DNA of 64,000 bases from Cronobacter malonaticus LMG 23826. Its GTDB lineage: Bacteria; Pseudomonadota; Gammaproteobacteria; Enterobacterales; Enterobacteriaceae. The notes under the pieces were generated by a model. That model was not told where the DNA came from, made no database searches, and was given only the letters and a program-made list of their open reading frames with translations. The translations under genes were made by a program, and so were the position numbers. The stretch spans positions 372,001-436,000 of the forward strand of contig NZ_CP013940.1 in the NCBI RefSeq assembly GCF_001277215.2, in the 5' to 3' direction. Numbering within the stretch: position 1 is the first letter of the stretch; the number at the start of each line of letters is the position of its first letter. Below, piece after piece: positions 1-64,000 of the stretch.

Positions 1-213
1 GCGGATAGTGCGGCGGATGTTGCAGCGGTGCACACCGCCGTCAGACGCTTCGACGTCGGCATGCTGACCAAAACGACTGATAACGCGGCCGTCGCGCGGC
101 TCACCAAATTGCGAGTCGTCGGGATCGGCTTTCTCCGGAGTCTGTTTGAGCCGGCGCTGATGGTTCGCTGACACGCGGCGTTGCTGACCTTTGGAGAGTT
201 TATTTTTGCTCAA
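1..213 (-). CDS. rsgA: Small ribosomal subunit biogenesis GTPase RsgA, N-terminal part
   Basis: The first 71 codons of RsgA, a circularly permuted GTPase that helps mature the 30S subunit; the rest lies left of the window. The translation begins [14 protein letters not shown] and continues through [19 protein letters not shown] into CNIRRTIR, matching the E. coli N-terminus closely. The start is a TTG at 213-211, preceded on the minus strand by AGGAG at a good distance. Only the basic N-terminal tail and the start of the OB-fold domain are visible, so the GTPase motifs cannot be checked. It is divergent from orn, as in E. coli. Confidence 0.95.
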
Positions 214-324
214 TCTTAATGGCTCCTGGTCGCCCCTGGTGGGCAAAACCTCTATGATACCAGCTATTGTAAATGAATTAACTGCCTGTCACCCCAGCGT
301 GACGCGATACGGATGGAAAATAGC

Positions 325-870
325 ATGAGTGCCAATGAAAACAACCTCATTTGGATCGATCTGGAAATGACCGGGCTCGACCCGCGACAGGATCGCATCA
401 TCGAGATCGCCACCCTGGTGACCGACGCCAACCTCAACATTCTGGCGGAAGGGCCGGTTATCGCCGTGCATCAGTCTGACGAGCAACTGGCGCTGATGGA
501 TGACTGGAACGTGCGCACCCATACCGCCAGCGGGCTGGTGGATCGCGTGAAGGCGAGCACAATGGGCGATCGCGAAGCGGAACTGGCGACCATCGAATTT
601 CTCAAACAGTGGGTGCCCGCCGGGAAATCGCCCATTTGCGGCAACAGCATCGGCCAGGATCGCCGCTTCCTGTTTAAATACATGCCGGAGCTGGAGGCGT
701 ATTTCCACTATCGCTATCTGGATGTCAGCACCCTGAAAGAGCTGGCGCGCCGCTGGAAGCCGGAAGTGCTCGACGGCCTTAAGAAACAGAACACGCATCA
801 GGCGCTGGACGACATCCGCGAATCGGTAGCGGAACTCGCCTATTACCGCGAACATTTTATAAAATTGTGA
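325..870 (+). CDS. orn: Oligoribonuclease
   Basis: A 3'-to-5' exoribonuclease that degrades 2-5 nt RNAs, including the pGpG left from c-di-GMP breakdown. The 181-aa protein equals the E. coli length when started at 325 (MSANENN). An in-frame ATG at 313 would add four residues and is less likely by homology. The DEDDh catalytic set is complete: D12 and E14 in IDLEMTG, D112 in GQDRRF, H158 and D163 in THQALDD. A strong terminator follows directly, separating orn from the tRNA operon. Confidence 0.97.
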
Positions 871-877
871 CGCAAGC

Positions 878-898
878 GAGGGGCTAAGCCCCTCTTTT
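878..898 (+). terminator. Rho-independent terminator of orn
   Basis: The 7-bp stem GAGGGGC / GCCCCTC with loop TAA is followed by TTTT, starting eight bases after the orn stop codon. Confidence 0.9.
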
Positions 899-970
899 GT
901 TGATAAAGTGATCGCTTTGGCGAATAAAAAAGCAGTCAGACAAAAATCACGAAAAAAAGCGTTTAAGGGG

Positions 971-998
971 TTGCGGTAGAAATCATTTCTCGTATAAT
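971..998 (+). promoter_or_regulatory. Promoter of the tRNA-Gly operon
   Basis: A -35 like TTGCGG (971-976) and a perfect -10 TATAAT (993-998) are separated by 16 nt. The stretch after the -10 (GCGCCTCC) is GC-rich, which is typical of stringently controlled stable-RNA promoters. The first tRNA begins 40 nt downstream of the -10. Confidence 0.85.
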
Positions 999-1037
999 GC
1001 GCCTCCCGTAACGACACAGAAATGTGAATTACGCAGA

Positions 1038-1113
<76 letters not shown>

Positions 1114-1196
1114 AAATTTGAAATCGCCGAAAGGCAGCACTACCCAATCAACGTATTTCGGGTTGCGACAGTAGCAGCCAGAAAGACAAAGATTAA

Positions 1197-1272
<76 letters not shown>

Positions 1273-1305
1273 AAATTTGAAATGCCGAAAGGCAACACCA
1301 CCCAA

Positions 1306-1381
<76 letters not shown>

Positions 1382-1650
1382 AATCTCCTCGATTGTACAA
1401 ATTATCCACAGCGATAACGCGCGCCACGGCGGGTTTTTGACGTTTTCCTCAAACAGTTCTGAACAGACTTATCCACAGTTTGCATAAAGTTATCCTGTGA
1501 GCAGAAATGATAACTTTGTTCACATCTTTTCTTTATCTTATTGATATTGAAGGCTTATAATTTATTACCAAATGTTAATTTTGAGGCTTTTTGATAATCA
1601 GGGCCTTTGAATGACAAGACTTTTTTAATTTTATTCACAGCGAAACGCGT
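1382..1650 (+). other. datA: datA-like cluster of DnaA boxes
   Basis: A non-coding gap between the tRNA-Gly genes and queG with two perfect TTATCCACA boxes (1402-1410, 1469-1477), one TTATTCACA (1631-1639) and a one-mismatch TTGTTCACA (1516-1524), all in the same orientation. In E. coli the DnaA-ATP hydrolysing / titrating locus datA lies in exactly this gap and depends on DnaA boxes and IHF. A possible IHF half-match (AATCAGGGCCTTT, one mismatch) lies at 1596-1608. Function is inferred from position plus boxes. Confidence 0.8.
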
Positions 1651-2790
1651 CTATGCGTCGCGCGGTAAGCCTTTCTCAATCACCCTGACCAGCCGCTGTT
1701 TCTGCGGAAGCTGCACTTCCACCACGCAGGCATTACGTTTGTCTGTTTGTTGCGCAATCGCCCAGTCAATATGCTCATCAAGAAGTGGGTGCTCACCTTT
1801 GCGCTGCCGCAGCGCCGTAATATTCGCTTCGTCCCAGGGCGCGTTGCCGAGCGCGACCGCGATATTACGCAGCCAGCGTAAGTGGCCAATGCGGCGAATC
1901 GCCGATCCTTCCGTGACTTTCAGAAAGTGCGCTTCGCTCCAGCTAAACAGTTCAATCAGCTTCGGCGCGTGCAGCGACTTGCGTGGGCTGAAATCTGCTT
2001 CATCGGTGAGCTGTGAAAAACGGTTCCACGGGCAAATCAACTGGCAGTCGTCGCAGCCATAAATGCGGTTGCCCATCAGCGGGCGAAACTCTTCAGGGAT
2101 CGCGCCTTCAAGCTCAATGGTCAGATAGGAGATGCAGCGGCGCGCATCGACCGTGTACGGCTCGACAATTGCGCCGGTAGGGCAGATGGTCATGCAGGCC
2201 ACGCAGCGCCCGCAGCCTTCTTCTACAGGCTTATCCACCGGTAACGGCAAATCCACCAGCAGTTCGCCAAGAAAGAAAAACGACCCGGCGTCGCGGCTTA
2301 AGATCAGCGAATGTTTGCCGGTCCAGCCGAGGCCCGCTTTTTCGGCGAGCGGGCGCTCAAGGATGGGCGCGGAGTCGACAAAAGGTCTAAAATTCAGCGA
2401 CGCGCAATGCTGTTGCAGCGTTTCGCCGAGTTTTTTCAGCCGGTTTCTCAAAAGCTTATGGTAATCGCGCCCCAGGGCGTAACGGCTTACGTAGCCGAGC
2501 GAGGGATCTTTCAGCGTGCTGGCAAACGCTGCATTGGCAGGCAGATAGTTCATGCGCACGCTGATAACGCGCAGCGTGCCGGGCAGAAGTTCGTGCGGGC
2601 GCGCGCGCAACATACCGTGACGCGCCATCCACTCCATCTCGCCGTGATACTGTTTATCCAGCCACGCCTGTAATGCGCCTTCGCTGGCGCTGAGATCGGT
2701 ATCGGTAATACCGACCTGCTGGAAACCAAGCTCGGCACCCCATTGTTTAATTTTTTGCGCTAACTGATTGAGATCGAGGGGTTCAGACAT
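1651..2790 (-). CDS. queG: Epoxyqueuosine reductase QueG
   Basis: A cobalamin- and Fe-S-dependent reductase that converts epoxyqueuosine to queuosine in tRNA. From the ATG at 2790 ([12 protein letters not shown]) it is 379 aa, the E. coli length; seven further in-frame residues upstream are probably untranslated. Two ferredoxin-type cluster motifs are visible: CGRCVACMTICP, and CDDCQLICPWN with an upstream RRC. The C-terminal part corresponds to the HEAT-like tRNA-binding region. The start codon overlaps the nnrD start on the opposite strand. Confidence 0.96.
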   Translation of the reverse strand: MSEPLDLNQLAQKIKQWGAELGFQQVGITDTDLSASEGALQAWLDKQYHGEMEWMARHGMLRARPHELLPGTLRVISVRMNYLPANAAFASTLKDPSLGYVSRYALGRDYHKLLRNRLKKLGETLQQHCASLNFRPFVDSAPILERPLAEKAGLGWTGKHSLILSRDAGSFFFLGELLVDLPLPVDKPVEEGCGRCVACMTICPTGAIVEPYTVDARRCISYLTIELEGAIPEEFRPLMGNRIYGCDDCQLICPWNRFSQLTDEADFSPRKSLHAPKLIELFSWSEAHFLKVTEGSAIRRIGHLRWLRNIAVALGNAPWDEANITALRQRKGEHPLLDEHIDWAIAQQTDKRNACVVEVQLPQKQRLVRVIEKGLPRDA

Positions 2791-4318
2791 GACGGACCAC
2801 GGGATGAACAAAAACGACGCCAGTATACCACACTCCGTCTGGCCCGCAGACTGGCTGCGTACGGCGGAGCGCGAGGCGGCGGACAGCCTCGGGCTGACGC
2901 TCTATGAACTGATGCAACGCGCGGGCGATGCGGCGTTTCAGGTGGCGCGCGCGGCGTATCCGCACAGCCAGCGCTGGCTGGTGCTATGCGGCCACGGCAA
3001 TAACGGTGGCGATGGTTATGTGGTAGCGCGTCTGGCGCAGGCGGCGGGCATTGAGGTGACGCTGCTGGCGCTGGAGAGCGACAAACCGTTACCGGAAGAG
3101 GCGCAGGCCGCGCGCGAGGCGTGGCTTAACGCAGGCGGTGAAATCCATGCGCCGCACACGCCGCTGTCGGAGACGTGCGATCTGATTATCGACGCGCTAC
3201 TCGGCACCGGGCTTTCTCAGGCTCCACGCGAGAACGTCGCCACGCTGATTGAACAGGCGAATAAACATCCTGCGCCCGTGGTGGCGCTCGATATTCCATC
3301 CGGCCTGCTGGCGCAAACCGGCGCTGCGCCGGGCGCGGTCATTCATGCCGCGCACACCGTGACGTTTATTGCGCTGAAACCGGGCTTGCTTACCGGCCGC
3401 GCCCGTGACGTCGTCGGGCAGCTGCATTATCACGCGCTGGGGCTTGAGGCGTGGCTTGCCGGACAACAGGCACCGTATGCGCGCTTTGACGAAACGCAGC
3501 TCTCCCGCTGGCTCCGGCCGCGCCGTCCTGGTTCGCATAAAGGCGATAACGGCAAGCTGGTGATTATCGGCGGCGATCATGGCACTGCTGGCGCTATCCG
3601 GATGACCGGCGAGGCGGCGTTGCGTGCGGGCGCAGGCCTGGTGCGAGTACTTACTCGCGCGGAAAACATCGCGCCGCTGGTGACTGCACGTCCGGAACTG
3701 ATGGTGCATGAGTTGACCCTCGACGCGCTCGACGCCAGTCTGGAGTGGGCCGATGTGGTGGTTATCGGGCCGGGGCTTGGGCAGCAGGAGTGGGGAAAAT
3801 CGGCACTGGCGAAAGTGCGCCAGTGCGACAAACCGATGTTGTGGGATGCGGACGCGCTGAACCTTCTGGCAATCGCTCCCGATACCAGTCACAATCGCAT
3901 TCTTACGCCGCACCCCGGCGAGGCCGCGCGGCTGCTTAACCGTAGCGTGGCAGAAATTGAGAGTGACCGCTTACTTAGCGCCAGAGAGCTGGCGCAGCGC
4001 TACGGGGGTTGCGTGGTGCTGAAAGGCGCGGGAACGGTGGTAACAGGGCCGCAGGACGAATGCGGCATTATCGATGTCGGTAATCCTGGCATGGGTACGG
4101 GCGGCATGGGCGACGTGCTTTCCGGTATTATCGGCGCGTTGCTGGCGCAGGGGCTTAGCCTTTTTGATGCCGCCTGCGCGGGCAGCGTGGCGCACGGCGC
4201 GGCGGCCGATGCGCTCGCGCAGCGCTTTGGCACGCGCGGCATGCTGGCGACCGATCTGTTTTCCACGCTCTATCGTTTTGTTAACCCGGATATAGACACA
4301 GACCAGAATCATGATTAA
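2789..4318 (+). CDS. nnrD: Bifunctional NAD(P)HX epimerase / ADP-dependent NAD(P)HX dehydratase
   Basis: Repairs hydrated NADH and NADPH. The 509-aa protein (start MTDHGMNKN) fuses an N-terminal YjeF_N epimerase domain ([14 protein letters not shown] motif, roughly residues 70-85) to a C-terminal ribokinase-like ADP-dependent dehydratase domain. The latter shows [27 protein letters not shown] and [15 protein letters not shown]. The ATG at 2789 is preceded by GAGGGG. Its 3' end overlaps tsaE by 8 nt, which suggests coupled translation. Confidence 0.96.
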
Positions 4319-4769
4319 TCGCGTAATACCTTTACCCGAAGAGCAGGCCACCCTCGATCTTGGCGCACGCGTGGCGCGTGCCTGTACCGGCGCAACCGTC
4401 ATCCATCTGTATGGCGATTTGGGCGCAGGAAAAACCACATTCAGCCGTGGTTTCCTGCAGGCGTGTGGTCATCAGGGCAACGTGAAAAGCCCGACGTACA
4501 CGCTGGTAGAGCCTTACACGCTGGAAAACAGAATGGTCTACCACTTCGATCTCTATCGTCTGGCCGATCCGGAAGAGCTGGAGTTTATGGGCATCCGCGA
4601 TTACTTCACCGACGATGCCATTTGCCTTGTTGAGTGGCCACAGCAGGGCGCGGGCGTGTTGCCGCCGCCCGATATTGAAATCCACTTGTCATGGCAGGAT
4701 CAGGGGCGTGAAGCGCGGGTAAAAGCGGTCTCCGCCGCCGGCGAAGCGCTGCTGGCCCGCCTCGCCTGA
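4311..4769 (+). CDS. tsaE: tRNA threonylcarbamoyladenosine biosynthesis ATPase TsaE
   Basis: The ATPase partner of TsaB and TsaD in making the t6A modification at position 37 of ANN-decoding tRNAs. The protein is 152 aa with a Walker A motif GDLGAGKTT (residues 35-43), the conserved [10 protein letters not shown] segment and HFDLYRL. The gene starts inside the end of nnrD and is followed 16 nt later by amiB. Confidence 0.96.
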
Positions 4770-4785
4770 ACGCAAGGACGACAGG

Positions 4786-6132
4786 ATGATCACACGCATG
4801 AAAAACTGGGTAGTGGCGCTTCTGCTGGCGGTATGCGCGCCCGCGTTCGGAGCGACACTGTCCGACATTCAGGTGTCTAACGGCGACGGCCAGGCGCGGA
4901 TCACCTTAAGTTTCATGGGCGATCCTGAATACGCTTACTCGCAGCAGGGTAAGCGCAGCGTCGCCCTTGATATTAAACAAACCGGCGTAATTCAGGGGCT
5001 GCCGCTGATCTTTAGCGGTGAAAACCTGGTTAAAAGCATCCGTGCCGGGCAGCCGAAAGATAATCAGTCGCTGCGTCTGGTGGTTGATTTAACCAAAGAT
5101 GGCAAAGCGCGCGCGGTAAAACAGCAAAAGGGCGCAGGCTATAACGTCGTCTTTACGATCGACGCCGACGCGCCGCCGCCTCCACCGCCGCCACCTGTTG
5201 TGGCGCAGCGCGAGCCCGTCGCCGCTCCCGTTCGCTCGTCCGAGCCTGCGCGTAACCCGTTCCGTACGGATAATGACCGTATCACCAGCGTCGTCGGCAG
5301 CAATACCGTGACGCGGCCGGGGCGCAGCGTCAGCCGGGCAGCGACATCCGATCGCGTGGTGGTGGCTATCGACGCCGGGCATGGCGGCCAGGACCCCGGC
5401 GCTATCGGCCCCGGCGGCGTGCGTGAGAAAAACGTCACCATCGCTATCGCCCGTAAGCTGCGGACGCTGCTCAATGACGACCCGATGTTTAAAGGCGTGT
5501 TGACCCGCGACGGCGACTATTTTATCTCCGTCATGGGCCGCTCCGATGTGGCGCGCCAGCAAAACGCGAACCTGTTAGTGTCGATTCACGCCGACGCCGC
5601 GCCTAACCGCGACGCCACCGGCGCGTCTGTCTGGGTGCTCTCGAATCGTCGCGCCAACAGCGAAATGGCGAGTTGGCTTGAGCAGCATGAGAAACAGTCG
5701 GAACTGCTGGGCGGCGCGGGCGACGTGCTCGCTAACAGCCAGGCGGATCCGTACCTGAGCCAGGCGGTGCTGGATTTGCAGTTCGGCCATTCACAACGCG
5801 TCGGGTATGATGTCGCCACCAGCGTGCTCGGGCAGCTTCAGCGGGTGGGCGCGCTGCATAAGCGGCGGCCGGAACACGCAAGCCTCGGCGTGCTGCGCTC
5901 GCCGGATATCCCGTCGCTTTTAGTGGAAACCGGTTTTATCAGTAACACCGGCGAAGAGCGATTGCTGGCAAGTGATGACTATCAACAGCAAATTGCCGAA
6001 GCGATTTATCAGGGGCTGCGCAACTACTTTATTGCGCATCCGCTCCAGGCCGCGCCAAAGGGTGACGGCGGAACGGGGCAGACCGCCCGCTCCGCTGACA
6101 ACGCCACAAGTCAGGTCACCGTGATTCAGTAA
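4786..6132 (+). CDS. amiB: N-acetylmuramoyl-L-alanine amidase AmiB
   Basis: A periplasmic zinc amidase that splits septal peptidoglycan during daughter-cell separation, activated by EnvC. It has 448 aa with a signal peptide ending near AFG-ATLS, an AMIN domain (about 23-125), a proline-rich linker with eight consecutive prolines, and an Amidase_3 domain (about 190-410). Zinc and catalytic motifs are visible: [11 protein letters not shown], the glutamate of VREKNV, SIHADA and VETGFISN. An in-frame ATG five codons in is an alternative start. Confidence 0.95.
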
Positions 6133-6141
6133 GGAGAGTTC

Positions 6142-8049
6142 ATGCCGATTCAGGTTCTGCCGCCGCAGCTTGCGAACCAGATCGCCGCGGGCGAGGTGGT
6201 GGAGCGCCCTGCGTCGGTCGTGAAAGAGCTGGTGGAAAACAGCCTCGACGCGGGCGCCACGCGCATTGATATTGATATCGAGCGTGGCGGCGCGAAGCTT
6301 ATCCGCATTCGCGATAACGGCGCTGGCATTAAAAAAGATGAGCTGGCGCTGGCGCTGGCGCGTCACGCCACCAGTAAAATCGCCTCGCTGGACGATCTCG
6401 AAGCCATCATCAGCCTCGGCTTTCGCGGCGAAGCGCTGGCCAGTATCAGTTCGGTATCGCGTCTCACGCTCACTTCGCGCACCGCCGACCAGCAGGAAGC
6501 CTGGCAGGCGTACGCCGAAGGCCGCGATATGGAGGTGACCATCAAACCGGCGGCGCACCCGGTCGGCACCACGCTGGAAGTGCTGGATCTGTTCTACAAC
6601 ACCCCCGCGCGGCGCAAATTTATGCGCACCGAGAAAACCGAATTCACGCACATTGACGAAGTGGTGCGGCGTATCGCGCTGGCGCGCTTTGATGTGACAA
6701 TCAACCTCAGCCATAACGGCAAAATGATGCGCCAGTACCGGGCCGTGCAGGGCAACGCGCCGCGCGAACGCCGTCTTGGCAGCATTTGCGGCCCGGCGTT
6801 TCTTGAGCAGGCGCTCGCTATCGAGTGGCAGCACGGCGATCTGGCGCTGCGCGGCTGGGTGGCGGAACCGAAAGGCACCACGGCGGCGCTGGCAGAAATC
6901 CAGTACTGCTATGTGAATGGCCGTATGATGCGCGACCGGTTGATTAACCATGCGATTCGCCAGGCCTGCGAAGATAAGCTCGGCATCGATCAGCAGCCTG
7001 CCTATGTGCTGTATCTGGAAATCGATCCGCATCAGGTGGATGTGAACGTACACCCGGCCAAGCATGAGGTGCGTTTTCACCAGTCGCGGCTGGTGCACGA
7101 TTTTATCTATCAGGGCGTGGTAAGCGTGCTGAATCAGCAGGCGGCAAATCCGCTGTCGCTTGATGAACCGGCCGAGGACGCGCCACGCTTTCAGCCGGAA
7201 AACCGCGTCGCGGCGGGGAAAAATCAGTTTGCCGACCCGGCACCGCGCGAACGTGTGAGCGCACGCGAGAGCGACGCGCCGCGCTATTCATCCGGCGGGG
7301 CGTCAGCAGGCAGTAGCGTTGGGCGCAGCGGTGCCAGCAACGGCGGCTGGCCGAATGCGACGCCGGGCTATCAAAAACAGCAGGGCGCGCTGTACAAGCA
7401 ACTGCTGGAGACGCCCGCGGTGACGCCGCCGCCTGCCGCGCCTGCGGTGGCAAGCGTGCGTGAAGTTATGCCGCCCGCGCCTGCGCTGGACGGGCATTCG
7501 CACAGTTTTGGGCGCGTACTGACGCTGGTGTCCGAAAACATAGCGCTGCTGGAGCGCGACGGTAAGCTAATGCTGCTGGCGTTAAGCGTAGCGGAGCGTT
7601 ATCTCAAACAGGCGCAACTGTCTCCGCGCGATGAAGCGCCCTGCGCGCAGCCGCTACTGATTCCGGTTCGTCTGAAAATTTCCGGCGACGAGCGCGATAT
7701 TATGACCCGCGCGCAGCCGCAACTGGCGCGTCTGGGTATCGAAATCGTCCTTGGCGGGCATCACGTGACAATTCGTGCAGTGCCTTTACCCTTACGCCAA
7801 CAAAATTTACAAATCTTGATTCCCGAACTGATAGGCTACCTGGCGCAGCAACCAAACGCTGACGACGCCGCTATTGCCGGATGGCTTGCCCGCCATCTGG
7901 TCATCGCGCAACCGTGGAGTGTCGCGCAAGCCATCGCGACGCTGGCGGAGCTCGAAAGGCTGTGTCCGCAGATGGTGAAAACGCCGCCGGATGGTTTATT
8001 GCAACTTATTGATTTACAACCGGCGATGAATGCCCTGACACATGAATGA
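6142..8049 (+). CDS. mutL: DNA mismatch repair protein MutL
   Basis: The GHKL ATPase that links MutS to MutH and UvrD in methyl-directed mismatch repair. The 635-aa protein starts [19 protein letters not shown] and has the ATPase motifs [16 protein letters not shown] and [12 protein letters not shown] long low-complexity linker rich in Ala, Ser and Pro (about 340-440) makes it slightly longer than E. coli MutL (615 aa). A C-terminal dimerisation domain follows. I see no DQHA-type endonuclease motif, as expected where MutH supplies nicking. It overlaps miaA by 8 nt. Confidence 0.96.
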
Positions 8050-8992
8050 TGTAAGTAAAACAGGCCTTCCGAAGGCGATTTTTCTGATGGGGCCGACGGC
8101 ATCCGGCAAAACGGCGTTAGCCATTCGCCTGCGCCAGACGCTGCCGGTGGAGTTGATTAGCGTGGATTCCGCGCTGGTCTATAAGGGCATGGATATCGGC
8201 ACTGCCAAGCCTGATGCGCACGAATTGTCGCAGGCACCGCACCGCTTGCTGGATATTATCGATCCTGCGCAGGCGTACTCCGCGGCCGATTTCCGCCGCG
8301 ATGCGCTAAAAGCGATGGCGGAGATTGTCGCCGCCGGGCGCATACCGCTGCTGGTGGGTGGGACCATGCTTTACTTTAAGGCGCTGCTGGAAGGGCTTTC
8401 GCCGCTTCCGTCAGCGGATCAGGCCATCAGAGCGGAGATCGAACGGCAGGCAGCAGAGCAGGGATGGGACGCATTACACCGCAAGCTTCAGGATATCGAC
8501 CCTGTCGCGGCGCAGCGAATCCATCCCAACGATCCGCAAAGGCTTTCCCGGGCACTGGAAGTTTTTTTCATTTCGGGTAAAACTTTAACGGAACTGACGC
8601 AGACGTCAGGAGAAGCTCTGCCCTATCAGGTGCATCAGTTCGCCATCGCCCCGGCGAGCCGTGAACTGCTCCATCAGCGCATTGAGCAGCGTTTTCACCA
8701 GATGTTGGCTTCAGGTTTTGAGGCAGAAGTCCGGGCGTTATTTGCCCGTGGAGATTTGCATACGGACATGCCTTCCGTTCGTTGCGTGGGATACCGGCAG
8801 ATGTGGTCTTATCTGGCGGGTGAAATCTCATACGACGAAATGGTTTATCGAGGTATTTGCGCCACGAGACAGTTAGCGAAGCGGCAAATGACCTGGCTGC
8901 GCGGTTGGGAAGGCGTACACTGGCTCGACAGTGAGAAGCCTGAACAGGCGTACAGCGATGTGTTACAGGTTATTGGTGCGAAGCAACAATGA
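8042..8992 (+). CDS. miaA: tRNA dimethylallyltransferase MiaA
   Basis: Prenylates A37 of tRNAs that read UNN codons, the first step of ms2i6A. The 316-aa protein has a P-loop GPTASGKT (about residues 17-24), the substrate motif [16 protein letters not shown], and the conserved tail segment [14 protein letters not shown]. The start ATG lies inside the end of mutL. The hfq gene begins 100 nt downstream; in E. coli hfq promoters lie in and around miaA. Confidence 0.96.
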
Positions 8993-9080
8993 ATGTGTAC
9001 AATTGAACCGTATCGTGCGCGGATTTTTACGCAGTTTTTCAGAGCCCAAGGGTTCAAGAGTATAAACAACAAGCATATAA

Positions 9081-9401
<321 letters not shown>

Positions 9402-9474
9402 GGCCTGGCTGTTGCTCCATGTCGGGGGACCAGTTCGTCTGTGTTCCCCGCTGGTATTTTAAGAGGGTTTACGC

Positions 9475-10755
9475 TTGTTTGACCGTTATGATGCCGGTGA
9501 GCAGGCGGTGCTGGTACACATCTATTTTACGCAAGACAAAGATATGGAAGACCTCCAGGAGTTCGAATCCCTGGTCTCTTCCGCCGGTGTCGAAGCATTA
9601 CAGGTGATTACCGGTAGCCGTAAAGCGCCGCACCCAAAGTATTTTGTTGGTGAAGGTAAAGCCGTTGAGATTGCCGATGCAGTCAAAGCCACTGGGGCGT
9701 CTGTTGTCCTTTTTGATCATGCGTTGACCCCGGCTCAGGAACGTAATCTTGAGCGCCTGTGCGAGTGTCGCGTTATCGACCGCACCGGCCTGATTCTTGA
9801 TATTTTCGCCCAGCGTGCACGCACCCATGAAGGGAAGCTGCAGGTTGAGCTGGCGCAGCTGCGTCATTTAGCCACGCGACTGGTGCGCGGCTGGACCCAC
9901 CTTGAACGCCAGAAAGGCGGTATCGGCCTGCGCGGCCCGGGTGAAACCCAGCTGGAAACCGACCGTCGCTTACTGCGTAACCGTATTACTCAGATCCTCT
10001 CGCGCCTGGAGCGCGTCGAGAAGCAGCGAGAGCAAGGGCGTCGGTCGCGCACCAAAGCCGATATTCCCACCGTCTCTCTGGTGGGCTACACCAACGCCGG
10101 CAAATCCACCCTGTTTAACCAAATCACCACGGCTGAGGTGTATGCAGCGGATCAGCTGTTCGCGACACTCGACCCGACGCTGCGCCGCATTGACGTCGCG
10201 GATGTCGGCGAAACGGTGCTGGCGGATACGGTAGGGTTTATCCGTCATCTGCCGCACGATCTGGTCGCGGCGTTTAAAGCCACGCTGCAGGAGACGCGTC
10301 AGGCGACGCTGCTGCTGCATGTGATCGACGCGGCGGATGTCCGCATGGCGGAGAACATCGAGGCGGTTAATACCGTGCTTGAAGAAATCGACGCCCACGA
10401 GATCCCGACGCTGCTGGTGATGAATAAAGTCGACATGCTGGAGGATTTCGAGCCGCGTATCGACAGGAACGACGAGAATGTGCCCATCCGCGTGTGGCTT
10501 TCCGCGCAGACGGGGGCGGGCGTGCCACTGCTTTTCCAGGCCCTGACGGAACGTCTCTCCGGCGAAATAGTCCAGCGTGCGCTGCGTCTTCCGCCGGAAG
10601 CGGGGCGTCTGCGGAGCCGGTTTTACCAGCTTCAGGCGATCGAAAAAGAGTGGATGGAGGAGGACGGTTGCGTCGGACTGCAAGTTCGCATGCCGGTTGT
10701 TGACTGGCGTCGCCTCTGTAAACAGGAACCGGCATTGGTTGACTACGTGGTCTAA
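9475..10755 (+). CDS. hflX: Ribosome-associated GTPase HflX
   Basis: A GTPase that splits stalled or heat-damaged 70S ribosomes. The protein has 426 aa. The start is a TTG ([10 protein letters not shown]) with AAGAGGG eight bases upstream, as in E. coli. The N-terminal HflX domain contains [18 protein letters not shown], followed by a coiled linker and a G domain with G1 [10 protein letters not shown]3 DTVGF and G4 NKVD. The name derives from the locus; it is not part of the HflKC complex. Confidence 0.96.
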
Positions 10756-10807
10756 CCGGCTGGCCGAAGCCTGAAAATATTCCCCTTTGGGGGGTACCCG
10801 GATGAAC

Positions 10808-10881
10808 TCAGGCGGCGTGATGACGCCCGCGCTTTTTCGCATTAACACAATGATGAAAGCGCACGACATCACGCCATCTGA
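10808..10881 (+). other. Nested inverted repeat (long hairpin) between hflX and hflK
   Basis: An outer 15-nt arm (10808-10822) and its partner (10867-10881) pair at 13 of 15 positions, including an unbroken GGCGTGATG / CATCACGCC. Inside lies a second stem GCGCTTT (10829-10835) / AAAGCGC (10856-10862). The whole element is 74 nt, has no following T-run, and lies in a 170-nt gap inside an otherwise tight operon. It could be an mRNA processing or stability structure, or a remnant of a small repeat element. Confidence 0.7.
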
Positions 10882-10925
10882 AGGACGAAAGGTATATCAC
10901 CGCATAACAAATATGGAGCATAAAC

Positions 10926-12170
10926 ATGGCGTGGAATCAGCCCGGTAATAACGGACAGGACCGCGACCCGTGGGGAAGCAGCAAGCCTGGCGGCAACTCT
11001 GGGGGAAATAAAGGCGGTCGCGAGCAGGGGCCGCCGGATCTGGATGATATCTTCCGTAAACTCAGCAAAAAACTGGGCGGCATTGGCGGTGGTAAAGGCG
11101 GCGGAGCTTCGCAGGAGCCGCGCAGCCCGGTCGGCGGTCGCATTGTCGGTATCGTCGCGGTCGCTGCGGTTGTCTTATGGGCCGTCACCGGGTTCTATAC
11201 CATCAAAGAAGCCGAGCGCGGCGTTGTGACGCGCTTTGGCAAATTCAGCCATCTGGTAGAGCCGGGTCTTAACTGGAAGCCGACCTTTATCGATGAAGTG
11301 GTGCCGGTCAACGTGGAAGCCGTGCGCGAGCTGGCCGCCTCCGGCATCATGCTGACGTCTGACGAAAACGTGGTGCGCGTTGAGATGAACGTCCAGTACC
11401 GCGTGACCGATCCGCAGCGCTACCTGTTTAGCGTCGCCAACGCGGACGACAGCCTGCGTCAGGCTACCGACAGCGCCCTGCGCGGCGTTATCGGCAAATA
11501 CACCATGGACCGTATTCTGACGGAAGGCCGTACCGTTATCCGTAGCGATACCCAGCGCGAGCTGGAAGAAACCATTCGTCCGTACAACATGGGCATCACG
11601 CTGCTCGACGTTAACTTCCAGGCCGCCCGTCCGCCGGAAGAGGTGAAAGCCGCGTTTGACGACGCGATTGCCGCCCGTGAAAACGAACAGCAGTACATCC
11701 GTGAAGCGGAAGCGTACACCAACGAAGTGCAGCCACGTGCGAACGGTCAGGCGCAGCGTATTCTGGAAGAGGCCCGCGCGTATAAAACGCAGACTGTCCT
11801 GGAAGCCCAGGGTGAAGTGGCGCGCTTTGCGAAGATCCTGCCGGAATATAAAGCCGCGCCGGAAATTACCCGCGAGCGTCTGTATATCGAAACCATGGAA
11901 AAAGTGCTTAGCCACACCCGCAAAGTGCTGGTCAATGATAAAGGCGGAAACCTGATGGTACTGCCGCTGGATCAGATGCTGAAAGGCGGCTCCGCGCCTG
12001 CCGCGAGCGACGACAATAACAGCGGCAACCCGCTGCTGCGTCTGCCGCCGGCCTCCGGCAGCGGCAACAGCGGCGCGAGCAACAGCGCGTCCTCTGGCCG
12101 TGGCGATATTATGGATCAACGCCGTGCCAACGCGCAGCGTAACGATTACCAGCGCGAAGGGAGTGAATAA
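10926..12170 (+). CDS. hflK: FtsH protease modulator HflK
   Basis: An SPFH-family membrane protein that, with HflC, forms the cage around the FtsH protease. The 414-aa protein has a glycine-rich cytoplasmic N-terminus (residues 1-75), one transmembrane segment (about 80-98, IVGIVAVAAVVLWAVTGFY), an SPFH/band-7 domain and an Ala/Glu-rich coiled region. The C-terminal tail is low-complexity and rich in Ser, Asn and Gly. hflC follows after 2 nt. Confidence 0.96.
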   Translation: MAWNQPGNNGQDRDPWGSSKPGGNSGGNKGGREQGPPDLDDIFRKLSKKLGGIGGGKGGGASQEPRSPVGGRIVGIVAVAAVVLWAVTGFYTIKEAERGVVTRFGKFSHLVEPGLNWKPTFIDEVVPVNVEAVRELAASGIMLTSDENVVRVEMNVQYRVTDPQRYLFSVANADDSLRQATDSALRGVIGKYTMDRILTEGRTVIRSDTQRELEETIRPYNMGITLLDVNFQAARPPEEVKAAFDDAIAARENEQQYIREAEAYTNEVQPRANGQAQRILEEARAYKTQTVLEAQGEVARFAKILPEYKAAPEITRERLYIETMEKVLSHTRKVLVNDKGGNLMVLPLDQMLKGGSAPAASDDNNSGNPLLRLPPASGSGNSGASNSASSGRGDIMDQRRANAQRNDYQREGSE

Positions 12171-12172
12171 CA

Positions 12173-13177
12173 ATGCGTAAGTCAGTCATTGCGGTAATCA
12201 TCATCGCGTTGGTGGTGCTTTACACCTCGATTTTTGTGGTGAAAGAGGGTGAGCGCGGCATCATCCTGCAATTCAGTAAAGTGGTACGTGATAACGATAA
12301 CAAGCCGAAAGTGTATGAACCTGGCCTGCACTTTAAGCTGCCGTTTATCGAGTCGGTGAAGACGCTGGACGCGCGTATCCAGACCATGGATAACCAGGCG
12401 GATCGTTTCGTTACCAAAGAGAAGAAAGACCTGATCGTCGATTCTTACATCAAATGGCGCATCAGCGATTTCAGCCGTTACTACCTGGCGACAGGCGGCG
12501 GCGATCTCTCTCAGGCGGAAGTGTTGCTGAAGCGTAAGTTCTCGGACCGTCTGCGTTCTGAAATCGGCCGTCTCGACGTGAAGGACATCGTCACCGACTC
12601 CCGCGGTCGCCTGACCTCTGAAGTGCGCGAAGCGCTGAACTCCGGTTCTGCGGGCACCGAAGATGAAGTCGAAACCCCGGCGGCGGATGACGCTATCGCT
12701 TCTGCGGCGAAACGTGTGACCGAAGAGACCAACGGCAAAGTACCGGTGATCAACCCGAACAGCATGGCCGCGCTCGGTATTGAAGTGGTTGACGTGCGTA
12801 TTAAGCAGATCAACCTGCCGGCGGAGGTCTCGGAAGCTATCTTCAACCGTATGCGCGCCGAGCGTGAAGCGGTCGCCCGACGTCACCGTTCGCAGGGCCA
12901 GGAAGAGGCCGAGAAACTGCGTGCGGCGGCGGATTACGAAGTGACCCGTACGCTTGCGGAAGCGGAGCGTCAGGCGCGTATCCTGCGTGGTGAAGGCGAT
13001 GCCGAAGCCGCGAAACTGTTCGCCGACGCGTTCAGCCAGGATCCGGATTTCTACGCCTTTATCCGCAGCCTGCGTGCCTACGAGAGCAGCTTTAACTCCA
13101 ATCAGGACGTGATGGTGTTAAGCCCGGACAGCGATTTCTTCCGCTATATGAAAACGCCGGCCAATAGCGCACGCTAA
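12173..13177 (+). CDS. hflC: FtsH protease modulator HflC
   Basis: The second SPFH subunit of the HflKC-FtsH complex, with the same 334-aa length as in E. coli. An N-terminal transmembrane anchor (about residues 3-22) is followed by the SPFH domain. The region around residues 155-185 (GTEDEVETPAADDAIASAA) is an acidic insert typical of HflC. Next comes a long helical segment rich in Glu and Ala, then FYAFIRSLRAYESSF. A strong terminator follows. Confidence 0.96.
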   Translation: MRKSVIAVIIIALVVLYTSIFVVKEGERGIILQFSKVVRDNDNKPKVYEPGLHFKLPFIESVKTLDARIQTMDNQADRFVTKEKKDLIVDSYIKWRISDFSRYYLATGGGDLSQAEVLLKRKFSDRLRSEIGRLDVKDIVTDSRGRLTSEVREALNSGSAGTEDEVETPAADDAIASAAKRVTEETNGKVPVINPNSMAALGIEVVDVRIKQINLPAEVSEAIFNRMRAEREAVARRHRSQGQEEAEKLRAAADYEVTRTLAEAERQARILRGEGDAEAAKLFADAFSQDPDFYAFIRSLRAYESSFNSNQDVMVLSPDSDFFRYMKTPANSAR

Positions 13178-13193
13178 GCCCTTACTCTAAACA

Positions 13194-13221
13194 AGAGCCG
13201 GTCATTACCGGCTCTTTTTTT
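13194..13221 (+). terminator. Rho-independent terminator of the hflKC operon
   Basis: The 8-bp stem AGAGCCGG / CCGGCTCT has a 6-nt loop and is followed by seven T residues. Confidence 0.92.
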
Positions 13222-13239
13222 ATGCAGGTTTTACGCACA

Positions 13240-13437
13240 ATGAATACAACGGTTTTGCTGGCGCTGGGTCTGGTACTGGTCGTCGAAGGGCTCGGCCCGC
13301 TGCTTTTTCCACGTCTGTGGCGGCGGATGATCCTCTCTGTGGCGCAAATGCCGGACACTTTATTGCGCCGTTTTGGCGGTGGTCTTGTGGTTGCCGGGAT
13401 TGTGATCTACTACATGTTGAGGAAAACGATTAACTGA
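13240..13437 (+). CDS. yjeT: Small inner-membrane protein YjeT (DUF2065)
   Basis: A 65-aa protein of unknown function, the same length as E. coli YjeT when started at 13240 (MNTTVLLALGLVLVVEGLGP). Two hydrophobic helices (about 3-22 and 44-62) are separated by a basic and polar stretch, and LRRFGGGLVVAG is a family hallmark. It begins only 19 nt after the hflC terminator, so expression probably depends on read-through or on a local promoter. DUF2065 members commonly sit between hflC and purA. Confidence 0.9.
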   Translation: MNTTVLLALGLVLVVEGLGPLLFPRLWRRMILSVAQMPDTLLRRFGGGLVVAGIVIYYMLRKTIN

Positions 13438-13517
13438 ATAAAAATCGGGCAAAATCGACGAAATTTGTATACAAAAAGGGCTGAACATCAGCAAAGCTGG
13501 TGTTAGAATCCTTTTTT

Positions 13518-13533
13518 AAGCAAACGGTGATTT
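13518..13533 (+). promoter_or_regulatory. Possible PurR half-site ahead of purA
   Basis: AAGCAAAC (13518-13525) matches seven of eight bases of the left half of the PurR box (ACGCAAAC), but the right half is poor. It lies just before the purA start. In E. coli purA belongs to the PurR regulon, which is the main reason for listing it. Confidence 0.3.
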
Positions 13534-13536
13534 TGA

Positions 13537-14838
<1,302 letters not shown>

Positions 14839-14846
14839 TATGACCA

Positions 14847-14874
14847 GGGGCGCGGCAAACGCGCCCTTTGTTTT
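14847..14874 (+). terminator. Rho-independent terminator of purA
   Basis: The stem GGGCGCG (14848-14854) / CGCGCCC (14860-14866) with loop GCAAA is followed by TTTGTTTT. Confidence 0.85.
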
Positions 14875-14992
14875 CCCGGTTTTTACCCGCCTTTTTCAAA
14901 TAAATTAGCCGCCTGACATGTGGCTGGTTTATCATCAATATATCGCCCTTTGGGCGAACCGCGTTTTTCCCCTCCCATATTCTGAGGTTGAT

Positions 14993-15418
14993 GTGCAGTT
15001 AACGAGTTTTACCGATTTCGGGCTACGGGCTTTGATCTATATGGCGTCCCTGCCGGAAGGCCGCATGACCAGCATTTCTGAAGTCACCGAGGTTTACGGC
15101 GTCTCCCGCAATCATATGGTCAAAATAATCAACCAGCTTAGTCGTGCGGGTTATGTGACCGCCGTGAGGGGTAAAAACGGCGGGATCCGCCTTGGCAAAC
15201 CAGCCGCAACCATCCGTATTGGTGATGTCGTGCGTGAGCTGGAGCCGCTGTCTATAGTGAACTGCAGTAGCGCGTTCTGTCACATCACCCCCGCGTGTCG
15301 CCTGAAACAGGTGCTGGGCGACGCGGTGGCGCGCTTTCTTCAGGAACTGGATAACTACACGCTGGCCGATTTAGTGCAGGAAAACCAGCCGCTCTACAAA
15401 TTATTGCTGGTGGAATGA
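14993..15418 (+). CDS. nsrR: Nitric-oxide-sensing repressor NsrR
   Basis: An Rrf2-family [Fe-S] repressor that releases DNA when its cluster reacts with NO. From the GTG at 14993 (preceded by TGAGG) it has 141 aa, the E. coli length. A further in-frame ATG at 14918 would add 25 unrelated residues and is rejected. A winged helix-turn-helix spans about 1-75 and the cluster ligands are C91, C96 and C102. A TCGCCC-TTT-GGGCGA hairpin (14943-14957) lies in the leader. A target operator is present at 32171-32193. Confidence 0.95.
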
Positions 15419-15454
15419 CGCATTCGCGCCACTGATGACAACGGAGGAACCGCT

Positions 15455-17923
15455 ATGTCACACGATCCTTTTCAGGAACGAGAAGCTGAGAAGTACGCTA
15501 ACCCTATCCCGAGCCGGGAATTCATCCTTGAGCATTTAACCAAACGCGAAAAACCGGCTAACCGCGATGAACTGGCGTCCGAACTCGGCATTGAAGGCGA
15601 GGAGCAGCTGGAAGCGCTGCGTCGCCGCCTGCGCGCCATGGAGCGCGACGGCCAGTTAGTCTTTACCCGCCGCCAGTGCTATGCGCTGCCGGAACGTCTT
15701 GATCTGCAAAAAGGCACCGTCATCGGCCATCGTGACGGTTACGGGTTTTTACGCGTCGAAGGACGCAAAGACGATCTCTATCTCTCGTCTGAGCAGATGA
15801 AAACCTGCATTCACGGCGATATCGTCCTGGCGCAGCCGCTCGGTTCAGACCGCAAAGGCCGCCGCGAAGCGCGCATTGTGCGCGTGCTGGTGCCGAAGCA
15901 GAGCAATATCGTCGGGCGCTATTTCACCGACGCGGGCGTCGGCTTCGTGGTGCCGGACGACAGCCGTCTGAGCTTTGATATCCTCATTCCGCCGGAAGAG
16001 GTGATGGGCGCGCGCATGGGCTATGTCGTGGTCGTCGAGCTGACACAGCGTCCGACGCGCCGCACCAAAGCTATCGGTAAAATTGTTGAAGTGCTCGGCG
16101 ACAACATGGGCACCGGCATGGCCGTGGATATGGCGCTGCGCACTCATGAAATCCCTTACGTCTGGCCGAAAGCCGTCGAAGAACAGATTGCGCACCTGAA
16201 AGAAGAAGTGCCGGAAGAGGCCAAAGTGGGGCGCGTCGATTTGCGCAACCTGCCGCTTGTCACCATTGACGGCGAAGATGCCCGCGACTTTGACGACGCC
16301 GTATTCTGTGAGAAAAAACGCGGCGGCGGCTGGCGCCTGTGGGTGGCTATCGCTGACGTCAGCTACTATGTGCGTCCGCCAACGCCGCTTGATAACGAAG
16401 CGCGCAACCGCGGCACGTCGGTTTACTTCCCGTCGCAGGTCGTCCCAATGCTGCCGGAAGTGCTCTCCAACGGCCTGTGCTCGCTGAATCCGCAGGTAGA
16501 TCGCCTCTGTATGGTCTGTGAGATGACCATCTCCGCCAAAGGCCGTCTCACTGGCTATAAGTTCTATGAAGCGGTGATGAGCTCGCACGCCCGTCTGACC
16601 TACACCAAGGTGTGGCATATTCTCCAGGGCGATGAAGATCTGCGCAGCCAGTATCAGCCGCTGGTGAAGCATCTCGAAGAGCTGCACACGCTGTATAAAG
16701 CGCTGGAAGAGGCGCGCACCGAGCGCGGCGGCATCTCGTTTGAAAGCGAAGAAGCGAAGTTTATCTTCAACGCCGAGCGCCGTATCGATCGCATCGAGCA
16801 GACCCAGCGTAACGACGCGCACAAGCTTATCGAAGAGTGCATGATCCTCGCCAATATCTCAGCGGCGCGCTTTGTCGAGAAGCACAAAGAGCCGGCGTTG
16901 TTCCGTATTCACGATCGTCCTACGAATGAAGCGATCACCTCGTTCCGCTCTGTGCTGGCGGAGCTGGGGCTGGAGCTGCCGGGCGGCAACAAGCCGGAAC
17001 CGCGCGATTACGCCGAGCTGCTCGATTCCATCGCCGATCGTCCCGATCACGAGATGCTGCAAACCATGCTGCTGCGCTCGATGAAACAGGCGATTTACGA
17101 TCCGGAAAACCGCGGCCACTTTGGCCTGGCGCTGCAATCTTACGCGCACTTTACCTCGCCGATTCGCCGCTACCCTGATCTCACGTTGCACCGCGCGATT
17201 AAATACCTGATCGCCAAAGAGCAGGGCCACGAAGGCAACACCACCGAAAGCGGTGGCTGGCACTACACCATGGAAGAGATGCTGCAACTGGGCCAGCACT
17301 GCTCCATGACCGAACGCCGCGCCGATGAAGCTACCCGCGAAGTGGCGGACTGGCTGAAGTGCGACTTCATGCAGGATCAGGTTGGCCAGACTTTCTCCGG
17401 CGTGATTTCAAGCGTCACCGGCTTTGGTTTCTTTGTGCGCCTGACCGATCTCTTTATCGACGGCCTGGTGCATGTCTCGTCGCTGGATAACGACTACTAC
17501 CGCTTTGATCAGGTCGGCCAGCGTCTGATTGGCGAATCCGGCGGCCAGACGTACCGTCTGGGCGATCGCGTCGAAGTCAAAGTCGAAGCGGTTAACATGG
17601 ACGAGCGCAAAATCGATTTCTCGCTCATCTCCAGCGAACGCGGGCCGCGTAACGTGGGCAAAACTGCGCGCGAGCGCGAGAAGCGAGGCGGCGGTGGTGG
17701 TAAAAACCGCAGCCGTCGTCAGGTCGGCAAGCGCCAGAATTTCGAACCCAACGAGGCGTTTCGCAGCGAAAAAGGCCGTGGAAAGGTGAAGAAAGACGGC
17801 GCGGCGCGCGCTGAGAAGAGCGACAAGCCGGCGAAAAGCAGTAAAAAACCGTCGGCCAAAACGCAGAAAATCGCGGCCGCCACCAAAGCGAAGCGCGCGG
17901 CGAAGAAAAAGCGCGACAACTAA
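15455..17923 (+). CDS. rnr: Exoribonuclease R
   Basis: A processive 3'-to-5' hydrolytic exoribonuclease that can degrade structured RNA. It has 822 aa. Domains in order are an N-terminal helix-turn-helix (about 1-80), two cold-shock domains, the RNB catalytic domain with its aspartates in [15 protein letters not shown], an S1 domain ([15 protein letters not shown]), and a strongly basic Lys/Arg/Ala tail (about 735-822). The RBS GGAGG sits before the ATG. It is 36 nt after nsrR, likely co-transcribed. Confidence 0.97.
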
Positions 17924-17928
17924 TCGCG

Positions 17929-17988
17929 GGGCCTGCGAGCCAGGCCCGATTTATTACGTATTGCCTAACACCGGGCGGCTTGCCGCCC
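17929..17988 (+). other. Two hairpins between rnr and rlmB
   Basis: GGGCCTG / CAGGCCC (17929-17947) is followed by GATTTATTA, a weak terminator at best. GGGCGGC-TT-GCCGCCC (17973-17988) lies 16 nt before the rlmB start codon, where it could affect translation initiation. Confidence 0.5.
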
Positions 17989-18004
17989 ATAACGAGTACC
18001 ATTC

Positions 18005-18736
18005 ATGAGTGAAATGATTTACGGCATCCACGCGGTGCAGGCCCTGCTGGAGCGCGCTCCCGAGCGCTTTCAGGAAGTGTTTATTCTGAAAGGGCGTGAA
18101 GATAAACGTCTGCTGCCGCTGATCCACGCGCTGGAAGCGCAGGGCGTGCCGGTGCAGGTGGCAAACCGCCAGTGGCTGGATGAAAAAGCGGATGGCGCGG
18201 TGCATCAGGGTATCGTCGCACGCGTTAAGCCGGGGCGTCAGTATGGCGAAAACGATCTGCCGGATCTGCTGGCGGCGCACGCGCAGCCGTTCCTGCTGAT
18301 CCTGGACGGCGTGACCGATCCGCATAACCTCGGCGCCTGCCTGCGCAGCGCTGACGCTGCGGGCGTGCATGCGGTGATCGTGCCGAAAGATCGCTCCGCG
18401 CAGCTTAACGCGACCGCAAAAAAAGTCGCCTGCGGCGCGGCGGAAAGCGTGCCGCTGATCCGCGTGACCAACCTTGCGCGCACCATGCGTCTGTTGCAGG
18501 AAGAGAATGTCTGGATCGTCGGCACGGCAGGCGAGGCAGATCACACCCTCTTCCAGAGCAAAATGACCGGCCCGCTGGCGCTGGTGATGGGCGCGGAAGG
18601 AGAAGGGATGCGTCGTCTCACGCGCGAGCATTGCGATGAGCTTATCAGCATCCCGATGGCGGGCAGCGTCTCCTCGCTAAACGTCTCGGTGGCGACCGGT
18701 ATCTGCCTTTTCGAAGCCGTGCGTCAGCGCAGCTAA
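18005..18736 (+). CDS. rlmB: 23S rRNA (Gm2251) 2'-O-methyltransferase RlmB
   Basis: A SPOUT-fold methyltransferase that modifies G2251 in the P loop of 23S rRNA. The 243-aa protein has an N-terminal substrate-binding domain (about 1-75). The knotted C-terminal catalytic domain contains [30 protein letters not shown] and [15 protein letters not shown], which are the three SPOUT signatures. It is followed by a clear terminator. Confidence 0.97.
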
Positions 18737-18742
18737 TCGTAA

Positions 18743-18764
18743 AACCCTCTGCGGAGGGTTTTTT
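18743..18764 (+). terminator. Rho-independent terminator of rlmB
   Basis: The stem AACCCTC / GAGGGTT with loop TGCG continues into a run of T residues. Confidence 0.9.
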
Positions 18765-18903
18765 ATTGCCTGACGTTTGCTGCCTCTACGTGTGTAAAGT
18801 TTTATTAAAGCGCCAGTCACGTTAACCGGCGCTGCTACTATAAGCGCCACAGGCTATTTGCCTGTTTAATCAATACCTCTAACTGGATTCAGGAGATACC
18901 ACC

Positions 18904-19302
18904 GTGCAGACATTCCACGGACTGATGGCGTTTTGCGCTTACTTTTTTATCGGGCTGGCGATGATTAACTGTTTCATGTTCATCTACACCCGCATTACCG
19001 CTCATGACGAGTGGAAACTAATCAAAGAAAATAACAGCGCGGCGGCGATTACCTTCGGCGGCGCGATTTTAGGCTACGTGGTGCCGCTCGCCAGTGCGGC
19101 GATCAACTCCGTCAGCATTACGGACTATCTGATTTGGGGGGCGATCGCGCTCGTCGTCCAGCTTATAATCTACGGCGGCGTGCGTTTATATATGCCGAAA
19201 CTGAGCGAGAAGATTATTGACCGCAACGTCGCGGCCGCTATTTTCATGGGCGTGGCGTCGCTGGCGGGCGGTATTCTGAATGCAGCCTGTATGACTTGGT
19301 AA
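18904..19302 (+). CDS. yjfL: DUF350 membrane protein YjfL
   Basis: A 132-aa inner-membrane protein of unknown function, the same length as E. coli YjfL. Four hydrophobic segments are visible (about 9-30, 48-68, 77-97, 112-130), with the conserved GYVVPLASAAINS and GVRLYMPKLSEKI stretches. The start is a GTG preceded by AGGAGATACC. In E. coli, yjfI, yjfJ and yjfK lie between rlmB and yjfL; here they are missing and a 167-nt gap remains. It begins the yjfL-yjfM-yjfC unit. Confidence 0.9.
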   Translation: MQTFHGLMAFCAYFFIGLAMINCFMFIYTRITAHDEWKLIKENNSAAAITFGGAILGYVVPLASAAINSVSITDYLIWGAIALVVQLIIYGGVRLYMPKLSEKIIDRNVAAAIFMGVASLAGGILNAACMTW

Positions 19303-19323
19303 AACGAAATAACAAGGAAGGCT

Positions 19324-19983
19324 ATGTCGGCAGCAAGGAAAAGACGTGGAAAGAAAAATGGCGGTCATCCGGTCGCCAATACGTCGGATCTGAAATTTCT
19401 TCCACGCCCGGAGCCGGAACGAAAAGGGCCGAAAATACTCACCCTCGCCATCATGGGCGGCGCGGCGTTTTTCGGCCTCAAAGCCTGTCAGGATCCCGGC
19501 GATAACGACAATGACGGCGATGGCGTCTATTACTCGACGCCCGACGAGTGCCGTGAGGACGGGAACCCGGCAGATCTCTGCACCAACGCCTGGAATACCG
19601 CCAAAGCCGAGTTTGAAAAAGATATCCCGCCGAAACTGACCTGGGACGCCTGTAGCACCGCGTATGGCAATAACTGTTATTACGACGGCGTGACGAAAAC
19701 CTGGGTGCCGATGATGGCGGGCTTCCTGCTGGCGAGCAACAGAGACAAAAAGCGCGAGCAGGAGGAGTCCTCCTCGTCATCGTATTACACGTCCAGCTCC
19801 GGCTATCACTACTACTACACGCGCCCTGTCTGGCAAAACGCGTCCGGTGATTATGTCTGGCGCGGCGGCAATCGCTCCGGTGCCAGCGCCAGCAGCCGCA
19901 GCCTCGTCACCCGCAGCGCCACGACGATTTCCCGCGGCGGCTTTGGCCGTTCATCCAGCTCCCGCAGTAGCTGGGGAGGCTAA
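19324..19983 (+). CDS. yjfM: DUF1190 protein YjfM
   Basis: A 219-aa protein of the YgiB/YjfM (DUF1190) family, function unknown. A basic N-terminus (RKRRGKKNGG) precedes a hydrophobic segment (about 38-54), so it is probably membrane-anchored or exported. LKAC resembles a lipobox only poorly. The family pattern DECREDG...CTNAW...CSTAYG...WVPMMAGFLLA is clear. The tail is rich in Ser, Tyr and Gly and ends with the family RGGFG motif. The stop codon abuts the yjfC start directly. Confidence 0.85.
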   Translation: MSAARKRRGKKNGGHPVANTSDLKFLPRPEPERKGPKILTLAIMGGAAFFGLKACQDPGDNDNDGDGVYYSTPDECREDGNPADLCTNAWNTAKAEFEKDIPPKLTWDACSTAYGNNCYYDGVTKTWVPMMAGFLLASNRDKKREQEESSSSSYYTSSSGYHYYYTRPVWQNASGDYVWRGGNRSGASASSRSLVTRSATTISRGGFGRSSSSRSSWGG

Positions 19984-21171
19984 ATGCTGCGCCATCAGAC
20001 GCCGGTGCGCCCGGATCTCGCGCGTATCGCCCACGAGCACGGCTTTCACTTTCATATCATCGACGATGAAATCTACTGGGATGAAAGCCGCGCCTACCGC
20101 TTTACGCTGCGCCAGATTGAAGAACAGATAGAATCGCCCACTGCGGAGCTGCACGAAATGTGCTTGGACGTGGTGGATCGCGCTGTGCGCGATGCGCGCC
20201 TGCTTGAGCGGCTCGCCATTCCTGAGCTTTACTGGGATGCCATCGCCCAAAGCTGGAAAGACCAGGATCCGTCGCTCTACGGGCGTATGGATTTTGTCTG
20301 GACCGGGCAGGGGCCGGTTAAGCTGCTGGAGTACAACGCCGATACGCCCACCTCGCTGTACGAATCCGCGTATTTCCAGTGGCAGTGGCTGGAGGATGCG
20401 CGCCGCCAGGGCGTTATCCCGCGTGATGCCGATCAGTTCAATAGCCTTCAGGAGAAGCTCATCGCGCGTCTGGCGGAGATAGCGACGCCTGAACCGCTCT
20501 ATTTCAGCTGCTGCCAGGAGTCCGAAGAGGATCGCGGCACGGTGCTGTACCTGGAAGACTGCGCGCGGCAGGCGGGCCTTGAGACGCGTTTTATCTATAT
20601 CGAAGAGATTGGCCTGGGCCTTGGCGGCGTGCTGACGGATTTGGACGATAACGTCATCCGGCAGGCGTTTAAGCTCTATCCGCTGGAGTGGATGATGCGA
20701 GACGACAACGGCCCGCTGCTCTGTAAGCGCGCCGAGCGCTGGTATGAGCCGCTGTGGAAAAGCATTCTCAGCAATAAAGGGCTGCTGCCGCTGCTCTGGG
20801 CGCAGTTTCCGGGCCATCCGAATCTGTTACCGGCGTGGTTTAATGACGATTTCGCGCGCGAGCGGCATGATGTCGCGCAGGCGCTTGCGGGCTACGCAGG
20901 ATACGTTCGCAAACCGCTGTTCTCACGCGAAGGCGGCAACGTGACGCTGTTTGATAAAGAGGCGCAAGTGCTGGCCCACGAAGAGGGCGATTATGGCAAC
21001 GAGCCCGTTATCTGGCAGGCGTTTCAGGCGCTGCCGCGCTTTGGCGACAGCTATACGCTGCTCGGCAGCTGGATTGTCGGCGATGAGCCCGCGGGTATTG
21101 GCATTCGCGAAGATGGCTCGCTTATTACCAAAGACACCTCTCGTTTCATTCCTCACTATATCGCCGGCTGA
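19984..21171 (+). CDS. yjfC: Glutathionylspermidine-synthase-like ATP-grasp protein YjfC
   Basis: A 395-aa member of the GSP-synthase family of ATP-grasp amide ligases. Recognisable parts are LLEYNADTPTSLYE in the substrate region, YVRKPLFSREGGN for the nucleotide/Mg site and the C-terminal KDTSRFIPHYIAG. Related enzymes join glutathione to spermidine; the natural substrate of YjfC is not known to me. It starts on the base after the yjfM stop, so the two are translationally coupled. A relation to cell-envelope or polyamine modification is only a suggestion from its neighbours. Confidence 0.88.
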   Translation: MLRHQTPVRPDLARIAHEHGFHFHIIDDEIYWDESRAYRFTLRQIEEQIESPTAELHEMCLDVVDRAVRDARLLERLAIPELYWDAIAQSWKDQDPSLYGRMDFVWTGQGPVKLLEYNADTPTSLYESAYFQWQWLEDARRQGVIPRDADQFNSLQEKLIARLAEIATPEPLYFSCCQESEEDRGTVLYLEDCARQAGLETRFIYIEEIGLGLGGVLTDLDDNVIRQAFKLYPLEWMMRDDNGPLLCKRAERWYEPLWKSILSNKGLLPLLWAQFPGHPNLLPAWFNDDFARERHDVAQALAGYAGYVRKPLFSREGGNVTLFDKEAQVLAHEEGDYGNEPVIWQAFQALPRFGDSYTLLGSWIVGDEPAGIGIREDGSLITKDTSRFIPHYIAG

Positions 21172-21261
21172 CGGGTTTTCACTTTTGTGAAGCACGCAGG
21201 CGGTTTCTTTTCCCTCTCCTTCCATACTTAACGCTGTTGTCACAGGTAAGGAGAGGGATGT

Positions 21262-22896
21262 ATGCACTGGCAAACCCATACGGTGTTTAACCAGCCCGTC
21301 GCACTCAATAACAGCAATCTGTTTCTTTCCGATACCGCGCTGCGCGAGGCGGTGCTGCGTGAAGGCGCAGGCTGGGACGCTGAACTGCTCGCAAGCATCG
21401 GCCAGCAGCTTGGCACGGCGGAATCACTGGAGTTAGGGCGACTGGCGAACGCCAATCCGCCAGAGCTGTTGCGCTATGACGCGCGCGGCGAGCGTCTTGA
21501 CGATGTGCGCTTTCATCCGGCGTGGCACTTGCTGATGCAGGGGCTGTTCGCTAACCGGGTTCATAATCTGCCGTGGCTTGAGACGGCGCGCGAAGGCGCG
21601 CTGGTCGCCCGTGCGGCGCGGTTCATTCTGCATGCTCAGGTGGAAGCGGGCACGCTGTGTCCGATTACCATGACGTTCGCCGCGACACCGCTGTTACAGA
21701 CCCACCTGCCGCCGCTGTTCGCCGACTGGCAGACTCCGCTGGCAAGCGATCGCTACGATTCCCACCTGCTGCCCGGCGCGCAAAAACGCGGGCTGCTCAT
21801 CGGCATGGGCATGACGGAAAAACAGGGCGGATCTGATGTGCTCAGTAACACCACCCGCGCGGAACCCGTAGCAGGGCGCGGCCCCGGCGAGGCGTACCGG
21901 CTGGTGGGCCATAAATGGTTTTTCTCGGTGCCACAAAGCGACGCGCATCTGGTACTCGCACAGACAAAAGGCGGTCTTTCGTGTTTCTTCGTGCCGCGCT
22001 TTCTGCCGGACGGCCAGCGCAACGCGGTGCGCCTTGAGCGTCTGAAAGATAAACTCGGCAACCGCTCCAACGCCAGCAGCGAGGCGGAGTTTCTTGACGC
22101 GCTCGGCTGGCTGCTGGGTGAAGAGGGCGAAGGCGTGCGCCAGATCCTCCGTATGGGCGGCATGACGCGTTTTGACTGCGCGCTCGGCAGCCACGGGCTG
22201 ATGCGCCGCGCGCTGGCAGTAGCGCTCTATCACACGCATCAGCGTCAGGCGTTCGGCAAGAATCTTATCGATCAGCCGCTGATGCGTCAGGTGCTCGGGC
22301 GTATGGCGCTGGAGCTGGAAGGGCAGACCGCGCTGCTGTTTCGTCTGGCGCGCGCCTGGGAGCAGCGCGAATCGCCGCATGAAGTGGCGTTTGCCCGCCT
22401 CTTTACGCCTGCTGCGAAATATGGCGTCTGCAAGCGCGGCATTCCGTTTGTGGCGGAGGCGATGGAAGCGCTCGGCGGCATCGGGTATTGCGAAGAGAGC
22501 GAGCTGCCCCGGCTTTATCGTGAAATGCCGGTCAACAGTATCTGGGAAGGCTCTGGCAACATTATGTGCCTCGACGTATTGCGCGTGCTGACGCGCCAGC
22601 CGGGCGTGCTGGAGATGTTAAGCGATGAGTTTGACGCGGTAAAAGGGCAGGACAGGCATTTCGATCGCGCCTGGCGACAGCTCGCCGGGCAGTTGCACAG
22701 GCCCGCTGAAGCGGCCGGACGCGCCATTACCACCCAGCTCTTTTTACTGGCGAGTGGCGCTCAGGTGTTGCGCTCGCTGACGCCGCCGCTGGCGCAGGCC
22801 TGGTGTCGGATGATGCTGGATACCCGTGGCGACAGCCCGCTACCGGAGCCGGTGCTGGCGCAGGCGCTACTGCGCGCCACGGGTGGGGCGGGCTGA
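21262..22896 (+). CDS. aidB: AidB, acyl-CoA-dehydrogenase-family protein of the adaptive response
   Basis: In E. coli AidB is induced by Ada after alkylation damage, binds FAD and DNA, and is thought to protect DNA. This copy has 544 aa with flavin-domain motifs GMGMTEKQGGSD, HKWFFSVPQSDAH, FGKNLIDQPLMR and EALGGIGYCEESELPRLYR. The RBS is AAGGAGAGG. I see no clear Ada box upstream. Its stop codon at 22894-22896 directly touches the stop of the convergent chemoreceptor gene. Confidence 0.95.
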   Translation: MHWQTHTVFNQPVALNNSNLFLSDTALREAVLREGAGWDAELLASIGQQLGTAESLELGRLANANPPELLRYDARGERLDDVRFHPAWHLLMQGLFANRVHNLPWLETAREGALVARAARFILHAQVEAGTLCPITMTFAATPLLQTHLPPLFADWQTPLASDRYDSHLLPGAQKRGLLIGMGMTEKQGGSDVLSNTTRAEPVAGRGPGEAYRLVGHKWFFSVPQSDAHLVLAQTKGGLSCFFVPRFLPDGQRNAVRLERLKDKLGNRSNASSEAEFLDALGWLLGEEGEGVRQILRMGGMTRFDCALGSHGLMRRALAVALYHTHQRQAFGKNLIDQPLMRQVLGRMALELEGQTALLFRLARAWEQRESPHEVAFARLFTPAAKYGVCKRGIPFVAEAMEALGGIGYCEESELPRLYREMPVNSIWEGSGNIMCLDVLRVLTRQPGVLEMLSDEFDAVKGQDRHFDRAWRQLAGQLHRPAEAAGRAITTQLFLLASGAQVLRSLTPPLAQAWCRMMLDTRGDSPLPEPVLAQALLRATGGAG

Positions 22897-24828
22897 TTAC
22901 GCCTTCAGGCGGAACAGGCTTACCAGTTCGTTCAGGTGGTTGCCTTTCTCGCGCAGTACCTGCGCGGTCTGCTCGCTGCGCGTCACGCGCTCAGCGTTGA
23001 TGTGGGTGGCTTCGCCAATCTGGTGCATGGCGATATTCACCTGGCCAATACCGGCAGACTGCTCGTGCGAGGCGTGGTTAATTTCCGTCACCAGTTGGTT
23101 GATCTGACCGATACGGCTGATGATCGCTTCCATCGCGTTGCGCGTCTGTTCGGAGAGCGCGTGGCCCTCGCTGACTTTCGCCAGCGTGTCGCTGATAAGC
23201 TGTTCTATCTCTTTCACCGCGTTGGCGCTGCGCGCCGCCAGTGCGCGAACTTCCTGCGCCACGACCGCGAAACCTTTGCCATGCTCGCCCGCGCGCGCCG
23301 CTTCCACGGCGGCGTTCAGCGCCAGGATGTTGGTCTGGAAGGCGATAGACTCGATCACATGCGTGATATCCGCGATGCGCTGCGAAGCGCTGCGAATATC
23401 GTTCATGGTGGTCACTGCGTTGCTGACCGTTTCGCCGCCGTGCTGAACGGCGTCGGACGCCTCTTTCACCAGGCTCTGGGTCTGCTCCATATTCGCGGCG
23501 TTTTGCGACACGGTGGCCGCCAGCTGTTCCATGCTCGCGGAGGTTTCCTCCACGCTGCTCGCCTGTTTGTTGATCTGCTCGCTGATCTCGCCGCTGTCGG
23601 ACGCCAGCGCGCGGGTGCCGTGGCTGATATCGCCTGCGGCGTCGCGCACCTGGGTCACTATCTGCTGCAGGCCGTTGCCGATGCCATTGATGGCGTCGAT
23701 AAGCTGGCCGACCTCATCCTGGCGGCGTGTGTCGATGGTTTCGCGCAGATCGCCTGCGGCGTACTGGCGTGCAAGCGTGATGACGTTACGCAGCGGCGCG
23801 GTAAGCCAGCGGCGAACGGTCCAGACAAACGCGGCGGCAAACAGCAGCGAGGCGATAATGCCTGCGGCAAGGAACTGATTGCGCATGCTCGTTACGCCGC
23901 TCAGCAGCGTCGCTTTATCCACTTCGCCGACAATCGCCCAGTTCCAGCCCGGCAGTTGTGTGAAGCTCAGCAGGGCAGTGCGACCATCTTCTTTTTCCAT
24001 CTCCAGCGTGCCCTGTGGCTCGCTCAGCACCGGTTTTAAGACAGCGTCCGGCCATGACGGGCGTTTGCCTTCATCGCTCGAATGGAAAAGGAACTGGCCG
24101 TAGGTTTTGCCCGGCGCGCGGTTAATGACATAAAAATGTCCGCTTTCGCCCAGACGGCGATTAAGGATTTTATTGCGCATCACCTGCCAGGAGTTGGTGA
24201 TATCCACCCCGACAAACAGAATCGCGATCACCTTGCCGCTGGCGTCTTTCACCGGTTCGTACTGGGTGATGTAGCGTTTGCCGAACAGCAGCGCCAGGCC
24301 GCGGTAAGTTTCGCCTTTCATGACCGGCGCGAACGCCGGACTTGCGGTATCGAGCTGAGTGCCGATAGCGCGGCTGCCATCTTCTTTACGCAGCGAGGTC
24401 GCCACGCGCACGAAGTTATCGCCGCTTCGGACAAACAGCGTGGCGATAGCGCCGGTGCGCGTCAGGAAATCATCGGGCAATGCGTTATTTTCATGCAGGG
24501 ACGTTTCGCCACCCTTGAGCATCGGCACGCTGATGCCGTTGATGCTTTGCATCTGGCTTTCGTCACGGCTGATGGGTTGCGGAATAAAGCTGTTGAAGAG
24601 TTTGGTAAAGCTTGCCACCTCTTCATTAAGGCTGCTGTCGAACATCTGAGCCATATCCACCACGCTTGTGGTCTGGTTATGCAGATCTTCAAGCGCCAGC
24701 GCTTCCAGCTGTTCGCTGGCTTTGTGACTTAATGCAAACGTGAACAGTAAAAAAAGGGCCGCGACCGCGACGCCTGTGAGGAAAGAGAGCTTTGCGCCCA
24801 GTCCCCAGCGTTGAAATGAGAGTGTCAT
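22897..24828 (-). CDS. Methyl-accepting chemotaxis protein with Cache sensor domain
   Basis: A transmembrane chemoreceptor of 643 aa from the ATG at 24828; a TTG seven codons upstream overlaps a palindrome and is less likely. TM1 (about 12-32) is followed by a large periplasmic Cache_3-Cache_2 type sensor ([21 protein letters not shown]...[24 protein letters not shown]). Then come TM2 (about 280-300), HAMP and the signalling domain with the tip [19 protein letters not shown]. It ends SLFRLKA without an NWETF tail. The gene is not at this place in E. coli. A sigma-28 promoter lies upstream. Confidence 0.92.
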
Positions 24829-24842
24829 AAAAGAGCCCAAAA

Positions 24843-24859
24843 GTGCCAATATTTGGCAC
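24843..24859 (-). repeat. 17-bp perfect palindrome at the chemoreceptor transcription start
   Basis: The arms GTGCCAA and TTGGCAC flank TAT. It lies between the sigma-28 -10 element (24862-24869) and the ATG at 24828, just where transcription should begin. It could be an operator or an RNA hairpin that affects translation. Confidence 0.6.
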
Positions 24860-24861
24860 CT

Positions 24862-24888
24862 TCAACGGCAGTTGAGCCCTAATATTTA
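24862..24888 (-). promoter_or_regulatory. Sigma-28 (FliA) promoter of the Cache chemoreceptor
   Basis: Read on the minus strand, TAAATATT, 11 nt, then GCCGTTGA. The flagellar class-3 consensus is TAAAGTTT-N11-GCCGATAA, so each half matches six of eight and the spacing is exact. Confidence 0.8.
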
Positions 24889-24975
24889 GTGGGTAAATGT
24901 AACTATTTGTTTCAATCTATTTTGATTTGGATCATGGCAAGGCTAAATAAAAGCCAGAATTTAGCTAAAGAACGT

Positions 24976-25251
24976 TCAACTATAGATAATTGCCTGTACG
25001 TGCCAGTTATCAGGCCGCTGATTTTCATGCATCTGAATAATTCGATAATACGCCGCGCCCTGTTCGTCCGCTTTATAGGCGATGACTTTTTCAATCTCCT
25101 GCGGCGTGCCGGAAATATCGTTTACCGAAATGACGCCAATTTCATTTAAGCCCGTCACTCTGTCAGCATTCACTTCTTCGGCAGACTGCGCAGAAGTGGA
25201 AATCAGACCCGCCGATAACAACAGCGACGTTAAAGCCAGCGATCGTTTCAT
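24976..25251 (-). CDS. yjfN: DUF1471 periplasmic protein YjfN
   Basis: A small secreted protein of 91 aa, the E. coli YjfN length, with a signal peptide (MKRSLALTSLLLSAGLISTSAQS-A). The mature part carries the DUF1471 signature: TGLNEIGVISVNDISG, then KADEQGAAYYRI and PDNWHVQAI. E. coli YjfN has been reported to bind and activate the protease DegP through its hydrophobic C-terminal residue; this copy ends in IIYS. The RBS is GGGAGC. It is transcribed away from yjfP, downstream of bsmA. Confidence 0.88.
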   Translation of the reverse strand: MKRSLALTSLLLSAGLISTSAQSAEEVNADRVTGLNEIGVISVNDISGTPQEIEKVIAYKADEQGAAYYRIIQMHENQRPDNWHVQAIIYS

Positions 25252-25386
25252 TGTCAGCTCCCTTACACCTTTTCGATAGATGCAGCGCGCCGGTTCCGGG
25301 CGCAGTCCGAAAGTTATTGTGCAGCAGGTACGATCAATGCACGCAAAGGCAGTGTAAATTTCGCTAAATAAAACGACGGCTTACGC

Positions 25387-25695
25387 TTACTTTCGGTACA
25401 GAATCGCCCGGGCGTGCCAGCGGCCAGGCAGCAGAGAGTCATCATTGGAGATGACCTGATAGTAATCTGCGCCTGCGGCGCCTGCCTGTGCGGCGATATC
25501 GCGCAGCGCGTCATCCGGTGACCCATACTGTAGCGTCGTGACGGTGCCCATTTTGACCAGACCCTGCGTCTGATAGCGCTGGATCTCCTGCGGATGATCC
25601 GCCACCGGCGGCGCAGGCTGCGGCGTGCCTTCAAGGGCGCTACAGGCGGTCAGTGTCGCCACCATCAATAAAGGGATGAGCCGTCGCATATGCAT
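25387..25695 (-). CDS. bsmA: Biofilm and peroxide-stress lipoprotein BsmA (DUF1471)
   Basis: A 102-aa lipoprotein candidate. The lipobox LTAC is followed by SALEGTPQPAPPVADHPQEI, nearly the E. coli BsmA (YjfO) sequence. A DUF1471 domain follows (QGLVKMGTVTT...DALRDIAAQAGAAGADYYQV...RWHARAILYRK). The ATG at 25695 is favoured because TGAGG sits at a good distance; an ATG two codons in is the alternative. E. coli bsmA affects biofilm formation and stress resistance. Confidence 0.88.
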   Translation of the reverse strand: MHMRRLIPLLMVATLTACSALEGTPQPAPPVADHPQEIQRYQTQGLVKMGTVTTLQYGSPDDALRDIAAQAGAAGADYYQVISNDDSLLPGRWHARAILYRK

Positions 25696-25897
25696 TCTCG
25701 TTACCTCAGGGATTAATTGTAGTAAGTGTAAGGGAATAGGCGCTCGCTATATCCCGGTTCTGCCGACGAAGACGCGCTTTTGGCCCTGAAAAATCGTAAA
25801 AGCGTAATCTGGCTCGCAACACGATAAAAATCCATGCGTTGCGCGGGTTTTTGGCATCATGCCGTTTGTGCCTAAAGACGTTTTGCAGGAGATAAGT

Positions 25898-26626
25898 ATG
25901 ATCGAAATTTCGACCCGGCGTTTTGCAGGGATTGAGGCGCTGCACGCGGTGCCTGCGGGAAGCTGCGATAACGCACTGCCAACGGTGCTGTTTTATCACG
26001 GCTTTACCTCATCAAAAACGGTCTACAGCTATTTCGCCGTCGCGCTGGCGCAGGCCGGGTTTCGCGTGATCATGCCGGATGCGCCTGACCATGGCGCGCG
26101 TTTTAGCGGCGATGCGCAACGGCGGATGACGCAGTTCTGGCAAATTCTTCACGAGACGCTGACGGAATACCCGGCGCTGCGCGAGGCGATTCTCAGCGAA
26201 GGGCTGGTGGCAGACGGCAGGCTCGCCGTGGGCGGCGCGTCGATGGGCGGCATGACCGCACTTGGCATAATGGCACAGCATCCGGAAGTAAAATGCGTCG
26301 CGAGCCTGATGGGCTCCGGCTGGTTTAGCTCGCTCTCACAGACGCTTTTTCCGCCGCAGGCCGCCGAGGCTGACGCGGTGAGAGCCGCGCTGGCACCCTG
26401 GGACGCAAGCGTGCGCCTGTCATTTCTTTCGGATCGCCCGCTGTTTTTATGGCATGGCGAAGAGGATGACGTCGTGCCGGCGGCGCAGAGCCTGCGTTTA
26501 GCCGACGCGCTGCGCGAACGGGCGCTTGATAACAATCTCACCTGCCAGTGGCAGCCGGGCGTGAAGCACCGCATTACGCCCGAGGCGCTGGACGCGACGG
26601 TCGCATTTTTCCGCCGCTCTCTTTGA
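25898..26626 (+). CDS. yjfP: YjfP family alpha/beta-hydrolase (esterase)
   Basis: A carboxylesterase-like cytoplasmic protein of 242 aa, starting MIEISTRRFAG after AGGAGA; upstream in-frame codons from 25859 are rejected. It shows FYHGFTSSK, the nucleophile elbow GGASMGG (catalytic Ser), DRPLFLWHGEEDDVVPA (catalytic Asp) and PGVKHRITPEAL (catalytic His). E. coli YjfP hydrolyses short acyl esters. The ula genes that follow yjfP in E. coli are absent here. Confidence 0.92.
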   Translation: MIEISTRRFAGIEALHAVPAGSCDNALPTVLFYHGFTSSKTVYSYFAVALAQAGFRVIMPDAPDHGARFSGDAQRRMTQFWQILHETLTEYPALREAILSEGLVADGRLAVGGASMGGMTALGIMAQHPEVKCVASLMGSGWFSSLSQTLFPPQAAEADAVRAALAPWDASVRLSFLSDRPLFLWHGEEDDVVPAAQSLRLADALRERALDNNLTCQWQPGVKHRITPEALDATVAFFRRSL

Positions 26627-26658
26627 AAGCTGCGCAAACCGGGATTGCGGCTTTTTTT
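26627..26658 (+). terminator. Probable terminator of yjfP
   Basis: AAGC-(TG bulge)-CGCAA pairs with TTGCG-GCTT and is followed by a run of T. It starts directly after the stop codon. Confidence 0.7.
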
Positions 26659-26668
26659 ACCAGCGGCC

Positions 26669-26697
26669 TTGTGTTTGTCATGGTCCGCCATTAGAAT
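26669..26697 (+). promoter_or_regulatory. Promoter of the rpsF operon
   Basis: TTGTGT (26669-26674) and TAGAAT (26692-26697) are separated by 17 nt. A GC-rich discriminator GACGCGTC follows, as at growth-rate-controlled promoters. Confidence 0.65.
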
Positions 26698-26712
26698 GAC
26701 GCGTCAATTTTT

Positions 26713-26757
26713 CAGCCGCCCTTTAATCACGTTCCTTGCCTCCCCGGGCCGCGGCTG
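26713..26757 (+). promoter_or_regulatory. Structured leader of the rpsF mRNA
   Basis: CAGCCGC (26713-26719) pairs with GCGGCTG (26751-26757) around a 31-nt internal part that contains further CCG triplets. In many bacteria S6:S18 binds a CCG-containing bulge in this leader to repress its own operon. Matching to that motif is an inference from position and pairing only. Confidence 0.5.
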
Positions 26758-26779
26758 ACCCAGACAGGAGGCTGAATAA

Positions 26780-27193
<414 letters not shown>

Positions 27194-27198
27194 TTCTG

Positions 27199-27745
<547 letters not shown>

Positions 27746-27774
27746 TCGGTCACGGTCCATTAATACGACTTTGA

Positions 27775-28236
<462 letters not shown>

Positions 28237-28260
28237 GTTTTTACTCAACTACACGTAAAG

Positions 28261-28285
28261 ACGCCGGCCTTGTGCCGGCGTTTTG
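28261..28285 (+). terminator. Rho-independent terminator of the rpsF-rplI operon
   Basis: The 8-bp stem ACGCCGGC / GCCGGCGT has loop CTTGT and is followed by TTT. Confidence 0.88.
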
Positions 28286-28308
28286 CTTTTCTGACGCGCT
28301 GAAAAGTC

Positions 28309-28887
28309 TCAGCGCACGCGTAGGAAACTGCCGTCCGGCTGGCGGGTAAACAACACCTGCTGGTTATCGCCGGTATCAATGGTCAGTGCCGTCACCACGC
28401 CGCTGGCGTTCTGACGAACCTGCACCATCTGCCCCTGCTGGAGATTACTGAGCGGCTTGCCGTCGCCTTCCACTTTCGCCATCGCGTACACATCTTCAGG
28501 CGGTAGTCCGTGATCGCGGAACAGCTGCGCCAGCGTTTTGCCGGATTCGACGCGATAAGTGCGCCACTGCTGCTCGATATCATTATTCTGGAACGGCTGC
28601 ACCGGCGCGCTGGACGCAGGTTGCTGGACGTTCGCCTCCGGCGTTTCCACAGGCGCTACCGCCTGCGGCTGTACGGGGGCTTCTGGCGTACGGTTGAAGT
28701 CGAGCTGCGCGTCGCGGCGCTGCGGCGCTTCCGGCTCGTTGGAAGAAGGCCATAAAAAGCACAGCGCGATGACGACCGCGCAAAGAATAATGCCGCGTCG
28801 GTGCGCAGGCGGTAGCGGGTCCATCAGCCGGATGCGGTCCGGGGCGTGCCATACCTGCGCCAGCAGCGGTTTAATTCGTCCAGGCAT
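28309..28887 (-). CDS. ytfB: OapA-family cell-division-associated protein YtfB
   Basis: A single-pass membrane protein of 192 aa. A cytoplasmic N-terminus (MPGRIKPLLAQVWHAPDRI) precedes a TM segment (about 34-50), a Pro/Gln-rich periplasmic linker and a C-terminal LysM-like OapA domain (YRVESGKTLAQLFRDHGLPPEDVYAMAKVEG). E. coli YtfB binds glycans and influences septation and adhesion. It is about 20 residues shorter than the E. coli form, in the linker. The RBS GAGGAGAAG precedes the ATG. Confidence 0.92.
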   Translation of the reverse strand: MPGRIKPLLAQVWHAPDRIRLMDPLPPAHRRGIILCAVVIALCFLWPSSNEPEAPQRRDAQLDFNRTPEAPVQPQAVAPVETPEANVQQPASSAPVQPFQNNDIEQQWRTYRVESGKTLAQLFRDHGLPPEDVYAMAKVEGDGKPLSNLQQGQMVQVRQNASGVVTALTIDTGDNQQVLFTRQPDGSFLRVR

Positions 28888-29088
28888 GTCTTCTCCTCAT
28901 TCACTCAAACGCTTCGCCGCGCCAGTGTACCATTATAGCGTTCTAACTGGTTGATGCCGGTAGTAAAGCGCGCATTCGTGAGCGCGCTGACATCCCTGAC
29001 CTTATCACCTTGCCGGAGGATTATTTTACCCGACGTGGCGCTGCTGTTATGCTGCCCGCTAATTTTCCCATTGAGAAAGGATAACCCC

Positions 29089-29709
29089 ATGACAACCCCT
29101 TCTTTTGACACCATCGAAGCGCAGGCAAGCTACGGCATTGGCTTACAGGTCGGACAGCAACTGCGCGAGTCGGGCTTACAGGGTCTGCTGCCGGAAGCGC
29201 TGGTGGCGGGGCTGCGTGACGCGCTGGAAGGCAACCAGCCAGCCGTTCCTGTTGACGTAGTGCACCGCGCGCTGCGTGAAATCCACGAGCGCGCCGACGC
29301 CGTGCGCCGTGAGCGCCAGCAGGAGATGGCGGTAGAAGGCCAGAAATATCTGGATGAAAACCGCGAGCGCGAAGGGGTGAACAGCACCGAATCCGGCCTG
29401 CAATTCCGCGTGCTGACCCAGGGTGATGGCCCGATCCCGTCCCGTAAAGATCGCGTACGCGTGCACTACACCGGCAAGCTTATCGACGGCACCGTGTTTG
29501 ACAGCTCCGTCGCACGCGGCGAACCGGCGGAATTCCCGGTGAGCGGCGTGATCGCAGGCTGGATCGAAGCGCTGACCCTGATGCCGGTCGGCTCCAAATG
29601 GGAACTGACCATTCCGCACAACCTGGCCTACGGCGAGCGCGGCGCGGGCGCGTCTATTCCGCCGTTCAGCACGCTGGTCTTTGAAGTCGAACTGCTGGAA
29701 ATCCTGTAA
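29089..29709 (+). CDS. fklB: FKBP-type peptidyl-prolyl isomerase FklB (FKBP22)
   Basis: A PPIase that dimerises through its helical N-terminus. It has 206 aa, the E. coli length, starting [18 protein letters not shown]. The N-terminal dimerisation region runs to about residue 95, followed by the FKBP domain with [38 protein letters not shown] and [22 protein letters not shown]. No signal peptide is visible. Upstream in-frame codons from 28951 lack an RBS; GAGAAAGGATAA sits before the chosen ATG. Confidence 0.95.
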
Positions 29710-29719
29710 GACTTTTCAT

Positions 29720-29746
29720 TTCCCCGCTGTGGCGGGGAATTGTTTT
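29720..29746 (+). terminator. Rho-independent terminator of fklB
   Basis: The stem TTCCCCGC / GCGGGGAA with loop TGTG is followed by TTGTTTT. Confidence 0.88.
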
Positions 29747-29969
29747 CCCGTAAGCGAAATAGCGCGATTTTATTTTGATAATAAGCGGATTGCGGGTATT
29801 TTTGTGATGCATTTCGCGAAGTGAAAGTGATTTGCCACCCATTTTAAACATAAAATTAACATTATATTTAAATCTTAGTATTCAACCCTCCGATTCTTAC
29901 CTAATATCGATGATGTTTTCGCCATGGACATCGTCATTTCAACACGTAAATAGAGGCCAGCAGAGCCTC

Positions 29970-29977
29970 CACAACAC
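29970..29977 (+). promoter_or_regulatory. Candidate GcvB sRNA target site in the cycA leader
   Basis: CACAACAC matches the CA-rich motif CACAACAY that the R1 seed of GcvB recognises. It lies 22 nt before the cycA ATG. GcvB represses cycA in E. coli, so position and target agree. gcvB itself is not in this window. Confidence 0.65.
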
Positions 29978-29998
29978 AGACAGGTACAGGAAACGAAC

Positions 29999-31411
29999 AT
30001 GTCAGAACAGATCAAAGTGGCTGATGCTGCTGAGGCGCCGGCTGAGCAGTCGCTACGGCGCAATCTAACCAATCGTCATATCCAGCTAATCGCTATCGGC
30101 GGCGCTATCGGCACCGGGTTATTTATGGGTTCCGGCAAAACCATTAGCCTCGCCGGCCCGTCGATTATTTTCGTCTATATGATCATCGGCTTTATGCTCT
30201 TTTTCGTCATGCGGGCGATGGGCGAGCTGCTGCTTTCTAATCTCGAATATAAATCGTTCAGCGATTTCGCCGCCGATTTACTCGGCCCCTGGGCGGGGTA
30301 TTTTACCGGCTGGACGTACTGGTTCTGTTGGGTCGTCACCGGCATGGCGGACGTGGTGGCCATTACCGCCTATGCGCAATTCTGGTTCCCCGGGCTTTCG
30401 GACTGGGTCGCGTCGCTGGCAGTCGTCGTGCTGCTGCTCTCCCTTAACCTCGCCACGGTGAAAATGTTTGGTGAGATGGAGTTCTGGTTCGCGATGATCA
30501 AAATCGTCGCCATCGTCGGGCTTATCGTGGTCGGGCTGGTGATGGTGCTGATGCACTTTAAATCGCCGACCGGCGTTGAAGCGTCCTTTACGCACCTGTG
30601 GAATGAGGGCGGCTGGTTCCCGAAAGGGCTGAGCGGGTTCTTCGCGGGCTTCCAGATTGCGGTTTTCGCGTTTGTGGGGATTGAGCTGGTGGGCACCACC
30701 GCCGCCGAAACCAAAGATCCGGAGAAATCACTGCCGCGCGCGATTAACTCGATTCCGGTTCGTATCATTATGTTCTACGTCTTCGCGCTGATTATTATTA
30801 TGTCCGTGACGCCGTGGAGTTCAGTGGTGCCGACAAAGAGCCCGTTCGTGGAGCTGTTTGTGCTGGTGGGGCTGCCGGCGGCGGCGAGCCTGATTAACTT
30901 CGTGGTACTGACTTCTGCGGCCTCTTCGGCCAACAGCGGCGTCTTCTCCACCAGCCGTATGCTCTACGGTCTGGCGCAGGACGGCGTGGCGCCGAAAGCG
31001 TTCGCCAAACTCTCTAAACGCGCCGTACCGGCGAAAGGGCTGACCTTCTCCTGCATCTGCCTGCTGGGCGGTGTGGTGATGCTCTATATCAACCCGAACG
31101 TCATCACCGCGTTTACGATGATCACCACCGTGTCGGCGATCCTGTTTATGTTCGTCTGGACCATCATCCTGTGCTCTTATCTGGTGTACCGTAAGCAGCG
31201 CCCGCAACTGCATGAAAAATCGATCTACAAAATGCCGCTCGGTAAGCTGATGTGCTGGGTCTGCATGGCGTTCTTCGTGTTTGTCATCGCGCTGCTGACG
31301 CTGGAAGACGACACCCGCCAGGCGCTGATGGTGACGCCGCTGTGGTTTGTGGTGCTGGGCGTGTGCTGGTTGTTTATCGGCAAGAAACGTCTGGCGAACT
31401 TCCGCCGCTAA
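29999..31411 (+). CDS. cycA: D-serine / D-alanine / glycine : H+ symporter CycA
   Basis: An inner-membrane amino-acid transporter of the APC superfamily, also the uptake route for D-cycloserine. The 470-aa protein equals the E. coli length, with about 12 TM helices. The APC signature GGAIGTGLFMGSGKTIS (about 35-50) and FVGIELVGTTAAETKDPEKSLPRAIN are visible. The 259-nt region between the fklB terminator and the start is AT-rich and should hold the promoter. Confidence 0.97.
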   Translation: MSEQIKVADAAEAPAEQSLRRNLTNRHIQLIAIGGAIGTGLFMGSGKTISLAGPSIIFVYMIIGFMLFFVMRAMGELLLSNLEYKSFSDFAADLLGPWAGYFTGWTYWFCWVVTGMADVVAITAYAQFWFPGLSDWVASLAVVVLLLSLNLATVKMFGEMEFWFAMIKIVAIVGLIVVGLVMVLMHFKSPTGVEASFTHLWNEGGWFPKGLSGFFAGFQIAVFAFVGIELVGTTAAETKDPEKSLPRAINSIPVRIIMFYVFALIIIMSVTPWSSVVPTKSPFVELFVLVGLPAAASLINFVVLTSAASSANSGVFSTSRMLYGLAQDGVAPKAFAKLSKRAVPAKGLTFSCICLLGGVVMLYINPNVITAFTMITTVSAILFMFVWTIILCSYLVYRKQRPQLHEKSIYKMPLGKLMCWVCMAFFVFVIALLTLEDDTRQALMVTPLWFVVLGVCWLFIGKKRLANFRR

Positions 31412-31422
31412 GCCATAAAAAA

Positions 31423-31441
31423 GGGCCCACGTATCGGGCCC
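31423..31441 (-). terminator. Terminator after ytfE (minus strand)
   Basis: GGGCCC-ACGTATC-GGGCCC forms a 6-bp stem. Read on the minus strand it is followed by TTTTTTAT. It lies 39 nt beyond the ytfE stop. Confidence 0.7.
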
Positions 31442-31458
31442 AAAAGGTCAAGTTACTG

Positions 31459-31487
31459 AGGCGCTCGACAGGGCGCCTTTTATTTTT
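31459..31487 (+). terminator. Terminator of cycA (plus strand)
   Basis: The stem AGGCGC / GCGCCT is followed by TTTATTTTT. Its T-run overlaps the stop codon of the convergent ytfE. Confidence 0.75.
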
Positions 31488-32145
31488 CGCCTGCGAGGGC
31501 ACGCGGGAAAAGTGTATTGTTCTCAAGGCTGATGTGATTCATCAGATCGTCAATCAGCTCATTGATGCCGTTATATAGCGCGCGCCATGTCGTGCAGGCC
31601 TCCGGCGGCGGCGTCACGTTATTCGTGGTGTGCTTAATCACCTCCAGCAGCTCTCCCGCCTCGTCGTGCTCGCTCTCCATTACGCTAACCGGTCCCGCCG
31701 CCTGGCTGCCCATGCCCTGTTTAATCATCGGGAACAGCACACGCTCCTCTTTCATCATATGGCTCGTCAGCTCTTCATGCAGCAGGCTCAGATACTTCGC
31801 CAGCCCCTTCGGCACGCCCGGTTTATCGGCGTGAACGCGCTCCACTTTGGTGGCCTGCAAAATCAGCTCCGGCAATTGTTCGCGGTGGCGGTCGTGGTAG
31901 CGCACGATGATGTGATCGATGATTTCAGCAAGCGGCGCGGCTTGCCAGTCCTTCTCCAGCGGCGTTTCAGCCAATGCCGCCAGTTCGTTTTCAATCATTT
32001 CCAGATCGAGCGCCTGGCGGGTCGCCGCGCGCAGCAGCGTCTGTTTGCCGCCGCAGCAGAAATCCAGGTCGTATTTACGGAACAGCGCAGAGGCGCGCGG
32101 GATGGTTAACGCCAGTTCGCCAAGGGGTTGGTCACGGAAGGCCAT
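31480..32145 (-). CDS. ytfE: Di-iron protein YtfE (RIC), repair of iron-sulfur clusters
   Basis: A hemerythrin-like protein that restores Fe-S clusters damaged by NO or peroxide. It has 221 aa. The N-terminal ScdA_N domain carries C30-C31 in DFCCGGKQ. The C-terminal hemerythrin domain shows its histidine and glutamate ligands in [38 protein letters not shown] and [11 protein letters not shown]. Expression should be controlled by NsrR, given the operator just upstream. Confidence 0.96.
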
Positions 32146-32170
32146 AGCAGTACCTCACTCAGGATTTATT

Positions 32171-32193
32171 AAGATGCATATTAAATGCATCTT
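32171..32193 (-). promoter_or_regulatory. NsrR operator upstream of ytfE
   Basis: The 11-1-11 palindrome has left arm AAGATGCATAT, spacer T and right arm AAATGCATCTT. It agrees with the NsrR consensus (AAGATGCYTTT and its complement) at nearly every position. It lies 26 nt upstream of the ytfE start; nsrR is encoded at 14993-15418. Confidence 0.9.
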
Positions 32194-32325
32194 TAAGGCG
32201 AGGCTATAACCCTTTCGGGGAGGGGGATTAAAGTGTGAGGTGTGTCACAAAAATATTTTGCCAGCTAACTGGCTGATCGCTATCAGGAAATAACTGGAAA
32301 CCGCGCTCTGCGCCGCTTTGCTGAT

Positions 32326-32352
32326 TAAACAACCTGAATGACCTGCCGATAG
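32326..32352 (+). promoter_or_regulatory. Sigma-28 (FliA) promoter of the Tsr-like chemoreceptor
   Basis: TAAACAAC (32326-32333), exactly 11 nt, then GCCGATAG (32345-32352). The -10 matches seven of eight consensus bases. The start codon is 35 nt downstream. Confidence 0.85.
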
Positions 32353-32387
32353 ATACACCCTGGATTACACCTGCCAAAAGGTCTTTC

Positions 32388-34061
32388 ATGTTTAAACGTA
32401 TAAAAGTCATAACCCTTTTAATTACCGTATTGATCGTTCTGGGCGCGATGCAGCTTATTGCGGCAGGCGTTTTTATCTCTGCGCTCAATAACGACAAAGA
32501 CAACTTTAACGTCTCGCAAATCTCCAGCCAGAACGTGGCGGAATTTACCGACGCCTGGATAAGCCTCAACCAGACGCGCGTTACGCTGAACCGCGGCATG
32601 CTGCGTCTGCAGGGCAACATGGCGAACCAAATCAACGGCGGCCAGCTCAATCAACTGGTTGATACGGCTAACAAACTGCTGGCAGAAGCGCAGAGCCATT
32701 ACGACAAATACTATGGGCTGCCGGAAACGCCGGGCATGGACGAGCGTCTGGTCGATCGTCTGGAAGAGCAGTACCGCATCTACTCCTCGACGCTTGCGCA
32801 AATGAATAAATTCCTGGCCGAAGGCAATCTGGAAGGCATGTTCAAGCAGAATGCCGAGCAGAAGCAGAACGCCATGCAGGCGGTCTATCGCGAATGGCGC
32901 GCCGAGCAGGCGAAGCTTGCCAGCAAAGGCGTGAAAGACAACGAAAGCGACTACGAGCGCATTCTGTGGATCCTGTCGGCGATTATGGTGATGGTGCTGG
33001 CCGTCATTATTATCAGCTGGGTGGCGATGCGCCGTGTGCTGCTGCTGCCGCTGCACGATGTCATGGGTCATATCCGCGCGATTGCCGCAGGCGATCTGAC
33101 GCAGCCTATCGATGCGCAAGGCCATAACGAAATGGCGCTGCTGGCGCGTAACGTCCACGAAATGCAGCAGGCGCTGGCTCGTACGGTCAGCACCGTGCGC
33201 GACAGCACCGACACCATCTTCACCGGTGCCAGCGAAATCTCCGCGGGCAGCAACGATCTCTCTTCACGCACCGAGCAGCAGGCCGCGTCGCTGGAAGAGA
33301 CCGCCGCCAGCATGGAACAGCTGACCGCGACCGTGAAACAGAATGCCGATAACGCCCGTCAGGCGACGCAACTGGCGCGTACCGCATCGGAAACCGCGCT
33401 GAAAGGCGGGGAAGTGGTGGATGGCGTCGTCCGCACTATGGACGAAATCGCCGCCAGCTCTAACCAGATCGCGCAGATTACCAACGTCATCGACGGCATC
33501 GCGTTCCAGACCAACATCCTCGCGCTTAACGCGGCGGTGGAAGCGGCGCGCGCGGGCGAGCAGGGCCGTGGTTTTGCGGTGGTGGCGGGCGAAGTGCGCA
33601 CGCTGGCAAGCCGCAGCGCCCAGGCCGCGAAAGAGATCAAAGCGCTTATCGAAAACTCCGGCAACCGCGTCGACGCGGGCTCGCAGCTGGTGCGCGAAGC
33701 GGGTGAAACCATGAAAGAAGTGGTCGGCGCGGTGACGCGCGTAACCGATATCATGGGTGAAATCGCCTCGGCGTCAGATGAGCAGAGCCGCGGTATCGAT
33801 CAGGTGGGTCTGGCGGTCTCCGAGATGGATAAAGTGACGCAGCAGAACGCCGCGCTGGTAGAAGAGTCCGCCGCCGCAGCAGCAGCTCTTGAAGATCAGG
33901 CGGGCAAGCTTAACGAAGCGGTCGCGGTGTTCAAACTCAACCGCGCCCAGGCGCGCGCGGCGAGCGTTGCGCCGCAGGCATCAACCTTCAGCGCGCCAGC
34001 GCCGGTGGCGAGCCTCAAAGCCGCGCCAGCAGGCGGCAGCGACAACTGGGAAACGTTCTAA
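32388..34061 (+). CDS. Tsr-like methyl-accepting chemotaxis protein
   Basis: A full-length high-abundance-type receptor of 557 aa. TM1 (about 7-30) is followed by a four-helix Tar-type periplasmic domain in which R64, R69 and R73 occupy the amino-acid-binding positions known from Tsr. TM2 (about 190-212), HAMP and the signalling domain ([25 protein letters not shown]) follow. It ends in NWETF, the CheR/CheB-tethering pentapeptide. In E. coli ytfE and ytfF are adjacent, so this is an extra gene. The ligand is probably an amino acid, but which one cannot be read from the sequence. Confidence 0.94.
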   Translation: MFKRIKVITLLITVLIVLGAMQLIAAGVFISALNNDKDNFNVSQISSQNVAEFTDAWISLNQTRVTLNRGMLRLQGNMANQINGGQLNQLVDTANKLLAEAQSHYDKYYGLPETPGMDERLVDRLEEQYRIYSSTLAQMNKFLAEGNLEGMFKQNAEQKQNAMQAVYREWRAEQAKLASKGVKDNESDYERILWILSAIMVMVLAVIIISWVAMRRVLLLPLHDVMGHIRAIAAGDLTQPIDAQGHNEMALLARNVHEMQQALARTVSTVRDSTDTIFTGASEISAGSNDLSSRTEQQAASLEETAASMEQLTATVKQNADNARQATQLARTASETALKGGEVVDGVVRTMDEIAASSNQIAQITNVIDGIAFQTNILALNAAVEAARAGEQGRGFAVVAGEVRTLASRSAQAAKEIKALIENSGNRVDAGSQLVREAGETMKEVVGAVTRVTDIMGEIASASDEQSRGIDQVGLAVSEMDKVTQQNAALVEESAAAAAALEDQAGKLNEAVAVFKLNRAQARAASVAPQASTFSAPAPVASLKAAPAGGSDNWETF

Positions 34062-34066
34062 GCCTG

Positions 34067-34093
34067 AAGGCCCGTCACCGACGGGCCTTTTTT
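34067..34093 (+). terminator. Terminator of the Tsr-like receptor gene
   Basis: The 10-bp stem AAGGCCCGTC / GACGGGCCTT with loop ACC is followed by T residues. It overlaps the stop codon of the convergent ytfF. Confidence 0.9.
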
Positions 34094-35060
34094 ATGGCGC
34101 CTCCTGCGTCACGCGCTCCGCGACCGGCACGATTTTCACCCGCACCGCCATCACCACGCCTGCGGCCAGCAGCGCGATGCCGGTCAGGGTCAGCAGTGGC
34201 GGCAGGCTCTGGCGCAGCAAAAAGGTATAGAGCAGCCCGGCCAGTGTTTCAAAAACGATAAGCGGACCGAGGATCACGGTCGGCAGGCGCTGGCTTGCAA
34301 TATTCCAGCACAGCGCGCCAATCCACGAACAGCAGAGCGCAATGGCGATCATCAGGCCGATAAACACGCCAGGGCGCGGGCCGAAGGGCAGCGCGAAGCC
34401 GCTATTATTGGCCGAAAGCCACAGGCACGCGGCGATATAACCCACCAGCGAAACCGGCAGCGTCACCAGCCCTTGCGCGGTCGCCCACATCATCGGGTGT
34501 TTATCGGGGTTTTCCCGCAGCCAGCGGGCGTTACGCAGCGCATACCACGCCCAGCAAATCACCGACACGCTCGCGAGCGCAATGCCGCTTGCGTAGCGGC
34601 CCGGCGTAAAGCCCGGCAGACCGTGACGCAGCTCGGCGAAATTAACGCAGACCAGCCCGCAGAAAATCGCCGCCAGCGCCGGGCACAACCGCCGCCAGGG
34701 CAGCCTGCCGTCGCGACGGCTATAGAGCAGATTGGCGAAGACCGGAATGACCACCGGCAGCGTGCCGATGATCATCGTGGAGACCGGCGCGCCGGTGCGC
34801 TGAATGGCGCTCGCAAGGCACACGTAATAGATAAGATTGCCCATCATGGTCAGCGCCAGCGCGGTCAGCCAGTCGCGCGCGGTAAGCTGTTTTAACCGCC
34901 CGCGCCCGGCCCACGCCAGCGGCAGCGCCAGCAGACCCAGCGCCAGATAGCGCCCCATCGACTGCAATACCGCCGGGTATTCCGGCACCAGTAAGGGGCC
35001 GACGAAAATCAGCCCCCACATTAACCCCGCCAGCAGGGCATACAACACACCCGTTAACAT
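34092..35060 (-). CDS. ytfF: EamA/DMT-family transporter YtfF
   Basis: An inner-membrane protein of 322 aa with ten predicted TM helices, built from two EamA repeats. It matches E. coli YtfF throughout (GVLYALLAGLMWGLIFVGP, SAIQRTGAPVSTMIIGTLPVV, NPDKHPMMWATAQGLVTLPVS). The substrate is unknown; relatives export small metabolites. The start is taken at the ATG equivalent to the E. coli start; an ATG one codon upstream (35063) or a GTG at 35069 cannot be excluded. Confidence 0.9.
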   Translation of the reverse strand: MLTGVLYALLAGLMWGLIFVGPLLVPEYPAVLQSMGRYLALGLLALPLAWAGRGRLKQLTARDWLTALALTMMGNLIYYVCLASAIQRTGAPVSTMIIGTLPVVIPVFANLLYSRRDGRLPWRRLCPALAAIFCGLVCVNFAELRHGLPGFTPGRYASGIALASVSVICWAWYALRNARWLRENPDKHPMMWATAQGLVTLPVSLVGYIAACLWLSANNSGFALPFGPRPGVFIGLMIAIALCCSWIGALCWNIASQRLPTVILGPLIVFETLAGLLYTFLLRQSLPPLLTLTGIALLAAGVVMAVRVKIVPVAERVTQEAP

Positions 35061-35139
35061 CATCACCACCCACGTCGCTGTTTAGCGCATGAGTGTAGCG
35101 GCGGGCGAAAGAGGGCGTCTTGTACCAGCTTGCTGCGCA

Positions 35140-35721
35140 TCAGCTCAGATCGTGCAGATCTTTGCCGTTGGGCGGCCCGAGGCGAAAATCGGAGAAAACT
35201 ATCTCAAGCCCGGCGCGCGACGGCGAACAGCACATCGCGCCGAGGAAATAGCGCTCCACTTGCGGAAATGGGCACAGGCGCAGCAGCGGCCAGGTGTCGC
35301 CGTCGGTGGAGTATTGCAGGCGCAGGCTCTGGTTCTGGCGCGTCAGGCGCAGCCAGAAGTGATTCTGCGCGGCGGGGAAAATGCCGGTCGCCCAGTCGGA
35401 GCGCTCAAGCGTCAGCACGCTGCCTATCATCGGCTGCGCGTCGTTATACTCAATACCCGCTTTCAGCCAGCGTTGTTCGTCCGCCATCAGGAACAGCCCC
35501 GCCTGGTCATACAGCGTGGTGAAATCGCCCTCGACGCGCACCTGGAACGTAAACTCACCGGCGATATCCGTACCGAAAACGTGCCCGGAATGGCGCTGAA
35601 AGCCATACCAGGTGGTTTGCCAGAAATCGGTTTGCGCATCGGTGGTGACATGCAGCGCGTCACTTTCGCGCCGCCAGCGTGCGGGTTCATTCAGCCAGCG
35701 CCAGTCCGCCAGATTTTCCAT
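35140..35721 (-). CDS. DUF1349 domain protein
   Basis: A 193-aa cytoplasmic protein of the DUF1349 family, predicted to have a concanavalin-like beta-sandwich. Family features are TDFWQTTWYGF, FTFQVRVEGDFTTLYDQAGLFL, WLKAGIEY and FWLRLTRQNQSLRLQYSTDG. The ATG at 35721 follows AAGGGAG; a TTG at 35739 is the alternative. Function is unknown; some relatives are annotated as regulators of sugar use. It lies just downstream of the AraC-type gene on the same strand (48 nt apart), so the two are probably co-transcribed. Confidence 0.82.
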   Translation of the reverse strand: MENLADWRWLNEPARWRRESDALHVTTDAQTDFWQTTWYGFQRHSGHVFGTDIAGEFTFQVRVEGDFTTLYDQAGLFLMADEQRWLKAGIEYNDAQPMIGSVLTLERSDWATGIFPAAQNHFWLRLTRQNQSLRLQYSTDGDTWPLLRLCPFPQVERYFLGAMCCSPSRAGLEIVFSDFRLGPPNGKDLHDLS

Positions 35722-35769
35722 CGGTCTTCTCCCTTGCAAAGGTGTCTGAATTATAGCCGGGCTGAAGAT

Positions 35770-36591
35770 CTAGCGAGCCACCTGTTTCTGGTAGCGGGCG
35801 GGCGTAATGCCGTAGCGGCGGGTAAACGCGCGGGTGAGGTGCGGTTGATCGGAAAGGCCCACGGCAGCGGCGACTTCGGCGGCGGGCAGGCCAGCGGCGA
35901 GAAACTGTTTGGCGCGCCACAGCCGCACCGCCATCAGCATCTGGTGCGGCGTCACGTCATAGCGGGCTTTAAACTGGCGCTGGAAATGATAAGGGCTTAA
36001 CGCCGCTTCGGCGGCAATCTCATCGAGCGTCAGCGGCAGCATGTAATTTTCGTAGAGAAAATCGCGCACCCGGTCGAAGCGGTGCGCGCCTTCGGCAGCC
36101 TGCGGCGCGTGGCGCGCGTACGGGCGGAAGGTGTCGATAAGCTCAAGCAGCAACCCCTGCTGCGCGAGCGTATCCGGCGCGGACCAGAGTGCGGCGATAA
36201 GCTGGCCGGTCTGGCGGGCGCGTAGCGGGTCGTGACGCTCCACCTCGCCAAACCACCAGTGGCGCTCGCCAGTGAGCTGCGCCAGCGTTTCTGGCTCCAG
36301 ATAGATCATCCGGTAGCGCCAGCCCTGCTGGGTCGCCGCTTCGCCGGTGTGCAGTTCATCGGGGTTCATGGTGACGAGCGAATTGACCGCCGCCACGTGT
36401 TGCGCGCCGCGATAGCGAAAGCGTTCGGCGCCAAGTTCAATCGCGCCGATGCCAAAGGCCTCGTGGGTGTGTGGCTCAAAAGCGTAATGCGCGATATGGG
36501 CGTGATAAAGCTCCACGCCCGGCAGCGCAGGCAGTTGCCGGAAGCGGGCGCTGTCGCGTTCGTCGGTGAACTGATCGGGTACGCCGTGCAC
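35770..36591 (-). CDS. AraC-family transcriptional regulator
   Basis: A 273-aa protein with an N-terminal cupin-like AraC ligand-binding domain (HTHEAFGIGAIE...NPDELHTGE) and two C-terminal helix-turn-helices (LTLDEIAAEAALSPYHFQRQFKARYDVTPHQM; AEVAAAVGLSDQPHLTRAFTRRYGITPARY). The start is placed at a GTG (36591) with GGAGAG upstream. An ATG at 36621 overlaps a TATAAT-like element and lacks an RBS. Architecture resembles regulators of amino-acid exporters and sugar genes. The target may be the adjoining DUF1349 gene. Confidence 0.85.
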   Translation of the reverse strand: MHGVPDQFTDERDSARFRQLPALPGVELYHAHIAHYAFEPHTHEAFGIGAIELGAERFRYRGAQHVAAVNSLVTMNPDELHTGEAATQQGWRYRMIYLEPETLAQLTGERHWWFGEVERHDPLRARQTGQLIAALWSAPDTLAQQGLLLELIDTFRPYARHAPQAAEGAHRFDRVRDFLYENYMLPLTLDEIAAEAALSPYHFQRQFKARYDVTPHQMLMAVRLWRAKQFLAAGLPAAEVAAAVGLSDQPHLTRAFTRRYGITPARYQKQVAR

Positions 36592-36631
36592 AGGAGCTCT
36601 CCACGAAGGGTAAGCCCCCATTATAAGAACA

Positions 36632-36651
36632 ACGGTGGCCTTCGCCACCGT
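36632..36651 (-). terminator. Terminator after the LprI-like gene
   Basis: The perfect 8-bp stem ACGGTGGC / GCCACCGT with a 4-nt loop is followed on the minus strand by TGTTCTTAT. It lies 26 nt past the stop codon. Confidence 0.7.
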
Positions 36652-36676
36652 AATTAACAATTAATTAACCTGACGG

Positions 36677-37048
36677 TTATTCGATGCGGGAGAGGTCGGC
36701 GTCGTTGCACCCGGCGTTGCGGCACTCGCGCTCGATGCTTTTCAGCAGCGCAATGCGGGCGGCCATTTTTTCATTCGCGCAGCCGAGCAGCAGCGTGGAG
36801 CCTTCCGCGCACTCGTGATCGCGCACTTTCAGCCAGGAGATCTGCGCGTTTTTCACGACCTGTTTCTGCGCAGGCGAGAGCACTGACATGGTGTTTTTAT
36901 ATTGCTGGTTGAGGTCGCGGTCGCCCTGAACCATTTCCAGCGCGGCGCAGTAAGTGGTGTCATACGGGCTGCGCGGATTGTCACAGCTCATGGACCACGC
37001 GGCGGCGCTGCACAGCAGCAGCGGAAGTGCGAGAAGGTGTGCTTTCAT
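36677..37048 (-). CDS. LprI-like (DUF1311) periplasmic protein
   Basis: A secreted protein of 123 aa. The signal peptide MKAHLLALPLLLCSAAAWS precedes a small mature domain with six cysteines: SCDNP, TYCAAL, HECAEG, LLGCANE, RECRN and GCND. The pattern (LNQQYKNTMSVLSPAQKQVVKNAQISWLKVRDHEC) is that of the DUF1311 family, whose member LprI inhibits lysozyme. Whether this protein does so is an inference. I do not recall an E. coli equivalent at this place. Confidence 0.85.
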   Translation of the reverse strand: MKAHLLALPLLLCSAAAWSMSCDNPRSPYDTTYCAALEMVQGDRDLNQQYKNTMSVLSPAQKQVVKNAQISWLKVRDHECAEGSTLLLGCANEKMAARIALLKSIERECRNAGCNDADLSRIE

Positions 37049-37145
37049 GAGGATCCCTGTTTTCGGTTTATTGTTTTGAGCGCCTGTGGCAGGCGCTCGC
37101 ATTGTATCCGGCAGGCACAGGGAAAGCAGCCTGCCAGATTTAATA

Positions 37146-38000
37146 TTACGGTTTCAGACTCTCGCGCAGGCTCGCTTCAAGCGAGGTAGTCGGGCGGCCA
37201 ATGAGCGCGCTGAGCTGGCGGCTGTCATCAAACAGGCCCCCTTTGGAGGCACCGACATCGGAATCCGCCAGCAGCTTAGCAAAGCCTTCCGGCAGACCCG
37301 CGCCCGTGAGCGCCGCGGCGAAATCCGCCTCGCTCAAATTCTGATACGCGACCGTTTTACCGGTTTCTTTACTTAACAGCGCGGTCAGATCGCGAAGCGT
37401 CCAGGCGTGGTCGCCCGCCAGCTCATAAACGCGCCCGGCCTGGTTATCGAGTGTCAGCACTTTCGCAGCGGCTTCGGCGTAATCCTGACGGCTGGCGGAG
37501 GCGATTTTCCCGTCGCCGGCGCTGCCGATAAACACGCCGTGCTCAAGCGCCGGCGGCACGCTCGCCAGATAGTTTTCGGTGTACCAGCCGTTACGCAGCA
37601 GGACGTAAGGAACACCGGCATCCGCGAGCATCTTTTCAGTAGCGACATGTTCGTCGGCAAGCCCCAGCGGCGAGCGGTCGGCATGCAGCAGGCTGGTGTA
37701 AGCAATGAGTTTCACGCCTGCGGTTTTCGCGGCGTCGATAACGTTGCGGTGCTGCGGCGCGCGCTGGCCCACTTCGCTTGAAGAGATGAGCAGCAGTTTC
37801 TCCACGCCCGCGAATGCCGCGGTGAGCGCCGCCGCGTCATTATAATCAGCCGCGCGGACCTGGACGCCTCTGGCACTGAGCGCCGCGGCTTTCGCCGGAT
37901 TACGGACAATCGCGACAATTTCCTGTGCCGCGACGGTGTTCAGCAGAGTATCAATCACGCGCTGGCCAAGCTGGCCGGTAGCGCCGGTAATCGCAATCAT
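37146..38000 (-). CDS. qorB: NAD(P)H:quinone oxidoreductase QorB
   Basis: A cytoplasmic NmrA-like Rossmann-fold reductase of 284 aa (E. coli QorB/YtfG type). It starts MIAITGATGQLGQRVID with the NADPH-binding loop GATGQLG, followed by AIVRNPAKA, LLLISSSEVGQRAPQHRN and LLRNGWYTENY. An upstream in-frame extension of 192 codons runs across the ytfH gene and is not real. It is divergent from the HxlR regulator ytfH, 88 nt apart. Confidence 0.94.
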   Translation of the reverse strand: MIAITGATGQLGQRVIDTLLNTVAAQEIVAIVRNPAKAAALSARGVQVRAADYNDAAALTAAFAGVEKLLLISSSEVGQRAPQHRNVIDAAKTAGVKLIAYTSLLHADRSPLGLADEHVATEKMLADAGVPYVLLRNGWYTENYLASVPPALEHGVFIGSAGDGKIASASRQDYAEAAAKVLTLDNQAGRVYELAGDHAWTLRDLTALLSKETGKTVAYQNLSEADFAAALTGAGLPEGFAKLLADSDVGASKGGLFDDSRQLSALIGRPTTSLEASLRESLKP

Positions 38001-38048
38001 GGTCTTTTCCTTTGTATCGGTTGGGTGTTGTGGCACACTATCACTCAA

Positions 38049-38071
38049 ACTAACTTTTAGTAAGTACGTAC
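38049..38071. promoter_or_regulatory. Candidate HxlR-type operator between qorB and ytfH
   Basis: ACTAACT-TTT-AGTAAGT (38049-38065) is an inverted repeat with one mismatch. It overlaps the palindrome GTACGTAC (38064-38071). The position between divergent genes suits autoregulation plus control of qorB. Confidence 0.5.
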
Positions 38072-38088
38072 AAAAAGGTAAGTATGAA

Positions 38089-38469
38089 ATGACCCTTCCT
38101 ACCCTGAGTGAGCAGTTACGCGACGGCAATCTGTTCGCCGAGGAATGCCCGTCACGCGATGTGCTGAAACATGTGACCAGCCGCTGGGGCGTGCTGATCC
38201 TGGTGGCGCTGCGCGACGGCACGCACCGCTTCAGCGATTTGCGCCGGAAAATGGGCGGCGTGAGCGAGAAGATGCTGGCGCAGTCGTTACAGGCGCTGGA
38301 GCAGGATGGTTTTGTCGATCGCGTCTCGTATCCGGTGGTGCCGCCGCATGTGGAATACAGCCTGACGCCGCTCGGCGTGGAGGTGAGCGAAAAGGTGGCT
38401 GCGCTGGCCGACTGGATTGAAGTCAATCTGCCGCAGGTGATGGCGAACCGTGGAGAGCGGGCGGCGTAG
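38089..38469 (+). CDS. ytfH: HxlR-family transcriptional regulator YtfH
   Basis: A 126-aa winged-helix protein starting MTLPTLSEQL, the same length as E. coli YtfH. It contains CPSRDVLKHVTSRWGVLILVAL, the wing region MGGVSEKMLAQSLQALEQDGFV and YPVVPPHVEYSLTPLG. The single cysteine C20 (EECPS) sits where redox-sensing HxlR members such as QorR, YodB and HypR have theirs. Control of the divergent qorB by quinones or oxidants is likely but unproven. Confidence 0.92.
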   Translation: MTLPTLSEQLRDGNLFAEECPSRDVLKHVTSRWGVLILVALRDGTHRFSDLRRKMGGVSEKMLAQSLQALEQDGFVDRVSYPVVPPHVEYSLTPLGVEVSEKVAALADWIEVNLPQVMANRGERAA

Positions 38470-38492
38470 GGGCGGCCTTTGATGCGGCTAAG

Positions 38493-38524
38493 TGCCGGGT
38501 GCGGCTGCGCCTTACCCGGCCTAC
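38493..38524. repeat. REP (repetitive extragenic palindrome) element
   Basis: GCCGGGTGCGGC, a short loop, then GCCTTACCCGGCCTAC. This is the typical enterobacterial REP form, placed between convergent ytfH and cpdB. Confidence 0.85.
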
Positions 38525-38544
38525 GGGGGGGATGGTTTGTCTGG

Positions 38545-38577
38545 GTGCCGGGTGCGGCTACCACCACACCTGGCACT
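38545..38577. repeat. Degenerate second REP-like repeat
   Basis: GTGCCGGGTG pairs with CACCTGGCAC (nine of ten). It starts like the preceding REP and then diverges, so it is a decayed second copy, 9 nt before the cpdB stop. Confidence 0.65.
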
Positions 38578-38585
38578 GATGACCC

Positions 38586-40529
38586 TTACTTCGACAGATC
38601 CAATTGATACACCGCAAAACCGATATCATCTTTGCCAACGCTGGTCATCGGATATTGCGCTTTCTCTTTGATAAACACCGCCGCTTTGTCGGAAGGCGAG
38701 GTTTCAAAGCGGATATCCAGCTTGTGGTTGCCCGCAATCGGCGCGAGACGCCAGTTGTTATCCGCCGCCGGGTGAATTTCCCCCGCGCGTTTGGTTTCGG
38801 CACCAATCCACGCCGCCAGCACCGCGCGGTTCTCATCCGGCGAGGCGAACGCGATATGGCTGTCGCCGGTGCCGGCAAACTTCCCGCCATAAGCGCGATA
38901 GTTATTGGTGGCGACCAGGAACGTCGCGTTCGGATCGATGGGCTTGCCCTTAAACGTCAGGTTTTTGATGCGCTCCGCTTTCGGGTTGATCGTCTGACAT
39001 TCACCGTCATAGCGGGCGGGCTGCGTCACGTCTATCTGGTAATTTACGCCGTCGATAACGTCGAAGTTATAGGTGCGAAAACCGTCCCAGTTCAGCAGCG
39101 ACTGCGGCTTCGTGCTGTTGACATCAATCTGGTTAAACTGTCCGGCGGAGCACTCCAGCCACGCTTTTACTTCCGCGCCGGTCGCCTTCACCACCACCAG
39201 CGTATTCGGGTAGAGATAGAGATCGGAGGCGTTGCGCAGCGTCAGCTGGCCTTTTTCCACTTCCACAAAGCTTGCCGGATCGTTTTTACGGCCGCCTACT
39301 TTAAACGGCGCGGCGGCGGAGAGCACCGGCAACTGCGCCAGGTCCGGATCGCCCTGGATAAAGTGTTCCACGTAAGCTTTCTGGGCGTTATTCACCACCT
39401 GCACGGTCGGATCGTCCTGCACCAGCGCCAGATAGCTGTACATCGGATCGGCGGATTTCCCGACCGGCTGGCTGACAAATTCGCGCGTGGCGTCGTGATC
39501 CGCTTTCAGCATCTTCACCAGCGCCGGATCTTCAGCGGCGAGCGATTTCTTCGCCTGGGTGTCGTAGATCGGGCGCGCTTCGGCTTTGCTGTGCGTCACT
39601 TGCCATTTGCCGCTGTCGTTATTCAGCACCAGATCGACGATCCCCAGATGATCGCCCCACATGCCCGGCATCACCGCCGGCACGCCGTTTAGCGTACCTT
39701 TGGCGATATCCGCGCCTTTGATGGCGGCGAAATCTTTACCGGGGAAGACCGCGTGCGCATGGCCGAAGAGAATGGCATCCACGCCCGGCACCTGGCTCAA
39801 GTAGTACACCGAGTTTTCCGCCATCGTTTTGTATGGCTCGGCGGAAAGCCCGGAGTGCGCGACCACGACCACCAGATCGGCGCCTTCCGCGCGCATTTGC
39901 GGCACATATTTACGGGCGGTTTCGGTGATATCGTTGACCGTGACTTTGCCGCTGAGGTTCGCCTTATCCCACGTCATGATCTGCGGCGGCACAAACCCGA
40001 TGTAGCCGATTTTCAGCGTATGCGGCTTGCCGTCTTTATCTTTTACTTCGGTTTCTTTAATCAGGTACGGCGTAAAAAGCGGCTTTTGGGTTTTGGCATC
40101 GATGATGTTCGCGTTGACGTAAGGGAATTTCGCGCCAGCGAGCGCTTTATGCAGGTAATCGAGGCCGTAATTGAATTCATGGTTGCCGAGGTTGCCGACG
40201 GCGTAGTCCAGCATGTTCAGCGCTTTGTAGACCGGATGCACATCGCCGTCTTTCAGGCCCTTCGCGGCCATGTAATCGCCCAGCGGGCTGCCCTGGATGA
40301 GATCGCCGTTATCCACCAGCACGCTGTTGGCGGCCTCCTGGCGTGCGGCTTTGATTAAGCTTGCGGTACGCACCAGGCCGAATTTTTCGGTGGGCGCGTC
40401 TTTGTAATAGTCAAAGTCCATCATGTTGCTGTGCAGGTCGGTGGTTTCCAGAATGCGCAGGTCCACCGTGGCGGCGTTCACGCTGGCGGCGACCAGCGTG
40501 GCTATCATCGTTGCACTAAACTTAATCAT
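38586..40529 (-). CDS. cpdB: 2',3'-cyclic-nucleotide 2'-phosphodiesterase / 3'-nucleotidase
   Basis: A periplasmic enzyme that opens 2',3'-cyclic nucleotides and removes 3'-phosphates, allowing growth on them. The protein has 647 aa, the E. coli length, with signal peptide 1-19 (SVNA-A). Metallophosphoesterase motifs are [31 protein letters not shown] and [10 protein letters not shown] 5'-nucleotidase C-terminal domain follows ([33 protein letters not shown]). Confidence 0.97.
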
Positions 40530-40750
40530 CAGGCAGGTCCTTTTTTTCAGAGCGAAGCCACAAAAGTTTATGTATCTATCGTTTGTTGCTTACAAAAATG
40601 TGAATCCTGCCAGAAAAACGGGCAGGGAAACCGGAATCGCTTCACAGATAGCGGAACAAGACGCAATGCGATATAAAAATCATATCGATAAAACAAGGTG
40701 TTAAATCCGCAGCCGGGACGGACTGCGAAACGAGAAAGAGGTGGATGACA

Positions 40751-41494
40751 ATGTTAGAACAGATTTGCCAACTGGCGCGCGAAGCCGGCAGTGCCATCAT
40801 GGAAGTCTACGAGGGTCACAAACCGCTGGAAGCCACCCAAAAGGTTGATGATTCGCCGGTGACGGCGGCGGATATCGCAGCGCACGCGGTGATTGTCGCC
40901 GGGCTAAAAGCGCTGACGCCGCAGGTGCCAGTGCTCTCCGAAGAAGATCCGCCAGGCTGGGACGTGCGCCAGCACTGGCAGCGCTACTGGCTGGTGGACC
41001 CGCTCGACGGCACAAAAGAGTTTCTCAAGCGCAACGGCGAATTCACCGTCAATATCGCGCTGATTGAAGACGGTAAGCCGGTGCTCGGCGTGGTCTACGC
41101 ACCGGTGCTGAATGTGATGTACAGCGCGGCGGAAGGCAAGGCGTGGAAAGAAGAGTGCGGCGTGCGCAAGCAGATCCAGGTGCGCGACGCGCGTCCGCCG
41201 CGCGTGGTGATAAGCCGCTCCCACGGCGATAACGCCGAATTGCAGGATTATCTGCAACAGCTCGGCGAACACCAGACCACGTCCGTGGGCTCGTCGCTGA
41301 AGTTCTGCCTGGTGGCGGAAGGGGAGGCGCAGCTTTATCCGCGCTTCGGGCTGACGAATATCTGGGATACGGCGGCAGGCCACGCCGTGGCGGTCGCCGC
41401 CGGGGCGCAGGTTCACGACTGGCAGGGCAAAACGCTCGATTACACGCCGCGTGAATCGTTCCTGAACCCCAGCTTCCGGGTCACTATTTACTGA
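40751..41494 (+). CDS. cysQ: 3'(2'),5'-bisphosphate nucleotidase CysQ
   Basis: A Mg-dependent, lithium-sensitive phosphatase that removes pAp made during sulfate assimilation. The protein has 247 aa and starts [13 protein letters not shown]; an ATG two codons upstream (40745) is closer to the RBS GAGG and also possible. The inositol-monophosphatase motifs are [15 protein letters not shown] and [12 protein letters not shown]. Its 3' end overlaps the convergent ytfJ by 11 nt. Confidence 0.96.
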
Positions 41495-42041
41495 GTAACT
41501 GTTGCAGCAGGTTCATGACCTGCTGCACTTCTTCCTGCGTCAGGCCGCCATCTTTCGCGTACCGTACGCGCCCGTCTTTATCCAGCACCACAATCGCCGA
41601 GCTTCCCGGCTCCAGCTGCCAGGCTTTTTGCGCCACGCCGTTGCTGTCGACGATAAACTGCGACCACGGATACTGCTGTTTATTGCTCTCAATGCTGTTG
41701 CGAACAAACATGCCGGTACCGGGAATGGCGTCGTCGCTGTTCACAATCGTTGTGGTCTGGTAGCGGTCGTGCGGAAATTTCGCGGCTTTGATGGCTTCAA
41801 TCAGCCCCGCGTTTTTCTCTTTCGCCGAGGTGCGTCCGGCAATATGTTGCAGCACTCGCACTTTTCCAGGTAACTGCGCGCTGTTCCAGTTTTTGTAGCT
41901 AAACTGATCTTTATCCAGCATCAGTTCGCCTTTGTCGTTAATGCCGATGGGCGGCACGCGGTCGTTCTCTTTGAAATTGTGTGCCGAGGCCATCAGCGGC
42001 AGCAGCAGGCAGCTTAGCGCCAGCATTCCGCGCAGGGTCAT
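41484..42041 (-). CDS. ytfJ: Periplasmic thioredoxin-fold protein YtfJ
   Basis: A 185-aa secreted protein with signal peptide [20 protein letters not shown] and a predicted thioredoxin-like fold ([31 protein letters not shown]...[29 protein letters not shown]). No CXXC is present, so it is not an oxidoreductase of the usual kind. It matches E. coli YtfJ closely. Upstream in-frame codons to 42080 are rejected because GGAG precedes the chosen ATG. Function is unknown. Confidence 0.9.
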
Positions 42042-42368
42042 AGGTGGCTCCTTCTTCAATTTTGCAGGTGATCGGACCACTTGGGCCCATTGCTTTTTAG
42101 CTTAATTGTTAATTTTCTGTTTTCACGCAACCAGAGTGCCAGTTTGCGGGCGAACGCACAGAACCCGTGAAAAAAAGTGGCATTCTCCTGCGCTCCTTCG
42201 AGTTTTGAAAAGAATATTCTGAAAGAATGTAATAAAAGCGTAAATAAAGTCAGGCAGAGTGGGTGCTCCCGAACTTCTGGTCTATAGTCATCTGGCAACA
42301 AATTTTGCGTCTTAATCATGATGGTCCAAATGTGGTACCACGAGGGCGTAATTCAGCAGGAGAGAACA
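42042..42368. other. Intergenic region between ytfJ and ytfK
   Basis: A 327-nt gap between divergent genes, AT-rich in its middle part (42080-42120 and 42200-42250). It should hold both promoters. A TATAGT (42283-42288) could be the ytfK -10, though no good -35 lies 17 nt upstream. I find no gene, tRNA or strong hairpin in it. E. coli ytfK responds to phosphate starvation; I could not identify a convincing Pho box. Confidence 0.6.
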
Positions 42369-42575
42369 ATGAAAATTTTCCAACGTTACAACCCGCTTCA
42401 GGTGGCGAAGTACGTGAAGATCCTGTTTCGTGGACGGTTGTATATCAAGGATGTTGGCGCTTTCGAGTTCGATAAAGGCAAAATCCTCGTCCCGAAAGTG
42501 AAGGACAAACAGCACTACTCCGTCATGTCCGAAGTCAACCGTCAGGTTATGCGCCTCCAGACCGAGATGGCGTAA
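42369..42575 (+). CDS. ytfK: YtfK (SHIELD), stimulator of SpoT-dependent (p)ppGpp synthesis
   Basis: A 68-aa cytoplasmic protein, [20 protein letters not shown] at the start and [14 protein letters not shown] at the end, almost identical to E. coli. YtfK has been shown there to bind SpoT and shift it towards (p)ppGpp synthesis under phosphate or fatty-acid starvation. The RBS AGGAGAG lies 8 nt before the ATG; the longer frame starting at 42318 is not used. Confidence 0.93.
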
Positions 42576-42604
42576 CGACAGCGTTGTATGTATGCAGTAA
42601 GACA

Positions 42605-42625
42605 AACGGCCCCGATGGGGCCGTT
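42605..42625. terminator. Bidirectional terminator between ytfK and ytfL
   Basis: AACGGCCCC / GGGGCCGTT with a 3-nt loop lies between the convergent genes. The following T-run is short (AGTGTTTTG), so it may work in both directions with moderate strength. Confidence 0.75.
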
Positions 42626-42638
42626 AGTGTTTTGAGGC

Positions 42639-43970
42639 TCAGGCGGCGTTCTGCTCGTCTGGCAGTTTAGGCGTCAGCACACCCGGCTTGTTGTCGATGC
42701 GCGTCACCAGCAACTGGTCGATGCGGTAGTTATCGATATCCACCACTTCAAACTTATACCCGGAGAATTTCACCGCGTCGGTGCGTTTCGGGATCTTGCG
42801 CAGCATAAACATCATAAAGCCGCCGATGGTTTCGTAGTTGCCGGACTGCGGGAACTCGTCAATATCCAGCACACGCATGACGTCGTCGATCGGCGTGCCG
42901 CCGTCAATCAGCCAGGAGTTCTCGTCGCGCGCGACGATCTGCTCTTCCAGCCCCTGACCGACCAGGTCGCCCATCAGCGTGGTCATCACGTCGTTCAGCG
43001 TGATAAGCCCCACCACCAGCGCATACTCGTTCATGATAACCGCGAAGTCTTCACCGGCCGTTTTGAAGCTTTCCAGCGCCTCGGAGAGCGTCAGCGTATC
43101 CGGCACGATAAGCGTGTTGCGGATCTGTACGCCGCTGGTCAGCGCCAGGCTCTGGTTGGCCAGCACGCGGTTCAGCAGGTCTTTGGAATCGACATAACCG
43201 ATGATGTGGTCGATATCCTGATTGCAGACCAGGAACTTGGAGTGCGGATGCTCCGCCACTTTGTTCTTCAGGCTCTGCTCATCTTCATGCAGATCGAACC
43301 AGACGATGTTTTCGCGTGAGGTCATGGAGGACGGCACGGTGCGCGACTCCAGCTCAAACACGTTTTCGATAAGCTCGTGCTCCTGTTTGCGCAGGACGCC
43401 CGCGAGCGCACCGGCTTCCACCACCGCGTAGATATCATCAGAAGTGATGTCATCTTTGCGCACCATCGGCAGCTTGAAGATGCGGAAAATCACATTCGCC
43501 ATGCCGTTAAAGAACCACACCAGTGGGCGGAAGATGAACAGACAGAAACGCATCGGGTTGATGATGCGCAAAGCCACGGCTTCTGGCGCAATCATACCGA
43601 TGCGTTTCGGGGTCAGGTCGGCAAAGAGAATGAACAGGCTGGTGACGAGCGTAAAGGAGAGGATAAAGCTCACCTGCTCGGCGGCCTCAGGGGAAATAAA
43701 CCGCACCAGCAGGGTGTAGAACGCCGGAGAAAACGCCGCATCACCCACGATACCGCCAAGAATGGCGACGGCGTTCAGGCCAATCTGCACCACGGTAAAG
43801 AAGGTGCCGGGGTTTTCCTGCATCTTCAGCACCCGTTGGGCGTTGATGTTGCCGTCATCGGCCAGCAGCTTGAGTTTGATTTTACGGGAGGCGGCAAGTG
43901 AGATCTCGGAAAGCGAGAAAAAGGAGCTGACGCCAATGAGACAAAGTATCAGTAAAATACTGTTTAACAT
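42639..43970 (-). CDS. paeA: CNNM/CorC-family membrane protein PaeA (YtfL)
   Basis: An inner-membrane protein of 443 aa. A DUF21/CNNM domain with four hydrophobic helices (about 1-190) carries the FFSLSEISLAASRKIKLK motif. Two CBS domains (about 205-330; HSKFLVCNQDIDHIIGYVDSKDLL, DFAVIMNEYALVVGLITLNDVMTTLMGDLVG) and a C-terminal CorC_HlyC domain (WLIDGGTPIDDVMRVLDI) follow. The E. coli and Salmonella protein is required for export of cadaverine and putrescine in stationary phase. Confidence 0.93.
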   Translation of the reverse strand: MLNSILLILCLIGVSSFFSLSEISLAASRKIKLKLLADDGNINAQRVLKMQENPGTFFTVVQIGLNAVAILGGIVGDAAFSPAFYTLLVRFISPEAAEQVSFILSFTLVTSLFILFADLTPKRIGMIAPEAVALRIINPMRFCLFIFRPLVWFFNGMANVIFRIFKLPMVRKDDITSDDIYAVVEAGALAGVLRKQEHELIENVFELESRTVPSSMTSRENIVWFDLHEDEQSLKNKVAEHPHSKFLVCNQDIDHIIGYVDSKDLLNRVLANQSLALTSGVQIRNTLIVPDTLTLSEALESFKTAGEDFAVIMNEYALVVGLITLNDVMTTLMGDLVGQGLEEQIVARDENSWLIDGGTPIDDVMRVLDIDEFPQSGNYETIGGFMMFMLRKIPKRTDAVKFSGYKFEVVDIDNYRIDQLLVTRIDNKPGVLTPKLPDEQNAA

Positions 43971-44131
43971 ATCTTATCCAGCCATCGCCGGATCCTCGGA
44001 AGGGAAGTTGATTATTGTGTGAAAACACGGTGAACGCAGGTCTGTAGAGAAGGAGGCCTGCAAATTCAAAGGGTAGTATAGCGTAAGCCCCTGCGGGGCT
44101 GCCAGAGGGCTTGCGCAACGGGTGAAGAAAG

Positions 44132-44163
44132 CGCCCGCCGCGCGGAGAAGCGGCGGCGGGGCG
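44132..44163 (-). terminator. Hairpin terminator after the DUF1996 gene
   Basis: CGCCCGCCGC and GCGGCGGCGGGGCG form a long GC stem with an 8-nt loop. On the minus strand it is followed by TTTCTTC. A smaller hairpin AGCCCC-TGC-GGGGCT lies at 44086-44100. Confidence 0.6.
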
Positions 44164-44168
44164 AAGTA

Positions 44169-45583
44169 TCAGATTTCTGGCGTGGTCTTATACGCCGAGA
44201 GCATCAGCAGCAGGTTTTCTTTAGTGCCGGCGGGGTTGAACGTGTAGTTATTGTTCTTACGGTCACCGCCGATATACCAGGCGATCTCGGTTTTCCCTGC
44301 GGCCAGCGCGGCCCGCACGGCTTTATCGACATCCACGTAGCGATAGTCCCGTTCCTTTCCGGTATACATAATGCCATCGGAGAGGTAATTACAGCCCGGG
44401 CGGTTATTCCACGTCACCGTATGCTCATCCCACTTCGTGTCGGTCGGATAGAAAAACACCTGATCGGCGCCGTCGGCGTTTCTGCCGCCGTAGATACGAA
44501 CCTCATATTTAAACAGCGCCGCGTCAGCCTCTGAGTAACCTTCCGGCAGCGGCGGGATGGTGAATTTTACCAGCGACATGATCTCTTTATTAGCGGTGCG
44601 CCCGCCGTTGCGCCAGTCATCCTGGACCTGCAACACGGTGTCGTCACCAAAATTGCGGCCCGGCTCCGCGCTGCTGACATACGTATCGGCGCTGGCGCGC
44701 GTGTAGCTGAACGGCACTTTCACACCGCAGTCCATATTGTTATTCATACACTCGTCGGTCATAAACTGCGCCGACTCCACCGACCAGCCGTTCATAAAGT
44801 CGCCGTGCGCGGTGTAGATGCTGCCCCATTTTTCTATGCGCGTTTCGCCATCCATCTGCGGGTCCATCGACAGCTCGATTTTTGCGGTATCCAGTGAGGT
44901 GATTTGCGGCAACACCCAGGCGACGTTCATATTGACCGTCGGGATCTTCACCGGAAATTCCGCCGGACACGCGCCCGCGTCGTTCGTATAGGTGGCGTTC
45001 ATCCTGCCACGTACTGGTTTGAGGTTGACGCCATCCCAGCAGTTCGGGAACTGGATGCCGATATTAACTGCACCGCGTCGCCTTTTTCGCGCAGCCCGCA
45101 CACTTCGCCCGCCGTATTGGTATAACCCTTGCCGTTTCCGCACAGGAACGTGATACGCCGGTTCGGGCCGGTACCGTGGTGATCGCCCGCCAGCAGTTCC
45201 AGCCCGAGCGGGAAGGGCGTCAGCGGATATTTATCGACGTTGGTGCTCTGGTAATAGGTTTTCTGGTAGGCGGGCTTCACGATCTGCCCATCGGGCAGTT
45301 TCATGGTGGGTGCCCACCAGGCGGAGCTGTCCGCTTTGTTGTCGCAGGTGGTTTCCGGCTGATTTCGCAGCCGGACATAGTCGGTATAAGCGTCGGTATG
45401 GGTATTGCCGAAGAAGTCATGCAGCATGGCATGGTTCGGCATACCGTACATCATGATGGCGTCGTCGCCTGCGGTGTGATGATAAGCGCAAACCGCGTGC
45501 GCCTGGGGGCCAGCCCAGGCGGAAAAAGCGCTAAGACCGGTAATTACCGGGATCAACGAGCGTAACAGCGTGGTGGGTTTCAT
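44169..45583 (-). pseudogene. Secreted DUF1996 protein, disrupted by one frameshift
   Basis: Signal peptide MKPTTLLRSLIPVITGLSAFSAWA (ATG at 45583, GGAG upstream) leads into a DUF1996 N-terminal half up to REKGDAVQ. The homologous continuation NIGIQFPNCWDGVNLK lies in the frame reached by moving back one base. The total 1415 nt becomes 471 codons plus stop if one base is restored between about 45065 and 45095. The second half has a DNRLRE/CBM-like beta-sandwich (YVSSAEPGRNFGDDTVLQV...TWNNRPGC). Either a true mutation, a sequencing error, or recoding. The family function is unknown. Confidence 0.8.
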
Positions 45584-45688
45584 GGTATGTCTCCGTAACC
45601 AGGGTCGGTTGAGGCATACCACGGGCGCGCTGCTTAGCGCCTCTCATCACTTATCACAAATCCAGATAAAACGATGAATGATAAATTG

Positions 45689-46327
45689 TTACGCTTCAGG
45701 CGGCAGGCAGACCCCGATGCCGCCGATGCCGCAGTAGCCGTACGGATTTTTATGCAGATACTGCTGATGCTCGTCTTCGGCGTAGTAGAACGGTTTTGCC
45801 GGGGCGATTTCCGTGGTGATGTGGCGATAGTCGCCTGCCGCCTCCATCGCCGCGCGGAACCGTTCGAGGCTCGCCTGCGCTGCCGCTTCTTGCTCAGGCG
45901 TTAGCGGGTAAATCGCCGAACGGTATTGCGTCCCGACATCATTGCCCTGACGCATGCCCTGCGCCGGATCGTGGTTTTCCCAGAACACCTGCAACAGCTG
46001 TTCGTAGCTGATGACTTTCGGGTCATACACCACGCGTACCGCTTCGGCGTGTCCCGTCTGGCCGCTGCAGACTTCGCGGTAGGTCGGGTTTGGCGTATAG
46101 CCGCCGGTATAGCCCGCCGCGGTGCTGTAAACGCCCGGCAGCGCCCAGAAGAGCCGTTCGACGCCCCAGAAGCAGCCCATCGCGAACAGCGCGACCTCCA
46201 TCCCTTCCGGCACATTGGTCATTGAGTGGCCGGTCACGGTATGTAATGCCGCTACCGGCATACGTGTGTTACGTCCCGGTAGTGCTTCTTCTTCTGTAAT
46301 CATCTGTTTCTTATCAAAAAAACTCAT
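45689..46327 (-). CDS. msrA: Peptide methionine-(S)-sulfoxide reductase MsrA
   Basis: Repairs oxidised methionine in proteins, using thioredoxin. The 212-aa protein has the E. coli length. The catalytic motif GCFWG is followed by [23 protein letters not shown] and HAEAV. The resolving cysteines are in the tail [22 protein letters not shown] precedes the ATG. Divergent from tamA. Confidence 0.97.
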
Positions 46328-46551
46328 GGCGCCGACCTCCTGAAAAATGTTGCGCGTGCAAATTCTCGCCTGCAGTTGTCACGAAGCGGCTCTTTGCCCA
46401 CAATAAACCTCTTAAATGCGACTAAATTAAACATAAGAAATATTTGGGTGATCGTCTTCATTTCAACTCCATTTACCGGAGTTTTATCAGGCCGCGGAGC
46501 GGCATCAGGTTTCCTCCCAGGGGTGGGAATAAGGGATATTCAGGAGAAAAC

Positions 46552-48285
46552 GTGCCATTAATCCGTAACTTGTGCTGGGCCACGCTGCTGGTGGCGAGCG
46601 CCTCGACCGCTGCGCCCGTCCGTTTGCAGGTAGAAGGGTTGACCGGCGCGCTGCAAAAAAACGTCCGCGCTCAGCTTTCCACGATTCAGACGGATGAAGT
46701 CACGCCGGACCGCCGCTTTCGCGCGCGCGTCGATGACGCCATCCGCAACGGGCTGAAAGCGCTGGGCTATTACGAGCCGACTATCGATTTCGAACTGCGC
46801 GAACCGCCGCCGGGCGGGCGTCGCCAGGTGTTGCTGGCGCGGGTTAACGCGGGCAAACCGGTACTTATCGCCGGCACGAATGTGATTCTGCGCGGCGGCG
46901 CGCGCGACGATAAAGAGTATCTGGCGCTGCTGAAAAAGCGCCCCGCTATCGGCACAGTGCTGAACCATAACGACTATGACAGCTTCAAAAAGGGGCTGAC
47001 CAGCCTGGCGCTGCGCCGCGGTTATTTCGACAGCGAATATAAAAAAAGCCAGCTTGGCGTTTCGGTGGAGCGCCGCGAGGCGTTCTGGGATATCGACTAC
47101 GACAGCGGTCAGCGTTATCGCTTCGGCGATGTCACTTTCAGCGGCTCGCAGATCCGCGAAGAGTATCTGCAAAACCTCGTGCCGTTTAAAAAGGGCGACT
47201 ATTACCAGTCAAGCGACGTGGCGGAGCTGAGCCGCCGTTTATCCGCGACCGGCTGGTTTAACTCGGTCGTCGTGGCACCGGAATTTGAAAAATCCCGTAA
47301 GACTAAAGTGCTGCCGCTGCGGGGCGTGGTCTCGCCGCGCATTAAAAATACCGTCGAAGTGGGCGCAGGCTACTCGACTGACGTCGGACCGCGTCTTAAA
47401 GCGAGCTGGCGCAAGCCGTGGATCAACTCTTACGGCCACAGCCTGACCACCTCGGCCAGTATCTCCGCGCCGGAACAGCAGCTTGATTTTAGCTACAAAG
47501 TACCGCTGCTGAAGAACCCGCTGGAGCAATATTATCTGGTGCAGGGCGGCTTTAAGCGCACCGATCTCAACGATACCGAAGCCGACTCCACCACGCTTGC
47601 CGTTTCCCGCTACTGGGATCTCACAAGCGGCTGGCAGCGCGCTATTAACCTGCGCTGGAGTCTGGATCACTTTACCCAGGCCAACGTCACCCATACCACC
47701 ATGCTGCTCTATCCTGGCGTGATGTTAAGCCGCACCCGTTCGCGCGGCGGCCTGATGCCGACCTGGGGCGATTCACAGCGTTATTCCATCGACTACTCTG
47801 ACTCCGCCTGGGGCTCGGATGTCGATTTCGTGGTGTTGCAGGCGCAAAACGTCTGGATCCGCACGCTCTATGACAAGCATCGCTTTATGGCGCGCGGCAA
47901 CCTTGGCTGGATTGAAACGAACGATTTCGATCGCGTGCCGCCGGATCTGCGTTTCTTCGCGGGCGGTGACCGCAGCATCCGCGGCTATAAATACAAATCG
48001 ATTTCGCCTGAAAACGACGACGGTAAGCTGACCGGTGCCTCAAAACTCGCCACCGGTTCGCTGGAGTATCAGTACAACGTGACCGGAAAATGGTGGGGCG
48101 CGGTGTTTGTTGATTCCGGCGAAGCCGTCAACGATATCAAACAAAGCAATTTCAAAACCGGCGCGGGCGTCGGGGTGCGCTGGCAGTCGCCGGTCGGGCC
48201 GATTAAGCTCGATTTCGCGGTGCCCGTTGGCGACAAAGAGGAGCATGGTTTGCAGTTTTACATCGGTCTGGGGCCTGAATTATGA
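46552..48285 (+). CDS. tamA: Translocation and assembly module outer-membrane protein TamA
   Basis: An Omp85-family outer-membrane protein that works with TamB in moving proteins or lipids across the periplasm. From the GTG at 46552 (AGGAG upstream) it has 577 aa, the E. coli length; in-frame codons from 46444 are upstream of the signal peptide. Three POTRA domains (about 22-265) precede a 16-strand barrel that ends [29 protein letters not shown]. The Omp85 loop-6 motif appears as [14 protein letters not shown]. It overlaps tamB by 4 nt. Confidence 0.96.
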
Positions 48286-51200
48286 GTCGTATGAAAAAAA
48301 TCAGCCTCGCCGTTCTTGCCGTTATTGTGCTGCTTATCGCGACCGTTGGCTTTCTGGTGGGCACCACGACGGGTTTACACCTGGTTTTCAACGCCGCTAA
48401 CCGCTGGGTGCCGGGGCTGGATATTGGCCGCGTCACAGGCGGCTGGCGCGACCTGACTATTACCTCGTTGCGTTACCAGCAGCCGGGTGTGGACGTTAAC
48501 GCCGGCGAAATCCATCTTTCCGTGAAGCTCGCCTGCCTGCGTGACAGCAGCCTGTGCGTGAATGATTTCTCGCTGAAAGATATCAACGTGGTCGTCGATA
48601 CCAAAAAAATGCCGCCTGCGGAGAAAGTGGAAGAAGAAGAGAGCGGGCCGCTTGACCTCTCCACGCCGTACCCAATCACGCTGAGCCGGGCGGCGTTGCA
48701 TAACGTCAACATTAAAATCGACGATACGCTGGTGTCGGTGATGGATTTCAGTTCGGGCCTCGCCTGGGAGAGCCGCAACCTGACGCTCAAACCGACCTCT
48801 TTACAGGGGCTGCTGATTGCGCTGCCCAAAGCGGCGGACGTGGCGCAGGAAGAGGTGATCGAGCCGAAGGTGAATAACCCGCAGCCGCAGGAGAAACCGC
48901 TCGGCGAGACGCTGCGCGAGCTGTTCTCTAAGCCTGTGCTGCCGGAGATGGCCGATGTGCATCTGCCGCTCAACCTGACGGTGGAAAATTTTCATGGCGA
49001 ACAGCTGCGCCTGACCGGCGACACCGATATCACGGTCAGTAATCTGCTGTTGAAAATCAGCAGCGTGGATGGCGTTACGAAGCTCGACACGCTGGATATC
49101 GATTCGAATCAGGGCACGGTTAACGCCACCGGCAGCGCGGAGCTACGCAACAACTGGCCGGTCGATATTACGCTTAACAGCACGCTGAACGTGGAGCCGC
49201 TCAAAGGCGAGAAAGTGAAGCTCAAAGTGGGCGGCGCGCTGCGCGAGCAGCTGGAGTTCGGCGTGAACCTTTCCGGCCCGGTGGATGTGGTGCTGCGCGG
49301 GCAGACGAAACTTGCCGAAGCGGGGCTGCCGCTCAATCTGGATATTACCAGCGAGCAGCTCTACTGGCCGCTGACTGGCCCGAAACAGTATCAGGCTGAC
49401 GATCTTAAACTGAAGCTTTCCGGCAAAATGACCGACTACGCGCTGTCGTTCCGTACCGCCGTGAAAGGCGATCAGCTGCCGCCTGCCACCATTACGCTTG
49501 ACGGCAAAGGCAACGAACAGCAGATCAACATCGATAAGCTGGACGTCGCGGCGCTGCAGGGCCACACCACGCTGACCGCGCTGCTCGACTGGCAGCAGGC
49601 CATTAGCTGGCGCGGCGAACTGGCGCTGAAAGGCATTAACACCGCGAAGCAGTACCCGGAGTGGCCGTCAAAGCTCGACGGGCTGATGAAGCTACGCGGC
49701 AGTCTCTATGGCGGCACCTGGCAGCTCGACGTGCCGGAGCTGAAGCTTGCGGGCAACGTCAAACAGAACAAGGTGAAAGTTGACGGGCAGCTTAAGGGCA
49801 ATAGCTATCTTCAGTGGACCATTCCCGGCCTGCATCTCGAGCTTGGGCGCAATAAAGCGGACGTGAAAGGCGAGCTTGGCGTTAAAGATCTGGCGCTGGA
49901 TGCGACGATTGACGCGCCGGCGCTGGATAACGCGCTGCCGGGGCTTGGCGGCACGGCGAAAGGACTCGTGAAAATCCGCGGTAACGTTGAGGCGCCGGAA
50001 CTCAACGCTGACGTCACCGCACGCAACCTGCGCTGGCAGGAACTCTCCGTCGCGCAGGTGCGCCTGCTTGGCGATGTGAAATCCACCGATCAGATCGGCG
50101 GCTCGCTGGATCTGCGCGTCGAGCGCCTGGTGCAGGGCGATATTAACCTGCGTCTGATTACGCTTGCGGCCAAAGGCAACGAGAAGTCACACCAGATGGC
50201 GCTGCGCGTGCAGGGCGAACCGGTCTCCGGGCAGCTCGACCTGCGCGGCAGCTTCGATCGCCAGGCGATGCGCTGGCGCGGCGAGATTGATAATACGCGT
50301 TTCGCCACGCCAGTTGGCCCGTGGGCGTTGAGCCGCGCGCTGACGCTCGACTATCGCGGCCAGGAGCAGAAAATCGCCATCGGCCCGCACTGCTGGCGCA
50401 ACCCAAACGCCGAGCTGTGCGTGCCGCAAACCATCGATGCGGGCGCGACCGGCCGGGCGCAGGTGAACCTCAACCGTTTCGATCTCGCCATGATCAAACC
50501 GTTTATGCCGGAAGAGACCCAGGCGAGTGGGCTTTTCACTGGTAAAGCGGATGTCAGCTGGGATACGACCAAAGAAGGGCTGCCGCAGGGGCAGGTGCAG
50601 CTTGCCGGGCGCGGTGTGCGTGTGACTCAACTGGTAAACGGCAATCCGCTTCTGGTGGCGTTCGACACGCTGAACCTGAACGCGGAGCTGCGCAATAACC
50701 GCGCGCGGCTCAACTGGCTGATTCGTCTGGCGAATAACGGCCAGTTCGACGGTGATATTCAGGTGGCGGATCCGCAGGAGCGCCGCAATCTTTCCGGCAA
50801 TATCAATATCCGTAACTTCTCCCTCGCTATTGCCAACCCGGTCTTTTCGCGCGGTGAGAAAGCGGCAGGTATCCTGAGCGCGAATCTGCGGCTTGGCGGC
50901 AGTGCGCGTCAGCCGCAACTGTTCGGTCAGATGCAGCTTAACGGTGTGGATATCGAAGGCAACTTTATGCCGTTCGATATGCAGCCAAGCCAGCTTGCCA
51001 TGAACTTCAACGGGATGAGTTCGACGCTACAAGGCGTGGTGCGCACGAAGCAGGGCGAAATCGCGCTGGACGGTAACGCCGACTGGAGCCAGATCGATAA
51101 CTGGCGCGCCAGAGTGGCGGCGCGCGGCAGCCGTGTGCGGATCACCGTACCGCCGATGGTGCGCCTGGATGTCTCGCCAGATGTGGTGCTGGAGGCGACG

Positions 51201-52058
51201 CCGAGCCTGATTACGCTCGATGGCCGTGTGGATGTGCCGTGGGCGCGCATCGTGGTTCACGATCTGCCGGAAAGCGCGGTGGGTGTCTCCAGTGATGAAG
51301 TTCTGCTCGATGAAAATCTGAAACCGGAAGAGGAACAGCACGCTTCTATTCCTATTAATAGTAATCTCATCGTTCACGTTGGGAACAACGTGCGGATAGA
51401 TGCTTTTGGGCTGAAGGCGCGTCTCACCGGCGATCTGAAAGTGGCGCAGGATAAACAGGGTCTGGGCCTGAACGGGCAGATCAACATTCCGGAAGGGCGT
51501 TTCCACGCTTACGGCCAGGATCTGCTGGTGCGTAAGGGTGAGCTGCTGTTCTCCGGCCCGCCGGACCGGCCACTCCTGAATATTGAGGCGATTCGTAACC
51601 CTGATGCCACCGAAAACGACGTGATTGCCGGCGTGCGCGTGACCGGCGAGACCGACGAGCCGAAGGTGGAAGTGTTCTCCGACCCGGCGATGTCGCAGCA
51701 GGAGGCGCTCTCTTATCTGCTGCGCGGGCAGGGGCTTGAGAGCGGCCAGAGCGACAGCGACGCCATGACGTCCATGCTAATTGGCCTGGGGGTTGCACAA
51801 AGTGGTCAGGTTGTGGGTAAAATCGGCGAGACGTTTGGCGTAAGCAATCTGGCGCTGGACACCGAAGGGGTGGGCGATTCCTCCCAGGTGGTGGTCAGTG
51901 GCTATGTACTGCCGGGTCTCCAGGTGAAATACGGCGTGGGCATTTTTGACTCGCTGGCGACGCTCACGCTAAGGTATCGCCTGATGCCTAAGCTATATCT
52001 GGAAGCGGTGTCTGGCGTAGATCAGGCACTTGATGTGCTCTATCAGTTTGAGTTTTAG
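48282..52058 (+). CDS. tamB: Translocation and assembly module inner-membrane protein TamB
   Basis: A very large AsmA-like periplasm-spanning protein of 1258 aa, anchored by an N-terminal TM helix (about 5-28). Most of it is predicted to form a long beta-groove suited to carrying phospholipids, with repeated amphipathic strands. The conserved C-terminal DUF490/TamB domain covers about the last 350 residues ([55 protein letters not shown]; ending LDVLYQFEF). The ATGA overlap with tamA suggests coupled translation. Confidence 0.97.
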
Positions 52059-52060
52059 CA

Positions 52061-52396
52061 ATGCGAATATTTGTCTACGGCAGTTTACGACGCAAACAAG
52101 GTAACAGCCACTGGATGACCAACGCCCAGTGGCTGGGCGATTACGACATCGAAAACTACCAGCTCTTCAGCCTGGGGCATTACCCTGGAGCGGTGCCAGG
52201 CGAAGGCTCGGTGGTCGGCGAGGTGTATCGTATCGATGCCACAACACTTGCGGAGCTGGATGCGTTGCGCACCGCGCGCGGCGAGTATAAACGTCAGCTT
52301 ATCCAGACGCCGTATGGCAGCGCCTGGATGTATGTATACCAACGGCCTACAGAAGGGCTGACCCGCATCGAAAGCGGCAACTGGCTCGACAGGTAA
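52061..52396 (+). CDS. ytfP: Gamma-glutamylcyclotransferase-like protein YtfP
   Basis: A 111-aa cytoplasmic protein of the GGCT-like (BtrG/AIG2) fold: VYGSLRRKQGN for the substrate loop, LGHYPGAVPG, GEVYRID and LDALRTARGEY. The exact substrate is unknown. It lies 2 nt after tamB and ends the tam operon. In E. coli chpSB and ppa follow; here the fimbrial island begins. Confidence 0.94.
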   Translation: MRIFVYGSLRRKQGNSHWMTNAQWLGDYDIENYQLFSLGHYPGAVPGEGSVVGEVYRIDATTLAELDALRTARGEYKRQLIQTPYGSAWMYVYQRPTEGLTRIESGNWLDR

Positions 52397-52412
52397 ACTC
52401 GTCCTTCCCTGA

Positions 52413-52436
52413 AACCACGCTCCGGCGTGGTTTTTT
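52413..52436 (+). terminator. Rho-independent terminator of the tamA-tamB-ytfP operon
   Basis: The stem AACCACGC / GCGTGGTT with loop TCCG is followed by TTTT. Confidence 0.92.
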
Positions 52437-52816
52437 ATTATCTGTAGTTTAATTAAAGGTGTTTTTTAATGGATGTTAATTGTCTTTTATTGATTCTGTC
52501 GCCGACGGAAATGATAAAAATTGAGTGACCATGAATTGATAAAAAATGTTATTTCTTAAAGCTTTTTAAATTGTCTCGTTGGTGTGTTTTTATTTTATTT
52601 TTCAGTCGTTTAAATCAAGCCCACGCATAATGCTAATGCTGTTCTTTTTTTAGAATTTATATCCCTTGCTGCAATCCCGCCGTAATCCTAAAATTCTCGC
52701 GAATCCAACGGCTGGTAAATATAAAGAGCACTATATATTAATTTAGTGAATTTTATATTCAATCACGTTGGAAAGAGTTAGTAAGGAACCGTTTTAATTT
52801 TACTCAAGGAAATAAC
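52437..52816 (+). promoter_or_regulatory. AT-rich control region upstream of the fimbrial operon
   Basis: A 380-nt AT-rich stretch with no credible gene, very different in composition from tamB. It contains an imperfect palindrome CACTA-N10-TAGTG (52729-52748) close to the expected promoter and several T- and A-tracts that suit H-NS binding. I see no GATC sites for a Pap-type Dam/Lrp switch, no long inverted repeats bracketing a promoter, and no recombinase gene nearby. The RBS AAGGAAATAAC precedes the first gene. Confidence 0.6.
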
Positions 52817-53350
52817 ATGAAATTCAGCAAAGTTTCTCTGGCAGCGGCAATGGGTTTAATGCTGGCAGCAGGTATGGCTAACGCGAAAGATCAGGGCCAC
52901 GGCAAAGTCACTTTCACCGGTTCTATCATTGATGCGCCGTGCTCCATTAACCCGGACAGCATCGATCAGACCGTGAAAATTGGTGAGATTTCTAACGTGG
53001 CGCTGAAAGCCAATGGCAACACCGGCACTTCCGTACCGCGTAACTTTGAAATCAAGCTGGAAAACTGCGATGTCTCCACGCTGAAAACCGTGAAAACAAC
53101 CTTCACTGGCGCAGAAGGCGCTATTGATGGTTCTCTGGGTATCACCGGTACAGCAAAAGGCGCGAGCCTGATCCTGACCAACGGTGACGGTGAGCAGATC
53201 AAACTGGGCGAAGCGTCTGAAGCGCATGAACTGCAGGAAGGCTACAACACCCTGCTGTTCTCCGCATACCTGCAGGGCGACGGTGCGTCTGCAACCATCA
53301 CCCCGGGTGATTTCACTGCCGTTGCTGATTTTACGCTGGCTTACGAGTAA
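52817..53350 (+). CDS. Major fimbrial subunit (MrpA/PapA-like)
   Basis: The structural pilin of a chaperone-usher fimbria, 177 aa. Signal peptide MKFSKVSLAAAMGLMLAAGMANA is followed by GHGKVTFTGSIIDAPCSI. The disulfide pair C42 and C84 and the penultimate tyrosine (FTLAYE) needed for chaperone binding are present. Being first, with a terminator straight after it and well-adapted codons, it fits the most abundant subunit. Confidence 0.92.
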   Translation: MKFSKVSLAAAMGLMLAAGMANAKDQGHGKVTFTGSIIDAPCSINPDSIDQTVKIGEISNVALKANGNTGTSVPRNFEIKLENCDVSTLKTVKTTFTGAEGAIDGSLGITGTAKGASLILTNGDGEQIKLGEASEAHELQEGYNTLLFSAYLQGDGASATITPGDFTAVADFTLAYE

Positions 53351-53370
53351 GTTTTAGCGTTAGCGGGCAA

Positions 53371-53402
53371 CATACGTCCGCGTAAGCGGACGTATGATTT
53401 TT
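53371..53402 (+). terminator. Intra-operon terminator after the major pilin
   Basis: The perfect 11-bp stem CATACGTCCGC / GCGGACGTATG with loop GTAA is followed by ATTTTT. It lies between the first and second fimbrial genes, so it should let only part of transcription reach the assembly genes. Confidence 0.88.
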
Positions 53403-53422
53403 CCCTTCCAGAGACGGATCTC

Positions 53423-53986
53423 ATGACCAGATTCACGTGGTATGCGATGGCCCTGGCCCTCGGAACGGTAGCCTGTTCCGTACACGCATCGCAACAAACC
53501 ATCATGCTTAACTCCGAATTTGATATGGGGTTAAACGGGCGAGTGAGTATGCAGGGCGCGATTGTGTCTAAAGCCTGCGATATCGCCATGGAGAGTCGTT
53601 ATCAGTCAATCGAAATGCCGGATGAGTCAGTCAATATTATCAGGCGTACCGGAGAAAGCATTGCGCAGCCGTTTTCGATTCATCTGGTTAATTGCACTTT
53701 TGATACTGGCGAGCCAGACAGCGCACCGTGGCAATTCTTACAAATTAGTTTTGATGGTGCTAATGATGATGGACTCTTTCAGGTTAATGGGACAACAGGC
53801 GGTGTAGCACTGGAGATTGCCAGTAAAAATGGTGAAGAAATTCATCCTGGGCAGCCACAACCGTATACCGAAATCGCAGGCGACGATATTAAACTGGATT
53901 ATGAATTACGCCTTAAAGTTAATCACGAAGATTTACGACCAGGCGCTTATTCCTCGATTATTAAATATCGCATCGATTATTTTTAA
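53423..53986 (+). CDS. Minor fimbrial subunit, PapH/MrpB-like
   Basis: A 187-aa exported pilin-fold protein with signal peptide to about residue 23 (SVHA-S), SMQGAIVSKACDIAMES and the C52/C91 pair. It ends KYRIDYF rather than with the usual penultimate tyrosine. Its position directly after the major pilin and before the usher is that of PapH, which ends and anchors the rod. Function is inferred from order and resemblance. The second half is more AT-rich than the first. Confidence 0.8.
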   Translation: MTRFTWYAMALALGTVACSVHASQQTIMLNSEFDMGLNGRVSMQGAIVSKACDIAMESRYQSIEMPDESVNIIRRTGESIAQPFSIHLVNCTFDTGEPDSAPWQFLQISFDGANDDGLFQVNGTTGGVALEIASKNGEEIHPGQPQPYTEIAGDDIKLDYELRLKVNHEDLRPGAYSSIIKYRIDYF

Positions 53987-54047
53987 CCAATACCTTTTAT
54001 TGATGATTGTTTCTGACAGAGATTGCCCGTAAACCGGCAAAAGAGAA

Positions 54048-56558
54048 ATGGCCAGACTACATAATAAACAAGCCACAATATCAAAACTGATCGTGCCGTC
54101 AGCATTGGCTTTATGCATCTGCGCGTGTTTACGGACTCCCGCAATGGCTGCGGATGATATTCAGTTCAATACCGATGTGTTAGATGTTAAAGACAAACAA
54201 AATATCGATTTAAGCCAGTTTTCAAAGCGCGGCTATATTATGCCGGGCAATTACGATTTCAAAATTAAAATTAACCAGAATGAACTGGAAGAACAGCCGG
54301 TCAGCGTATTTACTGCTGAAAATGATAAAACACAATCGGTTGTCTGTTTTACGCCAGAGCAGGTTAAAAAATTCGGTTTTAAAGAAAAATACCTGACGCA
54401 GTTCAAAAGCTGGCATAACGGCCAGTGTATAGATGTCATGGCGCTTAAAGGTGTGGAAGTCACGCCGGATCTTGGCAGCGGTATGCTGCTGCTGAGCGTG
54501 CCGCAGGCGTACCTGGAATATACCTCAGATGACTGGGTACCGCCGTCAATGTGGGATGACGGTATTCCTGGATTCATTGCGGATTATAACGTCAACGCCC
54601 AGGCGCGTCATAACGAAGGCGATCGGAGCGGTGATGATAATTCAGTGTCTGGTAACGGTACTGTAGGTGCCAACTTCGGGCCGTGGCGTCTGCGCGCCGA
54701 CTGGCAGGCGAACTACGATTCGCAGTCAGAAAACAGCAGCACTCAGAAAAAATGGACGTGGAGTCGGTTTCAGATGTACCGCGCTCTGCCGAAAATGGGC
54801 GCGAAGCTGACCGTCGGCGAAGACTACATGAATTCGGATCTCTTCGACAGCGTGCGTTTTGCGGGTGCAAGCGTGGTTTCAGATGACAATATGCTGCCGC
54901 CGAACTTGCGTGGTTACGCGCCGGAAGTGACCGGCGTGGCGAAAACCAACGCCAAGGTCACTATTTCGCAGCAGGGTCGCGTGATTTATGAAACGCAGGT
55001 GGCGGCAGGGCCGTTTTCGATTCAGGACCTGAACAACTCTGTCGCAGGCGCGCTGGATGTTCGCGTCCAGGAGCAGGATGGCTCGGTGCAGGAATATAAA
55101 GTGAACACCGCGTCTATTCCTTATCTGACGCGCCCTGGCAGCGTACGTTACAAAATGTATGCCGGGCAGCCCAGTACCTACGATCACCATAGCGAAGGCA
55201 GCGGTTTTGGTTCTGGCGAATTCTCCTGGGGCGTCAGCAACGGCTGGTCGCTTTATGGCGGTCTGGTGGCGAGCCGCAACTACCTGGCCACGGCGCTGGG
55301 TGTAGGGCGTGATCTGATGGCGATAGGGGCACTGGCTTTTGACATCACCCGTTCCGGCGCGAAGCTTGATGACGGTGAAGATAAACACGGTCAGTCTTAT
55401 CGTGTGAGTTATTCAAAGCGCTTTGATGATACCGGAAGCCAGGTAACCTTTGCGGGTTATCGCTTCTCGGAAAAAGACTTTATGAGCTTTAATGATTATC
55501 TGAATTATCAGGCAGATAACGGCGATTTTATGCAGAGTAAAGAGATGTATACCGTCTCTTTCAGCCAACAGTTTAAGAGCATTGGGCTGAGCGCATACCT
55601 GAACTATTCGCATCAGACCTACTGGAATAATCCGGCGGAAGATCGCTACAGCCTGTCGCTGTCGCGTTATTTCGATATCGGGAAGGTGAAAAACATCAGC
55701 GCGTCGCTGACGGCGTACCGCAACAAATTTAACGGTCAAAATGACGACGGCATGTATGTGTCGATGTCCGTCCCGATGGGGGATACCGGCTCTCTGGGTC
55801 TTAACTCCTCCTTTAACGGTAATGCCAGTAACCACAGCCTGAGCTATTTCGACAGACTTAAGAATGGCGACAACTACCGCATTGCCGCGGGTGGCAGTGA
55901 TGATGGCGGTAACCTGAGCGGCTATTACGACCATATGGGCGACCTGGCGGAAGTGAGCGGAAACGTGGATTACCAGCATGGCCAGTACAGTTCAGCAGGG
56001 GTCTCACTGCGAGGCGGGATGACGGCGACAGCCAAAGGCGCTGCGCTGCACCGCTCGAATGTCATGGGTGGTAGCCGCGTACTGCTGGATACCGGCGATG
56101 CTGCGGATATTCCGGTGCAGGGTTATGCCAGTACCACCACGACCAACCATTTTGGCAAGGCAGTGGTGACGGAAGTCAGTGACTACAGCAAAAACAGCCT
56201 GAGCATTGATATCAACCATCTGCCGGAAAACGCAGAAGCGTCTGCCTCGGTAGTCCAGGCCACGCTGACCGAAGGGGCTATTGGCTATCGCAAGTTTAAT
56301 GTGATTTCCGGCATCAAGGCGATGGCGATTATTCGTCTCGCGGATGGCAGTTTCCCGCCGTTCGGTGCCAGCGTAATGAACGCCGAAAAACAGGAGGTCG
56401 GCATCGTCAATGACGAAGGCCAGGCTTACCTGAGCGGCCTGAAACCGGGCCACAAATTACAGGTTAACTGGAACGGTGCCACGCAGTGTGTCGTCACGTT
56501 GCCAGAGAAACTGCAAGGGACGAGCGAGAACGGAAATCTGCTGTTGCCGTGCCATTAA
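54048..56558 (+). CDS. Fimbrial outer-membrane usher protein
   Basis: An 836-aa usher of the PapC/MrpC type that accepts chaperone-pilin complexes and extrudes the fibre. The signal region (about 1-35) is followed by PapC_N (FNTDVLDVKDKQNIDLSQFSKRGYIMPGNYDFKIKIN), a 24-strand barrel with plug (GFVxDY-like PGFIADYN, RGYAPEVTGVAKTNAKVTISQQG) and C-terminal domains (PPFGASVMNAEKQEVGIVNDEGQAYLSGL). The end carries a cysteine pair (TQCVVTL...LPCH). Confidence 0.95.
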   Translation: MARLHNKQATISKLIVPSALALCICACLRTPAMAADDIQFNTDVLDVKDKQNIDLSQFSKRGYIMPGNYDFKIKINQNELEEQPVSVFTAENDKTQSVVCFTPEQVKKFGFKEKYLTQFKSWHNGQCIDVMALKGVEVTPDLGSGMLLLSVPQAYLEYTSDDWVPPSMWDDGIPGFIADYNVNAQARHNEGDRSGDDNSVSGNGTVGANFGPWRLRADWQANYDSQSENSSTQKKWTWSRFQMYRALPKMGAKLTVGEDYMNSDLFDSVRFAGASVVSDDNMLPPNLRGYAPEVTGVAKTNAKVTISQQGRVIYETQVAAGPFSIQDLNNSVAGALDVRVQEQDGSVQEYKVNTASIPYLTRPGSVRYKMYAGQPSTYDHHSEGSGFGSGEFSWGVSNGWSLYGGLVASRNYLATALGVGRDLMAIGALAFDITRSGAKLDDGEDKHGQSYRVSYSKRFDDTGSQVTFAGYRFSEKDFMSFNDYLNYQADNGDFMQSKEMYTVSFSQQFKSIGLSAYLNYSHQTYWNNPAEDRYSLSLSRYFDIGKVKNISASLTAYRNKFNGQNDDGMYVSMSVPMGDTGSLGLNSSFNGNASNHSLSYFDRLKNGDNYRIAAGGSDDGGNLSGYYDHMGDLAEVSGNVDYQHGQYSSAGVSLRGGMTATAKGAALHRSNVMGGSRVLLDTGDAADIPVQGYASTTTTNHFGKAVVTEVSDYSKNSLSIDINHLPENAEASASVVQATLTEGAIGYRKFNVISGIKAMAIIRLADGSFPPFGASVMNAEKQEVGIVNDEGQAYLSGLKPGHKLQVNWNGATQCVVTLPEKLQGTSENGNLLLPCH

Positions 56559-56597
56559 GGCACGGCGGTAAACCGATTAACTAAAAGGTCATTCATA

Positions 56598-57356
56598 ATG
56601 TTCACCATGAAAAAAACGGTTTTCGCAGCTGCGCTGGCACTGACTGGCGTACTGACAACCCAACAGGCTTTTGCGGCTATCGCCCTCGATCGCACCCGTG
56701 TCGTCTATAACGGTGGTGAAAAATCAATTAGCCTGAGTATCAGCAATGAAAACAAAAATCTGCCTTATCTTGCACAAGCCTGGATTGAGGATGCGCAGGG
56801 TAACAAGATTACATCGCCACTGAACGTGTTGCCGCCGGTACAACGTATAGAAGCAGGCGCGAAAAGCCAGGTAAAAGTACAGGCCTCTCCTGCGCTGGCG
56901 TCTCTGCCGCAGGATAAAGAAACCCTGTTCTATTTTAACCTGCGTGAAATCCCGCCCCGTAGCAATAAACCGAACACGCTGCAAATCGCGCTGCAGACCC
57001 GCATCAAGCTGTTTTATCGCCCGGCGGCTATCGCATTGGATCAAACCGAGGCGGCGACAGGAGACTGGGTGGAGAAAGTCACACTGACGCGCCAGGGTGA
57101 TAAATTTGTCGTGAATAACCCAACGCCGTATTTCCTGACTATTGTTGAAGGCGCGGCCAGCATTAAAGGCAAAGCGGTAGCTTTTGAGCCGGTGATGGTC
57201 AGCCCGAAAGGCAGCGCGACGATTGAAGCATCTGCGTCTCTGTTCGGCAATAGTCCGGTACTGACCTACGTCAACGATTACGGCGGCCGCCCGCATCTGC
57301 AGTTCAGCTGTAACGGTGCCTCCTGCACAGCGAAGCTGCTGAAAGAGAAAAATTAA
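56598..57356 (+). CDS. Periplasmic fimbrial chaperone
   Basis: A PapD-like chaperone of 252 aa. Signal peptide to about AFA-A (residue 27), then IALDRTRVVYNGGEKSISLSI with the conserved Arg, and the family signature LFYFNLREIPP followed by LQTRIKLFYRP with the conserved Lys; these two basic residues anchor the pilin C-terminus. Two cysteines near the end (FSCNGASC) resemble the PapD disulfide. A second ATG three codons in (56607) is farther from the RBS AAAGG. Confidence 0.95.
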   Translation: MFTMKKTVFAAALALTGVLTTQQAFAAIALDRTRVVYNGGEKSISLSISNENKNLPYLAQAWIEDAQGNKITSPLNVLPPVQRIEAGAKSQVKVQASPALASLPQDKETLFYFNLREIPPRSNKPNTLQIALQTRIKLFYRPAAIALDQTEAATGDWVEKVTLTRQGDKFVVNNPTPYFLTIVEGAASIKGKAVAFEPVMVSPKGSATIEASASLFGNSPVLTYVNDYGGRPHLQFSCNGASCTAKLLKEKN

Positions 57357-57377
57357 CCGGACGGCAAAGGAATCGTG

Positions 57378-57953
57378 ATGAAAAGGATTACTCAACTGAT
57401 TGTGGCGGGTGTCACGCTCACCGTCATGCTGCCCGTGTTTGCAGATGAATCTGTTTCTGCCGATGGTGGCGAACTCTATGTACACGGTGTACTGCGTGAA
57501 AACACGTGTCGGCTGGAGATGGATTCCGCCTGGCAGGATGTCGATCTCGGTGACACCGCGCGTGCAGAGGTCAGCCTGGTCGGTAAGCAGGCGAAGCCCG
57601 TTACCGTTACGCTCTACCTGCGTGACTGCCCGCAGATCCCGACGCGCAGCGCCAACATTACGCCGCTGACGCATTCTCGCAGCTCGCAGCAGCCTGGGTA
57701 TCAGGCGCGGTTTGTCGCAGCGACAGATGCCTTTAATCCGGACCTTATTCAGGTCACCGGGTCTTCCGGCATCGGGTTACGTCTGAAAGACAGCCGTGGA
57801 CAGACGGTAAAAATGGCGCAACAGGGAGACACAGTACTGTTAAACCCAGGCCAGGACAGCGTGACCTATACGCTTCAGGCTGAGCGTACCGCTGCCGCTT
57901 TTGTACCAGGGCCTTACCATGCGCTGATCCAGTTCAGCATGATGTATCAGTAA
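57378..57953 (+). CDS. Minor fimbrial subunit (MrpE-like position)
   Basis: A 191-aa exported pilin-domain protein. Signal peptide to FADE (about residue 22), GGELYVHGVLRENTCRLEM, the C44/C84 pair, and the end YHALIQFSMMYQ with the penultimate tyrosine. The ATG at 57378 is preferred over the GTG just before it because of spacing to AAAGGA. Its base composition is close to the host average, unlike the next four genes. Confidence 0.85.
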   Translation: MKRITQLIVAGVTLTVMLPVFADESVSADGGELYVHGVLRENTCRLEMDSAWQDVDLGDTARAEVSLVGKQAKPVTVTLYLRDCPQIPTRSANITPLTHSRSSQQPGYQARFVAATDAFNPDLIQVTGSSGIGLRLKDSRGQTVKMAQQGDTVLLNPGQDSVTYTLQAERTAAAFVPGPYHALIQFSMMYQ

Positions 57954-57961
57954 GGATAAAC

Positions 57962-58456
57962 ATGACGATTTATAAATGGTGTGGAGTTGCCTTACTGCTT
58001 GCCTGTTGCAGCAGCAGCGTTTTTGCAGATGAGAACTCTGTATTAATCACTGTCAGCGTCACCATTAATACCGCACCATGTGAGATTAATAACAATCAAA
58101 ACATCGATGTTAATTTTGGTGACAATGTAATTACCACCGATGTTATTGCTGGTCTGGTAGAAAAGGTAATCAATTATACGCTTGACTGTAGCAATGCTGA
58201 TACTGCAAAAACTTTAAAAATGCATATAACAGGTAATGGTGCAGATTTTAATAGTGATTTGCTGCAAACCAGTATTCCGGAGCTTGCAGTCAAACTTAAA
58301 GCTGATGGTTCCGATTTTCCTCTTAATAGCGATCTTACGCTTGCCTCTACTACAGAAAAACCTGTGCTGGTGGCAGCCCTGGTTGGCAAACCCGGAGCAC
58401 GTTTACCGACTGGTGAATTTACGGCTGGCGCAACGATGACGGTAGATTATCAGTGA
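57962..58456 (+). CDS. Minor fimbrial subunit (MrpF-like), first of a tandem pair
   Basis: A 164-aa exported pilin-domain protein, AT-rich. Signal peptide to VFAD (about 22), then VTINTAPCEINNNQNIDVNFG, the C40/C76 pair and the end MTVDYQ. It resembles the next gene in both sequence and cysteine spacing (36 residues), with INYTLDC here against INYTIDC there, so the two look like an old duplication. Likely an adaptor near the fibre tip. Confidence 0.85.
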   Translation: MTIYKWCGVALLLACCSSSVFADENSVLITVSVTINTAPCEINNNQNIDVNFGDNVITTDVIAGLVEKVINYTLDCSNADTAKTLKMHITGNGADFNSDLLQTSIPELAVKLKADGSDFPLNSDLTLASTTEKPVLVAALVGKPGARLPTGEFTAGATMTVDYQ

Positions 58457-58935
58457 AAATGTTAATAAAAATTCTGGGCCTAACAGTGTTACTACCAGCA
58501 TGTGCCCTCTGCGCTGAAAATATGTCTTTCCACGGCACGCTGGTGGCACCACCTTGTAAAATTAGTAACGGGCAAACTATTGAAGTCACCTTTGGCAACG
58601 ATCTGGGTGTCAACAAAATTGACGGCAATAACTACAAGCAACCGATAAATTATACGATAGATTGCGATGCCGGTTATACCGCTAATAATCTGGCCATTGT
58701 GGTCGATACTACCAACCCCGCGTTGTTTGATAGTGCTGCGGTGATGACCGATAAAACCGGGCTCGGCATCCGTATTCTGGTAGACAGCCAGCCCGTCACG
58801 TTTTCTCAGCATGTAGCGGTCATTAACCCGGCTTCGCCACCGAAAATAGAAGCGGTCCCGGTGCAGGATCAAAGTATCACCCTTACGGAAGGTGCGTTTG
58901 AGGCCACGATGACCCTTCGCGCAGATTATCTTTAA
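58453..58935 (+). CDS. Minor fimbrial subunit (MrpF-like), second of a tandem pair
   Basis: A 160-aa exported pilin-domain protein. Its GTG start overlaps the preceding stop codon (GTGA), so translation is probably coupled; an ATG two codons later (58459) is the alternative. Signal peptide to CALCA (about 21), then FHGTLVAPPCKISNGQTIEVTFG, the C35/C71 pair and the end TLRADYL. Confidence 0.83.
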   Translation: MKMLIKILGLTVLLPACALCAENMSFHGTLVAPPCKISNGQTIEVTFGNDLGVNKIDGNNYKQPINYTIDCDAGYTANNLAIVVDTTNPALFDSAAVMTDKTGLGIRILVDSQPVTFSQHVAVINPASPPKIEAVPVQDQSITLTEGAFEATMTLRADYL

Positions 58936-58944
58936 GAGGCAATA

Positions 58945-59475
58945 ATGAAACGTAATCATTTTCTGCTGGGGATATTATTTTTTATTACGGTATCAACAAA
59001 TATTTTTGCTGCCGAGGATAATATACATTTTTCAGGTGCGCTTGTAGCTGAGCCTTGTAAGTTACCGGACGCGGATACTGATATTCATCTGGACTTCGGT
59101 ACGGTTATTGAAAAATATCTATATCAATACCAGCGAACGAAAAGCCAACCTTTTTCTATTCATCTGAATGATTGTGACCCTTCATTGATGAACTCGGTTA
59201 GCGTTATGTTTCAGGGAACAGCTGATACAGAACTTACCCAGATGCTAGCACTTGATACTTCCAGTACAGCAAAGGGAGTGGCTATTGGATTGGAACTTAA
59301 GGATGGTACTCCGTTAGCCGTTAACAAGTCTAGTCCTTTTACAGAGCTTACTCAGGGAAACAATACGCTAGATTTTAATGCTTATGTACAAGCGCAGCCA
59401 ACAACCATCGTCAATAAAACATTAGTTGCGGGCGACTTTACAGCCATTAGTACTTTTATACTGGCGTATCAATAG
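58945..59475 (+). CDS. Minor fimbrial subunit (MrpG/PapE-like)
   Basis: A 176-aa exported pilin, strongly AT-rich. Signal peptide to FAAED (about 23), IHFSGALVAEPCKLPD, the C38/C77 pair and the end STFILAYQ with penultimate tyrosine. The second half follows the layout of the major pilin (KGVAIGLELKDGTPLAVN, then TELTQGNNTLDFNAYVQ), so it may form part of the tip fibrillum. RBS AAGAGGC. Confidence 0.85.
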   Translation: MKRNHFLLGILFFITVSTNIFAAEDNIHFSGALVAEPCKLPDADTDIHLDFGTVIEKYLYQYQRTKSQPFSIHLNDCDPSLMNSVSVMFQGTADTELTQMLALDTSSTAKGVAIGLELKDGTPLAVNKSSPFTELTQGNNTLDFNAYVQAQPTTIVNKTLVAGDFTAISTFILAYQ

Positions 59476-59600
59476 TCCGAAATTTGGATGGGGAAACCCT
59501 CACTATTTTTATTTATGGATTATACGATGCTGTAAAATATTTATTTTACTGAAATGCTAAATTTCTTTATTGCGCCAACGACATTTCATAAGGTATCTCC

Positions 59601-60419
59601 ATGTTAAAGTTTTTAAATTTTAAAGGGGTGGTGAAAATCCCCTTTTTGGTATTGTTGATTTTCCCGGTAGTTAGTATCGCGGGAAAGTGGCCAGTGGCTG
59701 TAACCATTAAAAGTGAATACGTAGGTTCTGGTGGAGCAGGTGGCCAAAAATGGCGTTACTATATTACGCAAAGATTGATTGAAGTAGGCAGTTCAGTTGA
59801 CGTCGTAATGCCAAATAATTATGTAATGCTAACGCATAGACATGATCCTACTGGTAAAGATGAAGTAGGGTTACCATCCGTATATGAAGCAACGGATTCC
59901 AAAAAAACTATCAGCCAGATAGCTGTGGATTTATATAATTCTCAAGGGAAAAATGTAACCTATCTTGAACATACAGGATTAGATCCGACAGGAGAAGAAT
60001 GTGTCGGTTATCTTGTAAACAAAACACATGGTGATTATAGCCCCTGGAGTGGCGCATTTGTTCCTGGAGGGTGTCTCATTGTTCCTCCTGCTGACGATTG
60101 GTGCAAGATTACTACGCCAGAAATAGTTCTTGAACACGGGAATATTTTGTTAAAAGACGCAGAGGGGCATTCAGCTCGTTCTAGTTTTAATGTGACATGC
60201 GTTTCGCCAACAGCTGTAAAATTTAATTTAATCACTAATGACAACTATGTTTACCTTGATGAAGGAAAGTCTTTAATAACCATTGATGAAAAACCTTTGA
60301 ATACAAAAATTGATTTGCCAGAAGGAGATTCTACGTGGTCAATAAAGGATATGCTCACAGGTATGACTACTGAAGGTTATCACACCGGTAGCAGTGTATT
60401 GGTAATGATGCCGTATTAA
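59601..60419 (+). CDS. Putative fimbrial tip adhesin, MrpH-like
   Basis: A 272-aa exported two-domain protein, the last gene of the operon and the most AT-rich. Signal peptide to about residue 27. The N-terminal receptor domain (about 28-165) contains H79 and H81 (THRH) and H124 (LEHTG). The spacing of 2 and 43 residues equals that of the zinc-binding histidines I recall for Proteus MrpH (72, 74, 117). The C-terminal pilin domain has the C168/C200 pair; C134 and C158 may form a second disulfide. A 125-nt AT-rich gap precedes it. Ligand unknown. Confidence 0.8.
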   Translation: MLKFLNFKGVVKIPFLVLLIFPVVSIAGKWPVAVTIKSEYVGSGGAGGQKWRYYITQRLIEVGSSVDVVMPNNYVMLTHRHDPTGKDEVGLPSVYEATDSKKTISQIAVDLYNSQGKNVTYLEHTGLDPTGEECVGYLVNKTHGDYSPWSGAFVPGGCLIVPPADDWCKITTPEIVLEHGNILLKDAEGHSARSSFNVTCVSPTAVKFNLITNDNYVYLDEGKSLITIDEKPLNTKIDLPEGDSTWSIKDMLTGMTTEGYHTGSSVLVMMPY

Positions 60420-60448
60420 GTTATGGATGAAGGTGTAAAATATTTACA

Positions 60449-60479
60449 ACAGGGAAAGGTTCGCCTTTTCCTGTTTTTT
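60449..60479 (+). terminator. Terminator of the fimbrial operon
   Basis: ACAGGGAAAGG pairs with CCTTTTCCTGT (one G-T) around loop TTCG and is followed by TTTTT. Confidence 0.88.
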
Positions 60480-60515
60480 ATTTTTATAGTTTTAATATTT
60501 TGAAAATTAACGCCG

Positions 60516-62132
60516 ATGAAACGTTTCCTTTTTTTACTCCTGCTCTGTTTAACGCTGACCTATATCCCCGGCTCCGGCGGATCAGGTGTCACGCTACCCT
60601 ATAACCTGACGTTTCTCGGCTGGCTGGGAATTATTCTTTTACTGTTCGCGCTAAATAATCTCTGGCAACAGCCTCAGCGCCAACCGCTGTTATTCTGTGG
60701 CGGCCTGTTACTGCTGTTACCCTGGCTTGTCCAGATGCGTGGCAACCCCGGCGTATTCGTGTTGCTGGGTGCACTTCTTCTCTGGCAGTTATTGCTGCGC
60801 TTGCCGTTCACAGGCGGCCATAAAAAAGCCATACTGCTGGCGATAGTTATTCTGGCGCTGGCGCAGGCACTTATCGGGTTACTTCAGACTTTCTTCCCCC
60901 ATCTCGCCATGCAGCTTTATGAGTATAACTGGCTGCGTAATTACGGCCGCCCTTACGGTATTTTCCAGCAGGTGAATCTGCTCGCGAGTTCTCTCGCCTC
61001 CGGCATCGGCTGCGGCTTTTTACTGCTGATGCAACAGCGTCTGCGCAGGAATGTGCTGCTCTGTATCTCCGGGCTGAGCCTGCTGACGTTTGTGCTGGTG
61101 CTGAATCAGTCCCGCGCTGGCGAAATCGGCACGATATTGATTGTCCTGTGCCTCGCCGCGCTGCTGTGGCGTCAGCACCCGGCGCGCAGCGTGGCGGCGT
61201 TAACACTGATGATGATATGCGCAGCGTCAGCCTGGTACATCACGCAGCATACGACGGTGCTGGTTAACGGCATGCCCTATTCACTGGCGCGTGAGTATGC
61301 CGGTTCCACTCATGCCCGGTGGCAGATCCTGTGCATCACCTGGCAGATGATCATGGAAAAACCGTGGCTCGGCTGGGGTTATGGCACCTTTGAATATGCG
61401 TTCAGCCGCTTTGTGTTGGCGCACCCGGAACAGGGTTACACTTATTCCAGCATCGTCACCCACCCTCATAACGAACTGCTTTACGCCTGGTTCCAGGGCG
61501 GCGTGGTGGCGCTTTCAGGAATGCTTTTACTGTTCGCGGGTTGGGTGAAAATCGTCATTGCCGCCTGGCGGCAGGGTCGTGTGCAGTCAGGCTACGCGCT
61601 GCTGATTATTCCGCTGCTGGTGCACCTCAATCTGGAATATCCGTTTTACCAGTCGTTTGTGCACTTCGGGCTGTTTATCCTGCTGCTGCGCCTCGGCGTT
61701 ATCGATAAACCGCATAGCCAGACACAGCGCGCAAAGGTGAGCCTGCGTGTGACGATCGGCGCTGTGGCGCTTGCGCTGCTGGCTTTTAGCCTGACGGCGC
61801 TCTGTGCCGGTTATCAGCTCACGATGCTTGAGCGCGGCCATCTGGCGAATTTCCCGCGGCCTGCGCCGTGGTATTTCGCGCTACAGGGCGAACGGGCGGA
61901 ATTTGATGAAAACGTGTCGCGGCTGATCGACTACAACCACACCCATAACGAAGCCGATCTAGACACATTTATGACCTGGGCTGCGCGCTATTCGCTGCGT
62001 CATAACGACAAAAATGTCTGGCAGAGTATGATCGTGATTACGCAATCAAGAGGCGATATCGTCGCCACAGCCCGTCTGCGCACACAGTACAATCGCCTGT
62101 TTCCTGTTGTTCAAACCAGCGATTCGCCGTAA
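60516..62132 (+). CDS. PglL-like O-oligosaccharyltransferase / O-antigen ligase family protein
   Basis: A polytopic inner-membrane protein of 538 aa with about 11-12 TM helices. Motifs include GRPYGIFQQVN (144-154), NQSRAG (197-202) and the periplasmic-loop THPHNE (315-320) whose histidine is characteristic of the Wzy_C superfamily. A soluble C-terminal part (about 430-538) corresponds to the Wzy_C_2/PglL extension, which favours protein O-glycosylation over LPS ligation. The substrate is unknown. It stands alone between the fimbrial terminator and a chemoreceptor, and a target could be the neighbouring fimbria or a type IV pilin elsewhere. Confidence 0.82.
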   Translation: MKRFLFLLLLCLTLTYIPGSGGSGVTLPYNLTFLGWLGIILLLFALNNLWQQPQRQPLLFCGGLLLLLPWLVQMRGNPGVFVLLGALLLWQLLLRLPFTGGHKKAILLAIVILALAQALIGLLQTFFPHLAMQLYEYNWLRNYGRPYGIFQQVNLLASSLASGIGCGFLLLMQQRLRRNVLLCISGLSLLTFVLVLNQSRAGEIGTILIVLCLAALLWRQHPARSVAALTLMMICAASAWYITQHTTVLVNGMPYSLAREYAGSTHARWQILCITWQMIMEKPWLGWGYGTFEYAFSRFVLAHPEQGYTYSSIVTHPHNELLYAWFQGGVVALSGMLLLFAGWVKIVIAAWRQGRVQSGYALLIIPLLVHLNLEYPFYQSFVHFGLFILLLRLGVIDKPHSQTQRAKVSLRVTIGAVALALLAFSLTALCAGYQLTMLERGHLANFPRPAPWYFALQGERAEFDENVSRLIDYNHTHNEADLDTFMTWAARYSLRHNDKNVWQSMIVITQSRGDIVATARLRTQYNRLFPVVQTSDSP

Positions 62133-62222
62133 ATCTGCGCTGTCATAAAACTGCCATAAAAGTTTTAGCGTGACTAATTAACCACTTAACTGTTGCTACC
62201 ATTTCCACGCCCTGGTTTCCCA

Positions 62223-62249
62223 TAAAGCTCGTATTTTGCAGGCCGATAG
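62223..62249 (+). promoter_or_regulatory. Sigma-28 (FliA) promoter of the third chemoreceptor
   Basis: TAAAGCTC (62223-62230), exactly 11 nt, then GCCGATAG (62242-62249). It lies 47 nt before the ATG. A small hairpin CGCCC / GGGCG (62258-62272) lies in the leader. Confidence 0.87.
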
Positions 62250-62296
62250 ATCCGAAGCGCCCCTTTCGGGCGTGCCTACACCATGGGAAACAGAGT

Positions 62297-63892
62297 ATGA
62301 AATTAAACCACCTGACAATCGGGCAACGACTCGGTCTGCTGGCGGCGTTGCTGCTCGTCGCGGTGCTTTTTATCGGCATTCGCGGTCTGACTATCAACGC
62401 CGACGGGCTTGAGCAAAACAACAATATTATGGCCACGGAAAAGGTGATAGCAGAGAGCATCGACACCGCGCGTAACGCGCAGGTGCAGTTCAAAATCCAG
62501 GTACAGGAGTGGAAAAACACCCTGCTGCGCGGTACGCAGGGGCAGGCGGCGTTTGATAAATACAAAGCCGCGTTTGTCGAGCAGAGTGATAAAACCCAGG
62601 CGCTGTTAAACCGTCTGGCGACGTTGTTGCCGCAGCTTGGCATGAGCGTGGATGAAGTACACCAGACCATTGCGCTGCATGAAGGGCTGGAAAAAAGCTA
62701 TCTGGAGGCCATTGCGCAGTACAACATTGCCGATCCGACGAGCGCCCAGCGTGTCGATAAGCTGGTGAGCGGTATCGACCGTGAGCCGACCCGGATGATC
62801 GACGAAGTGGTGGCGAAAACGCTGAAGCAGGCGGATGCGCTGACCCGTCAGACCGAAGCGCGCAACCTGTCGCAATATCAGCAGACCCGCACGATGCTGC
62901 TGATCACCATGGCGCTGACGCTTATCGCGAGCATTCTGATCACCTTCTGGCTGGTGCGCAGCATCACGCGTCCCCTGGCGCAGGCGGTGACCATCGCGCG
63001 TAACGTCGCCGCCGGTGATTTGCAGACCGCGATCACCGTCAGCGGCCGCGATGAAACCGCCGAGCTGATGAGCGCGCTCCAGGAGATGAACGGTAACCTC
63101 ACCCGCATCGTCTCTGGCGTGCGCAGCGGTACGGAGACCATCGCCACCGCGTCGGCGCAAATCGCCACCGGCAGCCGTGAGCTTTCAGCGCGCAACGAAG
63201 CGCAGGCGAGCGCGCTGGAAGAGACCGCGGCGTCAATGGAAGAGCTGACGTCGGTGGTGAAAAACAACGCTGAAAACTCACGTTTCGCGAGCGACATCGC
63301 CCGTGACGCGTGTCAGGTGGCCGGGCAGGGCGGTCAGGTGGTCGAGCGCGTGGTGCAGACCATGAGCGAAATCCACCAGTTCTCTACCGAAATCAGCAAC
63401 ATCATCAGCGTTATCGACGGCATTGCCTTCCAGACCAATATTCTGGCGCTCAACGCAGCGGTCGAAGCGGCGCGCGCGGGCGCGGAAGGGCGTGGTTTTG
63501 CGGTGGTGGCGGCGGAAGTACGCGCGCTGGCGCAGCGTTCCAGCTCAGCGGCGCAGGATATCCGTAACCTGATTGACCGCTCCGTCAGCCGTATCGACGA
63601 GGGCAACAGCCTGGTGAAAGGCGCGGGCAGCGCGATGGAAGATATCCTGAAAAGCGTGCAGCGCGTGAGCGAGCTGGTGGAAACCATTTCGATGGCGAAC
63701 CGCGAGCAGAGCACCGGTATCGATCAGGTCAATATCGCCGTGACGCAGATGGACGCCTCGACGCAGCAGAACGCCGCGCTGTCGCAGGAATCCGCCGCGG
63801 CGGCGCAGTCGATGCAGTATCAGGCCGAGAAGCTGCTGGATTCCGTCAGCGTCTTTCGTCTGGCGGCGCGCCAGGATGAAGCGCTGGCGTAA
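62297..63892 (+). CDS. Methyl-accepting chemotaxis protein with four-helix-bundle sensor
   Basis: A transmembrane chemoreceptor of 531 aa. TM1 (about 10-30), a 4HB_MCP periplasmic domain (about 31-190), TM2 (about 193-215), HAMP, and a signalling domain with tip [25 protein letters not shown]. Methylation-region pattern [14 protein letters not shown]. It ends [11 protein letters not shown], so it lacks NWETF and depends on another receptor for CheR/CheB tethering. The ligand is unknown. It lies at the right edge of the island, convergent with ppa. Confidence 0.93.
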
Positions 63893-63900
63893 CGCCCATA

Positions 63901-63930
63901 AAAAAACACCGCCATCGGGCGGTGTTTTTT
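63901..63930. terminator. Bidirectional terminator between chemoreceptor and ppa
   Basis: The 13-bp perfect stem AAAAAACACCGCC / GGCGGTGTTTTTT with a 4-nt loop gives U-tracts in both directions. Confidence 0.95.
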
Positions 63931-63943
63931 CATTCGCGGCGAA

Positions 63944-64000
63944 TTACTTCTTCGCGCGTTCGAAAGAGGCGCGGATCTCTTCTTTAGCGGCTTCGGCGTT
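63944..64000 (-). CDS. ppa: Inorganic pyrophosphatase, C-terminal end
   Basis: The last 18 codons plus stop (NAEAAKEEIRASFERAKK) match the C-terminus of E. coli PPase; the active-site part lies right of the window. This fixes the right edge of the island inserted after ytfP. Confidence 0.9.
   Translation of the reverse strand, partial: NAEAAKEEIRASFERAKK

What the first reader, a model, noticed from the sequence alone, without database searches (positions are those of the whole stretch)
59601..60419. Fimbrial tip protein with an MrpH-like three-histidine pattern: a possible zinc-dependent adhesin
The last gene of the fimbrial operon encodes a two-domain protein. H79, H81 and H124 in its N-terminal domain have the 2 / 43 residue spacing that I recall for the zinc ligands of Proteus mirabilis MrpH (His72, His74, His117). 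The operon layout is also MR/P-like. If correct, this would extend a metal-dependent adhesin class to this genus, with a host or surface ligand not yet known.
Basis: partly seen in the sequence, partly recalled or inferred. Interest (0 to 1): 0.75.

Follow-up and report, generated by a model that had tools for sequence, protein, structure and literature searches.

The report
Swappable MrpH-like zinc-site fimbrial adhesin
The last gene of a Cronobacter fimbrial operon encodes a two-domain protein with the same three histidines that hold zinc in the Proteus adhesin MrpH, so it likely caps the fimbria and is predicted to grip an unknown partner through zinc; a good quarter of the related proteins compared, with a very similar pilus-anchoring half, lack the complete set, so zinc-dependent sticking is probably an optional trait rather than a fixed one.

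Summary

(1) A glutamate (E133, MrpH E127) goes with the triad: 64 of 64 triad rows, 1 of 25 others.
(2) The triad is optional: complete in 63 of 88 rows, while pilin halves of the two groups are 65% identical. Six proteins over Pfam's MrpH_N cut-off also lack it, against the published suggestion that all MrpH-like adhesins bind metal.
(3) The operon's usher is 88-91% identical in the other six Cronobacter genomes searched, but only 2 of 7 carry this adhesin; the rest have other tip genes or none found.

New variant of a known kind.

The parts
52817..53350 (+). MrpA-like major pilin
   Evidence: 52.8% to MrpA over 178 aligned positions; Pfam Fimbrial; 92-94% in the six other Cronobacter genomes
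53423..53986 (+). MrpB-like pilin
   Evidence: 28.7% to MrpB; no Pfam match at E 1
54048..56558 (+). outer-membrane usher (MrpC-like)
   Evidence: 52.2% to MrpC; Usher, PapC_N, PapC_C over cut-off; NCBIfam NF011812 over cut-off; 88-91% in six other Cronobacter genomes
56598..57356 (+). periplasmic chaperone (MrpD-like)
   Evidence: 62.7% to MrpD; PapD_N and PapD_C
57375..57953 (+). extra minor pilin with only weak MR/P matches
   Evidence: Pfam Fimbrial; best MR/P-region match 22.8%
57962..58456 (+). MrpE/MrpF-like minor pilin
   Evidence: 33.1% to MrpF, 36.2% to MrpE
58453..58935 (+). MrpF-like minor pilin
   Evidence: 43.5% to MrpF
58945..59475 (+). MrpG-like minor pilin
   Evidence: 39.3% to MrpG
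59601..60419 (+). two-domain adhesin, MrpH-like; predicted tip subunit
59667..60089 (+). N-terminal receptor domain (residues 23-163 as used in the comparisons)
59835..59843 (+). codons of H79-R80-H81, predicted zinc ligands 1 and 2
   Evidence: align with MrpH H72-K-H74
59970..59972 (+). codon of H124, predicted zinc ligand 3
   Evidence: aligns with MrpH H117
59997..60002 (+). codons of E133-C134; E133 goes with the triad, C134 is one half of the conserved disulfide
   Evidence: E133 in 64 of 64 triad rows and 1 of 25 others; C134 aligns with MrpH C128
60090..60416 (+). C-terminal pilin domain (residues 164-272)
60448..60475 (+). terminator-like hairpin after the adhesin gene
   Evidence: 12-pair stem with a T tail; a consensus match only

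Best explanation
The gene at 59601-60419 encodes a two-domain adhesin of the MrpH kind that carries all three MrpH zinc ligands (H79, H81, H124) and is predicted to sit at the tip of an MR/P-type fimbria, bind one zinc ion there and use it to grip a partner that is still unknown. Shown by sequence: the operon, the two domains, the triad, the coupled glutamate E133, the C134-C158 pair equivalent to MrpH C128-C152, and two prolines of the linker. Predicted: the MrpH-like fold of the N domain and the PapG-like pilin fold of the C domain, which would be completed by the neighbouring pilin's donor strand (established chaperone-usher mechanism). Inferred: that Zn(II) is tetrahedrally held by the three His with the fourth position open to a carboxylate of the receptor, as in MrpH; that E133 supports the site as a second-shell residue; and that the receptor differs from MrpH's, because the two MrpH residues beside the zinc whose loss impairs biofilm (N82, R118) are V89 and T125 here. 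At the level of the genus, the tip end of the operon looks like a changeable module on a conserved shaft, and the zinc site is one of its alternatives.
Against: No metal measurement; His-His distances in the model were not available. The window protein scores under Pfam's cut-off for MrpH_N (20.7 of 27 bits; MrpH itself 191), and sequence-only PDB search reaches 6y4f only at E 0.13 with a profile. The second MrpH disulfide (C60-C66) is absent; R118 and N82 are not conserved. The phylogenetic test of triad-E133 coupling has too few well-supported independent pairs to be significant (3 pairs on the C-domain tree, median p 0.25; 1 on the N-domain tree). Seven rows keep one His and one keeps two, so loss is not strictly all-or-none. 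Tip position is by analogy. Relaxed selection cannot be excluded.
Confidence: 0.75

Rival explanations
1. The site binds metal but only as a structural staple; receptor binding happens elsewhere on the N domain. The zinc stabilises a compact domain, taking over from the missing C60-C66 disulfide, and the ligand is a glycan or protein bound by the variable loops.
For: C60-C66 is absent here while the triad is kept; residues N82 and R118 that flank the zinc in MrpH are not conserved, and the residue after H124 varies widely among triad rows (S, T, G, N and others).
Against: In MrpH and its near relatives the disulfide and the triad occur together, so one does not simply replace the other. In MrpH the open fourth position binds carboxylates in two crystal structures, and R118A was no better than the vector control in biofilm (PMC7444556). 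Of the 25 zinc-less rows listed, only P0073, P0086 and P0087 have a close cysteine pair in that part of the N domain, so most do without both.
Confidence: 0.17
2. The metal is not zinc in the cell (for example copper or nickel), or the site is filled only under some conditions, so the adhesin senses metal rather than depends on zinc.
For: Three-His sites bind several divalent metals (general knowledge); no zinc-regulator box was found in the window beyond chance (1 match with 3 mismatches, expected 0.61), so nothing links expression to zinc.
Against: MrpH was shown to hold zinc, and EPR excluded copper (PMC7444556 passages); the ligands are the same.
Confidence: 0.1
3. The three His are an inherited leftover: the domain binds its receptor without metal, as the zinc-less relatives must.
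For: 25 of 88 rows on a similar pilin domain lack the complete triad, so the fimbria works, or at least persists, without it.
Against: A leftover would decay one residue at a time; here the four residues are mostly kept or lost together (63 rows with three His, 1 with two, 7 with one, 17 with none; E133 follows), and the triad is kept between rows whose N domains are as little as 23% identical.
Confidence: 0.06

Closest known systems
MrpH of Proteus mirabilis MR/P fimbriae (PDB 6Y4E, 6Y4F; Pfam PF24222/PF24223)
   Same: Two domains, last structural gene of an MR/P-type operon, three His in register, E127-C128 / E133-C134, C128-C152 / C134-C158, PP in the linker, predicted N-domain fold
   Different: 28% identity over residues 71-271; no C60-C66 disulfide; N82 and R118 replaced by V89 and T125; extra minor pilin 57375-57953; no helix-turn-helix (MrpJ-like) gene after it
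PapG (P pilus adhesin) pilin domain
   Different: The N domain has a profile match to MrpH; PapG's own N domain was not compared by profile
Zinc-less relatives (for example P0055, Cronobacter malonaticus in the source's name)
   Same: C domain 58-71% identical to the window's; N domain related to the triad group (hhalign 100%, E 5e-46)
   Different: The complete triad is missing in all 25, E133 in 24 of 25
pi-fimbriae described in Cronobacter (GR9; cluster 8, Ctu_36390-450)
   Same: Probably this operon: described as pi-class / P-pilus homologue present in all Cronobacter compared except C. sakazakii BAA-894 (PMC3680222 and PMC3500316 passages)
   Different: No occurrence of 'mrp' in those two papers' main texts; that the locus is the same was not tested

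Membership tests
MrpH-type metal-binding adhesin | two-domain adhesin as last structural gene of an MR/P-type chaperone-usher operon | tested here: met
MrpH-type metal-binding adhesin | three His ligands (H72, H74, H117) at homologous positions | tested here: met
   H79, H81, H124 aligned; positions face each other even when masked
MrpH-type metal-binding adhesin | N domain homologous to MrpH | tested here: met
   hhalign N domain 97.5%, E 7e-12; site masked 91.7%, E 8e-7; controls at most 0.7%
MrpH-type metal-binding adhesin | MrpH N-domain fold | tested here: met
MrpH-type metal-binding adhesin | His side chains close enough to share one metal | not testable with these tools
   no coordinates returned with the model
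MrpH-type metal-binding adhesin | zinc bound, zinc-dependent biofilm or haemagglutination | not testable with these tools
   needs purified protein and cells
MrpH-type metal-binding adhesin | disulfide C128-C152 | tested here: met
   C134 and C158 aligned, cysteine in 88 of 88 homologues; the bond itself is inferred
MrpH-type metal-binding adhesin | disulfide C60-C66 ('highly conserved' in the MrpH paper) | tested here: not met
   the window's N domain has only C134 and C158
MrpH-type metal-binding adhesin | GIAPPP linker after C152 | tested here: inconclusive
   LIVPPA: two of three prolines kept
MrpH-type metal-binding adhesin | Pfam PF24222 (MrpH_N) gathering score | tested here: not met
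   20.7 bits against a cut-off of 27, E 5.5e-4; homologues P0009-P0014 carry a precomputed PF24222 label. For this reason I call it MrpH-like, a variant, and not an MrpH in Pfam's sense
MR/P fimbria proper | phase-variable promoter with adjacent MrpI recombinase | tested here: not met
   the two genes upstream are GGACT (YtfP-type) and TamB; only short inverted repeats at 52397-52830. A recombinase elsewhere in the genome was not sought
MR/P fimbria proper | MrpJ regulator gene after mrpH | tested here: not met
   next gene on the strand is an O-antigen-ligase-type protein at 60516; in L003 a helix-turn-helix gene follows MrpH (the name MrpJ is recalled)
PapG | PapG-type pilin (chaperone-binding) domain | tested here: met
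PapG | PapG lectin domain | tested here: inconclusive
   full-length PapG rows align through the pilin domain (residues 167-272); Foldseek's full-length PapG rows have rmsd 11.5 and 17.5

The most novel reading that the evidence does not exclude
The MrpH-type tip domain is not a fixed metal-dependent class but a receptor-reading platform whose zinc centre, a four-residue unit of three His and one Glu, is switched on and off largely as a block in evolution, at least twice independently (once on the MrpH side, once on the Cronobacter side). In Cronobacter the tip end of one genus-wide fimbria is an exchangeable cassette, so single species carry zinc and zinc-less alleles of the same adhesin on the same shaft: a natural experiment for what the zinc binds.
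Probability: 0.5. Interest if true: 0.65.

Novelty: new variant of a known kind. Interest (0 to 1): 0.5.

Why it matters
The receptor of MrpH is unknown, and the paper that defined it proposed that all MrpH-like adhesins likely bind metal because the three His are strictly conserved in an alignment from 16 organisms. The wider set here does not bear that out: related proteins on a closely similar pilin domain lack the complete site. Comparing natural zinc and zinc-less versions is a direct way to find which ligand needs the metal, and E133/E127 becomes a testable fourth part of the site. It also means that presence of the fimbrial operon in a Cronobacter genome says little about what the cell sticks to; the last gene has to be read.

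Tried and rejected
PDB search by single sequence found only PapG entries; the profile reached 6y4f only at E 0.13, so the structural link rests on profile-profile and fold comparison. Two scans of genome contigs gave little (none confirmed; one Citrobacter locus, L004, whose adhesin lacks the triad). E. coli genomes: no near match. A zinc-regulator (Zur-like) box was not found beyond chance. An MR/P-like invertible element: only a perfect 10-base inverted repeat 253 bases apart ending at the mrpA-like start, which I judge to be chance in AT-rich DNA. The zinc-less model (P0055, pLDDT 83.4) did not list 6y4f among the 50 rows shown in either search; that is inconclusive, and its link to the triad group rests on sequence profiles (100% to the triad group, 79.5% to MrpH). 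The independent-pairs test for triad and E133 was underpowered on both trees. Use of PF24222 at order level (6 of 394 genomes with a match, 5 of 394 over the cut-off) is not a prevalence estimate: the family sample and the usher sample contain strong MrpH relatives in genomes that one search does not list as matching, and I did not establish whether those were in its sample. In the usher sample (60 loci from 60 genomes, picked from the places listed, mostly the higher-scoring ones, not random, outside Cronobacter; three regions cut short by contig ends), 23 loci had a gene matching an MrpH-type profile; 8 of the 23 have the triad with EC and none of the other 15 has all three His. Several of the weakest of the 23 (14-27 bits) may match by the pilin half only.

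The equal 43-residue spacing was dropped as evidence in itself, since the spacing varies among relatives with the triad.

Full report
What is there. The window lies in a Cronobacter genome: the nearest named proteins to the adhesin are from C. dublinensis at 73-77%, and the same-genus genome G005 encodes a protein identical in 256 of 260 letters to one that its source names C. turicensis. An operon on the + strand runs from 52817 to 60419: major pilin, MrpB-like pilin, usher, chaperone, four minor pilins and the protein in question. Against P. mirabilis H63 the products match MrpA (53%), MrpB (29%), MrpC (52%), MrpD (63%), MrpF (44%) and MrpG (39%), and the last one MrpH (28% over residues 71-271, E 9e-9) and its paralogue (22%, E 3e-10) (names mrpA-G given from gene order, as the record carries no annotation there). 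A terminator-like hairpin follows at 60448-60475. The last two genes are AT-rich (39.7% and 38.9% GC, against 56.8% for the window).

What differs from MrpH. The C60-C66 disulfide is missing. MrpH N82 and R118, whose loss impaired biofilm (PMC7444556 section 13), are V89 and T125 by the alignment, and the position after H124 is variable among triad relatives. I infer a different receptor. Pfam's MrpH_N model scores 20.7 bits, under its cut-off of 27, against 191 for MrpH itself; 22 of 88 rows of A1 match that model at E 0.001, none of the 25 without the triad even at 0.01.

The triad is optional. Of 88 rows (the window protein and P0002-P0088; the window's own near-copy P0001 left out) 63 have all three His, 1 has two, 7 have one and 17 none. 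All of P0002-P0031 have the triad. Between the two groups C domains are on average 65% identical and N domains 27%. By source names, both states occur in C. dublinensis (P0002, P0003, P0023, P0046 with; P0061, P0086 without), C. turicensis (P0050 with; P0060 without) and C. muytjensii (P0029 with; P0070 without); whether they lie at the same site in different strains was not shown. E133 is the only N-domain column apart from the His that is complete in the triad group and nearly absent outside it (63 of 63 against 1 of 25; 64 of 64 with P0001). On the C-domain tree the label needs 10 changes, of which well-supported branches force 3; on the N-domain tree 8, of which 1 is forced. These trees have few columns and many open forks, and the count of independent pairs is too small for a test (3 and 1).

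A wider sample agrees. In 392 genomes of the family, 36 have a match to the adhesin profile. The loci given for those matches (not every match got a locus), the Citrobacter locus, the six loci and P. mirabilis yielded 39 proteins after leaving out two rows of the window itself and one partial MrpH duplicate: 21 have the triad, 21 of 21 with the Glu; 18 lack it, 0 of 18 with the Glu. They include near-identical pairs, so they are not independent. Six proteins that pass Pfam's MrpH_N cut-off have both MrpH cysteine pairs but not the triad (one of them, L068, keeps the first His); their N domains match MrpH at 99.5% and the Cronobacter-type triad group only at 0.9%. So the zinc-less state exists on both sides of the superfamily, while the triad also exists on both sides. 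The simplest reading is an ancestral site lost at least twice; gain twice is less likely but not excluded. The published text says that the three His are strictly conserved and that metal binding is therefore likely in all MrpH-like adhesins (16 organisms, Fig 3; passages). The larger sample does not support 'all'. Cronobacter does not occur in the main text of that paper; the figure itself, and so its species list, is not held.

The tip looks like a module. The usher of this operon is found in 7 of 7 Cronobacter genomes, 88-91% identical in the other six, after a YtfP-type gene (96-100% in all six) and before an O-antigen-ligase-type gene that is 65-78% identical in four of the six and 32% in the other two (L058, L059); the chemotaxis receptor that follows in the window was found in those four and not in the about 1.2 kb left in L058 and L059. 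The adhesin profile matches in only 2 of 7. In the other five, pilins A and B, usher, chaperone and the 57375-type pilin are kept (in G004 the last in two overlapping ORFs), but the tip end differs: a 314-aa two-domain protein with a Fimbrial C domain and no MrpH match in Pfam in G001, G002 and G003 (L057 and L058 also served as hhalign controls); a gene with an MrkD-type receptor domain cut short by an insertion that looks like IS1 (recalled from its end sequence) in G004; no room for an adhesin ORF, about 320 bases, between the MrpG-like gene and the ligase gene in G006. The two MrpH-like adhesins are 45% identical while the ushers beside them are 91% identical.

Mechanism. Shown: genes, domains, residues, co-occurrence. 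Predicted: folds. Inferred from MrpH: zinc held by H79, H81 and H124, fourth position open to a receptor carboxylate, tip placement through the PapG-like pilin domain and donor-strand exchange, hammerhead angle from the PP linker. My estimate is about 0.85 for metal binding and 0.75 for zinc-dependent adhesion as stated.

Novelty. MrpH-like proteins across Enterobacterales are known, so the finding as first written is a new member. The missing disulfide and receptor residues, the Glu that goes with the triad, the natural zinc-less sisters and the changeable tip make it a new variant. A search for MrpH with Cronobacter found one paper, on a Proteus phage (listing only), and a search for MrpH-like or metal-dependent adhesins found only the 2020 paper; other papers that mention MrpH were seen as listings only. 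The library holds open-licence papers only.

Papers. PMC7444556: abstract, outline, sections 6 and 13, passages. PMC3680222, PMC7545074, PMC3500316: passages. Others: search listings only.

Noticed in passing
window 60516-62132: The gene after the adhesin is an O-antigen-ligase/PglL-type protein (Wzy_C and Wzy_C_2 over cut-off, PglL_A weak). A homologue is present at this place in the other six Cronobacter genomes (32-78% identical) and next to an MrpH-like adhesin in another genus (L062, 30%). It could be an oligosaccharyltransferase that decorates the fimbria.
   Followed up: partly
L057 7793-8737; L058 2900-3844 and L059 2923-3867 (reverse strand): A different 314-aa two-domain tip protein (Fimbrial C domain, N domain without Pfam match) stands in place of the MrpH-like adhesin in three Cronobacter genomes.
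   Followed up: partly
L060 5905-6561: In genome G004 the tip gene has an MrkD-type receptor domain (Pfam MrkDrd, 54 bits) and is cut short by an insertion that looks like IS1.
   Followed up: partly
L056 (reverse strand) between the MrpG-like gene and the ligase gene: Genome G006 has no adhesin ORF at the end of this operon, although its usher is 91% identical.
   Followed up: partly
L064, L065, L066, L067, L068, L069: Proteins over Pfam's MrpH_N cut-off without the zinc triad (for example CYVGPDVKY where MrpH has CYVTVNHKH).
   Followed up: yes
L061 (reverse strand; 2190-4741 in the turned locus): In genome G389 the usher next to an MrpH-like adhesin with triad is split into two overlapping ORFs, so this fimbria may not be made.
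   Followed up: no
L021 2530-3348: Second MrpH-like copy in G342 has the triad but an odd, shortened C-terminus.
   Followed up: no
plasmids of Serratia (hits H3-H17): Distant relatives of this adhesin (28-29% over 54-72% of its length) are encoded on Serratia plasmids, 15 of the 18 plasmid records hit, as hypothetical proteins.
   Followed up: no
window 52546-52555 and 52809-52818: A perfect 10-base inverted repeat 253 bases apart lies before the operon; MR/P has an invertible promoter of similar size (recalled), but chance is likely.
   Followed up: partly
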